Positions 1-64,000 of a DNA stretch of 64,000 nt are shown one piece after another. Positions within the stretch are counted from its first letter, which is position 1, and every line of letters starts with the position of its first letter. The position numbers were made by a program, and so were the translations under genes. Source of the DNA: Aminobacterium mobile DSM 12262 (GTDB lineage: Bacteria; Synergistota; Synergistia; Synergistales; Aminobacteriaceae); contig NZ_JAFZ01000002.1 of the NCBI RefSeq assembly GCF_000526395.1, forward strand, positions 126,501 to 190,500. The letters run 5' to 3'. The notes beneath the pieces were generated by a model that saw only the letters and a list, made by a program, of their open reading frames with translations, did no database searches and was not told the origin of the DNA.

Positions 1-49
1 TGCCTCCATTTCATAGAGCATATCTATCTATGTATCTCAGAATAACACG

Positions 50-83
50 AAATGGGGGTAGCCACAAAGGACTACCCCCATTT
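50..83 (-). terminator. Hairpin terminator at the end of the flagellar gene block
   Basis: Bases 50-61 and 72-83 form a perfect 12-bp inverted repeat with a five-G/five-C core and a 10-base loop. It begins 9 bases after the stop codon of the last minus-strand gene. The T run is short on both strands: TTTT on the plus side, and ATTTCG on the minus side. It could therefore work in either direction. The first 49 bases show no gene. Confidence 0.75.
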
Positions 84-92
84 TCAGCAAAA

Positions 93-542
93 TTACATAC
101 GATTTACTCTAGGGAACAGCATGGTCATAAACTTTATTTCCTGGGCTGGATATAGTCGTCCTTGATTCATCCCAGGGCACATTTGAGCTGTCTGTTCCCA
201 CGATTGAGGGGTACGCACTACATGAGGCCAAAAGGGGAAAAGGGAGCACTGTATCGGCCTCACAGGATAAATAGCACAACGCCCCGTTTCTAGAGTATAA
301 AACACACATGCCCCTCCTTCTTTTTCGCGAAGGCTGGGGGCTCCCCATCTTTGAGTTTCATTTTTTATTCGGAATGTAGGAATATCTATGTTCAACCAAC
401 AGGCGATCCGTTCCTCATCTATAGGAGAGACCCAAATGGCGCCAGGTTCTCCTCTGCAACATCGTCCGCACCCTATACAGGAAAAACGCAATCCCTCTCT
501 CCACCACGGAAGGGGCTCTTCATTCTTCATGCGGGGAAGCAT
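93..542 (-). CDS. YkgJ-family cysteine-cluster protein
   Basis: A 149-residue protein with the YkgJ-family cysteine pattern: CxxCxxCC near residue 25, then a Cys in GACVF, then CxIYPxRPxxCxxFPFW and a late Cys. The family is thought to bind zinc or an iron-sulfur cluster through these cysteines, and its function is not settled. It is the last gene of the flagellar block and overlaps the end of flgJ, so its translation is probably coupled to it. ATG at 542, GTG at 545 and ATG at 530 are all possible starts, and none has a strong ribosome site. No signal peptide or membrane segment is visible, so it should be cytoplasmic. A role in flagella is only suggested by position. Confidence 0.75.
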   Translation of the reverse strand: MLPRMKNEEPLPWWREGLRFSCIGCGRCCRGEPGAIWVSPIDEERIACWLNIDIPTFRIKNETQRWGAPSLREKEGGACVFYTLETGRCAIYPVRPIQCSLFPFWPHVVRTPQSWEQTAQMCPGMNQGRLYPAQEIKFMTMLFPRVNRM

Positions 543-846
543 CACTTTCCAAGGATGAAGCTAACTGGTTGTAGAGAACCTTCCAAAGTCCCACACCATT
601 TTGCTTCGACAAAGCCTCGGCAGACATTTCTACAGAAAGATCTTCCATCGCTCCAAACGGCCGTTTTTCGTCACGCCCCGATATCCTTTTAGCGTCACGA
701 AGCATATTTTTCCATATCTGAGATAACAAGACCCCTTCAAACTGACGACATGCTTCTTCCAATTGTTCCCGCTGCTTCTTGTGATCTTCCGAAACAAAAT
801 TTTTCTGCACAACATGATTTTGAGAAGCATCAACTTTATTCAACAT
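520..846 (-). CDS. flgJ: FlgJ-like rod-binding protein, short form
   Basis: A 108-residue protein matching the N-terminal rod-binding domain of FlgJ; the central stretch with ACRQFEGVLLSQIWKNML is typical. FlgJ of enterobacteria caps the growing flagellar rod and carries a C-terminal muramidase that opens the peptidoglycan. Here the muramidase half is absent and the gene stops just after the rod-binding domain, as in many non-proteobacteria, so wall opening must come from another enzyme. The start ATG at 846 has a GGAGG site. It follows flgI by 13 bases. Confidence 0.85.
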   Translation of the reverse strand: MLNKVDASQNHVVQKNFVSEDHKKQREQLEEACRQFEGVLLSQIWKNMLRDAKRISGRDEKRPFGAMEDLSVEMSAEALSKQNGVGLWKVLYNQLASSLESDASPHEE

Positions 847-859
847 TATTATGCCTCCA

Positions 860-1978
860 CTACATAACTACAAGGTCTCCATGGAGAGCCCCAGCCTCTT
901 TCACTGCCTGAAGGATAGAGATAATATCTCTGGGCGTTGCTCCTACAGCATTAAGAGAATCCACAAGCTGATTGACCGTCGACGAGGCTCCAAGAGAGAT
1001 AAGGCTTCCGCCCTGCTCTTCCGCTTCAATTTCCGTTCTTGGCTGTACTGCCGTTCGTCCTTCTCCGAAAGGCTGAGGCTGGACGACTTCGGGTTTCTCC
1101 GTAACGCGCACCGTCAGATTTCCATGAGCGACTGCTACAGCGCTTATCTTTACATCACCACCCATAACAACCGTACCGGTTCTTTCGTTCACCACTACGC
1201 GAGCTATGGCATCTGGTTGCACGGTGAGACCTTCTATTTGGGATATAAAAGAAGAAGGCGAGGAAGTGAACTGCCCAGGAAGGGCAATGGTTACCATTCC
1301 CGCATCAACAGGTGTCGCCACTGCACCAAAACGAGAATTAATAGACTTGGCAATTCGTTCTGATGTAGTAAAATCAGGCTCCCTGAGAAGCAGGGAAACA
1401 GTTCCATCGGCAGTAAAAGTCATAGGTACGTCCCGTTCCACTATAGCTCCCCCGGGAATTCTGCCAACCGTAACTACATTTTTAGTCATAGAAGCTGCTT
1501 GTCCACCTGTTGCGAAACCTCCTACAAGTACCGGCCCTTGGGCTACCGCATAAACAAGCCCATCCGCCCCCTTTAGGGGAACTTGAAGCAACGTACCGCC
1601 TTGAAGACTCTTGGCGTCTCCCATAGTGCTTATCGTTACGTCTATTTGCTGCCCTGGGCGGGCAAAGGGAGGAAGTTCGCACGTTACTGTTACAGTAGCG
1701 ACATTCTTACTTTTTATAGCTCCATCGTCAAGAGTTAGGCCAAACTGGCTCATTACGTTACGTATCATCTGAAGCGCCATCTTCGACTTATCGCCAGTAC
1801 CCTGCAACCCCATAACCAGCCCCACACCAACAAGCTGATTTGATCGAACTCCTTGAATATCTACCAGATCCTTTATTCGAACTCCAGGATGAATCGCTGC
1901 CCACAAATTCGTCACCTGAGAGCTCCATAAGAAAAAGAGGGTGAGAAAGCATATGGATATTTTTGCACTTCTTTTCAT
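860..1978 (-). CDS. flgI: Flagellar P-ring protein FlgI
   Basis: A 372-residue protein, the usual length for FlgI, which forms the periplasmic P ring around the flagellar rod in the peptidoglycan layer. Residues 1-28 form a Sec signal peptide (basic start, hydrophobic core, cleavage near WAA-IHPG). The mature start, with VRIKDLVDIQGVRSNQL and GLVMGLQGTGD, is the hallmark of the family. An AGGAGG site lies just upstream of the ATG. It sits between flgH and flgJ, the classic order. Its presence implies a diderm-type basal body. Confidence 0.97.
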   Translation of the reverse strand: MKRSAKISICFLTLFFLWSSQVTNLWAAIHPGVRIKDLVDIQGVRSNQLVGVGLVMGLQGTGDKSKMALQMIRNVMSQFGLTLDDGAIKSKNVATVTVTCELPPFARPGQQIDVTISTMGDAKSLQGGTLLQVPLKGADGLVYAVAQGPVLVGGFATGGQAASMTKNVVTVGRIPGGAIVERDVPMTFTADGTVSLLLREPDFTTSERIAKSINSRFGAVATPVDAGMVTIALPGQFTSSPSSFISQIEGLTVQPDAIARVVVNERTGTVVMGGDVKISAVAVAHGNLTVRVTEKPEVVQPQPFGEGRTAVQPRTEIEAEEQGGSLISLGASSTVNQLVDSLNAVGATPRDIISILQAVKEAGALHGDLVVM

Positions 1979-1992
1979 GTATTACTAGCCTC

Positions 1993-2574
1993 CTAGAAAA
2001 TCGCCTGTAAAATCTGTGTGAGCAATCCTGGACGCTGGACTTTGGAAAGTGCGCCCTTCCCCTCAATGCCAATCTCTGCGTTAGCTATTTTATCGCTGGC
2101 GATAGTATTATTACCATCTACATCCTGGGGACGAATGACCCCTCGAATGCAAAGCTGTAGTTTTTCCTCGTGAGTTTCTACATCCCTAGCGCCCTCTATA
2201 ACGAGATTTCCATTAGGAAGAACCTCCGTAACAAGACAAGCTATGCGACTTTTCGCCGTGTGAGTTCTCTCTGTAGATCCATCACCTTTCACAGAACTTT
2301 TCGAGGAGAACCCTAAAGCCTTGATAAAATCGAGGACCCCCACTCCGTCACTCACTGAACTGTCATTCTTTTTGCTTACGTCAGTTTTAGCCTCATCTTT
2401 CGTAGTTGTTTTTTCCGACACTACGACTGTTACAAGATCCCCCACTTTACTAGGGCGCTGATCGGCTACCCAATTTGTATTGTCATTCCAAATAGACTGG
2501 GCAAAAGCGATAGGGCTGCTGCCTGAAAAAGTTATAACAATCGCCACCAAAAGAGCAAACATATTCTTTTTCAT
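1993..2574 (-). CDS. flgH: Flagellar L-ring protein FlgH, lacking a lipobox
   Basis: A 193-residue FlgH, which builds the L ring in the outer membrane. The family motif with VGDLVTVVVSE is near residue 45, and the C-terminal VRPQDVDGNNTIASDKIA motif is present. Residues 1-25 are a signal peptide ending SPIAFA-QS. There is no cysteine at the cleavage site, so it is not a lipoprotein, unlike the enterobacterial protein, which is lipid-anchored. It overlaps flgA by 4 bases (ATGA) and is somewhat shorter than the enterobacterial form. Confidence 0.93.
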   Translation of the reverse strand: MKKNMFALLVAIVITFSGSSPIAFAQSIWNDNTNWVADQRPSKVGDLVTVVVSEKTTTKDEAKTDVSKKNDSSVSDGVGVLDFIKALGFSSKSSVKGDGSTERTHTAKSRIACLVTEVLPNGNLVIEGARDVETHEEKLQLCIRGVIRPQDVDGNNTIASDKIANAEIGIEGKGALSKVQRPGLLTQILQAIF

Positions 2575-3500
2575 TGGGTATCTACCTCCACTCTACCTGG
2601 ACTTGCCACTCGCCCTGTAACCACTGTTCTACTGGCTATATTGCGAACTCGTATAAAATCGCCGGGCTGGCCCTCATCAAGAGCTTCACCTGGAACTTCT
2701 ATTAAAAGTGCCCCTACCTGCGCCGCAATAATAACACGATCTCCTCTTAAAATTATCGGCTTTGTCTCAAGAATGTTGAGAGAAACAATATCTCCCATCT
2801 GCCCGTCTCTTCGTAACACAAGCCCTAACACTTCCTCAATACGGCTTGGCAGTTCACCAGGCTGACTTAAACACACTCTTCGCAATACTACATCCTCTTC
2901 AGAGAGAGGTTTCCCTCTGGGAAAAGCTCGTTGAAGAACAACGGCTGGCTGATACCAATTAATGCGTACTGGGACAGATTTTTCTCCTTTAGCACTCCGG
3001 AATTTAAGGGTTGTTGATCCAACACCAGGGGTTAAAGAACCAGGTTCCAGAAATTCTTCCGTGTCTTTAGGTGCGGCTCCTGATAGAGGATTTACGTCTA
3101 CCTCCCACGCCCACCCTGAAATACGGCGAACAATGTTCGGGAGTCGAGGTTCCTGAAGAACAGGAACTCGCTCTGCCATGAGAAGAGAGAGGCGTATACC
3201 ACCTATTCCTCCCTCCTGCAAGGCATTAATAATATCTTCCCTCGATATATAACCAGTTTTTTTAGGGAAAGGAATCGCACGAGCCTTTTCTACCACAGGA
3301 GAAGGCCCGTTAATAATCGCCACATTTTCCAGCCGCATTCCATCTCCCCAATAAAAAATCGAGGCAGGGATATCTATGGAAAGGGGGCTTGCGGCCATAG
3401 CAGGGGTATACATGGGGGCAAAAAATCCAATCCACAAAAAAACAAAAAACAGGCGGGACACATACCTCACCCGCCTGTAAAACATGCCTTTTCTCTTCAT
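2571..3500 (-). CDS. flgA: FlgA, P-ring assembly chaperone
   Basis: A 309-residue protein. FlgA is a periplasmic chaperone needed to assemble FlgI into the P ring. Residues 1-36 form a signal peptide ending in PAMA-ASP. The C-terminal third holds the SAF-like and beta-clip region (PLSEEDVVLRRV, then GDIVSLNIL and GDFIRVRN), closing with the typical GRVASPGRVEV. The N-terminal part is less conserved and makes it longer than enterobacterial FlgA (about 220). It lies 9 bases after flgG and overlaps flgH by 4. Confidence 0.9.
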   Translation of the reverse strand: MKRKGMFYRRVRYVSRLFFVFLWIGFFAPMYTPAMAASPLSIDIPASIFYWGDGMRLENVAIINGPSPVVEKARAIPFPKKTGYISREDIINALQEGGIGGIRLSLLMAERVPVLQEPRLPNIVRRISGWAWEVDVNPLSGAAPKDTEEFLEPGSLTPGVGSTTLKFRSAKGEKSVPVRINWYQPAVVLQRAFPRGKPLSEEDVVLRRVCLSQPGELPSRIEEVLGLVLRRDGQMGDIVSLNILETKPIILRGDRVIIAAQVGALLIEVPGEALDEGQPGDFIRVRNIASRTVVTGRVASPGRVEVDTQ

Positions 3501-3509
3501 TGCTATATT

Positions 3510-4298
3510 TTATCGACGAAGCCCGTTAGCAATTCTCAAGAGTTCATCGGCGGTTTGAATACTTTTAGAGTTGGCCTCATATGCTCTCTGGGCTACAATA
3601 AGGTTGACCATTTCCTCTACCACCTGAACGTTTGACATCTCAAGAATCCCCTGATGGAGATACCCCAGGCCATCCTCTCCTGGAAGGCCTGCTATCGCTT
3701 CACCGCTGGCAGGCGTTTCTTCAAAAAGATTTCTGCCTATAGCTCGAAGACCAGCTGGGTTCACAAAACGGGCGATTTCAATCTGTCCAATTTCGTCGGC
3801 TTCCTGATTCCCTACTGTTTTGACGGAAAAACGCCCCATATTATCGATAATGATTTCGGTTGCATCTTCTGGGACGGTGATAGCCGGTTCTAATAAAAAA
3901 CCATCGGTTGTTACAATCTGGCCATCTCCATCTATCTTCCAAGAGCCGTCTCGCGTATAAGCAATATCCCCGTTAGGGCGCACAACTTGAAAGAAGCCAT
4001 CGCCTTCGATAGTAACATCAAGAGGATTATTTGTTACCTGCAAGTTCCCCTCAGAAAACATTCGGCTGGTTCCGACTACTTTAGTGCCCAAACCTACCTG
4101 AATTCCAGTTGGGACAGTAGCTCCTGTTTCCACTGGAGCACCAGGTTCTCTATCTATTTGATAAAGAAGGTCCTGAAAGTCGGCTCGCATTTTCTTATAT
4201 CCTGACGTGTTCACATTAGCTAAGTTGTTAGATGTAACGTCGAGATTTGTTTGTTGGGCCACCATTCCTGTTGCTGCAGACCATAGAGCTCGAATCAT
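3510..4298 (-). CDS. flgG: Flagellar distal rod protein FlgG
   Basis: A 262-residue protein, the normal FlgG length, forming the distal rod of the flagellum. The N terminus ([18 protein letters not shown], then [13 protein letters not shown]) and the C terminus ([16 protein letters not shown] and [17 protein letters not shown]) are the paired helices that build the rod coiled coil. It is exported by the flagellar type III system and so has no signal peptide. It follows its paralogue flgF by 18 bases. Confidence 0.97.
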
Positions 4299-4316
4299 TT
4301 ATCATCCCTCCAGAAG

Positions 4317-5126
4317 TTAGACGGCTCTGCCGAATGTGGTAATAAGCCGGCCTGTCATCTCGTCATGAGTAGATACTGCTTTCGAAGCACTTTCATAAGC
4401 TCTGTGGGCTTCAATCATCCGTACCATTTCTTCCACCACATTGACGTTAGACATTTCCAGTGCCCCTGACTGAAGCTCAAAATCCTCTACAGCATCTGGC
4501 TGGCCCGACTCTCTTGTCTCTGATAGGAGAGATCCTCCTATTTGCCTCAAATACGAGGGGCTTTGAAAAGATACGACCTGAAGAGTATCTACTACCTCAT
4601 CATCTGCAATAAGGCGACCGGAGTTATCAAACTCTATTCGCGTTGCATCCCCTATTTCCAAAGGTCCTCCATTGCCTAGCACCAGCATACCGTCGTGTGT
4701 AACAATTCTTCCTTCAGAATCAAGTTGGAAATGACCAGAACGGGTATAGAAAATGTTCCCACCCAAATCCTGTACAACGAAAAAACCATCCCCTTGCAAC
4801 GCCACATCCAAGTTTTTTCCTGTTATCTGAAGCATTCCTGCCTCTGTTTTCATCGCCGTTTCTGAAAGGACGTTGGCAAGAGGTATATCACCTATAGGAA
4901 CTCTTCCTCTAAAAACGACACTATCTGGAGGCACTACTTCTATTTTCCCTTCTCCAGGATCAAGTTTTTCCAGGCGATCCATAAAGACGTCAGGGAAAGA
5001 CTTATTAACGGCAATCCTTCCTTTAAAACCAGCGGTGTTTACGTTGGCCAGGTTGTTGGCGACTACATCGCCCATTCTCTCTTGTACTAGCATGGCTGAC
5101 GCAGCAGCATAAAGCCCTCGATGCAC
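4317..5126 (-). CDS. flgF: Flagellar hook-basal body protein, FlgF/FlhO type
   Basis: A 269-residue FlgG paralogue with the same N-terminal ([17 protein letters not shown]) and C-terminal (LEMSNVNVVEEMVRMIEAHRAYES) rod helices. It is called FlgF because it precedes flgG, and it matches the flhO gene that follows mbl in Bacillus subtilis. It should form the proximal rod. The start is GTG at 5126 with a clear AGGAGG site upstream. It begins 21 bases after the MreB-family gene. The FlgF name is by position and similarity, and other rod subunits are possible. Confidence 0.88.
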   Translation of the reverse strand: MHRGLYAAASAMLVQERMGDVVANNLANVNTAGFKGRIAVNKSFPDVFMDRLEKLDPGEGKIEVVPPDSVVFRGRVPIGDIPLANVLSETAMKTEAGMLQITGKNLDVALQGDGFFVVQDLGGNIFYTRSGHFQLDSEGRIVTHDGMLVLGNGGPLEIGDATRIEFDNSGRLIADDEVVDTLQVVSFQSPSYLRQIGGSLLSETRESGQPDAVEDFELQSGALEMSNVNVVEEMVRMIEAHRAYESASKAVSTHDEMTGRLITTFGRAV

Positions 5127-5147
5127 TGGACAATCCTCCTATAGACT

Positions 5148-6200
5148 CTAGAGTTTTTTCTTCCGTCCTTTCTTTGATGCGCTGGTCATTAATATTCCGC
5201 TCCGCCCAGTAGCCTTCAGCTTATCGATCTCCGCAAGCGCTTTACCTGTCCCAACAGCAACACACTCCATAGGATCTTCGGCACAGAAACAATTGATGCC
5301 AGTTTGCTGTGTAATAAGCTCTGGGAGACCTCGCAGTAACGATCCACCGCCAGTAAGGACAATCCCTCTATCTATAATATCGGCCGAAAGTTCCGGAGGC
5401 GTTAGCTCTAATACATTTCTTACTCCATCATTAAGAGCCTGGATCATTTCACCAATGGCTTGGCTCACAGAAGCACTGCTAATCTCTATCTGGCGAGGGA
5501 GGCCTTGGACTAGATCTCTCCCTTTAATGGTCATCGTCATTTCTTCCTCTTCCTGGCCACAGGTTCCGATAGTAATCTTCAAATTCTCAGCTGTCTGTTC
5601 TCCTATAGCAAGGCTATAGTGTTTACGCAAATAACGCATTATTGCTTCATCAAATTTATCTCCACCAATGCGCAGCGACTTAGATACAACAATTCCCCCC
5701 AAGGAAATAACTGCAATATCGGTAGTTCCACCACCAACATCTACAATCATTTTTCCTCGAGGCTCTTCTACGCTGAGGCTGGCCCCTATTGCAGCAGCCA
5801 TAGGCTCTTCAATCAGAAAAGCTTCACTGGCTCCTACTTCAACCGCGGCTTCTAAAACAGCTCTTCGTTCTACATCAGTAGCTCCTGATGGGACACAAAT
5901 CATAACCCTGTTTCTAAAGAAACGACTGAACCCTTTGTTGACTCGCTTCATAAAATAACGAAGCATGGCTTCTGTCATGGTATAGTCGGCAATGACTCCA
6001 TCACGTAGCGGCCGGACTGAAATTACGTTTCCCGGGGTACGCCCCACCATATTTTTTGCTTCATTGCCTACTGCAAGTATTTTCCCATTTTCTAGATCTA
6101 TGGCAACCACTGAAGGTTCCCGAAGAACGATCCCCTTATTTTTTACATAAATAAGCACTGTCGCTGTTCCAAGGTCTATACCGATATCGCTTCCGAACAC
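5148..6200 (-). CDS. MreB-family actin homologue next to flagellar genes (Mbl-like)
   Basis: An actin-fold shape protein of 350 residues. The phosphate-1 loop is in DIGIDLGTATVLIYV, phosphate-2 in VDVGGGTTDIAV, and the adenosine motif in IVLTGGGSLLRGLPE. The start is placed at GTG 6200 because AAGGAGG lies 8 bases upstream and the protein then begins one step before the conserved DIGIDLG. A longer frame from TTG 6266 would overlap truA. It is one of two MreB paralogues in the window; the other is at 58449-59507 with mreCD. The order MreB-like, flgF, flgG matches mbl-flhO-flhP of Bacillus. It has a basic tail (KKGRKKKL). It probably polymerises under the inner membrane and guides wall synthesis. 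Confidence 0.9.
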   Translation of the reverse strand: MFGSDIGIDLGTATVLIYVKNKGIVLREPSVVAIDLENGKILAVGNEAKNMVGRTPGNVISVRPLRDGVIADYTMTEAMLRYFMKRVNKGFSRFFRNRVMICVPSGATDVERRAVLEAAVEVGASEAFLIEEPMAAAIGASLSVEEPRGKMIVDVGGGTTDIAVISLGGIVVSKSLRIGGDKFDEAIMRYLRKHYSLAIGEQTAENLKITIGTCGQEEEEMTMTIKGRDLVQGLPRQIEISSASVSQAIGEMIQALNDGVRNVLELTPPELSADIIDRGIVLTGGGSLLRGLPELITQQTGINCFCAEDPMECVAVGTGKALAEIDKLKATGRSGILMTSASKKGRKKKL

Positions 6201-6247
6201 GAAGGTAGCCTCCTTATCTGCAAAAACATTCCCTCTCTGGGAAAGTA

Positions 6248-7069
6248 TTATATGTGTTTCCTCCAAAAATCAGAAGGGACAAATATGCCTGCTTTTTCCT
6301 TTATTTTTGGAAGGCCGTTAAGAAATGGAGATGCATCGTACCCAACTCTCCAAAAATACAAGCCATGAGCCGGCACCGTCATTCCTGATTCCCTACGACT
6401 CCCTTTCCCATTAAGTAAGTCTCTAATCCACTCTGGACTCTGCTTGCCTTTTCCTACAAGGTCTAGACTTCCTATAAGAATGCGAACCATGTTCATAAGA
6501 AAAGCGTTACCGCGAATAGTAACAATCGATAGTTGCCCATTTTGATGCCAGCGGAAAGTGTAAATGGTACGGATAGTATTGTCTGGACACTCTTTGATTG
6601 GACAGAACGCCCTGAAATCGTGGGTCCCTTTTACGTACTCGCAAGCCTTTCCCACGGCTTCTTTATCCCATTTCCAGCGATTCCACCACGCCCGTTCTCG
6701 AAGATACGGAGGGAAAGCAGGGCCATGCCATATATAATATCGGTATTCTCTCCATAAAGCACTAAAACGAGCGTTAAAATCGTCAGAAACATGATAAATA
6801 TTCATAATACGTACCGTTTCTGGCAAGTAATAATTGATAGCTAACAATAATCTGCCAGGATCCCATCCGACAGGAAGCTCAAAGGAAACAACTTGTCCTT
6901 TCCCATGAACACCGGCATCAGTTCGACCAGCAGCAAAAACAGTGGTGGGCTCACCAAATATTTTGCCTATAGCTTCTTCCAGAGATTGTTGAACGGTAGG
7001 GACTCCTGATTGTCGCTGCCAACCACAGAAAGCGGTTCCATCGTAACTTATTGTGGCAGCATAGTTCAT
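6248..7069 (-). CDS. truA: tRNA pseudouridine synthase A
   Basis: A 273-residue TruA, which makes pseudouridine at positions 38-40 of the tRNA anticodon stem. The catalytic aspartate is D51 in GRTDAGVHGKGQV. The N terminus (ISYDGTAFCGWQRQ) and the later RNAFLMNMVRIL-like stretch (GNAFLMNMVRILIG) are typical. Length is normal. Its ATG overlaps the end of ecfT by 4 bases, as in the rplQ-ecfA1-ecfA2-ecfT-truA order of Firmicutes. Confidence 0.97.
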   Translation of the reverse strand: MNYAATISYDGTAFCGWQRQSGVPTVQQSLEEAIGKIFGEPTTVFAAGRTDAGVHGKGQVVSFELPVGWDPGRLLLAINYYLPETVRIMNIYHVSDDFNARFSALWREYRYYIWHGPAFPPYLRERAWWNRWKWDKEAVGKACEYVKGTHDFRAFCPIKECPDNTIRTIYTFRWHQNGQLSIVTIRGNAFLMNMVRILIGSLDLVGKGKQSPEWIRDLLNGKGSRRESGMTVPAHGLYFWRVGYDASPFLNGLPKIKEKAGIFVPSDFWRKHI

Positions 7070-7881
7070 AAAACAATCACCCTTCGATCTATATATATTA
7101 ATAAACCAATGGTAAGGATGAGAACGATCAATGCTGCGCTATCACGCATCTTCCAGCAAAGAGGCTTGAACCTGGTTCGTCCATTCCCCCCCCTGTAACA
7201 TCGAGCTTCCATAGCTGTAGCCAGGTCGTCTGCTCGCTGAAAAACAATGACAAAAAGAGGGACCAGCACCGGAAGCATCGCCCGCAAACGTTGCCATAGG
7301 TTCCCTTTATCGAGATTGGCCCCCCGCGCAAGCTGAGCCTTCATAATGCGGTCTGTTTCATCAAGAAGGGTAGGAATAAACCGCAAAGCAATGGTCATCA
7401 TCATGGCTAACTCATGGGCAGGAAAACCTAATGGCGCCAAGGGCGAAAAAAGTTTTTCCAATCCATCTGAAAGTTCCATGGGGCTAGTTGTTAATGTGAG
7501 GAAACAAGCAAAAAGAACCAGAAAAAGAAGTCTCAAGCCCATATAAGCCCCCATACGAATGCCTTCTGCGGTAATAGAAATGATGCCCCATTGAAAAACC
7601 GGCGTCCCTTTAGTGAAGAAAAGGTGTATCAGAGCTGTAAAAACAACCAGAATCATCACAGGTTTTACAGAACGAAGAACTAAAGAAAAAGGAAGTTTGG
7701 AGAAAAAAGTCATGACAAGAAGCAATAAAGCCCACACACCAAAAGCCATGGGATGCTTTATTAAAAAAATCCCCGTTAATAGGAGCATGGTTCCTAAAAT
7801 TTTACATCGAGGGTCAAGTCTATGGATTATCGAGGGAGCAGGCACAAATTGACCGAAGGTAAGATGATTAAGAAACTTCAT
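7066..7881 (-). CDS. ecfT: ECF transporter transmembrane subunit EcfT
   Basis: A 271-residue membrane protein with several hydrophobic segments. It is the shared T component of energy-coupling-factor vitamin importers. The two coupling motifs that transmit ATPase movement are visible near the C terminus: AQLARGANL and MEARCYRGG. It overlaps ecfA2 (upstream) and truA (downstream) by 4 bases each, so the module is translationally coupled. No substrate-binding S component is present in the window, so it probably serves S proteins encoded elsewhere. Confidence 0.93.
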   Translation of the reverse strand: MKFLNHLTFGQFVPAPSIIHRLDPRCKILGTMLLLTGIFLIKHPMAFGVWALLLLVMTFFSKLPFSLVLRSVKPVMILVVFTALIHLFFTKGTPVFQWGIISITAEGIRMGAYMGLRLLFLVLFACFLTLTTSPMELSDGLEKLFSPLAPLGFPAHELAMMMTIALRFIPTLLDETDRIMKAQLARGANLDKGNLWQRLRAMLPVLVPLFVIVFQRADDLATAMEARCYRGGNGRTRFKPLCWKMRDSAALIVLILTIGLLIYIDRRVIVL

Positions 7882-8729
7882 GATTTTCTCACCCTTTTTA
7901 CTATGGATTGAAAAAGTTTACGTTGATTCCAAGTCAATGGCACCTTCCAGCCTCCTTGCTCTAAAAGAACTGCTAACTCTAAGACATCAGGAAGACATAG
8001 GCCTCGCACTGGATTTTGACTCAGTGCTTGAACTATCTTTTCTGGATCACCCTGTACAACCTCTTTGCCCCCTTCGAGAACAAGAATAGAATCACTGGCA
8101 GTAAGGGCTATTTCCAAATCGTGAGTAACAAAAACAATACCTCTCCCTTTCTCTTTCTGGGACAAGAGAAGCTTTACGAGATCTTTACGACCAGTGGCGT
8201 CAAGCCCCGCCGTAGGTTCATCCAGAACGAGATAGGCGGGATTAGCTGCAAGAACAGAAGCAAGGGCTATACGTCTTTTTTCGCCCCCAGAAAGCTGAAA
8301 GGGATTCCGATCTAAAAAACTTTCAGAAAGCCCCACTTCACGAAGGGCGCCTTTCACGACTTCCTCGAGATCTTTCTCTGCTACCCCCCAGTTTCTAGGG
8401 GCAAAAGCCACCTCTTCAAAAACTGTTTCAGCAAAAAGTTGTTGTTCAGGATATTGAAAAACAAGACCTACAGTATGTCTGATACTTCTTAACTGAGAGC
8501 TACCTGGACGAGATAAATAATTTTCCACAGACACCTCTCCACGTCCAGCCTCAGGAACCAGCAACGCATTCAAATACTGGGCAAGAGTAGACTTACCGCT
8601 ACCAGTATGCCCTACAATAGAAAGCCATTGCCCCTTTTCCGTACGCAAATTCACATCCTTCAAAGCCACTGTTTCCAATGGAGTGGAAGGATGATAAATA
8701 TGGGTGAGGTTTTTTACTATAATAGACAT
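7878..8729 (-). CDS. ecfA2: ECF transporter ATPase EcfA2
   Basis: A 283-residue ABC ATPase. Walker A is GHTGSGKST (residues 40-48), the Q loop is VFQYPEQQLF, the signature is LSGGEKRR, and Walker B is YLVLDEPTAGLD. The FQYPEQQLF motif is typical of the EcfA2 side of the heterodimer. It pairs with EcfA1 and EcfT to import vitamins or metal ions with an S component. It overlaps ecfA1 by 13 bases and ecfT by 4. Confidence 0.94.
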   Translation of the reverse strand: MSIIVKNLTHIYHPSTPLETVALKDVNLRTEKGQWLSIVGHTGSGKSTLAQYLNALLVPEAGRGEVSVENYLSRPGSSQLRSIRHTVGLVFQYPEQQLFAETVFEEVAFAPRNWGVAEKDLEEVVKGALREVGLSESFLDRNPFQLSGGEKRRIALASVLAANPAYLVLDEPTAGLDATGRKDLVKLLLSQKEKGRGIVFVTHDLEIALTASDSILVLEGGKEVVQGDPEKIVQALSQNPVRGLCLPDVLELAVLLEQGGWKVPLTWNQRKLFQSIVKRVRKS

Positions 8730-9547
8730 AAAGCCTGTCGAACTCCATCTACTGTTGCGGGAGTATTACGAGAAATAATATTCTCCCTCACTAGCATTTG
8801 CCATAACTCGACAAACGGAGGACATTCTAACCCCCATTCTTCAAGTTTTCCTCTATGCGTAAAAAGTTCCGATATACAACCGCTCCACTCTACCCGACCT
8901 TCTTGAAGAACAAGAGCTCTATCACAAAACACTGTCTCTTCTAGACGGTGAGTAATATACACTATTGTCCGGCCCTGGCTATGGAGCGTCTTTAAAATAC
9001 TAAGCAGATCTCGTCGCCCTTGAGGGTCAAGCATGGCTGTAGGCTCATCCAAAACGAGACAAGGTGGATCCAGAGCTAAAGCTCCCGCTACAGCTAAACG
9101 CTGTTTTTCCCCTCCCGAAAGAGAGTAAGTAGGATTTGTCGCCTTACCTTCAAGACCAGTTACAGATAAAGCCCAATCAACACGCTTCCTTATCTCTTCT
9201 GAAGGAAGCCCGAGATTTTCTGGTCCAAAAGCTGCATCATCTTCTACTACAGTACCAACTATCTGATTTTCGGGGTTTTGAAACACCATGGCAACATGGC
9301 TCCGAATTGTCCAAAGATTCTGCTCGTCCCGAGTATCCATGCCATAAACAAAACAAGCGCCCTGCGTTGGGAGCAGCAGGGCGTTTAAATGTTTGGCCAG
9401 CGTGGACTTTCCTGAGCCATTGCTGCCCAGTAAAGCTAGCCATTCCCCCTCCCTGACCTGGAAGGAAACACCGTCCAAGGCAGGCCTGTCCGCTTCAGGG
9501 TAGGTATACCCTACATCCTGAAGCGTACAGATGTCCTTTGGGGTCAT
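8717..9547 (-). CDS. ecfA1: ECF transporter ATPase EcfA1
   Basis: A 276-residue ABC ATPase with Walker A GSNGSGKST (41-49), Q loop VFQNPENQIVG, signature LSGGEKQR and Walker B CLVLDEPTAMLD. The FQNPENQ motif marks the EcfA1 partner. It starts only 2 bases after the rplQ stop, so it appears to belong to the same transcript as the alpha ribosomal genes, an arrangement also known in Bacillus. Confidence 0.94.
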   Translation of the reverse strand: MTPKDICTLQDVGYTYPEADRPALDGVSFQVREGEWLALLGSNGSGKSTLAKHLNALLLPTQGACFVYGMDTRDEQNLWTIRSHVAMVFQNPENQIVGTVVEDDAAFGPENLGLPSEEIRKRVDWALSVTGLEGKATNPTYSLSGGEKQRLAVAGALALDPPCLVLDEPTAMLDPQGRRDLLSILKTLHSQGRTIVYITHRLEETVFCDRALVLQEGRVEWSGCISELFTHRGKLEEWGLECPPFVELWQMLVRENIISRNTPATVDGVRQALCLL

Positions 9548-9549
9548 CG

Positions 9550-9903
9550 TTAATCAACCAGCTCAATTATCGCCATGGGCGATCCGTCGCCGCAACGATT
9601 GCCCGTTTTTATTATTCTGGTATAGCCACCGGGACGATGTGCATACCGCTTGGCCAGATCTTCAAAAAGCTTGATCGAAGCCTCTTTATGTCCTAAACGG
9701 GCACGAATAACCCGGCGATCATTGAGAGAATCCCCTTTAGCTCTGGTGATAAGCTTTTCAGCTACTCGACGAAGTTCTTTCGCCCGGGTCACCGTTGTAG
9801 TGAGGCTCTCCTCTAAGAAAAGGCTGGCGGCCATATTAGCTAACATTGCTCTGCGATGGCTTCCATAACGACCAAGCCTTCTATGGTCCATACGGTGTCT
9901 CAT
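9550..9903 (-). CDS. rplQ: Ribosomal protein L17
   Basis: A 117-residue bL17 with the conserved start MRHRMDHRRLGRYGSHR and the later PGGYTRIIKTGNRCGD. It binds near the exit tunnel of the large subunit. It follows rpoA by 4 bases, closing the alpha cluster. Length is typical. Confidence 0.98.
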   Translation of the reverse strand: MRHRMDHRRLGRYGSHRRAMLANMAASLFLEESLTTTVTRAKELRRVAEKLITRAKGDSLNDRRVIRARLGHKEASIKLFEDLAKRYAHRPGGYTRIIKTGNRCGDGSPMAIIELVD

Positions 9904-9907
9904 GGAA

Positions 9908-10933
9908 CTAGTCCTCCTTTACTGCTTTCTCTTCGCTCTTCTCTGTGCTGAGGTGAAGCCCCTGCTTTTCCAGTTTCTCCTCGATTTCTCTCAGAGAAAT
10001 TTTCCCAAGGTTACGAATCTTCAACAGATCTTCTCTACTTCTTGTTATGAGCTCGCCGATGGTATGAATTCCACCACGAAGGAGGCAGTTCTCGCTTCGA
10101 ATAGAGAGTTCAAGCTCTCGCACAGGCCTTGAAAGAAGATCATCTTCCTCTTTTGCTGCCGCTTCAGCTGCCTCAGCTGCTGCCGCTTCGGCTGCTGCCA
10201 GAGCAGCATCCTCTTCTTCAGCCCCTTCTACCGGATGAAGCTTGTCTATATCCTCAACGATAAACCCAAAATAGGTACGTATAACCCTCGCAGCTTCGCC
10301 TACCGCCACATCTGGTGCTATAACACCATTTGTTGTTACGTCAAGAACTAGCCGCTCAAAGTCTGTACGTTGGCCTACACGGGCCGCTTCCACATCGTAA
10401 TGTACTTTCAAAACCGGCGAAAAAATAGCGTCGATCAAGAGGGCGTCTGCCGGAAGATACGCAGGGCGTGGTCGATCGATGGTGGCATATCCTGTCCCCT
10501 GCTCTATGTAGAGATCCATTGAAAGTTGGGCTCCCTCTTCCAACACGCAAATAGGTGCGTCAGGATTAAAAAACTCAATTTCACTATCAGGCTGAATATC
10601 TGAAGCTACAACTGCTCTAGATCCCTCTGATTCTAAATGAAGGACCTTCACATCTTTGCTATAAGAACGAACAGGAATATGCTTCAGGTTCAACATCAGT
10701 TCGATGACGTCCTCGCGAACCCCTGGGATGGTACTGAACTCATGTAGAACGCCATCGATACGGACTGAAGTAATAGCCGCCCCCTTAACGGAGGAAAGCA
10801 GTACCCGTCGCAGAGCATTGCCCAGCGTTACTCCGTATCCTCTTTCAAGGGGTTCTACAATAATTTTACCAAAGGTGGGGCTACACTCTTCAATTCGGAT
10901 TTCAGGCCGCATCAGTTCCACTTTGTCCAACAC
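9908..10933 (-). CDS. rpoA: RNA polymerase alpha subunit with a long Ala/Glu linker
   Basis: A 341-residue alpha subunit. Residues 1-230 are the dimerising domain (ERGYGVTLGNALRRVLLSS). Residues 270-330 are the C-terminal domain that contacts DNA and activators (LELSIRSENCLLRGGIHTIGEL, then RNLGKISLREIEEKL). The linker, about residues 232-268, is unusually long and almost wholly Ala and Glu (bases 10142-10222), which predicts a stiff helix instead of a floppy tether. Neighbours rpsD and rplQ are classic. Confidence 0.98.
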   Translation of the reverse strand: MLDKVELMRPEIRIEECSPTFGKIIVEPLERGYGVTLGNALRRVLLSSVKGAAITSVRIDGVLHEFSTIPGVREDVIELMLNLKHIPVRSYSKDVKVLHLESEGSRAVVASDIQPDSEIEFFNPDAPICVLEEGAQLSMDLYIEQGTGYATIDRPRPAYLPADALLIDAIFSPVLKVHYDVEAARVGQRTDFERLVLDVTTNGVIAPDVAVGEAARVIRTYFGFIVEDIDKLHPVEGAEEEDAALAAAEAAAAEAAEAAAKEEDDLLSRPVRELELSIRSENCLLRGGIHTIGELITRSREDLLKIRNLGKISLREIEEKLEKQGLHLSTEKSEEKAVKED

Positions 10934-10945
10934 CTTTCATGCCTA

Positions 10946-11575
10946 CTATCTGGCATAGAACTCAACAACGAGCTGCTCATTGACGGGAACATCAATCTGT
11001 TCTCGCACAGGGATGGAAACAACATTAGCTTCCATGCGCTCGGTATTAACCTCCAGCCATTCCGGAACGGTTCTTGACGCTGCCACTTCAGCGTTCTCTC
11101 GAATCAACGCAATTTCCTTGCTATTTTCCGCAACAGCTACCGTAGAGCCAGCCCGAACGAGGAAACTCGGCACATCAACTTTACGGCCATCAACTACAAA
11201 ATGGCCATGAAGAATAAGCTGTCTGGCCTGGCTTCGGCTAGCGGCAAATCCCATTCTGTAAACCACGTTATCAAGGCGTCGCTCAAGAAGCTGAAGGAAG
11301 TTATGTCCTGTCACTCCAGCCATTCTGTTTGCCTCAGCAAAGAATCTCCGGAACTGGCCCTCGTTCATACCATAAAAGCGGCGCAGCTTCTGCTTCTCGC
11401 GAAGTCGAATTCCATATTCACTAGCCTTCGAGCGAGGCCTGCCCCTCCTTTGTTTACTTTTAGACTCTCCCCTAGTAATAGCACACTTCTCTGTAAAGCA
11501 ACGGTCTCCCTTGAGGAAAAGCTTTGCTCCTTCAGCTTTACAGAGACGGCATACTGGTCCTGTATATCTGCTCAT
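10946..11575 (-). CDS. rpsD: Ribosomal protein S4, zinc-binding form
   Basis: A 209-residue uS4, an early 16S rRNA binder and often a translational repressor of its own operon. Cysteines C9, C12, C26 and C31 ([14 protein letters not shown]) mark the zinc-containing form. The S4 RNA-binding domain spans about residues 98-160 ([27 protein letters not shown]). It lies between rpsK and rpoA. Confidence 0.98.
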
Positions 11576-11606
11576 AAGTTCTTTTTCGCCTCCTTATCGG
11601 GGTGAA

Positions 11607-11999
11607 CTACACTCTACGACGCTTCGGCGGTCTACAGCCGTTATGAGGAATAGGCGTCGCATCTTTAATCATGTTAACCTGAAGTCCTGCAGCTTGAAGA
11701 GAACGGATTGCCGACTCTCGGCCAGGTCCTGGTCCCTTCACCACTACATCTATTTCTTTCACCCCGTGGTCCTGAGCTGTTTTAGCTGCCTGTTGAGCAG
11801 CAATCTGAGCGGCAAAAGGAGTCGATTTTCTCGTTCCCTTAAAACCCACGTTTCCACCAGAAGCCCAAGACAGGATATTCCCGCCTTTATCGCAGATGCT
11901 CACTATAGTGTTGTTAAAAGTAGAAAAAATATGAGCAACTCCATAGCTTACATTCTTTTTTTCTCTTCTTTTACCTCTACGCTGTGTACGTTTGGCCAC
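11607..11999 (-). CDS. rpsK: Ribosomal protein S11
   Basis: A 130-residue uS11 of the 30S platform. It shows [10 protein letters not shown]-like sequence ([14 protein letters not shown]), the [19 protein letters not shown] motif and the basic end [11 protein letters not shown]. Standard place between rpsM and rpsD. Confidence 0.98.
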
Positions 12000-12032
12000 G
12001 TGCGTCAGCCTCCTTGATATCTCTAAACTATA

Positions 12033-12410
12033 TTATTTACCGGCCTGCTTTTTCCCAGCTACCGTACGGCGTGGCCCTTTCCGTGTACGTGCGTTAGTCT
12101 TAGTTCTCTGACCACGGACTGGAAGCCCCAGCCTATGTCGTAGTCCTCTGTAACAGCCGATATCCATCAACCGCTTGATATTCATTGTAACTTCGCGCCG
12201 CAGGTCTCCTTCTACCTTATAGTGCTCTTCTATCTCTTTACGGAGCTTCTGAGCTTCCTCTTCTGTAAGGTCTTTCACACGAGTATCCGGACTAATGCCG
12301 GTAGCCGCAAGAATTTTGTGTGAAGAGGGAAGCCCTATCCCATAAATATAAGTGAGCGCTATCTCAACCCGCTTTTCGCGAGGCAGGTCTACACCAGCTA
12401 TACGGGCCAT
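12033..12410 (-). CDS. rpsM: Ribosomal protein S13
   Basis: A 125-residue uS13 of the 30S head. The start is set at ATG 12410 ([10 protein letters not shown]); its AGGAGG site is formed by the last codons of rpmJ. An upstream in-frame start would overlap rpm[26 protein letters not shown] is the typical basic C-terminal region (given here in part). Confidence 0.97.
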
Positions 12411-12417
12411 ATGCTCG

Positions 12418-12543
12418 TTACCTCCTTGCACCCTGTCTCTGTTTGTGGCGCGGATCCTTACTGCAAATAATCCGTACCACGCCTTTGCGCCGGATAACCC
12501 GGCAAAATTCGCATATCGGTTTTACCGATGGTTTCACTTTCAT
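12418..12543 (-). CDS. rpmJ: Ribosomal protein L36, zinc form
   Basis: A 41-residue gene read directly from the sequence. It begins [20 protein letters not shown] and ends [10 protein letters not shown]. The zinc ligands C11, C14, C27 and H32/H33 are present, so this is the zinc-binding bL36. It is slightly longer than the usual 37 residues because of an ARR tail, whose codons GCA AGG AGG also serve as the ribosome site of rpsM. It is preceded by a 121-base leader after infA and by a CGGAGGAG ribosome site. Confidence 0.97.
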
Positions 12544-12582
12544 TCGTTCCACGCTCCTCCGAGAAAACCTTTACCCTGCCTT

Positions 12583-12648
12583 GACAGACCTCTTCGGTTC
12601 TATCCCGACAATCTATTCAATGCTTTTCACCAGCCGCGGTTAAAGCAT
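12583..12648 (-). promoter_or_regulatory. Two stem-loops in the rpmJ-rpsM-rpsK-rpsD-rpoA leader
   Basis: The 121-base gap between infA and rpmJ is the only long gap in the ribosomal superoperon. On the RNA, ATGCTTT (12620-12626) can pair with AAAGCAT (12642-12648), with an inner ACC/GGT pair around GCGGCT. Downstream, 12596-12604 can pair with 12583-12590 with one bulge and the loop GAAGA. This could be an S4-type autoregulatory leader, because S4 represses the alpha operon in E. coli through leader structure. No good sigma-70 promoter was seen here. Confidence 0.4.
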
Positions 12649-12664
12649 AAGGGCAGAACACAAG

Positions 12665-12886
12665 TTATTTATATCTATACACTATTCGTCCGCGTGTCAA
12701 GTCGTAGGGCGAAATCTCGACAAGAACCTTATCGCCTGGGAGAATACGTATAAAATGCATTCTCATCTTCCCCGACACATGGGCCAGTAATTTGTGGCCG
12801 TTCTCTAATTCTACCCGAAACATGGCATTTGGAAGTGGCTCTATTACGGTCCCTCGCACCTCTATGACTTCGTCCTTGTTGGCCAT
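12665..12886 (-). CDS. infA: Translation initiation factor IF-1
   Basis: A 73-residue IF-1, an OB-fold protein that occupies the ribosomal A site during initiation. It shows [21 protein letters not shown] and [21 protein letters not shown], the standard family sequence. It lies 4 bases after the KOW-domain gene and 121 bases before rpmJ. Confidence 0.98.
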
Positions 12887-12890
12887 ACGG

Positions 12891-13211
12891 TTATGTCAAC
12901 CTCCCTGCATCTGACTCACTACTCACTATATTTCTCACCTGAGAAAAAAGATATTGTAATCTCCCGCTATCTATATTTTCTCCCCTGGAAATCTTCCCTG
13001 CAATCTCTTCAAGAACCCATCGAGTAGGCTGAAGATGACTCAGATTTTTAAGTTTAGGGGCAGACACTTGAAATCTCTTGCCATCTGAAAGATACGCCCT
13101 ATTTTTTTCAGGTTCTACCTTCACGACAACATACCATTTCCCCGTGTCTTTTCCCTTTCTCGAAATAACGACCTGACCAACCTGAAAAGTCCCAGCCACA
13201 ATCAGGCCCAT
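12891..13211 (-). CDS. KOW-domain RNA-binding protein (L14e/L6e/L27e-like)
   Basis: About 106 residues. The N-terminal 60 form a KOW-type beta barrel ([21 protein letters not shown], given in part, then [21 protein letters not shown]). The rest is a short helical tail. Proteins of this type resemble archaeal L14e and occur between map and infA in clostridia. A ribosome-associated role is inferred; its exact job is not established. ATG 13211 overlaps the map stop by 10 bases. GTG 13199, just past the map stop, is an alternative start. Confidence 0.8.
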
Positions 13212-13978
13212 TCCCAAGGAGTAAGTACCTCTGCCCCATCTTTTGTGATGAGAACGGATCTTTCAAAATGAGCAGCGTCAGAGCCATCTGCAGTGAGAAC
13301 TACCCAACGGTCTGGCCCAACAACAGTATCTTCCGCTCCCGACATAACCATAGGCTCTATGGCTATAGTCATACCTGCTTTGAGAGTCACGCCTCTTCCA
13401 GGGCGTCCAAAATTCGGGACTTGAGGTGGTTCGTGTAAGTGTTTCCCCACACCATGCCCAGTGTAATCTCTCACGAGCCCAAACCCTTTAGGAACAACAT
13501 AGGATTCCACCGCATATCCAATGTCTCCTATGGTATTCCCATCTTTTGCTACAGAGACTGCTCTGTTTAAACTTTCAAGGGTCACGTTAATAAGAGTTTG
13601 GCGTTCAAGACTCACCTGTCCGACAGGGAAAGTACAAGCTGCATCTCCGTAATAGCCTTTATAACAAGCCCCTACATCAATGCTTATAATGTCCCCCTCT
13701 TCCAGATATCGCTCCTGAGTAGGTATCCCGTGAACTATCTCTTCATTAATAGAAGCACACACAGCTCCCGGAAAAGCGACGGGGATACCTGGAACCCGAT
13801 ACCCTTTAAAGGCTGGCGTTGCACTTTCCTTTGTCATAAGCTCTTCTGCAGCTCGATCAATATCGGCTGTGGTGATGCCGGGCCGGACAATCCCTGCTAT
13901 GAGATCGAGAACATCAGCAACGATCCGGCCCGCTTTCCGCATATATCGGAGATCTTCTTCCGTCTTAAGTACAATCAT
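13202..13978 (-). CDS. map: Methionine aminopeptidase, type I
   Basis: A 258-residue Map, which removes the initiator methionine from new proteins. Metal-binding residues are in IISIDVGACYKGYYGDAACTF (two Asp, in part), TGHGVGKHLHEPP (His) and TIAIEPMV (Glu). No N-terminal zinc extension is present, so it is type Ia. It overlaps adk by 4 bases (ATGA), part of the secY-adk-map-infA order. Confidence 0.97.
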   Translation of the reverse strand: MIVLKTEEDLRYMRKAGRIVADVLDLIAGIVRPGITTADIDRAAEELMTKESATPAFKGYRVPGIPVAFPGAVCASINEEIVHGIPTQERYLEEGDIISIDVGACYKGYYGDAACTFPVGQVSLERQTLINVTLESLNRAVSVAKDGNTIGDIGYAVESYVVPKGFGLVRDYTGHGVGKHLHEPPQVPNFGRPGRGVTLKAGMTIAIEPMVMSGAEDTVVGPDRWVVLTADGSDAAHFERSVLITKDGAEVLTPWEWA

Positions 13979-14631
13979 TCAGCTACCTTCTTAGTAAATA
14001 ACGCCTCAATTGCAGTCATTACGAGAGAACTTGACGTCCCAGCATCGACCCGTCGCAATAAATTTCTCTCCTCGTAATAAGCAATGAGTGGTGCTGTCTG
14101 TTCATGGTATACCTTGAGACGACTTCGAATCACCGATTCTTTATCATCGTCGCGCTGATATAGTTCTCCACCGCATTTGGCGCAATGGGCACCTTTGAGG
14201 GAGGGTTTAAACGTCACATGATAAATCTCCCCACACTGGCGGCACATACGACGACCACACAATCTTTCTACCACTAAATCATCATCCACATCAAGCAATA
14301 TAACAGCATCAAGAGCAAGATGCATTGCTTGCAAAAGTTCATTTAACGCTTCAGCTTGCGGAACCGTGCGAGGGAATCCGTCTAACAAAAACCCCTTCTC
14401 ACAGTCCTTCTCTTTCAACCGCTCGCCCATCATACGAACAATAATATCGTCAGGAACAAGCTTTCCGCCATTCATATACTCTTGTGCTTGACGACCTAAG
14501 GACGTCTGATCCTTTACGTTTTGTCGGAGAATATCCCCCGTAGAGATATGGGCTACATCATACTTCTTTTTTATTTCTGCCGCCTGGGTTCCTTTGCCTG
14601 CGCCAGGCGGTCCTAGCAGAACGACTCGCAT
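13975..14631 (-). CDS. adk: Adenylate kinase with zinc LID
   Basis: A 218-residue adenylate kinase (ATP + AMP to 2 ADP). The P-loop GPPGAGKGT is at residues 7-15, GFPRT is near 85-89, and the LID carries four zinc cysteines, C130, C133, C150 and C153. The zinc LID is common in Gram-positives and thermophiles. It sits between secY (17 bases) and map. Confidence 0.98.
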   Translation of the reverse strand: MRVVLLGPPGAGKGTQAAEIKKKYDVAHISTGDILRQNVKDQTSLGRQAQEYMNGGKLVPDDIIVRMMGERLKEKDCEKGFLLDGFPRTVPQAEALNELLQAMHLALDAVILLDVDDDLVVERLCGRRMCRQCGEIYHVTFKPSLKGAHCAKCGGELYQRDDDKESVIRSRLKVYHEQTAPLIAYYEERNLLRRVDAGTSSSLVMTAIEALFTKKVAE

Positions 14632-14648
14632 AGCTTCTTCTATCCCCC

Positions 14649-15947
14649 TTAGAATCTGAGGAAGCTTCCGCTCTTAGAATCACGGCGCTTCAATATACCT
14701 TCATAATGCCGCATGAGAAGCTGTCCTTCGATCTGGTGAACAGTGTCAAGAGCTACTCCTACTACAATCAAGACCGCAGTTCCACCAAAGTAAAAACTCG
14801 TAATCCCCATAATATTCGTCATTAATGTGGGGACGAGGGCAATAATCGCGAGAAAAATCGCTCCACCGAGAGTAATTCTGGTCATAACCTTTTCTATAAA
14901 CTCCGACGTAGGGCGACCTGGGCGAATCCCTAATATAAACCCGCCATACTTCTTCATGTTATTGGCAATGTCCGCTGGGTTGAAGACCACCGCTGTATAA
15001 AAGTAAGAGAAGAAGATAATAAGAGCAATATAAAGTACCATATAAACAGTACTGCCAGGCTCAAACATCTTCTGAACAGCTAAAGCAATGTTCCCAGAGA
15101 AGAATCGGGCAATAGAATAAGGGAACAATAGAATTGATGATGCGAAGATTATAGGCATAACGCCAGACTGGTTAACCTTTAATGGTATAAAGGTACTTTG
15201 TCCGCCATATACCTTGTTCCCAACCACCCTTTTCGCATATTGCACTGGAAGACGTCGCTGTCCTTCTTGCAGAAGAATACACCCTGCAATTACAGCAAAC
15301 ATAAGAAGAAGAGCTAAGATCAAAACAAATATGCTCATTTCTCCTAACCGCAACATTCTCCAGCTACGAATAATAGCTTCTGGGAGCCGAGCAACGATAC
15401 CAGCAAAAATAAGCAAAGAAATGCCATTACCAATTCCATGATCTGTAATTTCCTCGCCAAGCCACATCACTGCTAATGCTCCAGCAGTTACCGTCACAAC
15501 TACGATAACCCCAGCAAAAAAGCCTCCATGGAATATTCCCACTCGGCCAAGCCAGAACGTCATGCCTATCGCTTGTATGCCAGCAAAAAGAATCGTCCCC
15601 CAACGGGTAATACGAATAATCTTTTTCCTTCCTTCCTCGCCTTCTTTCTGCATTTTTTCCAAGGCAGGAAAGACAATAACGAGGAGCTGCATAACAATGC
15701 TCGAGTTAATATAGGGTGTAACGCCGAGAGCGAAAATACTGAATCGCCTCAGCGCACCACCCGCAAAAATATCAAGGAACCCGAGCACACCAGCACCCTG
15801 TTCAAAAAGTTGGGCCATAGCAGACGCATCAATGCCAGGCGTTGGAATATGGGCGCCAAGACGGAAAATAAACAAAACTCCAAGTGTAAATAGTATCCGT
15901 CTCTTTAGATCTGGTAGCTTAAAGGCATCCCTGAAGGAATCTATCAC
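14649..15947 (-). CDS. secY: Preprotein translocase channel SecY
   Basis: A 432-residue inner-membrane protein with ten hydrophobic segments; it is the protein-conducting channel of the Sec system. The start (FKLPDLKRRILFTLGVLFIFRLG, in part), the GIGNGISLLIFAGI segment and the cytoplasmic loop with RRLPVQYAKRVVG are family hallmarks. It starts immediately after the rplO stop, in the conserved spc order. Confidence 0.98.
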   Translation of the reverse strand: MIDSFRDAFKLPDLKRRILFTLGVLFIFRLGAHIPTPGIDASAMAQLFEQGAGVLGFLDIFAGGALRRFSIFALGVTPYINSSIVMQLLVIVFPALEKMQKEGEEGRKKIIRITRWGTILFAGIQAIGMTFWLGRVGIFHGGFFAGVIVVVTVTAGALAVMWLGEEITDHGIGNGISLLIFAGIVARLPEAIIRSWRMLRLGEMSIFVLILALLLMFAVIAGCILLQEGQRRLPVQYAKRVVGNKVYGGQSTFIPLKVNQSGVMPIIFASSILLFPYSIARFFSGNIALAVQKMFEPGSTVYMVLYIALIIFFSYFYTAVVFNPADIANNMKKYGGFILGIRPGRPTSEFIEKVMTRITLGGAIFLAIIALVPTLMTNIMGITSFYFGGTAVLIVVGVALDTVHQIEGQLLMRHYEGILKRRDSKSGSFLRF

Positions 15948-16394
15948 TTAGATCACCTCAGCCTTCCCACCTGCAGCCGCTATTTTTTCAGCTGCCTGGG
16001 CACTGAAGGCGTGGACCCTAAGTGTAAGTCCCTGGGAAATTTCTCCTCTCGCGAGAATTTTTACCGGCTTTGTCAAATCTCTAACAAGACCTGCTCGATA
16101 GAGATCCTCTACCCCAACCACAGACCCAGCCTCAAAACGATCTGCGAGCTGTTCGAGATTAATAATCTGATAGCTCTTCGCAAAACGGGCATTGTTGAAT
16201 CCGCGTTTGGGAACTCTTCGTGTAATGGGCATCTGCCCGCCTTCAAAACCAGGACGAACTCCTCCGCCAGCTCTTGATTTATGGCCTTTTGTTCCCTTCC
16301 CAGCTGTTTTGCCATTCCCACTACCAATTCCCTGTCCAAGACGTTTAGCTTTCTGGCGGGAACCAGGAGCAGGTCGAAGATCATGCAAATTCAT
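15948..16394 (-). CDS. rplO: Ribosomal protein L15
   Basis: A 148-residue uL15. The glycine- and lysine-rich N-terminal arm (RLGQGIGSGNGKTAGKGTKG) and the GFEGGQMPITRRVPKRGF motif are clear. It helps fold 23S rRNA near the central protuberance. The stop abuts the secY start. Confidence 0.98.
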   Translation of the reverse strand: MNLHDLRPAPGSRQKAKRLGQGIGSGNGKTAGKGTKGHKSRAGGGVRPGFEGGQMPITRRVPKRGFNNARFAKSYQIINLEQLADRFEAGSVVGVEDLYRAGLVRDLTKPVKILARGEISQGLTLRVHAFSAQAAEKIAAAGGKAEVI

Positions 16395-16406
16395 GGTGCG
16401 TCCCTC

Positions 16407-16592
16407 CTAGTCTTCCACAACGGCCCATTCCACAAGGTGGTGGACCTGATTGATCATGCCACGAATTTGGGGGACATCCTCGTGCTCTACTGTCTGATGA
16501 AGTTTTTTGAGCCCAAGGGCCTTGATTGTCTTCTTCTGTCGAAGCTGATGTCCAATCGCGCTTCTAACCCATGTAATACGCAGTTTAGCCAT
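16407..16592 (-). CDS. rpmD: Ribosomal protein L30
   Basis: A 61-residue uL30 of the large subunit, with [23 protein letters not shown] as the typical N-terminal half (in part) and the NQVHHLVEW end. Normal bacterial short form, between rpsE and rplO. Confidence 0.97.
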
Positions 16593-16606
16593 AGGACAAC
16601 CCCTCC

Positions 16607-17119
16607 TTATTCCGCCTCAGTCTGAGCGGTCTGTTTCCCTCTCAGACGCAAAATTTCTTCGGGCGTCCTCATCGTTTCAAGGGCCTGGAGCGTTGCCCAA
16701 GCAACATTAACAGGATTAGATGTTCTTCCTATAACTTTAGTAAGAACGTCCTTTACCCCACCAAGCTCCATAATGGCACGAACCACTCCACCGGCAATAA
16801 CTCCAGTACCTGGTGCTGCTGGCTTAAGAAGCACATGAGCCGCACCAAAGTTTCCGTCTACCGGGTGGGGAATGGTGCTCCCTACTTTTTTCAATTCTCG
16901 AAGGTTCTTCGTCGCCTTATCAATACCTTTACGAACAGCCTCGGAGATTTCTTTGGCTTTGCCCATCCCTACACCTACGTATTGCTCGCCATCTCCAACG
17001 ACAACAAGGACGCTAAACTTAAAACGTTTTCCACCTTTTACAACCTTGCTGACTCGGTTAATAGCCACAACACGCTCGGAGAGCTCTAAGCCTTTCGTGT
17101 CGACACGTTTCATGGTCAT
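16607..17119 (-). CDS. rpsE: Ribosomal protein S5
   Basis: A 170-residue uS5, important for decoding accuracy. It shows [38 protein letters not shown] and [23 protein letters not shown] 17113 (MKRVDTKG) is an alternative start two codons in. Standard place between rplR and rpmD. Confidence 0.98.
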
Positions 17120-17134
17120 TCTCGGACCTCCCCT

Positions 17135-17500
17135 TTAGAACTTCAGGCCGGCTTCGCGAGCTGCTTCGGCAAGGGCTTTGACTTTTCCGTGGAACATGTG
17201 CCCACCCCTATCGAATACAACTGACACTATGCCTTTTTCAAGGGCCCGCTCTGCCGCAAGCTTGCCTACTGCTTTGGCCGCTTCGATGTTGCAGTGACCT
17301 GAAAGGGATCCCTTAAGTTCCTTTTCAAGAGTCGAAGCCGAGACAAGAGTATGGCCTGCCATGTCATCGATAATCTGAACATATATATAGTTCAGACTGT
17401 GATAAACGGCCATTCTAGGGCGCTCCGGCGTTCCGGAAACTTGTTTCCTGAGTCTCCGGTGCCGGATGATTCGCATATCATTTCTGCTTTTCGTTTTCAT
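17135..17500 (-). CDS. rplR: Ribosomal protein L18
   Basis: A 121-residue uL18, the 5S rRNA binder. The start is set at ATG 17500, which has a GAGGTG site 6 bases upstream; a GTG three codons earlier overlaps that site. Motifs include [20 protein letters not shown] and the end [20 protein letters not shown]. Confidence 0.97.
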
Positions 17501-17515
17501 CCACGTCACCTCAGG

Positions 17516-18055
17516 TTACTTGGCACTGGCTTTGCCGGCCTTACGGATAATATGCTCGCCAGCATAGCGGATACCTTTCCCTTTATAGGGCTCAGGGCTC
17601 CTGAATGCTCGAATGATGGCAGCCACCTGGCCAACAAGCTGCCTATCAATGCCTTTAACAGATATTTTAGTGGGGCCGTCGGTTAGAATTTCAATCCCCT
17701 TTGGAGGATCGTATTCCACCGGATTGGAGTACCCCACGTTGAGAATAAGTTTTTTACCCTGCATCTGCGCACGGTAACCAACTCCAACAATCTCCAGGTT
17801 TTTCACAAAACCCTCTGTTACTCCAGCCACCATATTTGCTACAAGAGCCCGCATCATTCCATGATAGGCTCGCGTTTGTTTCTCATCATTTCCTCGAGAA
17901 ACAACGATGGCATCGTTATCGACAGAAACAGAAATCCCAGGTACAAGAGCAGAAGAAAGCTCTCCCTTGGGCCCTTTTACTATAACCTTGCCATCCTTTA
18001 TTGTTACAGATGTTCCCTTGGCGAGGGTAATGGGTTTACGTCCAATTCGCGACAT
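17516..18055 (-). CDS. rplF: Ribosomal protein L6
   Basis: A 179-residue uL6 at the base of the L7/L12 stalk. The start is taken as ATG 18055 (MSRIGRKPI), the universal beginning. A longer frame would run back into rpsH. The C-terminal RSPEPYKGKGIRYAGEHIIR motif is intact. Confidence 0.98.
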   Translation of the reverse strand: MSRIGRKPITLAKGTSVTIKDGKVIVKGPKGELSSALVPGISVSVDNDAIVVSRGNDEKQTRAYHGMMRALVANMVAGVTEGFVKNLEIVGVGYRAQMQGKKLILNVGYSNPVEYDPPKGIEILTDGPTKISVKGIDRQLVGQVAAIIRAFRSPEPYKGKGIRYAGEHIIRKAGKASAK

Positions 18056-18071
18056 AGAAAATCCCTCCTCG

Positions 18072-18476
18072 CTACCAGACGTAGCAAACGACCTCTCCGC
18101 CAAGACCAAGCTGAGATGCCTCAGTATCAGTCTTTAGGCCATGGGAAGTGGAAATAATAGCAATTCCGAGACCACCCATAACCTTGGGGAGATTGTCTTT
18201 GCCCACATAGATCCTTCTGCCCGGTTTGCTGATCCGACGAAGTCCCTGAATAATTCGTTCACGGTTAGGACCGTAATTCAGGAAAATACGCAAAACAGCA
18301 TAGGGCTTTTCAGGATCGTTGATGACTTTATAATTCCGGACATATCCCTCTTCTTTCAAAATCTTAGCTATGCTCAGTTTCATATTGCTGTGAGGGATAT
18401 CAACACTCTCGTGGTACACCACGTTAGCATTCCGGATCCGCGTCAGCATATCAGCTATTGGATCGGTAACATACAT
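18072..18476 (-). CDS. rpsH: Ribosomal protein S8
   Basis: A 134-residue uS8, an early 16S binder and in E. coli the repressor of the spc operon. It begins [16 protein letters not shown] and ends with [19 protein letters not shown] and GGEVVCYVW. Standard place between S14 and L6. Confidence 0.98.
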
Positions 18477-18505
18477 TCCTGTGACCCCCTTATGTTCGCT
18501 CTCGC

Positions 18506-18691
18506 TTACCAGCTGGACTTAACGATTCCGGGGATCTTCCCCTCTCGAGCCAACTTGCGGAAGCAGCAGCGGCACATATCAAACTGACGCATATACGAGT
18601 GAATACGTCCGCAGATCGGGCATCTGTTATACTTCCGCACCTTAAACTTTGGGGGCAGCTGTGCTTTATATTTCATTGCTTTACGCGCCAT
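18506..18691 (-). CDS. rpsZ: Ribosomal protein S14, type Z
   Basis: A 61-residue uS14 of the short zinc type, with two CxxC pairs (C24/C27 and C40/C43). The end is [10 protein letters not shown]. It binds 16S rRNA in the 30S head. Being the zinc form, it does not depend on a low-zinc paralogue. Confidence 0.98.
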
Positions 18692-18711
18692 ATTTCATTT
18701 CCCCCTTGTAC

Positions 18712-19257
18712 TTATCGGCTACTGAAAGGCATGCCGAGCTCTTTCAGCAAGGCAAAGGCCTCTTCGTCCGCTTTCGCAGTTGTTACAATAGAAACATTCA
18801 TCCCGCGAGTTCGGATTACGTCATCATAGTCTACCTCTGGGAAGATAAGCTGCTCTCTAAGCCCGAGGTTATAATTTCCACGCCCATCAAAACCCCTACG
18901 GGAAATTCCCTGGAAGTCTTTAATGGAAGGCAACGCCAAAGATATAAGACGATCAAGGAACTCCCACATCCTGGCTCCTCGAAGAGTCACCTTACATCCT
19001 ACCGGCATGCCTTGACGAAGTTTAAATCCGGCAATGGACTTTTTTGCCCGCTTCATAAGAGGCTGTTGACCAGTAATGGCCCGAACCTCAGCAAGAGCGG
19101 CGTCCATATATTTCATATCGGTTTTCGCTTCACCGACACCTACATTAACCACGATTTTAACAATCCGTGGAACCTCCATAACATTGGTGTAACCGAACTG
19201 TTCTTTCAGTCGAGGCACCACTTCATTCTTGTATTTGTCAAGAAAACGAGGATTCAT
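18712..19257 (-). CDS. rplE: Ribosomal protein L5
   Basis: A 181-residue uL5, which contacts 5S rRNA and the P-site tRNA. It shows [36 protein letters not shown] and the end [20 protein letters not shown]. Standard place between rplX and rpsZ. Confidence 0.98.
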
Positions 19258-19269
19258 GGTTTTGCCTCC

Positions 19270-19596
19270 CTACACCCTGTCTACTATTTCGCCGCATTTT
19301 TTGCAGACCCGAACTTTTCTGCCATCCTCCAAAAAGGCTCGGCTAACTCTCGTTGCCTTGCCACAGGAGGGGCAAACAAGCATGATCTTTGCGGCATGAA
19401 GAGGGGCTTCCTTCTTCACAAGTCCAGACTGAGGGCTTTTAGGGGTCGGCTTTACATGGCGAGTGACCATATTAACGCCCTCGACAATGACCTTCCCCTC
19501 TTTGGGAAAATTACGAAGAATTTTCCCTTCTTTCCCCTTGTCTTTTCCTGAAATAACCTTGACAAGGTCTCCCTTTCTAATTCTCATTTTGCTCAT
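19270..19596 (-). CDS. rplX: Ribosomal protein L24 with C-terminal CxxC pairs
   Basis: A 108-residue uL24. The KOW domain is at the N terminus ([20 protein letters not shown]). The C terminus carries [10 protein letters not shown] and CKKCGEIV, a likely zinc-binding pair seen in several Gram-positive-like lineages. It starts assembly of the large subunit near the exit tunnel. Confidence 0.97.
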
Positions 19597-19611
19597 TCTC
19601 GCATTGCCCCC

Positions 19612-19980
19612 TTAGACAACTTCAGGAGCCAGAGAGAGTATTCTCATATACTTCTTGGCCCGGAGTTCTCTTCCTACAGGACCAAATATGCGTGTCCCTT
19701 TAGGGTCTCCATTGTTGTCGATAATTACGGCTGCGTTATCGTCAAAACGGACATAAGATCCGTCAGGACGGCGCACTTCCTTTTTCGTACGGACAATGAC
19801 AGCTTTAACCACAGAACCTTTAGCTACATTGCTATTGGGGATAGCCTCTCGAACTGAAGCGACTATCACATCTCCGATGGTTCCATACCGCCGTCCACTT
19901 CCGCCTAGAACCTGTATGCACATCAGGCTTTTTGCCCCAGAGTTATCAGCTACATTAAGGACTGTTCTAAGCTGAATCAT
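19612..19980 (-). CDS. rplN: Ribosomal protein L14
   Basis: A 122-residue uL14, at the subunit interface. [19 protein letters not shown] and the [13 protein letters not shown] motif are universal. Three bases separate it from rpsQ. Confidence 0.98.
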
Positions 19981-19983
19981 GAC

Positions 19984-20283
19984 CTATTCCTCCTCGGCCA
20001 CTTCGTCAACGGGAGTGTCAAGCACTGGGGCTCTCTGAATAACTCTCTCAAGAGCCCAGCATTTTCTACGGCTTAAAGGCCGGGTTTCCACTATGCTCAC
20101 AAGATCCCCAACCCGACAGGTGTTTTCTGGATCACTAGCCATATACTTCGTGGCTTTAATAATCCTCTTCCCGTACAACGGATGAATATCGTGCCGGATT
20201 ACACGGACGACGATGGTCTTGTCCATTTTATCGCTGACAACCGTGCCAACCCGTTTCTTACGATGGGGTGTACGTGCCTCCAT
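19984..20283 (-). CDS. rpsQ: Ribosomal protein S17
   Basis: A 99-residue uS17, an OB-fold 16S binder. It contains RVGTVVSDKMDKTIVVRV and GDLVSIVETRPLSRRKCW. The acidic tail (VDEVAEEE) makes it a little longer than the E. coli protein of 84. Confidence 0.98.
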   Translation of the reverse strand: MEARTPHRKKRVGTVVSDKMDKTIVVRVIRHDIHPLYGKRIIKATKYMASDPENTCRVGDLVSIVETRPLSRRKCWALERVIQRAPVLDTPVDEVAEEE

Positions 20284-20289
20284 CTGTCG

Positions 20290-20505
20290 TTACCTCCTTC
20301 CAGCAGCGCTTTCAGAAGCCTGCTGTTTCTCTCGTACCACCGTTAAAACTCTAGCGATGGTCTTTTTTACCGCTTTGATCCGGCTTGTGTTCTGAAGCTG
20401 TCCAATGGCGTTTTGAAACCGAAGGTTGAACAGCTCTTCCTTATATTGACGATGCTTCTCCTGAAGCTCTTCGAGAGTCAAATCTCGTAAACTCTTCGCA
20501 TCCAT
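20290..20505 (-). CDS. rpmC: Ribosomal protein L29
   Basis: A 71-residue uL29, a two-helix protein at the tunnel exit that helps dock the signal recognition particle and trigger factor. LRDLTLEELQEKHRQYKEE and LFNLRFQNAIGQLQNTSRI are typical. Two bases follow the rplP stop. Confidence 0.97.
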   Translation of the reverse strand: MDAKSLRDLTLEELQEKHRQYKEELFNLRFQNAIGQLQNTSRIKAVKKTIARVLTVVREKQQASESAAGRR

Positions 20506-20507
20506 TT

Positions 20508-20930
20508 CTATTCACCACCCAGACCTTCACGGGCAACAATTCTAACCTTGACAGGCAACTTATGAGAAGCAGTTCTGAAAGCATCTTCTACAACTTCTCG
20601 AGAGACACCGGCCACTTCAAAAAGGATACGCCCTCGTTTAACTGGAGCTACCCAAAACTCTGGGCTTCCCTTCCCCTTACCCATACGAGTTTCAAGGGGT
20701 TTTTTGGTAAAGGGATGGTCTGGGAAAATTCTGATCCAGATTTTACCGCCCTTTTTCATTTTTCTGGAGATAGCGATACGGGTTGCTTCTATCTGTCGAG
20801 CCGTAATCCAGGCACAATCAAGAGCCTGAAGGCCATAGTCACCAAAAGCAACTGTAACGCCGCCCTTTGCTGTACCGCGAAGAGGTCTCCGATAGGGTTT
20901 CCGATATTTAACTCTTTTCGGCATAAGCAT
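20508..20930 (-). CDS. rplP: Ribosomal protein L16
   Basis: A 140-residue uL16, which positions A-site t[15 protein letters not shown] is the standard beginning. An ATG two codons earlier (20930) is better placed from the GAGGGGG site and is used here. The [20 protein letters not shown] motif is intact. Confidence 0.97.
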
Positions 20931-20936
20931 GACGGA

Positions 20937-21602
20937 TTACCCCCTCTTTCTGAATGGTCTGGTTGCCATAGGTTTTTCGTTTGCCTTGTCCCTAAATATC
21001 CAGACCTTTACGCCAATAATTCCATACATGGTTTCCGCTTCAGAAAAGCCGTAATCAATATCGGCCCGAAGAGTGGAAAGAGGCAACTGCCCCTCGTTAT
21101 ACCATTCAGTCCGCGCGATTTCAGCTCCTCCAAGACGACCAGAACACTGGATTTTGATACCCTTTGCACCAGATTTCATCGCTCGGAAGATAGCCTGTTT
21201 CATGGCTCTCCGGAAGCTGACCCGGCGCTCCAGCGCAGAGGATACGTTCTCCGCTACAAGCTGGGCCTCCACGTCAGGATTTTTAATCTCCTGAACGTTG
21301 ATCATAATTTTTGATCCAGTCATCTTCTGAAGGTCTTCTTTAACCGCCTGAATCTCCGCGCCACCACGCCCAATTACTACACCAGGCCGGGAGGTCCAAA
21401 TTGAAAACCGCATAACATTACCCACGCGCTCTATGTCGACTCTGGCGATACCGGCATGGGCCCATCTATCCAGAATCCACTTCCTTAGTTTGAGATCTTC
21501 ATGGAGCTTCTTTGCATAATCTCTGCCTTCAGCGTACCACTTAGACTCCCATTCTGTCACTACACCTAATCTGTATCCCACTGGGTGAACTTTCTGTCCC
21601 AC
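20937..21602 (-). CDS. rpsC: Ribosomal protein S3
   Basis: A 221-residue uS3 at the mRNA entry channel. The start is GTG 21602 ([12 protein letters not shown]), with AAGGAGG beginning at the rplV stop codon and spaced about 7 bases. A TTG further upstream would overlap rplV. The KH domain and the [13 protein letters not shown] motif are present. Confidence 0.97.
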
Positions 21603-21615
21603 GAGTTCCCCCTCC

Positions 21616-21948
21616 TTAACGTTCTGCAACGATAATCGTTACGTGGCTGGTACGGTGCCGATAGGGATGGGCTCTTCCCATAGAAACGGGGCGAAAACGT
21701 TTCATGCTGGGTCCCTGATCTGCCGTAGCTGTAATAACATGCAGCTTGTCAGTATCCATGCCGTAGTTATGCTCAGCATTAGCTACCGCACTCTGCAAAA
21801 CCTTGCTGACGACTCTTGCTGCCTTATTAGGGCAATACTTGAGTATCATCATCGCTTCATTTGCTTTTTTCCCTCTGATGAGAGGCAGAATCTTTCTCAC
21901 CTTGTAGGGAGAGAGCCTCACCTGTCTGGCAACGGCTTTAGCTTCCAT
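21616..21948 (-). CDS. rplV: Ribosomal protein L22
   Basis: A 110-residue uL22 whose long loop lines the exit tunnel. The start is set at ATG 21948 ([14 protein letters not shown]) by similarity; ATG 21954 is also possible from ribosome-site spacing. The C terminus holds [17 protein letters not shown]. Confidence 0.95.
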
Positions 21949-21961
21949 TACCATCACTCTC

Positions 21962-22243
21962 CTACTTCACTCTCGAAGAGCGTTCCTGCCCAGCATGATG
22001 TGCTAATTTGCGGGTCGGAGCAAACTCTCCAAGTTTATGTCCCACCATATTTTCACTTATATAGATGGGAATATGAATTCGACCATTATGTACCGCTATG
22101 GTATGACCAATCATCGCCGGAACGATTGTAGAACGCCGAGACCAGGTTTTAAGAACCTTTTTATTCCCCGATACGTTCATATCCTCTATCCTGCGAAGAA
22201 GTTTAAGGTCAACATAGGGCCCTTTCTTAGTGGAACGAGCCAT
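21962..22243 (-). CDS. rpsS: Ribosomal protein S19
   Basis: A 93-residue uS19 of the 30S head. It shows [31 protein letters not shown] and [12 protein letters not shown], all standard. Confidence 0.98.
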
Positions 22244-22260
22244 ATCAGTCCCTCCTCACG

Positions 22261-23088
22261 CTACTTCGCATACCGGCGGCGAACAATGAGCCTATCGCTA
22301 GGCTTGTTCTTCCGGGTACGATAACCTTTAGCCAGAGTTCCCCACGGAGAGACAGGATGTTTATGCGATTTACTTCGTCCTTCTCCTCCACCAAGTGGGT
22401 GATCCACTGGGTTCATAACCATTCCACGCACTTTCGGTCTTCGGCCCAGATGCCGAGTTTTACCTGCTTTTCCCAAAGAAATATTCTCATGCTCTACATT
22501 GCCAAGTTGACCGACCGTAGCCATACACTCGTTGAGAACCAGCCGAAGCTCTCCGCTAGGCATCCTCAAATAAGCGTATTTACCCTCTTTAGCCATGACT
22601 TGAGCAGAAGTCCCAGCAGAACGAACAAGCTTCCCGCCACAGCCCGGCTCGAGTTCTATGTTATGAACAATAGTTCCCACCGGTATATCTTTCAATTTCA
22701 ATGCGTTACCAGGTTTGATATCAGACTCTGGTCCAGCTACCACAGTGTCTCCTACGTTCAGCTCTGCTGGGGCAAGAATATAACGTTTGTCCCCATCGAG
22801 ATAATGAACCAAGGCGATACGTGCAGATCTGTTTGGATCATATTCAATAGCTGCAACTTTGCCAGGAACACCTATATTATCCCGTCTAAAATCGATAACT
22901 CGATAGAGACGTTTTACTCCGCCGCCACGACGGCGCATAGTAATGCGACCTAAATTGTTCCGTCCGCCTGATTTCTTTAAAGCGGCGGTCAGGGCGCGTT
23001 CCGGCTCGCTTTTTGTCACATCTTCGTAAGACTGACTAGACATTGCACGACGGCCAGGAGTATAGGGTTTGAACTCTTTAACAGACAT
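22261..23088 (-). CDS. rplB: Ribosomal protein L2
   Basis: A 275-residue uL2, essential for peptidyl transfer and subunit joining. It begins [11 protein letters not shown]. It contains [16 protein letters not shown] and the catalytic-centre loop [18 protein letters not shown]. Normal length. Confidence 0.99.
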
Positions 23089-23108
23089 TATTCTCGTCTC
23101 CCCCCTGC

Positions 23109-23405
23109 CTAAATGCTCGCGCCCTCAAAGAACTCGATACGTTCGCCTTCTGCAAGGCTAACAATCGCTTTCTTCCAAGAACGGGTTTTTCCCACAAAAA
23201 CACCCATCCTTTTGGGCTTAGAACGGACTCTCATCATATGGACATCCGTGACTTTGACCTTGAAAACTTCTTCCACAGCATGCCGAACCTGAATTTTATT
23301 GGCACTGGTGTGTACTTCGAATGTATATTTATTATGCTCCATTAACCGGCTGCTCTTTTCGGTAATAACCGGTCTGATTATAATATCGTGAGCAAGGAGT
23401 TTCAT
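23109..23405 (-). CDS. rplW: Ribosomal protein L23
   Basis: A 98-residue uL23 at the tunnel exit, the dock for trigger factor. [17 protein letters not shown] is the family start, followed by [20 protein letters not shown]. Overlaps rplD by 4 bases. Confidence 0.98.
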
Positions 23406-24025
23406 ATGGAGTACACCTCCTCAATCCGGGCAACGGCTTCCTGTGTCAGAACCAGACTCTGATAATTCAAAAGATCGTAGACATTTATATTGCCCACGTT
23501 AATAACTCTCGCTCCTGGAATATTACGAGCGGATTTCGCTACAGCGTCGTTAGGTTCATGTACGATAACCAACGGTTTCTTTGCACTGATTTTCTCAAAG
23601 AACCCGAGCATAGATTTTGTTGACGGAGTCTCCACATCAAAGTTTTCAAGTACGGTCAACAAATTATCTCGAACCTTCAGTGAAAGTGCGCTTCTCAACG
23701 CGAGACGGCGAACTTTTCTATTGACCTTCTGGCTGTAGTCACGAGGTTTCGGGCCATGGGCCACTCCACCTCCAACCCAAATCGGGGATCGAGTACTTCC
23801 TTGACGTGCCCGACCAGTATGTTTCTGCCGCCAAGGCTTCCGTCCTCCCCCGCTAACCTCTCCTCTTCCTTTGGCGCTGTGAGTCCCTTGGCGTCGGTTC
23901 GCCAATTGAGCCACAACAACCTGATGCATAGCCGGTACGTGAATCGGCGCAGCAAACACAGAGTCGGAAAGCTGGAGGTCACTTATCTCTTCACCCTGAA
24001 AACTAACAAGCTTCACAGTAGGCAT
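23402..24025 (-). CDS. rplD: Ribosomal protein L4
   Basis: A 207-residue uL4; in E. coli it represses its own S10 operon. It has [20 protein letters not shown] and [19 protein letters not shown], which form the tunnel loop. There is no long leader before rpsJ here, so S10-type L4 control through a leader is unlikely. Confidence 0.98.
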
Positions 24026-24054
24026 AATCGTTCTGCCCTCCTTCTGTTCCCGAC

Positions 24055-24681
24055 CTAATCCTGCTTGTAGACTGTAATGATACCATTTCTAGTACCAGGT
24101 ACAGCCCCTTTAACCAGCAGAAGATTGTTTTCAGTATCTACTGCCACAACGGTAAGGTTTTTGACGGTAACTCTTTCTCCACCCATACGCCCAGGCATGG
24201 TTTTACCCTTAAAGATTTTCCCAGGATAGCTGCTCGCTCCACTGGAACCAGGGTGGCGATGAGTTTTAGATACACCGTGGGTAGCAAAAGTTCCACCGAA
24301 GTTAAAACGTTTTATAACACCAGCGAAGCCCTTACCCTTGCTCATGCCGACTACATTAATCTTTTCCCCTTCTTTGAAAAAGGAAACATCAATAGCCTGC
24401 CCTATTTCGTATCCATCAACACTACCAAGACGAAATTCTCTCAAGTACCGTTGAGGCTCTACGTTAACCTTATCGAACTGCCCTTTCACAGGCTTTGTGA
24501 GCTTGTGGGGCTTCATTTCTCCGAAGCCAAGAAGAACAGCGGAATAACCGTTCTTATCGGGGGTTCGGAGTGCAACTACAGGACATGGTCCTGCTTGGAT
24601 AACCGTTACAGGAACGGCTTGCCCTGTTTCGTTGTATATCTGGGTCATACCCAGCTTTCGCCCCAGAATTCCAATGCTCAT
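24055..24681 (-). CDS. rplC: Ribosomal protein L3
   Basis: A 208-residue uL3, which starts large-subunit assembly. Start ATG 24681 has AAAGGAG 9 bases upstream; the TTG just before it is rejected. ILGRKLGMTQIY and PGKIFKGKTMPGRMGGERVT are conserved. Confidence 0.98.
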   Translation of the reverse strand: MSIGILGRKLGMTQIYNETGQAVPVTVIQAGPCPVVALRTPDKNGYSAVLLGFGEMKPHKLTKPVKGQFDKVNVEPQRYLREFRLGSVDGYEIGQAIDVSFFKEGEKINVVGMSKGKGFAGVIKRFNFGGTFATHGVSKTHRHPGSSGASSYPGKIFKGKTMPGRMGGERVTVKNLTVVAVDTENNLLLVKGAVPGTRNGIITVYKQD

Positions 24682-24711
24682 CAACTTCCACTCCTTTCAG
24701 CTCAGAGCTTC

Positions 24712-25023
24712 CTACAGTTTGATCTGGATGTCCACCCCAGAAGGAAGGTTCAGCTGCATAAGCGCATCCATAGTTTTTTGAGTAGGATTGACAATGTCAA
24801 TTAAGCGCTTATGAGTTCTCATTTCAAACTGCTCCCTCGCATCCTTGTCTTTGTGCGGGGATTTCAAAACAGTATACTTATTAATTTCCGTTGGCAGAGG
24901 GATAGGGCCAGATACTTTCGCCCCACTTCTCTCCGCCGTTTCCGCTATCTGAGAGGCAGAGCTATCTAACACTCTATGATCAAAAGCCTTCAGACGAATA
25001 CGAATTTTCTTTGCCAAAATCAA
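24712..25023 (-). CDS. rpsJ: Ribosomal protein S10
   Basis: A 103-residue uS10, also known as the antitermination factor NusE. It contains [39 protein letters not shown] and [14 protein letters not shown]. It starts only 18 bases after tuf, so the str and S10 clusters are joined. Confidence 0.98.
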
Positions 25024-25041
25024 CGACCCCCTTTGTTGGGG

Positions 25042-26241
25042 TTACCCAAGAATTTCAGTTACAACACCAGCACCGACAGTATGTCCACCTTCACGGACGG
25101 CAAAACGAAGTCCCTTATCCATAGCGATAGGAACTATCAAGTCTACCTCAAAAGTGGCATTGTCCCCTGGCATTACCATTTCAACTCCCTCTGGGAGTTT
25201 GATGCTTCCTGTTACGTCAGTCGTCCTGAAGTAGAACTGGGGCTTGTATCCTGCAAAGAACGGTGTGTGACGGCCGCCTTCCTCTTTCTTCAGTACGTAA
25301 ACCTCTGCCTTGAACTTCGTATGAGGCTTTATGGAACCGGGCTTCGCCAATACCTGACCGCGCTCCACATCTTCCTTGTCAACTCCACGAAGAAGAACTC
25401 CTACGTTATCTCCTGCCATGGCTTCGTCCAATATCTTTCTGAACATCTCAAGAGAGGTGGCTACCGTCTTCATCGTATCTTTAATCCCTACGATCTCAAC
25501 TTCTTCGCCTGCCTTCACCATGCCGCTCTCTACTCGACCAGTAACAACCGTGCCACGTCCGGTAATCGTGAACACGTCTTCGATGGGCATAAGAAATGGC
25601 TTGTCGGTCTCTCGCTGTGGTGCCGGAATATACGAATCACAGGCAGCCATCAAATCCCATATGCACTTGCTCACTGGATCGTCCTCTGCACCGGTCCCTT
25701 CCTCAAGAACCTTCAATGCTGATCCTCGAATGATGGGAACGTCGTCGCCAGGGAAGTCATATTTGCTCAGAAGCTCTCTGATCTCCATCTCGACCAGATC
25801 CAGAAGCTCCTCATCGTCGACCTGGTCCGTCTTGTTCATGAACACGACTATTGCAGGCACGTTGACCTGGCGGGCCAACAAAACGTGCTCCCGTGTCTGA
25901 GGCATGGGCCCATCTGCTGCGGAAACAACAAGAATCGCTCCGTCCATCTGAGCTGCTCCCGTGATCATGTTCTTAATGTAGTCTGCGTGCCCCGGGCAGT
26001 CGATGTGAGCGTAGTGACGATGCTCTGTCTGATATTCCACGTGGGAAATATTGATCGTTATTCCTCGCTCGCGCTCTTCCGGCGCTTTGTCGATCATGTC
26101 GTACGCCTCGAAGTTCGACCAGCCTTTCGTCGACAAACATTTCGTGATTGCTGCTGTCAATGTCGTCTTGCCATGGTCTATGTGACCAATGGTCCCTACG
26201 TTTAAATGGGGCTTCGCTCTTTCAAATTTCTCTTTTGCCAT
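25042..26241 (-). CDS. tuf: Elongation factor Tu
   Basis: A 399-residue EF-Tu, the GTPase that delivers aminoacyl-tRNA. G1 is GHIDHGKT, G2 lies in RGITI, G3 is DCPGH, and G4 is NKTDQ (the usual NKxD). The switch region [16 protein letters not shown] is intact. It follows fusA by 28 bases. It is the only tuf copy in the window. Confidence 0.99.
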
Positions 26242-26269
26242 TTTTTATGCTCCCTCCCTGAAAGACTTA

Positions 26270-28336
26270 TTAAGCTTTCAAAAGTTTTTCCGCTATCTCT
26301 GCGGGTACCTGCTCATAATGATCAAACTGCATTGAGTAAGTGGCACGGCCAGAAGTCTTGCTTCGAAGATCTGTCGCGTAACCAAACATCTCAGAAAGAG
26401 GAACGTAGGAACGAATGACTCTAGCATTCGCTTTCATCTCCATACCCTCGATACGTCCTCGACGAGAAGAAATGTCCCCTATTACATCACCCACATAATC
26501 TTCTGGAGTAACTACCTCCACAAACATAATGGGCTCCATAAGGACAGGACCAGCTTTCCTCATAGCTTCTTTGAAACCCATGGAAGCCGCTATCTTAAAG
26601 GCCATTTCAGAGCTGTCTACTTCATGGTAACTTCCGTCTACTAAGGCCACTTTTACGCCAATAACAGGGAATCCACCAAGAACACCGTTGTTGACGGCTT
26701 CCTCTAGACCCTTTTGGACAGCAGATATGTATTCCTTAGGAACAACTCCACCGACAATTTTATCTTCGAAGACAAAGCCCTTGCCATCTGCCAATGGCTC
26801 CATTTCAAAAACAACATGTCCATACTGCCCTCGGCCACCTGTCTGCTTAATAAAGCGACCTTCCGCTCTTGAAGCTTTTTTAATGGCTTCACGATAGGAA
26901 ACCTGAGGCCGACCAACCTTAACATCGACGCCAAATTCTCTCTTCAGGCGGTCGACAATAATTTCAAGATGGAGTTCGCCCATGCCTGAAATAACAGTTT
27001 GCCCCGTCTCTTCATCGGTACGAACTCTGAACGTAGGATCTTCTTCAGCCAAAGAAACAAGTCCCTTTGTAAGTTTGATCTTATCGTTTTTGGTTTCAGG
27101 CTCCACTGCAAGAGAAATAACCGGCTCTGGAAACTGAAGAGACTCAAGGACTATAGGCTTAGCCTCGTCGCAAAGAGTATCTCCCGTACGAGTGGCTTTC
27201 AATCCTGGCAGAGCAACAATCATACCGGCGCACGCTTCGTCAAGCTCTTCTCTCTTATTGGCATGCATCCGAAGGATTCTACCAATACGCTCACGGGATT
27301 TGGTTACAGGGTTATAAATAGTCGTTCCCTTTTCAATTTTTCCCGAATAAATTCGAGTGAAGATAAGCCTTCCTACAAATGGGTCGACCATAATCTTAAA
27401 GGCTAATGCTGTCAAGGGCTCGTTTACATCGCTATGCCTTTCAAGAACCTCTTCTGTTTTGGGGTCAAACCCCTCAATTGGAGGAAGATCTATAGGGCTC
27501 GGCAAATAATCGACCACTGCGTCGAGAAGAAGCTGAACACCCTTATTCTTGAAGGCACTACCACACATGACAGGAACGATTTTAAGAGCGATGGTGTTAG
27601 TTCGAATAGCCTTACAAATAAGGTCTTCAGGTACATCCTGACCGTTCAAATAAAGCTCCATTATAGATTCGTCAAAATCTGCCAGAGTCTCTATCATCCC
27701 ATCTCTCGCAGCCTTAGCCTCATCTAACATCTCGGCAGGGACGTCACCCATAACAGGATTTGTCCCCATATCATCCCTATAGAAGACCGCTTTCATCCGT
27801 ACCAAATCGATAATACCGGAAAAACGATCTTCCGCTCCTATAGGAAGCTGAAGAGGAACGGATCGTACGCCAAGGCGCTCATGGATATCTTTAACTACCT
27901 GTCCAAAATCCGCCCCAACGCGATCCATTTTATTAACAAAAGCGATACGTGGAACATGATACTTATCAGCCTGACGCCACACCGTTTCAGACTGGGGCTC
28001 AACTCCTCCCACGGCACAAAAAACAGCAACAGCACCGTCGAGGACACGCATCGAGCGCTCCACTTCAACAGTGAAGTCCACGTGGCCGGGCGTATCAATT
28101 ATATTGATAAAACAATCACGCCACATACACGTTGTAGCAGCGGAGGAAATGGTAATCCCCCGTTCGCGCTCCTGCTCCATCCAGTCCATGGTGGCAGCAC
28201 CCTCATGAACCTCGCCAATTTTGTAGCTACGTCCAGTGTAGAACAGGATACGCTCAGTGGTCGTCGTCTTGCCCGCATCAATATGAGCGGCAATTCCGAT
28301 ATTCCTAATTTTTTTCATTTCCATATTTGTTTGCAC
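26270..28336 (-). CDS. fusA: Elongation factor G
   Basis: A ribosomal translocase GTPase of about 688 residues. G1 is [10 protein letters not shown], then RERGITI, G3 DTPGH and G4 NKMDR. Domains II-V follow, ending with the EF-G C-terminal fold ([20 protein letters not shown]). The start is set at GTG 28336, preceded at proper spacing by GGTGGTGA, a partial Shine-Dalgarno match. ATG 28324 and an upstream TTG are alternatives. It follows rpsG, the classic str order. Confidence 0.97.
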
Positions 28337-28387
28337 GTACTTCACCACCAAGCTAGAAAAAATTAATCAAACTCGGGACGCAGCGCA

Positions 28388-28858
28388 TTACCAGCGATAA
28401 TGAGCAAAGGCACGGTTAGCTTCCGCCATTTTATGGGTGTCTTCTCTTTTCTTAATGGAGCTACCTTCGCCCTTATAAGCATCAACGAGTTCTCTTGCAA
28501 GACGCTCGGCCATGGGCATCCCTTTTTTAGAACGAGCAAAAGAAACGATCCACCGCGTAGCTAAAACCTCGGCTCTTTCAGCAGGAACTTCCACAGGAAC
28601 CTGATAGGTCGCTCCACCTACTCGACGAGCTCGTACTTCTACAAGCGGCTTCACATTATCCATGGCCTTCTGAAAGACTTCAAAAGGCTCTACATCTAGT
28701 CGTTCTCCAGCAATTTCAAGGGCTCGATAAAACGTTTTTTCGGCAACACTTCTCTTGCCGCCCCTCATCAAACTACTTACAAACTTCGCTACAGCAACAC
28801 TTCCAAACATACTGTCGGCTAGTGCTTGGCGCTTCTTAACATGCCCCTTTCGCGGCAT
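28388..28858 (-). CDS. rpsG: Ribosomal protein S7
   Basis: A 156-residue uS7, which nucleates the 30S head. It begins MPRKGHVKKRQ and contains AMDNVKPLVEVRARRVGGAT and the end AEANRAFAHYRW. In E. coli S7 represses the str operon. The 42-base gap before it holds only a short CTTAG/CTAAG repeat. Confidence 0.98.
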   Translation of the reverse strand: MPRKGHVKKRQALADSMFGSVAVAKFVSSLMRGGKRSVAEKTFYRALEIAGERLDVEPFEVFQKAMDNVKPLVEVRARRVGGATYQVPVEVPAERAEVLATRWIVSFARSKKGMPMAERLARELVDAYKGEGSSIKKREDTHKMAEANRAFAHYRW

Positions 28859-28900
28859 GGTGACAATCCCTCCTTACTTTCTTAGCCTAAGCTAAGTACA

Positions 28901-29272
28901 CTACTTGGGCCTTCTGGCTCCGTACTTAGAACGTCCTCTTTTACGGTTTTCTACGCCACCACAGTCAAGCGTTCCCCGAACGATGTGATATCGCACACCA
29001 GGCAGGTCCTTCACTCGACCTCCACGAACAAGGACTACGGAGTGCTCCTGAAGATTATGCCCAATTCCCGGAATATAGGACGTCACCTCAATCCCGTTTG
29101 TGAGACGAACACGAGCAACTTTCCTCAAAGCAGAGTTCGGCTTCTTAGGCGTAACAGTATACACTCGAGTGCAAACTCCACGCCGAGCAGGATTCCCCTG
29201 CAGTGCAGGAGAGTCACTCTTCTTTGGCTTTTCCGAACGCCCACGACGAACTAGCTGATTTATTGTTGGCAC
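28901..29272 (-). CDS. rpsL: Ribosomal protein S12
   Basis: A 123-residue uS12 of the decoding centre. The start is GTG 29272 ([11 protein letters not shown]) with GGAGGG 6 bases upstream; a GTG six codons earlier is rejected. The two lysines whose change gives streptomycin resistance are wild type ([11 protein letters not shown] and GGRVKDLPG). Confidence 0.97.
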
Positions 29273-29313
29273 AAGACTCCCTCCTTCCACCTATTTATGC
29301 TTTCCAGTTCTAG

Positions 29314-29574
29314 TTAATTTCCTGCTTTAGAACTGGCAATTCCAGCAACTGACGCCCCTCGGCTAATGGCACATGCACGACCTAACCGAATTTTTTCTTC
29401 CACCCACTCCACAGAAATTCCTTGATCTTCTGCGTCTTTCAAAATATCTTTTATTCTTCCTAGGTCTGCATCTTGCGCAACGAAAAGCTTTTTCAAGCGT
29501 CTGGCTTGAAGGGTTCTACGCACTTCCCGTTCGCCCACAATTCTTAAATTGGTAGCCAACTCGCTTAAAGGCAT
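29314..29574 (-). CDS. L7Ae-family kink-turn binding protein (YbxF-like)
   Basis: An 86-residue protein of the L7Ae/L30e/Gadd45 family, which bind kink-turn RNA. It begins MPLSELATNLRIVGE. The AQDADLGRIKDILKDAEDQG stretch is the typical mid-region; the later CAISRGASVAGI resembles the family C-terminal helix. Bacillus has the same type of gene (ybxF) between rpoC and rpsL. A GGAGGG ribosome site precedes ATG 29574. Its RNA target is not known from the sequence. It is the first gene of the superoperon. Confidence 0.88.
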   Translation of the reverse strand: MPLSELATNLRIVGEREVRRTLQARRLKKLFVAQDADLGRIKDILKDAEDQGISVEWVEEKIRLGRACAISRGASVAGIASSKAGN

Positions 29575-29606
29575 AAAAAACCCTCCTGTGCAGAAAGCAC
29601 CAAGGA

Positions 29607-29636
29607 ATAATAACAAAGAGCCCGGAGTAATGTCAA
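29607..29636 (-). promoter_or_regulatory. Promoter of the str-S10-spc-alpha block, lying inside the rpoC terminator
   Basis: On the minus strand a perfect -35 box TTGACA (29636-29631) is followed 18 bases later by TATTAT (29612-29607), a five-of-six -10 box. Transcription should start near 29600, about 26 bases before the L7Ae-type gene. The -35 box is in the loop of the rpoC terminator hairpin and the -10 lies just past its stem. Seen directly; activity is inferred. Confidence 0.7.
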
Positions 29637-29658
29637 GGACTAATATCTCCGGGCTCTT
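29616..29658 (-). terminator. Hairpin terminator after rpoC
   Basis: Bases 29616-29627 and 29647-29658 form a perfect 12-bp GC-rich inverted repeat with a 19-base loop. On the minus strand the stem is followed by TGTTATTATT, a weak U tract. It lies 58 bases after the rpoC stop and overlaps the promoter of the next block. Confidence 0.65.
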
Positions 29659-29715
29659 ATATTACTGCATATGTAACATTTTTATGAAGGTATAAACGAA
29701 CACTTATCTGTTACA

Positions 29716-32700
29716 TTATGCTTCTTTTGAGTTCTGGCTTACTTCAGACTCTCCCGTTTCCGGAGCTTGTTGTTCTGTTTTTATTTCTTTTCCTAATGGA
29801 GCTACTTCTACTTCCTTAAACCATTCTACCCCTGTTCCTGCAGGTATCAGATGTCCAATGATAACATTTTCTTTGAGTCCTTCCAGAGGATCCAAGTCCC
29901 CCTTTACTGCCGCACCTGCCAAAACCTGAGCTGTCTGCTGGAAGGAAGCGGCACTCAAGAAACTATCTGTAGCTAAGGCAGCCTTCGTAATACCGTGAAC
30001 AAAAGGCTTGCACTTTGGACCCTCTCTAAGCTTACGAACAAAAGTAACATTCCATATCAATCGTTTTTCGTCAGAACGAGCAGAGATGGGGCGAACAACA
30101 AATTCCTCCGCCTCAGATTGTACTAAAAGGTCAATCATAGCCCGGTTAATTTCCTGACCACTGTCCATAACGAGCTGCCCTTTCTTATCAAAGATAGGTT
30201 CAAGAAGTACTTTCCCGTAGACAAGGTCATTAAGAAGCTCTAGCAATACTTTTTCTCGAGTAAGAATTTCCCCCTCGAGATCCACTGCAGATATTTCTGC
30301 ATCTACCAGCCCTCTAATAATCCGAGCGTCTACGAGTTGAGCCACATCTGAGAGTGCATTCCCTTCATAATCAATAGCCTGACTCAAAGGACGTCCCCAG
30401 ATTTTATCCATTAACCGCTCCTGTAGAGCGTCAAGTACTGAGATGCGCTCTACTGTATGCCATGTTTTTATTGACGGTACGTCATATTTAAGGCAGACAT
30501 CGGCCACATCTTGAGCGAAAGCTCGATCACCCTGAGCAAGAACTTCGCCATCTACAACTATATCTGTTGCCAAATAAGCACCGTCGATAAGCTTCTCGAT
30601 AGCTCCCTTATCTCGGACGCAAATAGCTACGGGGTCTCCAGCTGTAACAATTCCAAGCTGCCCTGCTGTCAAAACAGTACCTGCCAAAATTTCTTTCCCA
30701 TCTTCAGACTTGAAGGGTCGAATCAACTCCAGCCCCTCCATCCGCTTACGGAAAGCAGCTTCCCCTATAACAAGAACCAGATCCTGCCCGCCCTCTTCTT
30801 CCAGGCTCATTTCAGATATTTGATATCCAGGACGAAGGAGGGTACGAATCGCTTCCTCTGTTAACGGAGCATTCGTATACTGAGCTATAGTGTCGTTTGT
30901 TCGTTGCGCAACAATATTTTTTACAACTCTTCCTGAGAAGATACGAGTGGCCTCCATAATGTTCTTCTCATTCTCTTTGCGAATAGCCCCGTTTTCTTGC
31001 TCTATATCATCAACCCATACGAGATCGCCTGCAACAAAAGAGGTATCTCCCTCTTCAACAACTCGTACTCTATTGACAGGAGCTACTTTTCTCAATATAA
31101 CCTCAATATGTTTGTTATTGATAGAGACTCCTTGGGATCGATAAACACCTTGTATTTCATCAACAAGACTGCGCTGTACCGCTTCTATACCTTCCACTTC
31201 CAAGAGTTGCTGAGGATCCACGTTCCCCTCCGTTAAATGGTCGGTACGATTGACTTCCTGACCTTCTTCTACAAGCAAATGCTGAGATGAAGGTATGTTA
31301 TATGTAACCTTTTCTTCCTTCCCTGGCTCATTGCTCGTGATAATGACCTTCCGTTTCCCTTCCATCTCACGAATTTCAGAGACTCTGCCGTCAACGCCAG
31401 CGAGGAAAGCGACCTTCTTGGGTCGACGAACTTCAAAGAGTTGCTCAATTCTGGGAAGACCTTGAGTAATATCTTCTCCCGTCATACGAACACCGCCAGT
31501 ATGGAAGGTTCTCATGGTAAGCTGTGTTCCAGGTTCTCCTATAGATTGAGCGGCCACAACGCCTACAGCCTCTCCCACCGCAACGCCAGAACGTGTAGCC
31601 AGATCCATTCCATAACACTTCTGACACACTCCACGCTTCAACGTACACGTTAAGGGACTTCGTACCCAAACGGAAGAGATGCCGAGCTTATCTATGGTTT
31701 CAGCAGTCTGAGGCCAAATCAACTCTCCAGCTTCTACAAGAAGCTCTCCAGTCTCAGGATGATAGATATCATATAGGGCAGTTCGTCCTATGATTCTCTC
31801 AGCAAGAGAAATCATGACCTTGCCATCTTGGAGCAAAGGATGAATCTCAATACCCTTATTAGTTCCACAATCATGGTCAGTTACTATAATATCCTGAGCT
31901 ACATCTACCAATCTGCGTGTGAGGTATCCAGACTTTGCCGTACGAAGAGCTGTATCAGCCAATCCCTTTCGTGCTCCGTGAGTGGAAATAAAATACTCCA
32001 ACATGTTCATACCCTCACGGAAGTTAGCTGTAATAGGATAGTCAATAATTCGTCCCGACGGATCAGACATCAGTCCTCGTATGCCAGCCATCTGCCCCAT
32101 CTGGCTCTTACTACCACGAGCTCCAGAATCTACCATCATGCGGATGGGGTTCTCGTGAGCCATATTGTCAAGGATACTGTCAGAGATTCTTCGAGCAGCA
32201 TCTGACCAAAGTATCTCTTTACGGAAGAGGTACTCTTCTTGAGTCAGAATGCCCATCTCATATTCAGACATTAATTCCTCGTCTTCTTCAGCCGCCTCTC
32301 GAGTAATTTCCTCTTTCTCCGGCGGAATAATAATGGATTTTACTCCAAAGCTTATTCCACTCACCGTAGACCAATGGTAACCTAAAGATTTAATGCCATC
32401 GAGCATTCTAACGAGTTCCGACCTAGAAATAACATCGTAGGCCTCGTCTATAAGCTTTCCTATGGCTTTTTTACCAAATTGCTTATTCATGAAGCGGAGT
32501 TTCTCTGGAAGAATGCTATTAAAAAGTGCTCGACCAGGTGAAGTCTCTATCCACCGATCATCCTCACTTTCTACGTTCCAAGCAGGATCTTTCTTTAGTC
32601 GAATCTTCGCATTCAGATGAACTACTTTATGGTTCAATGCGACGAGAACATCTTCTATATTAGAGAAATAATCGCCCTCACCCTTCAAACCATCTCGCAG

Positions 32701-34740
32701 ATCAGTAAGATAGTAAATACCGAGGATAATATCTTGGGTAGGCGTCACTATAGGACGACCGCTTGCTGGGGAAAGCAAGTTGTTGGCAGAAAGCATCAGA
32801 AGCCGAGCTTCTGCCTGAGCCTCAAGAGAAAGAGGTACATGGACAGCCATCTGGTCTCCATCAAAGTCTGCGTTAAAAGCTGTGCAGACAAGAGGATGGA
32901 GACGAATAGCTTTCCCTTCCATCAGCACAGGCTCAAAGGCCTGAATCCCGAGACGATGCAGTGTTGGGGCACGATTCAAGAGTACGGGATGATCCTTAAT
33001 AATTTCTTCCAGAATCCCCCAAATTTCCTCTCGTCCTCGTTCAATTAATCGTTTAGCACTTTTCACATTCGGAGCTAGGTTTCGCTCGACCAATTGTCTG
33101 ATTACAAAAGGCTTAAAGAGCTCTAGAGCCATCTGTTTCGGCAACCCGCACTGATATATTTTGAGCTGCGGGCCTATAACAATAACGGAACGCCCCGAAT
33201 AGTCGACTCGCTTACCGAGAAGGTTCTGTCGGAACCGACCCTTTTTACCTCTTAAAAGATCCGTTAAGCTCTTCAGAGGCCTATTCCCTGCGCCAAGAAC
33301 TGCCTTCCCCATTCGACCATTGTCTATAAGAGCATCCACTGACTCCTGAAGCATTCGTTTTTCATTCCGAATGATAATCTCAGGGGCTCGTAGCTCTTGT
33401 AACTTGCGAAGTCGATTATTTCTGTTAATGACTCGGCGATACAAATCATTCAAATCTGACGTAGCAAATCGACCACCATCAAGCTGGACCATAGGTCGCA
33501 AATCTGGAGGGATAACAGGCAATACCTCTAAGACCATGGATTCCACATGGGAATGGCTCCTCCTGAAATCTTCCGCTACCTGCAATCTTTTAATAAGCTT
33601 CCTCTTTTTCTGTCCTGTGCTCTCCGAAACGTCTTCTCTGAGAGTAGCGCACAGAAAATCGAGGTCTATCTTGCTCAGAAGACTTCTCACACCTTCAGCT
33701 CCTATGCCTGCATTGAATTTTTTATCATATGCTGCGCATAAGCGCTGCTCTCTCTCCATAATAATGTCCGCAGGGTCAAAAGGAGAGGATCCCTTATCTA
33801 TAACGATATAGCAAGGATCTTCTATGGTAACAGTCTCAACCTGAGCCATGAAACGACCAGGATATTTTTCGTGGAACATCTGAAACTCTGTGGACGACAC
33901 AATATCTCCCTTTGCGAAGGGAAGCTTCGCTGCCGCTGTTACGACAAAAGTTTCCTGATTGTTCACTATGGCTCTCTTGGTCTCAAACTCAAGACCAAGT
34001 TTTTCAAGTCGATCCAGCTCAGACGCAGAAGCCACATCGCCAGGAGTAAATTCCAGCCCTTCTGGCACTGTCACGAATTCAAAGGCGGGCTCTACTTTGA
34101 AAAGGCTATCACCATATTCCGTCTTATACCTCGATACTTGCTGAGCAGTAAGGACATCTCCCACATTAACCGGGATATCATCGACACTTACAATTCGATA
34201 TGCCTCTTCTGCCTTAATCTTGGAATCGTAATAAGAGTGAATTTTAACCTCACTCTCCGCAATGACATCCCCACGTTTGGCCAAGTCCGGACGCCGGCCC
34301 TCCATAACTATCTTATAAGCTGGCTCTCGCTTGCGAGTCGGAGCAAAGTATACGACCTTCTCTAAATCTTTCGTGCTCGTTCCAAGGAGAAGGCTCAAAC
34401 GACTGGGAATTCCCCTGAGATACCAAATATGAACGACAGGTGCGGCCAGTTCTATATGGCCCATCCTCTCGCGACGAACGCGATTATCGGTCACTTCTAC
34501 TCCACAACGATCACAGACGATCCCCTTGAACTTAGGCCCGCTTCGCTTATATTTGCCGCAAGCACACTCATAGCTTTTGGTAGGCCCAAAGATACGCTCA
34601 CAAAAGAGTCCATCTTTTTCTGGGCGAAGGGTTCGATAGTTGATTGTCTCAGGTTTTTTTACCTCGCCACTGGAAAGCTCTCTGATTCGTTCCGGGCTAG
34701 CCAGCTTAATGCGGACCCCAACTATTTCTTTCTGGCTCAT
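29716..34740 (-). CDS. rpoC: RNA polymerase beta-prime subunit with two large insertions
   Basis: A 1674-residue RpoC, far longer than the 1200-1400 common in bacteria. The N-terminal zinc site is C59, C61, C76 and C79; the catalytic NADFDGD is at 623-629; the second zinc site is C958, C1032, C1039 and C1042; and the conserved [18 protein letters not shown] is at 1583-1600. Two stretches are extra. About residues 135-347 are inserted in the clamp region and contain four repeat-like units (191, 231, 275, 321). About residues 1250-1570 are inserted between GDTSFVAG and GITKAAL, where most bacteria have only some 40 residues. It abuts rpoB. Thermus and Thermotoga are known to have long beta-prime subunits. 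Confidence 0.98.
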
Positions 34741-37700
34741 CTATTCTTCAGCCCCCTCTGGGTCGTCGTTACGATCTTCGAACACGCCTTCAAAAAGCAT
34801 GTTTTCGATCACCTGTTCTTCCGCATTTTCTATTTCTTTCTGTTCCTCTTCCACTACATTTTCTTCCTCAACAGGTTTTTCTACTGCTTTTTCTTTAACT
34901 TCAGGAGCTGCTACGACACTACGACGACTGGCTCCTTCCTCATCTTCTTCATCCATAACCAGCTCGCCAATCGTTCCATCGCTGTACTTTATCTCCACAT
35001 CAAGAACGAGTCCTTGCAACTCTTTTACAAGTACTCGGAAGCTTTCAGGGACTCCCGGCCTTGCTAGATTTTGCCCCTTAACTATTTTTTCATAGGTTTT
35101 CAAGCGACCTCTGATGTCGTCTGATTTCACAGTAAGCATTTCTTGTAAGATATGGGCTGCTCCGTATCCTTCAAGAGCCCAAACCTCCATTTCTCCGAAA
35201 CGCTGCCCACCGAACTGGGCCTTCCCTCCAAGAGGCTGCTGTGTAATTAAACTGTAAGGCCCTATAGAACGGGCATGAATCTTATCATCTACGAGGTGAA
35301 TCAATTTAAGCATATACATGTACCCTACGGTGACCTTCTTCTCCATGGGTTCTCCCGTACGGCCATCGTACAAGGTAATCATTCCGTCTGACGTAAGATC
35401 AGGATATTTCTCTTTGCTCAGTTTTTCCAACTGCTCAAAGATTTCATCTTCCTGAGCGCCCTCAAAGACAGGTGTAGCTACCTGCCAGCCATTATGTACT
35501 GCAACAAACCCCATGATAGTTTCTAGAACCTGACCAAGGTTCATTCGGCTAGGAACACCTAAAGGGTTCAGCACAATATCGCAAGGAGTACCATCGGGAA
35601 GATATGGCATATCTTCTATAGGCAGGACCTTTGAAACCACGCCCTTGTTGCCGTGGCGACCAGCCATTTTATCTCCCACGGTAATCTTTCTAAGCTGTGC
35701 AACATATATTTTGACAACTTCACTCACGCCAGGGCTTAAAGCATCTGGGTTATTTTCTCGAGTCATGCGCTTGACAGCAACAATTTTCCCTCTCGCTCCA
35801 TGAGGAACTTTTAGCGAAGTATCGCGTACTTCACGTGCTTTCTCCCCAAAAATAGCCCTCAACAGTTTCTCTTCTGGGGACTGGTCTGATTCACCCTTAG
35901 GCGTAACCTTACCTACTAGTATATCTCCAGCGTTGACCTCAGCTCCCACCCGCACAATGCCGTATTCGTCAAGGTTCTTCAACATATCTTCGCCTACGTT
36001 AGGAATGTCGCGAGTGATCTCTTCAGGCCCTAATTTAGTATCCCGGGCCTCAATTTCATATTCTTCTATATGGATAGACGTATAAAAGTCTTCTTTTACC
36101 AAGCGCTCACTTAAAAGAATAGCATCCTCATAGTTATATCCTTCCCATGGAAGGAACGCTACGAGAACATTCCGCCCTAAAGCTAGCTCTCCATTATCTA
36201 CCGATTGCCCATCAGCTATAATATCGCCCTTCTTAACCATTTCGCCTTTGTAAACAGAAGGACGCTGATGAATAATTGTGCCCTGATTCGAACGGCGGAA
36301 CTTCACAAGAGGGTAGACCTGAAGCCCTTTTTTCGTCCGTATCTCAACTTTATCTGCATCGACATACACAACTTCGCCATCTACATCAGTAACGACACAA
36401 GAGCCAGAATCTTTAGCAATACGATGCTCCATTCCAGTACCTACTACTGGAGCTTCAGGCTGAATTAAAGGAACAGCCTGACGTTGCATGTTCGATCCCA
36501 TCAAAGCTCTATTTGCGTCATCATGCTCCAGAAAAGGTATCAAAGCTGTTGAAACCGACACTATCTGCTTGGGAGACACATCTAGGTAATCTACCATTTC
36601 TCTGGGGACGAGCTCTATGTCACCTCTATAGCGAGTGTGGCATTCTTTTTCAAGATAACCATCCTCATCAATAAAAGTATTAGCTCGCCCGATATACATG
36701 TCGTCTTCTTCATCAGCAGAAAGATAGACAATCTCATTCATGACCTTCCCATCCACTACTTTTCTGCGTGGCGTCATGAGGAAGCCGTATTCATTTACAC
36801 GTGCATAGGTTGCAAGTGACGTAACAAGACCGATATTAGGCCCTTCCGGAGTTTCGATAGGACATACTCGTCCATAGTGAGTATGATGAACGTCACGAGC
36901 CTCAAACCCGGCTCGCTCTCTGCTCAAACCACCCGGTCCAAGAGCTGAAAGACGACGACGATGGGTGACCTCTGCCAAGGGGTTGGTCTGATCCATAAAT
37001 TGAGAAAGCTGGCCAGAACCAAAAAATTCTCGAATTGCCGCAGCAATAGGACGAACGTTGATAAGGTCTCGAGCCATGGCCGCTTCGAGATCTGGAATAG
37101 TCGTCATCCTCTCTTTAGCTATTCTTTCCATGCGAAGCAAACCGATACGAATCTGGTTCTGAAGCAATTCTCCCACTGAACGGACTCGGCGGTTGCCAAG
37201 ATGGTCAATATCATCATCACTAACTTCCGGGTTTCGAAGGTCGATTACCCCTTGAATAATTTTACGCAAATCTTCCAAGGTTAAAAGACGATTATCTTCG
37301 GGGATATTAAGGTCAAGCCGTCTATTCATCTTATACCGGCCCACTCTCCCCAAGTTATAACGTCTTGTATCGAAGAAAAGACTGTAGACATATTCTCTGG
37401 CATTTTCCACTCGTGCAGGTTCGTTGGGTCGAAGACGACGGAACATTTCTAACACAGCCTCATCACTATTGGACGTGCTATCTCGCTCCAACGTTGCAGC
37501 AATAGCCGGATCCACCGCCCAAACATGTATCTTGGTGCGGCCAAGATCCCAAAGTTTTTCCACATGCTCTTTGGTGAGCCGGCTATTCTTTGCCACTATC
37601 TCATTTCCATCGCCATCAAGAACAGTTTCTGCCACAAGACGACCTTTCGTTTCCTCTTCTGTCAGGTCAATCTCTTCAGCTTCGGCGCCAAACATATCGA

Positions 37701-38349
37701 GAATTTCCTGATTGTTTGAAACACCAAAAGCTTTCAATAAAATAGTAGCAGGAAGTTTTTTCCTGTTATCAATATTGACAGACAGCACATCTCCTGGGCT
37801 GAGATTAAACTCAAGCCATGCTCCTCTATCAGGAATAATCTTCGCTGAATAGGATTCCTGCCCAGGAATCTGCTCTTCCTTATGAAAATAAACACCAGCT
37901 GAACGTGCAAGTTGATTAACCACCACTCGCTCCGTCCCATTAATGATAAAGGTGCCACGTTTCGTCATAATAGGGAAATCACCAAGGAATATTTCTTCTT
38001 CTTTAATCTCCTTGGTTTTCCTATTAACTAAGCGAATAGTAGCACGTATGGGCTGGGACCACGTGAGGTCTCTTTGACGAGCTTCTTCCTCATCTCCCGA
38101 AGGGTCATCAATGAAATAATGAATAAACTCGAGAGCGAAAGCCCCGTCATAACTCTCAATAGGAAAAACTTCGTTCAAAAGTTCTTCCAGTCCTTGTAAC
38201 TTTCTGGAGTCCGGATCACAATCCCTCTGGTAAAACCAGTCATAAGAATTGCGTTGGACTTCTATCATGTCAGGTATCTCTACAAGATCCCTGGCACGAC
38301 CGAAAGTCAACCTCTGCCGCATTCTGCCCACGGGAACAAACTCGGCCAT
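34741..38349 (-). CDS. rpoB: RNA polymerase beta subunit
   Basis: A 1202-residue RpoB. The rifampicin-binding region ([20 protein letters not shown], then [15 protein letters not shown]) has the usual Asp, His and Ser residues, so it looks rifampicin-sensitive. The clamp-connecting region ([20 protein letters not shown]) and the C-terminal [20 protein letters not shown] are intact. The last 70 residues are a highly acidic tail (many Glu) not found in E. coli. It is not preceded by rplJ-rplL as in most bacteria, but by tRNA-Leu and a leader hairpin. Confidence 0.99.
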
Positions 38350-38412
38350 GCGCCTAATGACCTCCCTGTAAAAGATATGGGGGAAAATATGTTAACGAAG
38401 AACAAAGATAAC

Positions 38413-38452
38413 AAAAAGGGCGCGTTGTGTCAACGACACAACGCAGCCCCTT
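38413..38452 (-). terminator. Hairpin at the very start of the rpoBC transcript (attenuator or tRNA terminator)
   Basis: Bases 38422-38431 and 38435-38444 form a perfect 10-bp stem with a 3-base loop (GTT on the RNA strand). Beyond a single bulged base it extends by GGGC/GCCC and further A-U pairs. On the minus strand it is followed by five Us. The structure is that of an intrinsic terminator. It would end the tRNA-Leu transcript. It also lies right at the predicted rpoB start site, so it may attenuate or stabilise rpoBC mRNA. Confidence 0.8.
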
Positions 38453-38482
38453 ATTATATACGCTATAAGGCTTTTAATGCAA
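38453..38482 (-). promoter_or_regulatory. rpoBC promoter
   Basis: On the minus strand, TTGCAT (38482-38477) and a perfect TATAAT (38458-38453) are separated by 18 bases. The start point is predicted near 38446-38448, at the first bases of the leader hairpin, giving a leader of about 97 bases before rpoB. Between the hairpin and rpoB there is only a short AT-rich stretch with no second promoter. Confidence 0.75.
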
Positions 38483-38496
38483 GTCTTTAAAAAATA

Positions 38497-38583
38497 TGGT
38501 GCCGAGGCGGGGACTCGAACCCCGACAGGCTTGCGCCCACTAGAACCTGAATCTAGCGCGTATACCAATTTCGCCACCCCGGC
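38497..38583 (-). tRNA. tRNA-Leu (anticodon CAG)
   Basis: An 87-base class II tRNA. The acceptor stem is GCCGGGG/CCTCGGC (one G-U pair). The anticodon stem-loop is CTAGA-TTCAGGT-TCTAG with anticodon CAG, reading CUG. A long variable arm (around GGGCGCAAGCCT) and the TTCGAGTCC T-loop are present. The 3' CCA is encoded (38497-38499). Confidence 0.96.
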
Positions 38584-38602
38584 TTTTATCATTACGACGG
38601 TA

Positions 38603-38631
38603 ATTGTAGCAAGGCAAGGCTCCTTTGGCAA
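38603..38631 (-). promoter_or_regulatory. tRNA-Leu promoter
   Basis: On the minus strand, TTGCCA (38631-38626) and TACAAT (38608-38603) are 17 bases apart. They lie just upstream of the tRNA gene, in the gap after the Sua5-type gene. Start near 38596, some 13 bases before the mature tRNA 5' end. Confidence 0.65.
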
Positions 38632-38640
38632 GCCTAATCT

Positions 38641-40738
<2,098 letters not shown>

Positions 40739-41524
40739 TTATTGATCCTCCCATTGAAAGAGGGAATAGGCATTGCGCCAGACTACCCTTTTCAGTTCTT
40801 CCACACTTATTCCCCTAGCCTCGGCCACTACATCGTATACCTCAGTAACAAGAGATGGCTCATTTCTTTTTCCCCGATGATGCTGGGGGGCAAGCCAGGG
40901 GGCATCTGTTTCGCACAACAGTCTATCTAGAGGCATGGATGCTGCAACTTCTCTTAAAATATGATTTCTTTTATACGTTACAGGGCCTGCAAAAGAAAGA
41001 TAAAACCCCATATCCAATGCTTGTTTTCCATCCTCCATATTTCCAGAAAAACAGTGTATAACACCTTTGAAAAAGGAGTTCCCACTTCGATCCAGAGTGG
41101 CGAAGAGATCTTGAAAGGCATCTCTTACATGAAGGATAAGAGGTTTGTCCACTTCCTTGGCCCACTGAATGTGCCATAAAAGCACCTGTTGCTGAATATC
41201 TCGTGGAGAGTAATCGTAGAAATAATCCAGACCGCTTTCCCCAATAGCTAATACTCGCGGGTGACAAGCAAGACTTTTCAACTCTTCCGGTATGCCCCAT
41301 GAGATAGTACTTGCATCATGGGGATGGACGCCAATAGCAGCAAAAAGGCCCTGTGCGCTGTATTTTTCTGCTAGATGTACAGCCTCTTTGCTAGAGGGAA
41401 TATCGCCACCTACTACAAGCATGCGTCGAAGACCTGATTCCAACGCTCTATCGACTACGAGAGAGAGATCCTCTTTATAATCCTCTGAATTTAAATGACA
41501 ATGAGTATCAACAAAATATGACAC
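40739..41524 (-). CDS. TatD-family metal-dependent hydrolase
   Basis: A protein of about 261 residues with the TatD metal motifs DTHCHLN, GESGLDYFY and CETDAPWLAP. The family are amidohydrolase-fold nucleases (DNA exonuclease, 3' to 5') with a broad housekeeping role. GTG 41524 is chosen because AAGGTG lies 8 bases upstream; GTG 41533 is an alternative. A terminator-like hairpin ends less than 20 bases before its ribosome site. Confidence 0.92.
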   Translation of the reverse strand: MSYFVDTHCHLNSEDYKEDLSLVVDRALESGLRRMLVVGGDIPSSKEAVHLAEKYSAQGLFAAIGVHPHDASTISWGIPEELKSLACHPRVLAIGESGLDYFYDYSPRDIQQQVLLWHIQWAKEVDKPLILHVRDAFQDLFATLDRSGNSFFKGVIHCFSGNMEDGKQALDMGFYLSFAGPVTYKRNHILREVAASMPLDRLLCETDAPWLAPQHHRGKRNEPSLVTEVYDVVAEARGISVEELKRVVWRNAYSLFQWEDQ

Positions 41525-41542
41525 ATCTACCACACCTTATTC

Positions 41543-41581
41543 AAAAAATATCGGGTCTCTTCCAGGAGAAGAAACCCGATA
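41543..41581 (-). terminator. Hairpin terminator after metG, directly before tatD
   Basis: TATCGGGT (41581-41574 on the minus strand) pairs with ACCCGATA (41556-41549). Inner TCTTC/GAAGA pairing surrounds a short loop, and TTTTTT follows at 41548-41543. It is a textbook intrinsic terminator 18 bases after metG. There is almost no room for a promoter between it and tatD, so it may be a partial terminator or an attenuator of tatD-tgt. Confidence 0.85.
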
Positions 41582-41599
41582 CAAACATTTATCTCCCGT

Positions 41600-43531
41600 T
41601 TAGCTAACTCGACATCCCAAGGGAATATTTTTGTCAGGGGTCAACAAAGCCAACGTAGATTTATCAGCGGGGCCTGAAGCCAAAAGCATTCCTCTGCTCT
41701 CGACACCGCAAAGTTTAACGGGCTTAAGGTTCACCACTACAACGATCCTCTTCCCAAAGAGCTCTTCCTTTGTAAAATGTTCCTTTATTCCGGAAACGAT
41801 AGTACGCTTTTCATAGCCGAGATCGACTAAAAGTTTATATAGCTTTCTCGCTTTAGGGATATCCTCAACTTCTACTATTTGCCCTACTCTCAGTTCTACT
41901 TTTGTAAAATCATCAATTAAAATTTGCTCTTCATGGTTACCTGGGTCGGGCATGGAGTTTTTTTTCTCCTCCCGCTCTGCCTTTTCTTTCTTCCACTTCT
42001 CCAAGTCAATACGCGGGAAGAGAACGTCCCCTTTCGCTGTTTTAATCCCTGCCGGGAATTCTCCAAAAACGTAACCACAAATGCTGTGATCTTCTGGCTT
42101 TCCAGGAAGCCCCATTTGCTGCCATAGTCTTTGAGCAGCATAAGGCATAACAGGAGTGATAAGTAAGCCCGTAGCTCGCAAAATCTCTGCGAGAACGAAC
42201 AACACTGTGTCTAATCTCTCCTCAGGTCCCTCTTTGCCGAGCTTCCAAGGCATAGTCTCATCAATATATTTGTTCCCTTGTCGAATGAGGCCCCAGATGC
42301 TTTTTAGAGCTTCATCATAGGCAAAATTAGACATATGTTCCTCTACTTGAGCAAAGGTAGATACGATACACTCCTTTATATCTTCATCCATGGCATTAAA
42401 AGACGTATAGGAAGGAATGACGCCATTTCTAAAGTTTTTGACCATTTGAAGAGTTCGATTGAGTAAATTCCCAAGGTCATTGGCCAAATCTGAATTAATA
42501 CGCTGTACCATAGCCTGCTCAGAGAAATCACCGTCAAGACCAAACGTTACTTCCCTAAGAAGGAAATAGCGGAAGGGGTCCACGCCATAACACTTCACCA
42601 TTTCAAAGGGATCCACAACATTCCCTTTCGACTTCGACATTTTTTCGCCTTCAACAGTCCACCATCCATGAGCAAAAACAGAGACAGGAGGATTCAACCC
42701 CAACGCAATGAGCATAATGGGCCAAATAACACAATGAAATCGAATAATGTCTTTTCCAACAAGGTGATGGACATGGGGCCAATATTTCTCCAGTTTTTGA
42801 GGATCAGACATATAACCACATGCCGTTAGATAGTTAATCAACGCATCAAACCATACATAAACTACATGTTTTTCATCGCCTGGGAGAGGGATGCCCCACT
42901 TGATAGTAGTGCGAGAAACAGATTGGTCCCGGAGGCCACTTTTGATAAAACTGACTATCTCGTTATACCGGCTTTTAGGCATAATAGCTTTTAGATTTTT
43001 CTCATAGTAATCTAAAAGCTGATCAGCATATTTTGATGCCCTGAAAAAGTAGCTTTCCTCCTCCATTTTCTGAAGAGGACGCCCACAGTCTGGACATGTC
43101 TTATCTTCTCCCATGCTGCTTTCTGGAACATATGTTTCGCAAGGGATACAATACCATCCTTCATATGTCCCCTTATAAATATCCCCTTGTTCCATAAGTT
43201 TTTTAAATATGGCCTGAACCACAACTTCATGGCGTTTCTCTGTCGTTCGGATAAAGTCATCGTTTGAAATATTCAGCACTTCCCAAAGCTTGCGGAAGTT
43301 TTCCATGGTTTTATCTGCCAGCTCTTTCGCTGTCAGCCCCTTCTTTTCAGCGCTTTGCTGGATTTTCTGACCATGCTCGTCAGTTCCCGTACAGAAGAAA
43401 ACATCATAGCCCGTCATTCGTCGATATCGAGCCATAACATCAGCAGCTATAGTTGTATAGGCGTGTCCTATATGGGGGATATCGTTAACATAATAAATGG
43501 GAGTCGTGATATAAAAGTTTTTCTCAGACAT
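41600..43531 (-). CDS. metG: Methionyl-tRNA synthetase with C-terminal tRNA-binding domain
   Basis: A 643-residue class I synthetase. HIGH is at 20-23, the zinc knuckle is C128, C131, C146 and C149, and KMSKS is at 297-301. The last 105 residues are an EMAP-II-type OB domain (DFTKVELRVGQIVEVEDIP) that aids tRNA binding and dimerisation. The start ATG 43531 follows an AAGGAGGAG site. Last gene of the upstream block, with a terminator 18 bases on. Confidence 0.98.
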   Translation of the reverse strand: MSEKNFYITTPIYYVNDIPHIGHAYTTIAADVMARYRRMTGYDVFFCTGTDEHGQKIQQSAEKKGLTAKELADKTMENFRKLWEVLNISNDDFIRTTEKRHEVVVQAIFKKLMEQGDIYKGTYEGWYCIPCETYVPESSMGEDKTCPDCGRPLQKMEEESYFFRASKYADQLLDYYEKNLKAIMPKSRYNEIVSFIKSGLRDQSVSRTTIKWGIPLPGDEKHVVYVWFDALINYLTACGYMSDPQKLEKYWPHVHHLVGKDIIRFHCVIWPIMLIALGLNPPVSVFAHGWWTVEGEKMSKSKGNVVDPFEMVKCYGVDPFRYFLLREVTFGLDGDFSEQAMVQRINSDLANDLGNLLNRTLQMVKNFRNGVIPSYTSFNAMDEDIKECIVSTFAQVEEHMSNFAYDEALKSIWGLIRQGNKYIDETMPWKLGKEGPEERLDTVLFVLAEILRATGLLITPVMPYAAQRLWQQMGLPGKPEDHSICGYVFGEFPAGIKTAKGDVLFPRIDLEKWKKEKAEREEKKNSMPDPGNHEEQILIDDFTKVELRVGQIVEVEDIPKARKLYKLLVDLGYEKRTIVSGIKEHFTKEELFGKRIVVVVNLKPVKLCGVESRGMLLASGPADKSTLALLTPDKNIPLGCRVS

Positions 43532-43553
43532 AATTTCTCCTCCTTCTTTCAAT

Positions 43554-44375
43554 TTAGTCCTGTCCCCTATGAATCAGCCAATCTTTGACTGTATTTTTTG
43601 ATACGGAGTAATGTTGAATTATAAATTCTACAACTTCTTTCGATGTAATGCCATCGCGCAACATGTCAAGGGCCTTTCCCTGCCACATACTTTCATCAAG
43701 TGGCGCGGATAGAGCCCTATCCACTATAAGGACAAGTTCTCCACGAACCCCCTCTTCCTCTATACCTTTTAGAAGAAGAGAGAGAGACGATCTCCGAGCT
43801 TCTTGATATATTTTGCTGATTTCCCGAACTAAAGCTGCCGGGCGATCTCCAAAAGATTTTAATATATCTCGCAAATGTTTCTGAGCTTTATGAGGGGAAA
43901 GATAGATAATAATAGGGAAAGGATGATCTTTCAAAAGAGCCAGCTCTTTCTGCCTTTCTCCTGCTTTATCTGGTAAAAAACCATAAAAAGTAAAAGGATG
44001 AGGCCCTAATCCTGATTGAATTAGGGCTGGAACAAACGCTGTCGGACCTGGCAAAACATCCACCAGTATATTTTCGGACAACGCTGCACGAATCAGAATA
44101 GCTCCGGGATCCGAAATGCCAGGCGTGCCTGCATCGGAAACAAGGGCGACTTGTTGCCCTTTACGAAGTCGTTCTAACAGTTGTTCTCCCCTTTTATATT
44201 CATTATGGGCATAATAAGAAATCGTAGGGACTCGTATGTGATAATGTTGAAGGAGTACGGCTGTTTTTCGAGTATCCTCACAAGCAATAATATCCGCTTC
44301 TCGAAGTACTCGAATGGCCCGGATTGTTATATCTCCTAAGTTTCCTATGGGAGTAGGAACTACAAAAAGAGGCAT
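43554..44375 (-). CDS. rsmI: 16S rRNA 2'-O-ribose C1402 methyltransferase
   Basis: A 273-residue RsmI. It contains VVPTPIGNLGDITIRAIRVL, CEDTRKTAVLLQHY, VSDAGTPGISDPG and PHKAQKHLRDI, the SAM-binding tetrapyrrole-methylase fold. It modifies C1402 of 16S rRNA in the decoding centre. The start overlaps the stop of the upstream methyltransferase by 1 base. Confidence 0.96.
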   Translation of the reverse strand: MPLFVVPTPIGNLGDITIRAIRVLREADIIACEDTRKTAVLLQHYHIRVPTISYYAHNEYKRGEQLLERLRKGQQVALVSDAGTPGISDPGAILIRAALSENILVDVLPGPTAFVPALIQSGLGPHPFTFYGFLPDKAGERQKELALLKDHPFPIIIYLSPHKAQKHLRDILKSFGDRPAALVREISKIYQEARRSSLSLLLKGIEEEGVRGELVLIVDRALSAPLDESMWQGKALDMLRDGITSKEVVEFIIQHYSVSKNTVKDWLIHRGQD

Positions 44376-45121
44376 TATGCCCTCCCTTCCGGCAAACGGT
44401 ACGCCGCTAATAAATCTGGAGTGAAATACCCCTGCTCATCATATATGAAAAGGGGAGGTTCTATAGTCACACCAGTCCCGGCAGACCGCACCGCATCCAC
44501 CAGAATCATAGATGCTTTTTTATCTGGACGGGGATGAACCAGACGAATTCGCTTCGGAAGTATATTATTCTGGGTAAGATTCCACAATAGCTCTGCTGCC
44601 CGTTGAGCTCGAAATATCATATAGAGATGACCTCGATTCTTTAAGAGGAACCGAGACGCCCGCACTACATCGAGTAACGAACAATAAAGTCCCTGCCGAG
44701 CAGTCGCATCACTGAATGATTTTGTCCATCGGCTCCGCGCTGGCTCGTCGTAAGGGGGGTTAGTGACCACCACGTCAAAAGACTGAGGCGCATACATCTT
44801 TTTTACTTCCCGAAGATCTCCAAGAGAAAAACGCACACGCTCCTCCAATTCGTTTTCAAGAGCGTTGCGTTTGGCTAAATCAACAAGTTCTTTCTGTATC
44901 TCAAGTCCCTCTATACGTATGCTTTGAGGAAGACGAAGGGCCAAAAGCAATGATATGACACCCGTAGCACTCCCTAGTTCAATGAGGTTATCTCTTCTTC
45001 TCGCCTGAACAAAAGAGGCTAATAGAATAGTATCCACCGTTACCCGAGGACCATCTACCGGCTGCCACGCTTTTAAGGCCCCATAAAGGACATTATCACA
45101 GGTTGCTTTTATTCCTTCCAT
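44375..45121 (-). CDS. tRNA1(Val) adenine-N6-methyltransferase-like protein
   Basis: A 248-residue class I methyltransferase. The SAM loop is around LIELGSATGVISLLLALR, and the catalytic motif IV is NPPYDEPAR, typical of N6-adenine methylation. It resembles TrmN6/YfiC, which modifies A37 of tRNA-Val. It overlaps smc by 13 bases and precedes rsmI, a common pairing. The exact substrate is inferred. Confidence 0.85.
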   Translation of the reverse strand: MEGIKATCDNVLYGALKAWQPVDGPRVTVDTILLASFVQARRRDNLIELGSATGVISLLLALRLPQSIRIEGLEIQKELVDLAKRNALENELEERVRFSLGDLREVKKMYAPQSFDVVVTNPPYDEPARSRWTKSFSDATARQGLYCSLLDVVRASRFLLKNRGHLYMIFRAQRAAELLWNLTQNNILPKRIRLVHPRPDKKASMILVDAVRSAGTGVTIEPPLFIYDEQGYFTPDLLAAYRLPEGRA

Positions 45122-48100
45122 TCGTCCAGACTCACTCCTATAACTTTTGAAAGGCCAGGTTCCGACATCGTAACACCATAAAGGACATCAGCTCGTTCCA
45201 TAGTGCTCCTCCGGTGGGTCATAGCCAATATCTGTATATACGCTGCATAATCTGTAACAAGATCTACAAATCGGAGCAAATTATATTCATCCAAAGCGGC
45301 ATCTACTTCATCCAAAATTGCGAGAGGGACAGCAGCCACTTCCATAGTAGCAAAAAGAAGGGCTATCGCCGATAAAGATTGTTCCCCCCCAGAAAGCTGC
45401 GTTAGGTTCTGTAGTTTTTTCCCAGGTGGTCTAGCATAAATATCAACCCCGGCTTCCCACAGGGAGAGGCCCTCTTCCATTTGAAGATGAGCTTCGCCTC
45501 CACCAAAGAGTCGTTGGAAAAGAGCATTGAATCGCTTATCGGTATTGACAAGAGCCTCTCCAAACACTTGTCCCACACGCCTGTCTGTATCTTGGATCAT
45601 TTCCTGCAATTCCTTTATTCCAGCGCGTACATCCTTCATTTGTTCAGAAAGAAAGGCAAGCCGCGCATTGAGAGATTCATGTTCAGAAAGGACGCCGAGA
45701 TCATACTCTCCCAATTCCCGTAGTTTCTTCTCTAGTCGTTTAACACCCGCTAATCCTTCGTCTCTCAAATCGTCAGGAAGAGCAAGAGACCCTGGATAGG
45801 GGTAGTTTTCTTCCCACAAAGAGGTAATCTGAGTGAGTTCTCCCTCTACGTTGTCAAGCTGCCGACGGCAATCACGTAGCTGTTCTTCACAATTTTGGCG
45901 AAACTGTATGGCATCTGCGTGACGCTGCACCAAAAAAGTTATCTTGTTATTTATAACAACCAGGTCGTCTTGCACTCTCTTCTCTTCTTTTAGCGCATTC
46001 CCCCGACGAGACCACACATGGTACGACTCTTTTCCAAGAGATTGAAGTCTGTCGAGATTTACCAAAAGATCCCCTGATACCTTCTCCCGTTCCTGTGTCA
46101 AATCGAGAAGCGTTCGCTCCATGCGCCGCACCTCCGAATCCATCCGTTCTACAAGGACGTGATGGGCTCGAACTTTTTCCCTCGTTATAGCGGCTTCGGC
46201 CTGGGCTGAGGAAAGCTTATGTTCCAGATCTGCTTCATCTGGTAAATCACCAAAATCCAGGATCATTTTTTCCAGTTCCTCGGAGTGAAAGATTATTTGC
46301 TCCGACAACGTTACATCCTGTTCTGCCTCTTTTTTAAATGCGTCTTCTTCCCTCTTCAAACGTTGTACTTCTTTGAAGAGGCTGTCTTTCCGAGCTATAA
46401 GTACTGAAAGTTCCTTCTCTATTTCTTGCTCCTGTTCGCAAAGTCCTGTTTTATGAAAAGCAACTTCTTGTTCCCGTTTTTCCGCTTCCCGTAATTCAGC
46501 AGAAAAATTTTTAAGAGCAAGACGTTCCTTTTCGAGATGATTGTTCAGTTCATCTATAAGAAGGCGCCGTTCAATAGCACCTCCAGAACGACGAAATTTA
46601 CCACCGCTCACACTTCCTGCGACAGTAAAAACATCTCCGTCAAGAGTCACTATGGGGAAAGAAGCACCTATACGGGCTAATTGGACACCCACATCATATG
46701 ATTCTATTATAAGAAGATCTCCAAGGAGGTGCCGCACTGCCGGGTCCCATGGTTCTTTTATAGAGAGCAAGTCTACGGCCCATCCTACAATTCCTTTATC
46801 AGAGAAATGAAAATTACGGTCAGGTGTGCGGGGATAACATCGTTCTAGCGGCAAAAAGGTCACACGGCCTGCTTTTCGTTCCTTTACAAGTTCTATGCCT
46901 TCGCGAGCCTCCTCCAGCGTTGAAACCAACAACCAGAACTGTCGGCCGCCAAGATACGCTTCCAGGGGCGACGCCAAATCACTGGAACACGTAAAAGCAT
47001 CAGCCACAAGAGTAGCCTTTATATTTAATTTTCCTAGTTTCCCCGCCGCTAATACAACACGAACTGGCTCGGGATAAAGTCGTTGTTCCGTGTTTTCATA
47101 AAGAGTTTCCAGCTGATTTTCCAGTTGGGTTACATTCCTTTTTGCAAAAGTTACAGAAGAGGCTAACTGCTGGCAAGAGGCGTAGACCTCTGCATGGAGA
47201 GCGGAGGTTTCTTCTCTCTGGGCCTGGAGATCCAAAAGCTTGCGTTGCTTATGTTCCAAGTCTTTCATAAGCTCTTGCAACTTTTTTTCTGCCTCATCGC
47301 GCTCTCGGAGACTCCCTTCCAAGGCAGCCTTTCTAGCCTTAAGACGTGCGTCTATACGATTTTTCTCCATTTCCAAACGAGCCACTTCTTCTCTGCATTT
47401 CTGACGTCGTTTTCTTTCCTCATGGAGAGATGTACGCAGTTTGGAAAATTCTTCAGAAATAGATGAAATAACCCCTTCTTTTTCTTTTAGCTCATTACAA
47501 AACGAAACATACGCTTTTTTCGTAACTGCAGTTTCGCCTCGTACCTCTTTGAGATTCCCCTCTAATATTTTAGTATCTTCAGCCAGAGAGCATAGTCTTT
47601 CTCGAGCTCCCTTAACAGAGAGGCCCACAGCAAAACATTGCCGATGAAGAGAGTCTCTCTGAGAATCCAACGCAACGAGAGTTTCGCCGAGAGATCGGCT
47701 ATTTTGTTTCAATCCCTCTATTTTCGATTGGTAAAAACGAAGACCATATTCCCATAGAGTTTCCCACTCTATGGCTTGCGCTTTCCGACTATCTACGCTG
47801 CTTACATGATGTTGTAAAGATACAATCTCTTTCTCAAGAAAAGTTCTCCTCAAAAAATAATAATCCCGTCGCCGCCCTTCAAGCTCATGGAGAATCCCCC
47901 TGGCTTCTTCAGCTATAGATACCAAGGGTAAAATTTCATCTCGACGCATTGTAAGTTCCAAAACAAGAGTTTGAAGCCTCGCTAGCTCATCTGTAGCCGA
48001 TTTAAGTTTCTGACTGGCATCCTCTCTTTTTCTTCTATATCGATCAATACCAAAGAGCGCTTCAAGAACTGTACGACGCTGAAGGGGCCTCTGCCGAATA

Positions 48101-48525
48101 GCTTCAGCTACTTCTCCCTGCCCAATAAAGGCAAATTGCTCACCTTCAAGATGCCATTCACGTTTAATCTCATCAAGGTCCTGAAGACGAATACGCACCC
48201 CATCAACAGAAAGAGTCGTCCCACTTTCTGGGGAGAACTCTCTTCTAATAGTACAAATCTGAGGATCTTCTCGCAAAGAGAGAAGGACCTCAGTTTCCCC
48301 AGCTGAAGGAACACTAACACTTCCCTGGAAAAGGAGGTCGCTCTGTTTGGTAATTCTCAGACGGTTAGGGCTCCCTTCTCCTAAGACCCAGCGCAACCCA
48401 TCGAGAATATTACTCTTGCCACTGCCATTAGGGCCTACAATGGCAGTGAATCCTGGAGAAAAAAGAAGTTCATGCTCTCCTCCAAAACTTTTAAATCCTT
48501 TAAGACGAAGCCGTTCGATAAACAC
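45109..48525 (-). CDS. smc: Chromosome segregation ATPase SMC
   Basis: A 1138-residue SMC. Walker A GPNGSGKSN is at 31-38, and two long coiled coils flank a hinge at roughly 505-655. The ABC signature LSGGEQ is at 1044-1049 and Walker B ILDEVDAALD near 1070. It forms condensin with ScpA and ScpB, which are not in the window. The start is GTG 48525 with a GGGAGG site, overlapping the rng end by 26 bases. Confidence 0.98.
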   Translation of the reverse strand: MFIERLRLKGFKSFGGEHELLFSPGFTAIVGPNGSGKSNILDGLRWVLGEGSPNRLRITKQSDLLFQGSVSVPSAGETEVLLSLREDPQICTIRREFSPESGTTLSVDGVRIRLQDLDEIKREWHLEGEQFAFIGQGEVAEAIRQRPLQRRTVLEALFGIDRYRRKREDASQKLKSATDELARLQTLVLELTMRRDEILPLVSIAEEARGILHELEGRRRDYYFLRRTFLEKEIVSLQHHVSSVDSRKAQAIEWETLWEYGLRFYQSKIEGLKQNSRSLGETLVALDSQRDSLHRQCFAVGLSVKGARERLCSLAEDTKILEGNLKEVRGETAVTKKAYVSFCNELKEKEGVISSISEEFSKLRTSLHEERKRRQKCREEVARLEMEKNRIDARLKARKAALEGSLRERDEAEKKLQELMKDLEHKQRKLLDLQAQREETSALHAEVYASCQQLASSVTFAKRNVTQLENQLETLYENTEQRLYPEPVRVVLAAGKLGKLNIKATLVADAFTCSSDLASPLEAYLGGRQFWLLVSTLEEAREGIELVKERKAGRVTFLPLERCYPRTPDRNFHFSDKGIVGWAVDLLSIKEPWDPAVRHLLGDLLIIESYDVGVQLARIGASFPIVTLDGDVFTVAGSVSGGKFRRSGGAIERRLLIDELNNHLEKERLALKNFSAELREAEKREQEVAFHKTGLCEQEQEIEKELSVLIARKDSLFKEVQRLKREEDAFKKEAEQDVTLSEQIIFHSEELEKMILDFGDLPDEADLEHKLSSAQAEAAITREKVRAHHVLVERMDSEVRRMERTLLDLTQEREKVSGDLLVNLDRLQSLGKESYHVWSRRGNALKEEKRVQDDLVVINNKITFLVQRHADAIQFRQNCEEQLRDCRRQLDNVEGELTQITSLWEENYPYPGSLALPDDLRDEGLAGVKRLEKKLRELGEYDLGVLSEHESLNARLAFLSEQMKDVRAGIKELQEMIQDTDRRVGQVFGEALVNTDKRFNALFQRLFGGGEAHLQMEEGLSLWEAGVDIYARPPGKKLQNLTQLSGGEQSLSAIALLFATMEVAAVPLAILDEVDAALDEYNLLRFVDLVTDYAAYIQILAMTHRRSTMERADVLYGVTMSEPGLSKVIGVSLDEWKE

Positions 48526-49999
48526 GAATTTTTGCCTCCCACTGCTCCATCTGTTCTACTTTACGCTCCACAAGATCCAACGTTCCTTGAACATCTAACC
48601 TGTATTTACTCCAAGCAAACTCCGGAGCTCCGGCAATGAAGATTTTTCGCCCAAACTCTTCCTCCCAAAGAAGAAGATATGTTTCTGCTATATATTGGGC
48701 AATAGCTGGATGAGCCTCAAGAAGCATGGCTTCTGATTTATTGGAAAGCGCAACTTTCCGTAAAAAGCGCTTGATATGCATAGCGACGCTATCCTCTTTA
48801 AGAACCCAACCATATCCACCACAAAAGGGGCAACCTCGGGTCATCACTGAACGGACATCGGGACGAGCCCGTTTCCTGGTAATCTCTACGAGACCAAGCT
48901 GGGAAACTCCAAATATTCTGGCTCGGTATCGATCGCTCTGAAAGACTTCTTCGAGACGCTTAAGAAGCTTTTGTCTATCCTCTTCATATTCCATGTCTAT
49001 AAAGTCGATCACAACAATACCACCGATAGCTCGGAGCCGAAGCTGGCGGGCTATTTCATCTGCCGCCTCCAGGTTGGTATCGAGGACTGTGTGACGAAGA
49101 TCCGTATCTCCTACGAATTTCCCTGTATTCACATCTATAACTGTAAGCGCTTCAGTATGGTCTATGATGAGATACGCTCCGGATTTTAACCACACTTTTC
49201 TATCGAGGGCTGTCTCTAGGTCTCTCTCTATGCCATAGAAATCAAAAATAGGGGTATTCCCCTGATATAGCTCTACCTCAGGAGCCCTGTCTTCCAAAAG
49301 CCTCACGAGGAAATCATTTACTTTTTCATACTCTTCTTCGCTATCAATAATAATCTCACTTACATCCCCAGTAAGCTCGTCACGAAGAACCCGTCCCACC
49401 AGACCTATATCCCGATAAATAAGGCATGGTGCCGACTGTACCTGAGCGTTATGCTTTATTTCCTCCCAAAGATCCTGAAGGTTATGAAGTTCATGCATTA
49501 ATACCTCTTCATCAACACCTTCTGCCGCCGTACGAATAATAACTCCATATCCATTGCCTTCATCTCTCAGTTTCTTGGCGAGGGCGCGAAGACGTTTTCG
49601 CTCCTCTTCGTCTGTAATACGTTTTGAAACCCCCGTCTCCTGCCCCTCAGGAACAAATACAAGGTATCGTCCGGGGAGAGAAATCCTTGCTGTAACTCGA
49701 GCTCCTTTATTTTTACGAGCGGCCTTAACAACTTGAACCACTACTTCAATATTCGGTTTAAGGTCGAGTCCCTTGGCATCATTTAAGTAAAGAAAGGCAT
49801 TTCTACCATCGCCTAAATTTACAAAAGCCGCATGTATTCCAGGCAACACACTATCCACTCGGGCCTTATATACCTCTCCAGTTTTTTGTCGCTCCCACAT
49901 TCGCTCAATAAAGATATCCACAAGGCGGCCATTTTCAATAATAGCCACTCTCATCTCTTCCGGGTCGACGATGTTGGCCACGATCTTTCTATCAGTCAT
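48500..49999 (-). CDS. rng: Ribonuclease G/E
   Basis: A 499-residue RNase G-type endonuclease that trims 16S rRNA and degrades mRNA. An S1 domain is at about 37-105. The catalytic Asp residues are D289 (TVIDVNTGKFVG) and D332 (VIDFIDMEYEED). The zinc link is C390-PF-C393. There is no C-terminal degradosome scaffold, so it is closer to RNase G. Its ATG overlaps the previous stop codon by one base. Confidence 0.97.
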   Translation of the reverse strand: MTDRKIVANIVDPEEMRVAIIENGRLVDIFIERMWERQKTGEVYKARVDSVLPGIHAAFVNLGDGRNAFLYLNDAKGLDLKPNIEVVVQVVKAARKNKGARVTARISLPGRYLVFVPEGQETGVSKRITDEEERKRLRALAKKLRDEGNGYGVIIRTAAEGVDEEVLMHELHNLQDLWEEIKHNAQVQSAPCLIYRDIGLVGRVLRDELTGDVSEIIIDSEEEYEKVNDFLVRLLEDRAPEVELYQGNTPIFDFYGIERDLETALDRKVWLKSGAYLIIDHTEALTVIDVNTGKFVGDTDLRHTVLDTNLEAADEIARQLRLRAIGGIVVIDFIDMEYEEDRQKLLKRLEEVFQSDRYRARIFGVSQLGLVEITRKRARPDVRSVMTRGCPFCGGYGWVLKEDSVAMHIKRFLRKVALSNKSEAMLLEAHPAIAQYIAETYLLLWEEEFGRKIFIAGAPEFAWSKYRLDVQGTLDLVERKVEQMEQWEAKIRVYRTASS

Positions 50000-50652
50000 T
50001 AAACTACCCCCTCACCTCTTATAAATTGAGCTGGTAAACGAGGAGGATTCTTTTGAAAAACAAGGGGTTCAAGATTCCCTTCGTTCCATTTTCCCACAGT
50101 GGTCCGTACAAGTTTAACGTCAGCCCACCCTTGTATAAGGCCTATTCGCTCTAACTCCTTTATTAAAGCGCCCGGGCCTAAGCTGTAGGGATCAGAAAAA
50201 ACGCACTCAGCAAAAGGGGAACAGAGCGTCCAGTTGAGTAGTTTCTCTGGAAAAAAAGTTTGATCCTCCAGCTGGCGTACTAATTTCGGCAATGAGTTTT
50301 CGGAACGAAAACCTATAAGATATCCTGAAGCATTGCAGCTTTTACTAATGGAAGGTCCTTCGTAAATAGCACCACCTGTAATAGTGAAAGCAGATGGAAG
50401 AGTTTTATTCCAGCTTTCTAAAAAGTCATCATTCCAATTCCTCACCCAAATGTCAGCAGGTTCCGAAAGAGCTATGATCCCCACCGGAAGCTCTGGACCT
50501 AAGCTCACTCTTGGTCTGGGAGAAAATCCTTCTGTAAGGACAAAATCCAAACCTGCCCTTCTTCCTGCTCGATAAAGCGTTTGAGGCATAGAGATATGAG
50601 AGATAAAACACCCTCGTCCCCGTTTTGAGTAAGTGATTCTCACCCGGAACAT
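49999..50652 (-). CDS. TIGR03936-type radical-SAM-linked protein (DUF2344)
   Basis: A 217-residue protein starting MFRVRITYSKRGRGCFISHI, followed by GLDFVLTEGFSPRPRVSLGP and PVGIIALSEPADIW. This is the TIGR03936 family, nearly always beside or fused to a TIGR03960 radical SAM protein. Its function is unknown. The start is ATG 50652, overlapping the stop of the radical SAM gene (TAATG). No signal peptide or metal motif is seen. Confidence 0.88.
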   Translation of the reverse strand: MFRVRITYSKRGRGCFISHISMPQTLYRAGRRAGLDFVLTEGFSPRPRVSLGPELPVGIIALSEPADIWVRNWNDDFLESWNKTLPSAFTITGGAIYEGPSISKSCNASGYLIGFRSENSLPKLVRQLEDQTFFPEKLLNWTLCSPFAECVFSDPYSLGPGALIKELERIGLIQGWADVKLVRTTVGKWNEGNLEPLVFQKNPPRLPAQFIRGEGVV

Positions 50653-52487
50653 TAGTGAACGCCTCCCTGCGACCATTGACAGCCATAAGACTGCCAACCG
50701 CACCCATGACAATGAGACCAGCGACAATCAGGCGTTAAAAGACCTTGTATGGCCTTTTCTCGTTCCCTCCAAAGGAAATCGCGGGATACCCCTGTATCTA
50801 TATGGTCCCAAGGGAAACCTTCTTTCTCTTCGCGAGATCGCAAATTAAAGGAGCTAGGATCTATTCCCTTCTCCTCAAAAGCCTCGAACCAACGCTGGAG
50901 AGAAAAGGTCTCACTCCATCCGTCAAAACGAGCCCCTTTCTCCCATGCTAAAGCAATAACTGAGGCTAAACGCCGATCTCCACGGGCAAAAACACCTTCT
51001 AAGAAGCTTTGTTCCGGCTCATGATATTTAAGAGAGATTCTTCGGTTATAGATCTTACTTTTCAAATATTGTCCTTTCTGCCGTAGTTCTTCTATAGAAT
51101 TTTGAGGTTCCCACTGGAATGGGGTATGGGCTTTCGGGACAAAACCTGCTACAGACACTGCTATATTTGTTCTTCTCTTCCATGATTTCCCGATGGAGAG
51201 TGCGTGAAGGGCAATATCCACGATACCATCGAGATCTTGTTCCGTTTCGGTAGGTAACCCCATCATAAAATAGAGCTTCACGCGATCCCATCCATGGCTA
51301 AAGGCAGCGTTAAGGGCGTATTCTATATCCTCCTCAGACACTCCTTTATTGATAACATTTCGAAGTCTCTGCGTTCCTGCTTCAGGAGCAAAAGTCAGTC
51401 CTCCACGGCGCATGACCTCAAGAGAAGCCGCTAAATCTACAGAAAATCTATCCATTCTGAGACTTGGCAAGCTGACTTTGATCCCTTTACCATTGACTAT
51501 TGGCTCGATCTTCTGAAGAAGCTCTGTTAAGCCAGAAAAATCACAGGAAGCAAGGGAAATAAGCCCCACCTCTTCCCAACCAGAGGTGTTTGTCAAGTTA
51601 GAAACCAAATTCACAATTTCTTCTACCGTCCGTTCCCTCACGGGACGATAAATAATCCCAGCCTGGCAAAAACGGCACCCACGAGAACACCCACGAAAAA
51701 TTTCGATGGGAACTCGATCATGAACCACATTAGCTGTAGGGACAATAAGTTCCTCTGGATAAAAAGAACCTCGAAAATCTTCCACTATTTGGCGTTTGAT
51801 CGGGAGAGATAACGCTGAAGAAAAATGGACAGCATCTCCATCCTGATGGGCATTTACAAGGGACGGAACATAAATTCCTTTTATATGAGCCAACGTCTCA
51901 AGACGTTGAGATCGTTTCATCCCCTTCGTTTCAGACAGAACGGCCACCATTTTAGGAAGTAAGATTTCCCCCGCTCCAAGACAAAAAGCGTCTATGAAAG
52001 GAGCGATAGGTTCTGGTGTTAAAGCCCCCGGCCCTCCAGCAAAAATTATTGGGTCTTGTTCTTTTCTTTCCTCTGAGTAGAAAGGAACGCCGCCTAAGTT
52101 CAACATGGTTAAAATATTCGTAAAACTCAACTCATATTGAAGAGTAAAACCCACAGCATCAAAAGCAGAAAGAGGTCTATCCGTCTCGATAGACCCCAAG
52201 GGGAGTTTATGGCTACGCAACAAGTGCTCCATATCCACCCATGGACAATAGGCCCGTTCTACGTCGGCAAGAGGCTGTTTTTTTAGAAGACTATAAAGAA
52301 TTTGGAATCCTACATAACTCATTCCTATTTCATAAACATCAGGGAATGCAAGGCAAAATCGCACGAGATCGCCCTTTCCCCCCTTCTTGGGAGCCACAGG
52401 CCCCCACTCGCACCCCGCATATCGAGAGGGGCGTGAAGTCTGGGCCAATAAAGGCCACAGCTCATCATCAAATTCCGGGAATTTCAT
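50652..52487 (-). CDS. TIGR03960-type radical SAM protein
   Basis: A 611-residue protein of the TIGR03960 family. The N-terminal 160 residues resemble a B12-binding-like fold (LAFPDVYEIGMSYVGFQILY, then IFAGGPGALTPEP). The radical SAM cluster cysteines are C267, C271 and C274 (RGCSRGCRFCQAG). The end holds a further cysteine group, C588, C593, C596 and C603, that may bind metal. The reaction is unknown. It is followed by its partner gene and rng, which hints at an RNA- or translation-linked role. Confidence 0.9.
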   Translation of the reverse strand: MKFPEFDDELWPLLAQTSRPSRYAGCEWGPVAPKKGGKGDLVRFCLAFPDVYEIGMSYVGFQILYSLLKKQPLADVERAYCPWVDMEHLLRSHKLPLGSIETDRPLSAFDAVGFTLQYELSFTNILTMLNLGGVPFYSEERKEQDPIIFAGGPGALTPEPIAPFIDAFCLGAGEILLPKMVAVLSETKGMKRSQRLETLAHIKGIYVPSLVNAHQDGDAVHFSSALSLPIKRQIVEDFRGSFYPEELIVPTANVVHDRVPIEIFRGCSRGCRFCQAGIIYRPVRERTVEEIVNLVSNLTNTSGWEEVGLISLASCDFSGLTELLQKIEPIVNGKGIKVSLPSLRMDRFSVDLAASLEVMRRGGLTFAPEAGTQRLRNVINKGVSEEDIEYALNAAFSHGWDRVKLYFMMGLPTETEQDLDGIVDIALHALSIGKSWKRRTNIAVSVAGFVPKAHTPFQWEPQNSIEELRQKGQYLKSKIYNRRISLKYHEPEQSFLEGVFARGDRRLASVIALAWEKGARFDGWSETFSLQRWFEAFEEKGIDPSSFNLRSREEKEGFPWDHIDTGVSRDFLWREREKAIQGLLTPDCRWSHCHGCGWQSYGCQWSQGGVH

Positions 52488-52508
52488 AAAATTCCTCCCC
52501 GCAGAAAT

Positions 52509-53618
52509 CTATTCATAATCTTTAATTGTTGAAAGATATACACTTACAACAAGAGCTACGGCCACTGTCACTGCAAGAAGAGAGCTGCCTCCATAACTTA
52601 AAAAAGGGAGGGGAAGCCCCGTTACGGGAAGAAGGCCCATGCTCATCCCTATACTTTCAACAACTTGAAACCATATCCATGCAGAAAGAGCTGCAACGAG
52701 AACCTTTCCACGTATATCTTTACATCGAAGTCCTGCATCGATTATCTTCCAAAAGACAAGACAAAAGAGCGTTATGACCAAAAGAGCTCCTACAAATCCA
52801 AACTCTTCTGCATAAACGCTAAATATAAAATCCGTATGAGGTTCAGGTAAAAAACGCAATTTGCTCTGGAGACCTTGAAGAAACCCCTTCCCCAACAGCC
52901 CCCCAGATCCAACGGCAATACGTGATTGAATAACGTTATAGCCTGCTCCTAAAGGATCTAAAGCTGGATTTATAAAAACAAGAAGCCTTTTCTTTTGATA
53001 CTCCTTTAAAAAAAAACATCCTACAGGGAGCAGCATCATTCCTACCCCTGAAAGGGTTAAAGTATAACGTTTAGGCGCTCCAGCCACAATAAGAGAAACG
53101 AAAACCATAAGACCATATACTATGGTACTCCCTAAATCTGGCTGCACGAATATCAATAGACCTGAAATAGCAGCAATCCCCAATCCACCTATATATCGAG
53201 AAGCGGTGGTTGGGGGGTAGCGACAAAGGTGCTTTGAAAGGACAAGAGCTAAAGCTATTTTACCGACTTCAGCAGGTTGTAGGCGCAATGGGCCTACACT
53301 CAACCAGCTCTGTGCACCTTTCACCGTAAGCCCCATAAGAAGCACTATCAACAACAAGACTATTGATAACCAATAAATAGGGTATGCCCAACGAAGTAAA
53401 CGTCGATACCCTATTTTGACTACTACAAAGAAAACACCAGAAGAAATAAGACCCCAAACAATCTGTCGAAGAGCAAAGCCCCCAGACCTACGACTTACGC
53501 TCATTTCAGCACTGTATATTGAAAGAACGCCAAGAACAAAAAGCATAACTACCGAAACCAAAAGCAGTGTATCCGCATGTTCCCAAAACTCTTTAAAAGT
53601 TAATTTTTTGTCGTCCAT
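52509..53618 (-). CDS. rodA: Rod-shape SEDS glycosyltransferase RodA
   Basis: A membrane protein of about 369 residues of the SEDS family (RodA/FtsW/SpoVE), which polymerises glycan strands in the elongasome with PBP2 (mrdA). About ten hydrophobic segments are visible. RLQPAEVGKIALALVLSKHL and GFVGALLVITLF-like stretches are typical, as is LPLPFLSYGGSSLLAV. ATG 53618 is used, but its ribosome site is close. An upstream start inside minE is possible. Confidence 0.93.
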   Translation of the reverse strand: MDDKKLTFKEFWEHADTLLLVSVVMLFVLGVLSIYSAEMSVSRRSGGFALRQIVWGLISSGVFFVVVKIGYRRLLRWAYPIYWLSIVLLLIVLLMGLTVKGAQSWLSVGPLRLQPAEVGKIALALVLSKHLCRYPPTTASRYIGGLGIAAISGLLIFVQPDLGSTIVYGLMVFVSLIVAGAPKRYTLTLSGVGMMLLPVGCFFLKEYQKKRLLVFINPALDPLGAGYNVIQSRIAVGSGGLLGKGFLQGLQSKLRFLPEPHTDFIFSVYAEEFGFVGALLVITLFCLVFWKIIDAGLRCKDIRGKVLVAALSAWIWFQVVESIGMSMGLLPVTGLPLPFLSYGGSSLLAVTVAVALVVSVYLSTIKDYE

Positions 53619-53628
53619 ACCCTTTTGT

Positions 53629-53889
53629 TTATGCTCTTCTCTTAATACGCACAACTGGTATATTTGCTACAAAAGCTACAGAGTGATCTGCTTTATCAAG
53701 ATCCATTTCGATGTTCTCCGCATCAATTTCCATATATTTGGAAAGGACATCGATCATATCTTTCCGCAGCTCCTCCATTAACATTGGGGAAATATCGGTT
53801 CGATCATGAATCAAAACAATCTGAAGCCGCTCTTTCGCAGCTTTCTTTGAGCCTTGCCGGCCAAACAGCTTTTGCAGTATTCCCATCAT
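53629..53889 (-). CDS. minE: Cell division topological factor MinE
   Basis: An 86-residue MinE. The N-terminal amphipathic start (MGILQKLFG) leads to AKERLQIVLIHDRTDISPMLM, the MinD-binding and strand region, then KDMIDVLSKYMEID. It drives MinCD oscillation so that division occurs at mid-cell. It follows minD by 22 bases. Confidence 0.95.
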   Translation of the reverse strand: MMGILQKLFGRQGSKKAAKERLQIVLIHDRTDISPMLMEELRKDMIDVLSKYMEIDAENIEMDLDKADHSVAFVANIPVVRIKRRA

Positions 53890-53911
53890 ATCGTCCTCTC
53901 TTCCCGGCTAC

Positions 53912-54715
53912 CTAGAAGCCCAATAACTTTTTGAGGCCGGAGAAAAATCCTAATCCTTCCTGGCTCTCTAGCTTCATGAAAGGGACATCATTACCAAGTA
54001 GCCTGCTGGCAATATTTCGAAAAGCCTGCGCTGCAGGAGATGAATCTCCATATGTGAGAGGTTCCCCTCTATTTGCAGACTTCACCACACTATCGTCATC
54101 AGGAACGATGCCTATCAATTCCACAGCGAGTACATCAAGGACATCTTGTACGTCAAGCATTTCCCCTTCTCGAACCATATTCGCCTTTACGCGGTTTATA
54201 ACAAGTCGAATAGGATTTTTCCCCATAGATTCAAGGAGACCAATAATACGATCTGCATCACGAACAGAAGGGACCTCTGGAGTGGTCACTACCAACGCTT
54301 CTGTAGCCCCAGCCGCTGCATTTTTAAAGCCACCTTCTATTCCTGCAGGACTATCAAGGAGAATAAAATCAAAATCTTCTTTTTTTAACATGTTACAAAG
54401 TTCTATCATTTGCTCAGGGTTGACGGCATCTTTGGTACGAGTCTGAGCAGCAGGAAGAAGGAAGAGATTATCAACTCTCTTATCCCGAATAAGAGCTTGA
54501 GGAAGACGACAAGTTCCTTCAATCACATCAATAAAATTATAAACAACTCTATTTTCCAAGCCCATAACAACATCGAGATTCCTGAGCCCGATATCAGCGT
54601 CGACTGCTACTACTTTATAGCCCTCCTTCGCCAGCGCAAAAGAGACATTAGCCGTAGTTGTTGTTTTACCAACACCGCCTTTCCCTGACGTTACAACAAT
54701 AACACGAGGCTCCAC
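53912..54715 (-). CDS. minD: Septum-site ATPase MinD
   Basis: A 267-residue MinD. The deviant Walker A is SGKGGVGKTTT near residue 10, then VDADIGLRNLDVVMGLENR and the C-terminal amphipathic helix (LGFFSGLKKLLGF). The start is GTG 54715 with GGAGG 7 bases upstream; a longer frame overlapping minC is rejected. It positions MinC on the membrane. Confidence 0.97.
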   Translation of the reverse strand: MEPRVIVVTSGKGGVGKTTTTANVSFALAKEGYKVVAVDADIGLRNLDVVMGLENRVVYNFIDVIEGTCRLPQALIRDKRVDNLFLLPAAQTRTKDAVNPEQMIELCNMLKKEDFDFILLDSPAGIEGGFKNAAAGATEALVVTTPEVPSVRDADRIIGLLESMGKNPIRLVINRVKANMVREGEMLDVQDVLDVLAVELIGIVPDDDSVVKSANRGEPLTYGDSSPAAQAFRNIASRLLGNDVPFMKLESQEGLGFFSGLKKLLGF

Positions 54716-54741
54716 GGGGATCCCTCCATTCCGAAAGTGAG

Positions 54742-55410
54742 TTATATCTTTAATTCCCGCACAAATAACGAGTCTTTTTCTAATGAAACTAGTACTGAGC
54801 GTCCCCACCATTCCATTGAACTATCCAGATAACTCCCAACTTTATGACCGAGACGCACCTGCTTCGCCTGAAAATCTCCTACAATTATACTTTGCCCTTC
54901 ATCGCCATCACTACCTGCATGAGCAAGGCCTTTTAATCGTCCCCATATACAAATATTTCCAGATGCAATAACTTCTGCACCATCATTGACATGCCCTATG
55001 ATAATTACATCTCCGCCATGCTCTATTCTCTGGCCGGATCGAAGAGAACGCACCAAGAAAAGAGTATCACAATTTTTCCCTTTTCGTGGAAAGAAATCTT
55101 TTGTCGGCTCTCCTATAGAGATTCCTACGGAACGCAAAAGATTCTGACTCTCAACGTCATATGTAATCCACGATGAGACCACTACTTTTCGCGCCCAAAT
55201 AAAGTCCGTAACGATTTTCCCGACAAGACTCTGACTAAGCTTGCGCCCCTGGAAATCAAGAATAACCTGTAACCCCAGTATGGCGCCGGCTTCTTTAGAG
55301 ATTCTTTCCAGCTCCAACATAATCTCTTCTTCAGCTAGTTCCTCTGGAATAAAAAGACGCAAACCTCCTCCTGTCCCTTTAAGTTGTATCGGCGTATGAA
55401 AAGTCTCCAT
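54742..55410 (-). CDS. minC: Septum-site inhibitor MinC
   Basis: A 222-residue MinC that blocks FtsZ assembly away from mid-cell. The C-terminal beta-helix is clear (LRSGQRIEHGGDVIIIGHVN, then AEVIASGNICIWGRLKGLAHAG in part); the N-terminal domain is less conserved. It starts 14 bases after mrdA. Confidence 0.95.
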   Translation of the reverse strand: METFHTPIQLKGTGGGLRLFIPEELAEEEIMLELERISKEAGAILGLQVILDFQGRKLSQSLVGKIVTDFIWARKVVVSSWITYDVESQNLLRSVGISIGEPTKDFFPRKGKNCDTLFLVRSLRSGQRIEHGGDVIIIGHVNDGAEVIASGNICIWGRLKGLAHAGSDGDEGQSIIVGDFQAKQVRLGHKVGSYLDSSMEWWGRSVLVSLEKDSLFVRELKI

Positions 55411-55424
55411 GGCCCCCTCCTCCT

Positions 55425-57173
55425 TTATTGTCGAGGTATGCTCTGAGACTGGCGTTCTACAAGATAAGCCAAAACTTCCCCCGATATGGGGGCTGCTACA
55501 GAACTACCATGTTCTCCTGCTTCTACAACAACAGCCACCACATACTGAGGTTTATCCGCAGGAGCATACCCTACAAAAAGGGCATGATCTGCCCCATGGG
55601 CATTTTGAGCTGTTCCAGTTTTACCTGCTACTGACACACTAAAAGTACCAGCCCGCCAACCAGTTCCACGCTTCACAACATCTTGTAATCCATCGTTGAC
55701 CAGCTTCAAATAGCTACTCGAAATCTGTAAATCTTTAGGAACTACAGCACTTTTTTCATTTAAATATGGGGTTACGAGCTTCCCTCCATTAGCAAAAACA
55801 GCGTACATTCTAGCAAGCTGGATGGGGGTCATAAGCAAATATCCTTGCCCTATAGAATAATTTACAGTATCTCCCTTGTACCACGACTCTTTCACGACCG
55901 CTTCTTTCCACTCTCGTCCAGCTCTGTTTCCAGAAAGCTCGCCAGGAATGTCTATTCCGGTAAGTTCCCCCACTCCAAGCTTTTGCCCCCACTTGGTAAG
56001 GTTGTCAATCCCAACTTTTATGCCTACCTGATAAAAAAATATATCGCAAGAATTTTTCAATGCTTCCTTCATATTCAAAGTTCCATGTCCTGTTCGTTTC
56101 CAACATCGGAACGTGCGACGCCCCAATTGAAAAGCTCCTCCACAGAAGTAAGTAGTTTTAGCGGTTATCTCTCCTTCAGAAAGAGCTGCCAGCGCAACTA
56201 ATGATTTAAAAGTAGACGCAGGCGGATAAACTCCTGCAATAGATCTATCCATCATCGGCCGTTCTGGGTCGTTGAGAAGAGATTTCCATTCTCGAGCCGA
56301 AACTCCCCAAGCCAATGGATTGTTATCGTATGAGGGGGCAGTGTAAAGAACGAGCACTGCTCCAGTATGAACATCGAGAGCAACTACCGCACCTCGTAAT
56401 CCTTTCATAAGGTCAGAAGCCAACCGTTGTGCACCAAGGTCTAAGGTCAGATAGAGGTTTTCCCCCTTTTGTGGAGGCCTGAAATCTATCTCCTGAATCC
56501 GCCTTCCTCGAGCATCTACCTCTATCGCTTCCACTCCAGGAGAACCACGAAGTATATTTTCATATGTATATTCTATGCCAGACTTACCAACCAAATCTCC
56601 ACCAACATAATCTCCTTCTCGTTTTACATGGAGTTCTTCTTCACTTATTTCACTTACATACCCTGTCACATTTGCTGTGAGAGCTCCGGAAGGATAGATC
56701 CTACGCCATACTGGAACTGGGAAAAGTTGGGAAGGGAATTCCGGATCCGCCAAAAGTTCAGCCATTTGAGTTAAGGTAAGATTTGAAACAATGCGTACAA
56801 CTCTATAAGGAGCCCAATATTGCCGCTTCACAGCAGCAGTAATTTCTTCTGGCAAAAGAGGAATCCCATGTTTACGAAAAATAGCTGAAGTACGCATGGC
56901 TAAATCTTCATTTTCAAAATCAAGAGGATATCCCATAATATCGAATGTACGTATGTTTATAGCGAGAGGAGCTCCATTTCTATCGAAAATATTCCCTCGC
57001 GATGGGGCTAGTCGAATAAATCGGAGTCTATTTCCTGCCGCAAGCTTTACATAGGTGTCTGCGTGAATGATCTGAAAAAAATAAAGAGCTATCACCAATC
57101 CACCCATGACGCAGAGCATTACGACTCTCCAGATACGGAGCCTCTTATCGATGTCACCACGAACATTAGACAT
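55425..57173 (-). CDS. mrdA: Penicillin-binding protein 2
   Basis: A 582-residue transpeptidase of the elongasome. One N-terminal membrane helix is at about 14-34. The dimerisation domain contains APSRGNIFDRNGAPLA. The active site is S320-TF-K323 in PPASTFKS, followed by a YSIGQGY motif and the KTG in VAGKTGTAQN. It is linked to mreBCD and rodA, its working partners. It overlaps mreD by 8 bases. Confidence 0.97.
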   Translation of the reverse strand: MSNVRGDIDKRLRIWRVVMLCVMGGLVIALYFFQIIHADTYVKLAAGNRLRFIRLAPSRGNIFDRNGAPLAINIRTFDIMGYPLDFENEDLAMRTSAIFRKHGIPLLPEEITAAVKRQYWAPYRVVRIVSNLTLTQMAELLADPEFPSQLFPVPVWRRIYPSGALTANVTGYVSEISEEELHVKREGDYVGGDLVGKSGIEYTYENILRGSPGVEAIEVDARGRRIQEIDFRPPQKGENLYLTLDLGAQRLASDLMKGLRGAVVALDVHTGAVLVLYTAPSYDNNPLAWGVSAREWKSLLNDPERPMMDRSIAGVYPPASTFKSLVALAALSEGEITAKTTYFCGGAFQLGRRTFRCWKRTGHGTLNMKEALKNSCDIFFYQVGIKVGIDNLTKWGQKLGVGELTGIDIPGELSGNRAGREWKEAVVKESWYKGDTVNYSIGQGYLLMTPIQLARMYAVFANGGKLVTPYLNEKSAVVPKDLQISSSYLKLVNDGLQDVVKRGTGWRAGTFSVSVAGKTGTAQNAHGADHALFVGYAPADKPQYVVAVVVEAGEHGSSVAAPISGEVLAYLVERQSQSIPRQ

Positions 57174-57627
57174 CGTCTTGGTTCATCCTCCATGCATATA
57201 GAAGACAGGCTAACATTACCATCGGGATAAGAACCGCCTGTTGTACCACAAAAGTCTTCAATATCTCTTGTTCTCGAAGCCCCCACATAAGAAGCCGAAT
57301 AAAAGTTATAAGCAAATGTCCACTCCAAAGAAGCAAGCCAAAGACGGGTACTGTTCGGCCAGGGGATGGAAGAGAAAACCATACCCAGCGCACTATCAAA
57401 ACTGAAAACACATAAACACCAGAAGAAAGACCTGGAACACCTGGCCATCGAAGATCCCATAGAAGTCCTCCAATAAAGCCGATCCAAAAAGATAATACTC
57501 CTTTTTCTTCGTCTACAAGAGCAATATAGAGAAGTGCAAGAAGAAATATCTCTGGAACCAGAAAATGTCCCGAAGAAAAAACTCGAAGGAAATCTTGGAT
57601 ATACCACGATATGAAATAGGTCATCAC
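57166..57627 (-). CDS. mreD: Rod-shape protein MreD
   Basis: A 153-residue integral membrane protein with about five hydrophobic segments and the FWIGFIGGLLWDLRWPGVPG stretch typical of MreD. It works with MreB and MreC in elongation. It overlaps mreC by 4 bases and mrdA by 8. Confidence 0.9.
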   Translation of the reverse strand: MMTYFISWYIQDFLRVFSSGHFLVPEIFLLALLYIALVDEEKGVLSFWIGFIGGLLWDLRWPGVPGLSSGVYVFSVLIVRWVWFSLPSPGRTVPVFGLLLWSGHLLITFIRLLMWGLREQEILKTFVVQQAVLIPMVMLACLLYAWRMNQDDV

Positions 57628-58427
57628 GGTTTTTTCTTCTCCTCTGTTAGTATTTCCACAGTGTAAAGACGGACAAAATCTCCCCCTGGCTGTATTTTAT
57701 AAGCATCTACATCTCCTGAAAGACGTCTCGTCTCACCTGTAACCATTCCTATGGGAAGACCTGGAGGCAGACTCTCACTGACAAGAGCAGTACTCACTGT
57801 CATTCCTTTTTCAATAAAACGACCTTCAGGAACATATTGAAGCCAAACACTCCCCTGCCCATCTCCTGTCACTACTCCTAGATCTCGAGTTTGATCTACA
57901 ACTACAGGGATAAGAAGAGAAGGAGAAGTAATAAGGTCCCCCCAAGAGTACCCTGATTCAACTCTGGAAAGACGTCCTATAAGATAACCATCTTGGAGCA
58001 TTGGAAGCCCTGGTTTTAACCCATTTTCTTGTCCTTTGTTCAACCGAATTTCTGTCCACCAGTTCTCTGGGGATCGCAATGTTACTCTCGTATTTACTAT
58101 TGAGGAGTCTAACACAATAATTTCCTCTGCAACCTTACGTTGACCAGCCGCAACCTTTAATAACCAGTTTTCTCGAGAAAGAGATTGAATTTGGAAAATA
58201 AGAGACGCTCGCTCTGTAAACCAGAGGGAGAGCTTTCTAAAAGTAGCATTTAAGAAAACCGCCGGGTATTCAGGATAATAGAGAAACTTACCCACCGCGT
58301 CTGCTGGAATTCTGTATACCTCTCCTGCACGAGGGGCAAAAGCCAAAAGCAAGAGGCTTATAGCAATAGCTATTAATCCATGAATTAATTCCCCACTAAA
58401 ATTGTTACCTTTTAGAGGCCTCCGCAT
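57624..58427 (-). CDS. mreC: Rod-shape protein MreC
   Basis: A 267-residue MreC. One N-terminal membrane helix (LIAIAISLLLLAFAP) is followed by a coiled coil and the periplasmic beta domain (LRSPENWWTEIRLNKGQENGL in part, then DGYLIGRLSRVESGYSW). The start ATG 58427 has an AGGAG site 8 bases upstream. That site can be hidden in a hairpin with the mreB stop region. Confidence 0.95.
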   Translation of the reverse strand: MRRPLKGNNFSGELIHGLIAIAISLLLLAFAPRAGEVYRIPADAVGKFLYYPEYPAVFLNATFRKLSLWFTERASLIFQIQSLSRENWLLKVAAGQRKVAEEIIVLDSSIVNTRVTLRSPENWWTEIRLNKGQENGLKPGLPMLQDGYLIGRLSRVESGYSWGDLITSPSLLIPVVVDQTRDLGVVTGDGQGSVWLQYVPEGRFIEKGMTVSTALVSESLPPGLPIGMVTGETRRLSGDVDAYKIQPGGDFVRLYTVEILTEEKKKP

Positions 58428-58433
58428 AGTCAA

Positions 58434-58464
58434 AGCTCCTAAAAGGAGCTATTGAGCTCCTTTT
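58434..58464 (-). promoter_or_regulatory. Overlapping hairpins at the mreB/mreC junction
   Basis: On the minus strand three segments follow each other. A is AAAAGGAGCT (58464-58455), B is AGCTCCTTTT (58450-58441) and C is AGGAGCT (58440-58434). B pairs perfectly with A (10 bp, loop CAAT) or with C (7 bp, loop TTT), and the two are exclusive. C is the ribosome site of mreC and the mreB stop is at 58451-58449. This suggests translational coupling or a two-state control element. Confidence 0.5.
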
Positions 58465-59507
58465 TCTACAGAGAGAAGAACCTTCTTCATATCATCAAGA
58501 TTTTCAAGAATTTTCCCCACTCCACGTGCAACAGCAAATAAAGGGTCTTCCGCTACAATAACTGGCGTACTAAGAGACCTGGAGAGTCTTTGAGACAACC
58601 CTCTCAGCAAAGAAATTCCACCTGACAAAATAATGCCTTGGTCTACTATATCTTTAGATAACTCTGGCGGTGTTTGTTCTAATGCAACTTTAACCATATC
58701 TTCAATTCGACGAACGATGGGTTCAAGAGCTTCGCGTACCTCAGAAGAAGTCACTGCATCTGCTTTGGGAAGACCGTCAGCTAGATCCCGGCCCTTCACA
58801 GCCATCTCTAACTCGCTCTCCAACGGAAGAGCTGAGCCTATCTCGATTTTTACTTCTTCAGCAGTAGTCTCGCCAATAAGAAGAGCATATTTTTGACGAA
58901 GCATGGCGATAATAGCCTCATCCATATCTCTCCCCGCCGTACGAAGAGAGTTCGTTACCACTATTCCACCTAAAGAGAGAACCGCTACTTCGCTCGTTCC
59001 TCCGCCTATGTCGAGAATCATACTTCCTCGAGGTTCTTTTATAGGAAGCCCCACGCCAAGAGCTGCGGCAACAGGCTCATCCACAACGTAGGCTTCTCGG
59101 GCCCCAGCACCTAACGTTGCATCTATTACAGCTTTTCTCTCTACCTCTGTTACTTCCGCTGGAACGGAAATAACGACCCGGGGGTGGGAGAGAACCATAT
59201 TTCCACCCGTTGCTTTTCTAAGGCAATGGCGAATAAGTTCCTCCGTCATTTCAAAATTGGCGATAACACCATCCTGCATAGGCCAAATGGTATATACGCC
59301 AGTAGGAGTCTTCCCGGCCATAGCTTTTGCTTCGCCACCTACAGCTATGACTTCAATATTACCGCCACCCTTCGTCTTTTTACGAATGGCAACAGCAGAA
59401 GGTTCGTTGATAACAATACCTTTCCCTTTCACATATACAACGATATTGGCAGTTCCTAGGTCAATGCCCACATCGGTACCAAACACGCCCGAAAGAAATC
59501 TAAACAC
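58449..59507 (-). CDS. mreB: Rod-shape actin homologue MreB
   Basis: A 352-residue MreB. It holds VGIDLGTANIVVYVKGKGIV, LDIGGGTSEVAVLSLGGIV and IILSGGISLLRGLSQ. The start is taken at GTG 59507 (VFRFLSGVFG), where a GGTGGGGAG site lies 7 bases upstream. ATG 59528, which overlaps radC, is the alternative. With mreC, mreD and mrdA it forms the elongation complex under the inner membrane. Confidence 0.97.
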   Translation of the reverse strand: MFRFLSGVFGTDVGIDLGTANIVVYVKGKGIVINEPSAVAIRKKTKGGGNIEVIAVGGEAKAMAGKTPTGVYTIWPMQDGVIANFEMTEELIRHCLRKATGGNMVLSHPRVVISVPAEVTEVERKAVIDATLGAGAREAYVVDEPVAAALGVGLPIKEPRGSMILDIGGGTSEVAVLSLGGIVVTNSLRTAGRDMDEAIIAMLRQKYALLIGETTAEEVKIEIGSALPLESELEMAVKGRDLADGLPKADAVTSSEVREALEPIVRRIEDMVKVALEQTPPELSKDIVDQGIILSGGISLLRGLSQRLSRSLSTPVIVAEDPLFAVARGVGKILENLDDMKKVLLSVEKGAQ

Positions 59508-59524
59508 TTGTACACTCCCCACCT

Positions 59525-60199
59525 TCATACGGTATGCCTTGAGGGGACTTTTACGAATTCCCCTCCCACTGCTATAAAATGCCCCACTAAATGAATACTA
59601 AGCAGTTCTAGTTGTTGTTCCACATATTCTGTTAAAAGAATATCTTCTCGACTTGGCTTTAGAACTCCACCGGGATGATTATGCACCATAACCATCCCTT
59701 TTGCATTAAGCCGTACGGCCTGTCGAAATAAATACTTTACATCAAGAAAGGCTCCGCCAATTCCCCCATATGATACTCTTTCCTGGGAAATCACGCCTCC
59801 TTTTCCATCAAGAAAAAGAGAAATTATGAACTCCCTATCCTCTCCTGAAAGAGCATGGCATAGAAGATGAAGATCTTTCTCCCACTCTTTACGTTCCTGA
59901 GAGGCTTCCACATCACAAGCTAATAACCTTTTCGCAAGCTCAAAAGCGGCTATAAGGACTGCTACTTTAGCTCGTCCCATTCCCTGGATATTAATGAGCT
60001 CCGAAACAGAAGCACGAGATAGCCCCTTAATATCTCCAAAAACATGGAGGAGTTCCGCCGAAAGTTCTAAAACATCTTTCCCCCCACTGCCTGTGCGAAG
60101 CAATACTGCTAAAATTTCAACATGAGAAAGAACCGACACACCCTTTCGGAAAAGTCTTTCTCGAGGACGTTCCGATGGTGGCAAATATTTTAACTTCAC
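59525..60199 (-). CDS. radC: RadC/JAMM-domain protein
   Basis: A 224-residue RadC. The JAMM metal motif HNHPGGVLKPSREDI is intact near residues 175-189, and the N-terminal helix-hairpin-helix region (LINIQGMGRAKVAVL) precedes it. The former link to DNA repair is in doubt and its role is unsettled. It is placed immediately before mreB, a widespread arrangement. Confidence 0.95.
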   Translation of the reverse strand: MKLKYLPPSERPRERLFRKGVSVLSHVEILAVLLRTGSGGKDVLELSAELLHVFGDIKGLSRASVSELINIQGMGRAKVAVLIAAFELAKRLLACDVEASQERKEWEKDLHLLCHALSGEDREFIISLFLDGKGGVISQERVSYGGIGGAFLDVKYLFRQAVRLNAKGMVMVHNHPGGVLKPSREDILLTEYVEQQLELLSIHLVGHFIAVGGEFVKVPSRHTV

Positions 60200-60201
60200 T
60201 C

Positions 60202-60840
60202 CTACTGTAACCCTTTCGGCCAGAAAGGATTTGCTTCCCGTTCCTGCCCTATCGTTGTTTCTGGACCATGACCAGGAAGAACTAACATTCCATCAGGCAA
60301 TGTCACAAGTTTCTTAAGGGAAGAGGTTAACTGTCTCCCATCTCCTCCCGGTAAATCTGTTCGCCCTACACTTCGGGCAAAAAGAGTATCTCCTGATACT
60401 AGAAGCTGCTCTTCACCTAAAGAGATGAGATAACACACGCTCCCTGGCGTATGGCCTGGGGTGGCTATTACTTTTACTATAAACTCTCCAATGTTAAGCT
60501 CATCTTCATCACTTAAAAGTTTTGCAGGTTCCCAGCCAGGAAAATCAAGGCCCATCCAATGGGAAAGATTTAAATCTGGGTTTCGTAACAATTCAGAGTC
60601 GTTCTTAGAAAGGGCAACTCCGAGAGAAGCCAGTGGTGCCAGCTCTGGAATACCTCCAATATGGTCAATGTGCGCATGAGTTAAAAGGATCCATTCAAGT
60701 CGTATTGAATGTTCGTCTAAGAAGGTCAATACATCGGCAGGATCCCCACCTGGATCGACAAAAAAGCCCTTCCCTTGACTATCGTAGAAAAGATATCCAT
60801 TCGTCCATAAAGGGCCGAGGGGAAATCGTTTATATTCCAT
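60202..60840 (-). CDS. MBL-fold metallo-hydrolase, glyoxalase II-like
   Basis: A 212-residue metallo-beta-lactamase-fold hydrolase. Metal ligands lie in HAHIDHIGG, GHTPGSVCY, GDTLF and LPGHGPET. It is of the short glyoxalase II group that lacks the C-terminal substrate domain, so the thioester substrate is uncertain. It starts right after the dtd stop codon and ends 2 bases before radC. Confidence 0.92.
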   Translation of the reverse strand: MEYKRFPLGPLWTNGYLFYDSQGKGFFVDPGGDPADVLTFLDEHSIRLEWILLTHAHIDHIGGIPELAPLASLGVALSKNDSELLRNPDLNLSHWMGLDFPGWEPAKLLSDEDELNIGEFIVKVIATPGHTPGSVCYLISLGEEQLLVSGDTLFARSVGRTDLPGGDGRQLTSSLKKLVTLPDGMLVLPGHGPETTIGQEREANPFWPKGLQ

Positions 60841-61290
60841 TTACGCTCCCTCCGGTGTATCAATAATAAGGGTAACTGGCCCATCATTAACGAGATGAAC
60901 CATCATATGCGCCTGGAAAACACCTGTTTGTACCGGCACATTTTTTTCTTGCGCCAGTGCTATAAATTTTTCATAAAGCCTCTTCGCCAGTTCCGGATTC
61001 GCCGCATCTACAAAAGAAGGTCGTCTTCCTTTTCGGCAATTCCCATATAAAGTAAACTGAGATACAACAAGAAGCTCCCCGCCAACATCAAGAAGGGATC
61101 GATTGAGTTTCTCTTCTTCATCTTCAAAAATTCTCAAGTGAATAATTTTATCTACAAGCCACTCTGCATCAACATCACTATCAGTTCCAGTTACTCCCAG
61201 CAAAACAAGGAGCCCCTTATCAATAGCCCCAACTTGCTGGTCCTCTACAGCTACAAAAGCCGATGAGACTCTCTGTACGATTGCTCTCAC
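60841..61290 (-). CDS. dtd: D-aminoacyl-tRNA deacylase
   Basis: A 149-residue DTD that removes D-amino acids (and glycine) wrongly loaded onto tRNA. The two active-site motifs are [17 protein letters not shown] and the [10 protein letters not shown] end, which match the SQFTL and NxGP signatures. The start is GTG 61290. It lies 7 bases after relA, a very common neighbour. Confidence 0.97.
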
Positions 61291-61297
61291 TTTTCTG

Positions 61298-63607
61298 TCA
61301 CCCCCGCTTTACTTCTATAACATTTTTTACCCCATTCAGCTTGGCAACAACAGCATAAAGATGTTCTACGTCACGAACTCGTATCTCTATTTTCATTCGA
61401 GCGAGGGTCCCGCCTACTACATGGGCTTTTATACCCACAATACTCCCGTCACAAGCCATTATGGCTTGTCCCACATCAGTAAAAAGCCCAGCACGATCCA
61501 TTCCCTCTAATTTAAGTCGCGTCGTATAACGATTCCCTAACGTTCCCGCTCCCCACGACACCTGGATGAGCCGAGATTCGCTCGCATCATTCAAATTAGG
61601 GCAATCCTTTCGATGAACGGTAATTCCTCGTGTTCGAGTAGAGTACCCTGCAATTTCGTCTCCCGGAACAGGCAAACAACAATTCGCTATCACAACTTGT
61701 ACTCCCTCTGCCCCTTCCACAATAATATCGGAGTCTGTCTTTTTTATACCCGTTAAAGGTTCCTCTGGGATTTCTAAAAGAGGAGCTTGTGCTTTGCCTA
61801 ATAATTTTTGAATGACAGTAGACACATTCAAAGAGCCACTCCCCAAAGCCACTAAAATATCTTCTCCATTCGCATGCCCAATGTCTCGAGATATTTTATT
61901 CAGGCGAGGGATCATATCTCCTAATACAGGACTTATCTCTTCTACTGCCCTACGTTTCAACTCTCGCTCCAGAAGTTCGTGCCCCCGCTGCATCTTCTCT
62001 TGCTTTTCTACTTTCTCCTGTTGACGGAAAAAAGACCGGATTTTACTTTTAGCCTTACCACTCCTGGCCATTTTCAACCAGTCTCGAGAAGGGACACCTT
62101 GAGGAGATGTAATAATTTTAACAATATCGCCATTTCTTAATTCGTAAGAAAGAGAAACAATCCTATTATTAACCATAGCGCCTACACATCGGTTTCCTAC
62201 TTGCGTATGAATAGCGTAAGCAAAATCAATAGGGGAAGACCCCTTGGGCAAAGAAACTACTTTCCCTTGAGGCGTAAAAACAAAAACATCTGACGTGAGA
62301 ACATCCTCTTTGAGTCGTTCAAGAAATTCAGAAGGTCCCCCCTCATGATCTCCCTCTAAAGCTTGTCGAATCCATGTAAGGCGAGCATCCAATTCATCCA
62401 GTCCTACACTTCCCTCTTTATATCGCCAATGAGCAGCAATACCGTATTCCGCAAGGCTATTCATTTCGTCTGTTCTTATTTGAACTTCCAGAGGCTCTCC
62501 AGTAGGCCCTACAACAGTGGTGTGAAGAGACTGATACATATTCGACTTCGGGTTGGCGATATAATCATCAAACTGGCCAGGAATGGGCTTCCATATAGTA
62601 TGGACTATCCCCAATACCGTATAACAAGAAGCCACATCATCTACAATAACTCTTAGAGCAAGGAGGTCATAAAGTTGCTCTACAGAAAGTTTTTTCCTAT
62701 TCATTTTTTCATAAATGCTGTAAAAGTGTTTGGCTCTTCCCTTCACTTTAAAGTGGATACTCTCTTGTTTAAGCCGTTCTTGCAATATTTCGATGGCTTT
62801 CTTAATAATATCTTCTCGTTCCGGCAGTTTTTTACGAACTCGCCGTCGAATTTCATAATACATATCAGGATCTGCATACTTAAAAGCTAGGTCTTCCAAC
62901 CCTCTCTTCACTTGATAGATTCCCAAGCGATGAGCGAGAGGAGCATATATCTCTAATGTTTCGCGAGCTATTCGAAGCTGTTTATCTCGACGCAAAGCCC
63001 CAAGAGTCCTCATATTATGCAACCTATCTGCTAACTTAATGAGGACTACACGAATATCTTTGGCCATGACAAGAAACATTTTTCTCAGATTTTCTGCTTG
63101 ATAGTCTTCAAAAGACTTGAAGGGGAGTTTCCCTAATTTTGTTACGCCATCCACAAGTGTGAGCACTTCACTACCGAAGCTGCTTCCTATTTTCTCTGCA
63201 GAAAGGGCTGTATCTTCAAGAACATCATGAAGTAATGCGGCCTGGAGGGTTACCAGATCTAGCTGCATGTCAGCTAAAATCGACGCGACGTTGATGCTAT
63301 GAACAATATAAGGATCCCCTGTGGATCTCTTCTGCTCTCCATGAGCCTCTGCGGCTACCACCAAGGCTTCACCGACTTTTTTCAGCTCATCTTTTGTAAA
63401 ATAGCAGCTCACCTTTGACCACAATTCATGCCAAGCAAATTTAACGGAAATAGTTCTCTCTGATTCTGGAACCCGACCAATATAACTATCCCGAAGTTTC
63501 CCAAGACTTTTTCTGTCAAGACCGAGGTTTTTAAGATGCCGTTCCTGTTCTTTGGGATCAAAAGGATCTATTTCATACTCTAATGAATCTGTATGTATCT
63601 CTACCAT
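61298..63607 (-). CDS. relA: Bifunctional (p)ppGpp synthetase/hydrolase
   Basis: A 769-residue RelA/SpoT homologue. The HD hydrolase is intact (H103, H127, D128, D153), followed by the synthetase ([13 protein letters not shown], then [14 protein letters not shown]), TGS ([20 protein letters not shown]), the zinc-finger-like [11 protein letters not shown] and an ACT domain at about 692-769. Both activities look intact. The N terminus is some 50 residues longer than in Bacillus RelA. It starts 18 bases after recJ. Confidence 0.97.
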
Positions 63608-63625
63608 GGCTCGATACCTTCCAAA

Positions 63626-64000
63626 TTAAGGCTCGATAATAACGTAATCGAGCATAAACTGAAGTCGAAGCTGTCCTCGCCAATAATCGAACCGAGGATG
63701 ATAAACCCAGCCAGCAATATTCGAAGAGGCAATAGAATTAAGAACATGAACCCCGTTGAAAGCCACAAGGGAATCTTCGCCACATTGTATTTTTAAATGG
63801 GTTCCTGTTTTCCCCAAAGGTAAGATTTTCTCATCTTCACTCTTTTCACAAAATAACAAGGGGTACGGATTCCCAATCCCAAAGGGACCAAGGTCTGCAA
63901 CAGACTGCCATGTTTTCATATTAATCTGAGAGGGGTGGATGTTAATAGCTGAAATTTCAGGTTCCTCGCACTCTACATTGGAGAGCATGCGTTCGAGATC
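63626..64000 (-). CDS. recJ: Single-stranded-DNA exonuclease RecJ, C-terminal part
   Basis: The C-terminal 124 residues of a protein that runs off the right edge. DLGPFGIGNPYPLLF is the motif of RecJ, followed by the beta-rich OB-type domain. RecJ is a 5'-3' exonuclease acting in recombination repair. The catalytic DHH part lies outside the window. The coupling to relA downstream is common. Confidence 0.9.
   Translation of the reverse strand, partial: DLERMLSNVECEEPEISAINIHPSQINMKTWQSVADLGPFGIGNPYPLLFCEKSEDEKILPLGKTGTHLKIQCGEDSLVAFNGVHVLNSIASSNIAGWVYHPRFDYWRGQLRLQFMLDYVIIEP

Follow-up and report, generated by a model that had tools for sequence, protein, structure and literature searches.

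The p60-p36 locus

We analysed a 64,000-nucleotide window of the Aminobacterium mobile DSM 12262 genome, which carries two overlapping genes that we call p60 and p36. p60 (positions 50652..52487, minus strand) encodes a 611-residue, probably B12-type radical SAM protein of family TIGR03960, recognised by NCBIfam and by the Pfam domains Radical_SAM_N2 and Radical_SAM. p36 (49999..50652, minus strand) encodes its 217-residue TIGR03936/DUF2344 partner, for which a TruA/Pus1 fold is predicted (NCBIfam, AF2, VIA). The neighbours on the same strand are rng, a ribonuclease G/E family gene that overlaps p36 (48500..49999; TIGR00757, 459.9 bits), and rodA, which lies upstream, 21 bp ahead of p60 (52509..53615; TIGR02210, 353.3 bits). 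As a preliminary description of this DNA had claimed, the genes overlap at both junctions, each time by one base in TAATG: the p60 stop codon TAA at 50654-50652 meets the p36 ATG at 50652-50650, and the p36 TAA at 50001-49999 meets the rng ATG at 49999.

p60 scored 709.7 bits against TIGR03960 (NCBIfam cut-off 462.3) over profile positions 4-601 of 605, which upholds the family assignment made earlier. Pfam recognised only PF19864 and PF04055 in the protein, with no B12-binding match and no methylthiotransferase or TRAM domain. PF19864 (residues 60-208; 51864..52310, minus strand) marks an N-terminal domain that is predicted to be Rossmann-like from the model of a relative, L104, and is a putative cobalamin site. 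The CxxxCxxC motif of the SAM [4Fe-4S] cluster (C267, C271 and C274; 51666..51689, minus strand) falls within the radical SAM domain PF04055, one of the features expected of class B radical SAM methylases. Near the C-terminus lies a second group, C588, C593, C596 and C603 (50679..50726, minus strand). All seven cysteines had been picked out in the preliminary description, and the first six are invariant in 40/40 aligned p60 sequences, the window's included. The fourth C-terminal cysteine has variable spacing and follows the other three within 20 residues in 109/110 loci; L103 lacks it. The C-terminal group may hold an auxiliary Fe-S cluster or zinc, or may form an RNA-binding knuckle.

p36 scored 82.6 bits against TIGR03936 (NCBIfam cut-off 71.9) and 74.9 bits against Pfam DUF2344 (cut-off 23.8), and the family match spans residues 3-130 of its 217. 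These are its only family matches, and what had been described as a radical SAM pair is better described as a single radical SAM enzyme with a non-radical partner.

Association of the two genes with each other and with their neighbours

The gene arrangement is conserved across phyla well above chance expectation. We compared 80 named loci, the best of at least 591, found with patterns derived from Synergistota; the alignments (A2, A3 and A5, with 67, 40 and 36 sequences, window included) were picked from the named loci for completeness and spread. In 7 of these 80 best loci p60 and p36 form a natural fusion, and in 69 more the genes are adjacent. TIGR03960 scored over its cut-off in 78/81 Synergistota genomes and in 137/149 genomes of the Tissierella phylum. 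In the latter phylum p36 is present in 136 of the 137 genomes with p60, the exception having p60 at a contig edge, and all 12 genomes without p60 over the cut-off also lack p36 (Fisher p 8e-17 for co-occurrence across the 149 genomes, a value that is too small since the genomes are related). Among 60 genomes of the actinobacterial phylum to which L108 belongs, both proteins exceed their cut-offs in the same 29. Three genomes (G008, G013 and G027) have the two genes unlinked and keep both; one (G048) gives a match for p36 but none for p60. With co-occurrence this close to perfect, p36 appears to be an obligate partner of p60.

RNase G is a frequent neighbour of the pair, loosely coupled and optional. 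Of 70 loci whose sequence continues for 1.2 kb or more past p36, rng lies directly behind p36 in 37, and the other 33 have no rng within the locus. Whole genomes speak against a fixed trio: in the 149-genome set rng occurs without p60 in 8 genomes (in G160 as a fragment only) and p60 without rng in 13, giving an association with Fisher p 0.03, again too small for related genomes. Of the widely conserved trio proposed earlier, the pair stands, and the third member is not a fixed part. Where p60 has moved off, p36 remains beside rng. Additional p60-like matches behind rng in two loci (L092 and L099) turned out to be MiaB.

Other genes found beside the pair across loci are those for L21, L27, Obg, L19-RbgA, MiaB and thrS. 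Pfam confirmed L21 and Prp in L070, L27 in L065 and a ribosome-type GTPase in L107; the others were identified by motif only, with patterns for L19, L21, L27, Obg, RbgA and TruA. The presence of ribosomal genes next to the pair could reflect expression only.

Predicted folds of p36 and p60

The AF2 model of the window p36 (pLDDT 90.6, pTM 0.86) predicts, with high confidence, a TruA/Pus1 pseudouridine-synthase fold. Pus1, Pus3 and TruA proteins make up its entire top 21 in Foldseek (TM-scores of 0.38-0.57, normalised to the query), with E 7e-7 against the pseudouridine synthase fold, and VIA aligned 202 of the 217 residues with human PUS1 (Z 13.8, 3.2 A). Further matches were to chains of mitochondrial ribosome assembly intermediates (6sga_FB, Z 12.2; 9hny_FB, Z 12.1; VIA). 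The fold is supported because p36 is also linked to TruA by profile: hhalign against 12 TruA sequences gave a probability of 92.7 and E 4e-7, and TIGR03936 weakly matches the Synergistota genomes' own TruA proteins (among 15 sub-cut-off matches listed, 14/14 retrieved carry the TruA motif). p36 is not a replacement for TruA, as a genuine TruA (PseudoU_synth_1; 6248..7069, minus strand) is encoded in the same window, 43 kb from the pair; its PF01416 match covers window positions 6335-7057 (G000:C2:132835-133557).

p36 shares the fold of TruA, Pus1 and Pus3 over almost its full length, with detectable sequence homology to TruA, but unlike them it has no catalytic aspartate. The relevant loop comprises residues 42-58 (GFxPxP...G; 50479..50529, minus strand), and the position of the TruA catalytic Asp, in GRTDxG, corresponds to P56 in a register taken from hhalign, one residue outside the aligned block. 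The residue-56 column holds Ser in 27 of the 67 aligned sequences, Pro in 20, Ala in 11, Gly in 6, and Gln, Thr and Val in 1 each. Because Asp is absent from the column in 67/67, p36 does not qualify as a pseudouridine synthase on this criterion, and judged by its alignment it is a degenerate TruA-family protein, the catalytic Asp having apparently been lost. Two p36 sequences (L049 and L079) have an Asp three residues ahead of this column. The loop itself is conserved, with G42 in 67, F43 in 63 and P45 in 65 of the 67, and the second Tyr of the TruA YRY motif has an aromatic counterpart in p36 (Tyr in 53 sequences, Trp in 6 and Phe in 4). The median pI is 6.84 for p36 (67 sequences; window 8.94) vs 9.42 for TruA (12 sequences); p36 is not uniformly basic, which makes a weak case for a general RNA binder.

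The fold of p60 was taken from a model of the natural p60-p36 fusion L104, a relative 45% identical to the window p60. The preliminary description had suggested predicting the structure of the complex, and the fusion model reached a pTM of 0.91 over 823 residues. With this pTM as the sole docking measure, the model suggests that p60 and p36 dock firmly. Its closest fold match is MgmA, a B12-dependent radical SAM glutamine C-methyltransferase (Z 21.7, 370 residues aligned), and MgmA (TIGR04014) is also the second-best NCBIfam match of the window p60, at 55.8 bits and below the cut-off of 360. In the model p60 has the domain order of MgmA, a predicted Rossmann-like domain followed by a radical SAM barrel; p60 differs in being longer and in having the C-terminal cysteine cluster and a near-constant partner. 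The alignment to MgmA (9ccb 3-429) begins at model residue 27 and includes the N-terminal domain, in which MgmA binds cobalamin (PMC11796369).

Among the 18 fold-match rows that precede the first TruA-type row, 10 come from five B12 enzymes (MgmA, CysS, TsrM, TokK and OxsB) and the remaining 8 from MiaB (5), MtaB, RimO and AprD4. The model aligns from its N-terminus to MiaB and RimO as well (Z 16-17), which are non-B12 enzymes, and to RlmN with Z 11.0. Since these 8 rows are not from the five B12 enzymes and Pfam has no B12-binding match in the window p60, the fold alone is insufficient to assign B12. p60 is probably a vitamin-B12-type radical enzyme, and its Rossmann-like domain may bind cobalamin. 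MiaB and RimO belong, like p60, to the radical SAM enzymes, and their annotated substrates are tRNA or S12; Pfam found neither a methylthiotransferase nor a TRAM domain in p60, which scored 20.2 bits against their family TIGR00089 (cut-off 251). The MiaB and RimO fold alignments, judged by end points only, continue past p60 and reach p36 (fusion residues 660-686). A p36 sitting at the TRAM position of these enzymes would fit this, but the CysS, TokK and TsrM rows extend there too, and we base no conclusion on it.

Proposed function and alternatives

RNA modification is our best guess for the pair because p36 is built like an RNA-modifying enzyme without the catalytic residue. We propose, with a probability of roughly one half, that p60 and p36 form a two-subunit RNA-modifying enzyme, combining a class-B-type radical SAM protein with a degenerate TruA-family RNA-recognition protein. 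The N-terminal Rossmann-like domain of p60 would hold cobalamin, and the [4Fe-4S] cluster on C267/C271/C274 would cleave SAM, with the C-terminal cysteine cluster besides. p36 would serve as the recognition subunit: it would bind a structured tRNA or rRNA and present one of its nucleotides to p60, which would most likely move a methyl group from methylcobalamin onto an unactivated carbon of that nucleotide. The two folds (that of p60 in the fusion relative), the missing Asp, the invariant cysteines, the co-occurrence and the fusion model are computational results; within this proposal we infer the binding of cobalamin and of RNA, methylation as the reaction, and which RNA is modified. The earlier suggestion that RNA or a ribosomal component is modified gains from the tRNA pseudouridine synthase fold of p36 and the frequent ribosome and RNA gene neighbours. 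Radical SAM RNA methylation is itself an established reaction type, assigned to class A enzymes such as RlmN and Cfr in a 2022 review (PMC9692996). According to that review, class A enzymes consist of one radical SAM domain and, unlike p60 as proposed, have no cobalamin domain. A search of open-licence PMC papers found no published activity for TIGR03960 or TIGR03936, in line with the claim that the reaction is undescribed, and no known B12-type radical SAM enzyme acting on RNA. The radical SAM genes in PMC6925170 are those of a bacteriocin cluster, not the pair studied here. MgmA, the nearest relative of p60 with a known activity, methylates a protein, a counterpoint to an RNA role.

The strongest alternative builds on that relationship. 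The pair may C-methylate a protein residue, most likely in a ribosomal protein or assembly factor, with p36 docking p60 on the ribosome or on pre-ribosomal RNA, much as MgmA and Mmp10 act on methyl-coenzyme M reductase; we consider this unlikely. MgmA is the nearest relative of p60 by both fold and sequence, and its structure has a wide peptide cleft (PMC11796369). RimO, among the p60 matches, is annotated as an S12 modifier, and L21, L27, L19 and ribosomal GTPases are among the neighbours. Recognising a protein through a TruA-fold partner would nonetheless be roundabout; to our knowledge MgmA and RimO require no such partner.

It is less probable still that p36 is the active or scaffolding component, an RNA factor in ribosome assembly or the seat of new chemistry in the old cleft near the GFxPxP loop, which p60 activates, modifies or merely accompanies. 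The conserved G42/F43/P45 loop does lie in the former active-site region, ribosome assembly intermediates are among the p36 fold matches, and it is p36 that keeps company with rng where p60 has relocated. Against this, the retention of the radical SAM cysteines in every aligned p60 implies that p60 is selected as an enzyme, and a catalytic residue in p36 was not identified. Least probable is that the substrate is a lipid, a cofactor or another small molecule, as with OxsB, TokK and CysS, and that the TruA fold is kept as a relic for protein contacts only: OxsB, CysS, TokK and AprD4 are among the p60 fold matches and the median p36 pI is near neutral, but near-universality in two phyla (78/81 and 137/149 genomes) and ribosomal and RNA neighbours are unlike a secondary pathway.

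If the pair modifies RNA as we prefer, it may, somewhat short of an even chance, install an as yet undescribed nucleoside of tRNA or rRNA in most Synergistota and Tissierella-phylum bacteria and in about half of the sampled actinobacterial genomes. One nucleoside that fits poorly as the product is N-330, a cytidine at 16S position 1404 reported in Thermotoga maritima, many bacteria and also archaea (PMC2584109); no archaeal control genome matches TIGR03936. A product of the pair would have gone unseen because E. coli matches neither TIGR03960 nor TIGR03936 and B. subtilis has no match to TIGR03936. Synechococcus elongatus and Thermotoga maritima are control genomes that give matches, at whatever score, to both families.

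The same gaps may explain why a pair that is near-universal in two sampled groups, Synergistota and the Tissierella phylum, stayed uncharacterised. With DUF2344 seen as a degenerate TruA, the label of a functionally unassigned radical SAM protein gives way to a testable claim, that of a missing RNA modification. Confirmation of cobalamin would tie the supply of vitamin B12 to ribosome or tRNA maturation.

The p60-p36 pair and its place beside rng

In the window, the probable B12-type radical SAM protein p60 (minus strand, 50652-52487; 611 aa) matches TIGR03960 at 709.7 bits against a cut-off of 462.3. It is followed on the minus strand by p36 (49999-50652; 217 aa), which matches both TIGR03936 (82.6 bits, cut-off 71.9) and DUF2344, and then by the RNase G/E family gene rng (48500-49999). 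At each of the p60/p36 and p36/rng junctions the genes share a one-base overlap, TAATG. This agrees with the coordinates and overlaps in the preliminary description, but p60 alone of its two proposed radical SAM proteins is one, as no radical SAM domain was found when the window p36 was compared with NCBIfam and Pfam profiles. On the same strand, rodA, minE, minD, minC and pbp2 lie 5′ of p60 and smc lies 3′ of rng. The resulting co-directional run (45109-57173; pbp2, minC, minD, minE, rodA, p60, p36, rng, smc) combines cell-shape, division, RNA and chromosome genes.

Co-occurrence was followed in two genome sets. Among 149 genomes from the phylum of Tissierella praeacuta (L046), p60 scored above cut-off in 137 and p36 in 136, and all 12 genomes without p60 were also without p36 above cut-off. 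In G196, the one genome where p60 but not p36 is above cut-off, p60 begins at contig base 114, with the edge on the side where p36 is expected. Among 60 genomes from the phylum to which L108, an Acidimicrobiales locus, belongs, both proteins occur in the same 29, and neither is above cut-off in 31. The genomes within each set are related, and the counts therefore overstate the number of independent events. In one Synergistota genus (G008, G013, G027), p36 lies beside rng with other genes on its upstream flank, p60 is on a different contig, and both are retained. RNase E/G (PF10150) was detected in 132 of the 149 Tissierella-phylum genomes; it is missing in 13 with p60 and found in 8 without. 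Because of this co-occurrence, the retention of both genes when unlinked and the rng counts, p60 and p36 together form the functional unit, with rng a frequent neighbor. Thus, of the conserved trio originally proposed, the partnership holds and the inclusion of RNase G as a fixed member does not. At the loci of the split genus (L126-L131) p36 remains with rng, and rodA is near p60 in G008 (L127) and G027 (L131).

Across Synergistota, TIGR03960 was above cut-off in 78 of 81 genomes and TIGR03936 in 74. A weaker p36 match adjoins p60 in five of the seven genomes under the p36 cut-off (G024, G030, G043, G047, G057). G035 and G070 have no p36, a TruA-like match in G035 aside, and no p60 above cut-off; what matches p60 there is fragmentary in G035 and only distantly related in G070. 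G048 is exceptional in this phylum, with p36 present and a p60 match absent. One contig scan using Synergistota-derived patterns gave at least 591 loci, the best 80 of which include Synergistota, Bacillota, Atribacteria, Nitrospirae, Calditrichaceae, Brocadiaceae, Chloroflexi, Acidimicrobiales, Desulfuromonadales and one further deltaproteobacterium. In these best 80, the two proteins form a fusion in 7 (one of them, L085, broken off by a contig end) and p36 lies within 300 bp of p60 in 69; in the remaining 4 p36 is elsewhere (1.2 kb beyond p60 in L032, 6.6 kb in L091) or cut off, the contig stopping <200 bp from p60 (L033, L040).

Further TIGR03960 matches were also observed. A second one above cut-off (466-541 bits), apart from the main copy, occurs in several Tissierella-phylum genomes (G114, G116, G130, G202 and G231), with one internal stop each in G130 and G231, and sub-cut-off matches are present in many Synergistota. 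In G070, a shorter TIGR03960-like radical SAM protein of ~500 aa (L125:4851-6374, minus strand) lies beside an ftsZ-like gene and has no cysteine in its final 30 residues; it may represent a separate, uncharacterised family.

A predicted TruA-like fold with a degenerate active site

The AlphaFold2 model of the window p36 (67 sequences) has a mean pLDDT of 90.6 and a pTM of 0.86. Foldseek places 1-21 are all Pus1, TruA and Pus3 chains (pseudouridine synthases), whose TM-scores, normalised by query length, span 0.38-0.57. VIA-align superimposed the model on Pus1 over 202 of 217 residues (Z 13.8, 3.2 Å), with Z near 8 for more distant pseudouridine synthases. Profile comparisons gave Thermus TruA as a weak match in the PDB (E 0.022, rank 2 after an unrelated match) and, against 12 TruA sequences, a probability of 92.7 (E 4e-7, 55 columns). 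In Synergistota the TIGR03936 model also picks up the genome's own TruA weakly (15 listed, 14 retrieved), and all 14 retrieved carry GRTDxG. The window itself encodes a true TruA (6248-7069).

None of the 67 p36 sequences has Asp in the column of the catalytic Asp: 64 carry Ser, Pro, Ala or Gly there, and 3 carry Gln, Thr or Val. In the fused proteins of L049 and L079 an Asp occurs three residues before the TruA catalytic position. In pseudouridine synthases the second Tyr of the TruA YRY motif packs against the target base, and the aromatic residue aligned opposite it is retained in 63 of 67 p36. The kinship with TruA is not wholly new, since PMC7955657 shows DUF2344 listed alongside PseudoU_synth_1 in the Pfam clan. 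Added here for p36 are the full-length fold match of its model and the loss of the active site.

p60 as a relative of MgmA

We modeled p60 through L104, a natural p60-p36 fusion from another species; the window p60 is 1 of 36 alignment rows and 45% identical to it. The model (823 residues; pLDDT 90.9, pTM 0.91) finds its best solved match in MgmA, a B12-dependent radical SAM glutamine C-methyltransferase (Z 21.7 over 370 residues, model positions 27-494). Of the 18 rows that rank ahead of the first TruA-type match, B12 enzymes (MgmA, CysS, TsrM, TokK and OxsB) account for 10, and enzymes not known to use B12 (MiaB five times, MtaB, AprD4 and RimO) for the other 8. MgmA, the closest characterised relative of p60 and one that shares its fold, is a B12 enzyme whose Rossmann domain carries cobalamin, according to PMC11796369. 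Given this kinship and the NCBIfam family name, B12 dependence is the better guess for p60, a fold by itself being no proof.

Residues 610-823 of the L104 model, the p36 part, match TruA, Pus1 and Pus3 at Z 13-15. They make up a quarter of the chain, and a freely floating p36 domain would limit pTM to ~0.75; the pTM of 0.91, a single value, thus suggests that p36 is confidently placed on p60. The C-terminal cysteines highlighted in the preliminary description bear out: C588, C593 and C596 are invariant in 40 of 40, equal to the radical SAM cysteines, and 109 of 110 loci (L003 judged by eye) have a fourth after these, at a distance that varies. These residues lie near the p60-p36 junction, being at the end of p60 where fusions have the linker into p36, and could form an auxiliary Fe-S cluster, a zinc site or an RNA-binding knuckle.

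A possible RNA-modifying enzyme

Besides rng, genes for L21 (recognised by motif at 16 loci), L27, Prp protease and Obg are among the neighbors in the best 80 of at least 591 loci. Several loci lacking rng have L19 then RbgA after p36 (L053, L076, L105, L106, by motif), L19 without RbgA (L082), or L21 directly after p36 (L064, L089). In the p60-p36 run of two loci, the gene after rng is miaB (L092:9588-11021, L099:9889-11424), which encodes the tRNA A37 methylthiotransferase, and threonyl-tRNA synthetase adjoins a relocated p36, or is separated from it by one reading frame, at L126, L133 and L134. Upstream genes vary, with rodA and min genes at some loci and an M50 or M23 peptidase at others. 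The neighborhood hints at a link to translation and ribosome assembly.

Most likely, p36 would bind structured RNA in the former pseudouridine-synthase cleft and present a nucleotide, and p60 would cleave SAM reductively and, via methylcobalamin, methylate an unactivated carbon of that nucleotide. The cobalamin, the RNA and the product are what we infer beyond the computed folds, partnership and cysteines. Two points weigh most against this mechanism: p36 lacks a uniformly basic character (median pI 6.84, n=67; 8.94 in the window, against 9.42 for 12 TruA), and MgmA, the characterised enzyme nearest to p60, acts on a protein.

As the preliminary description supposed, the reaction seems undescribed: no assigned activity for TIGR03960/TIGR03936, DUF2344, COG5011 or PF10105 was found in the open-licence literature, which is not proof, and open-licence papers on the operon and on B12 radical SAM enzymes acting on RNA gave none for the pair. 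In that literature DUF2344 is mentioned in PMC7955657 and in a microRNA review, and COG5011 in one paper on a microbiome. TIGR03960 and TIGR03936 were already known as uncharacterised families; within the literature covered, it is new to interpret them as a radical enzyme of the B12 type and its degenerate TruA subunit.
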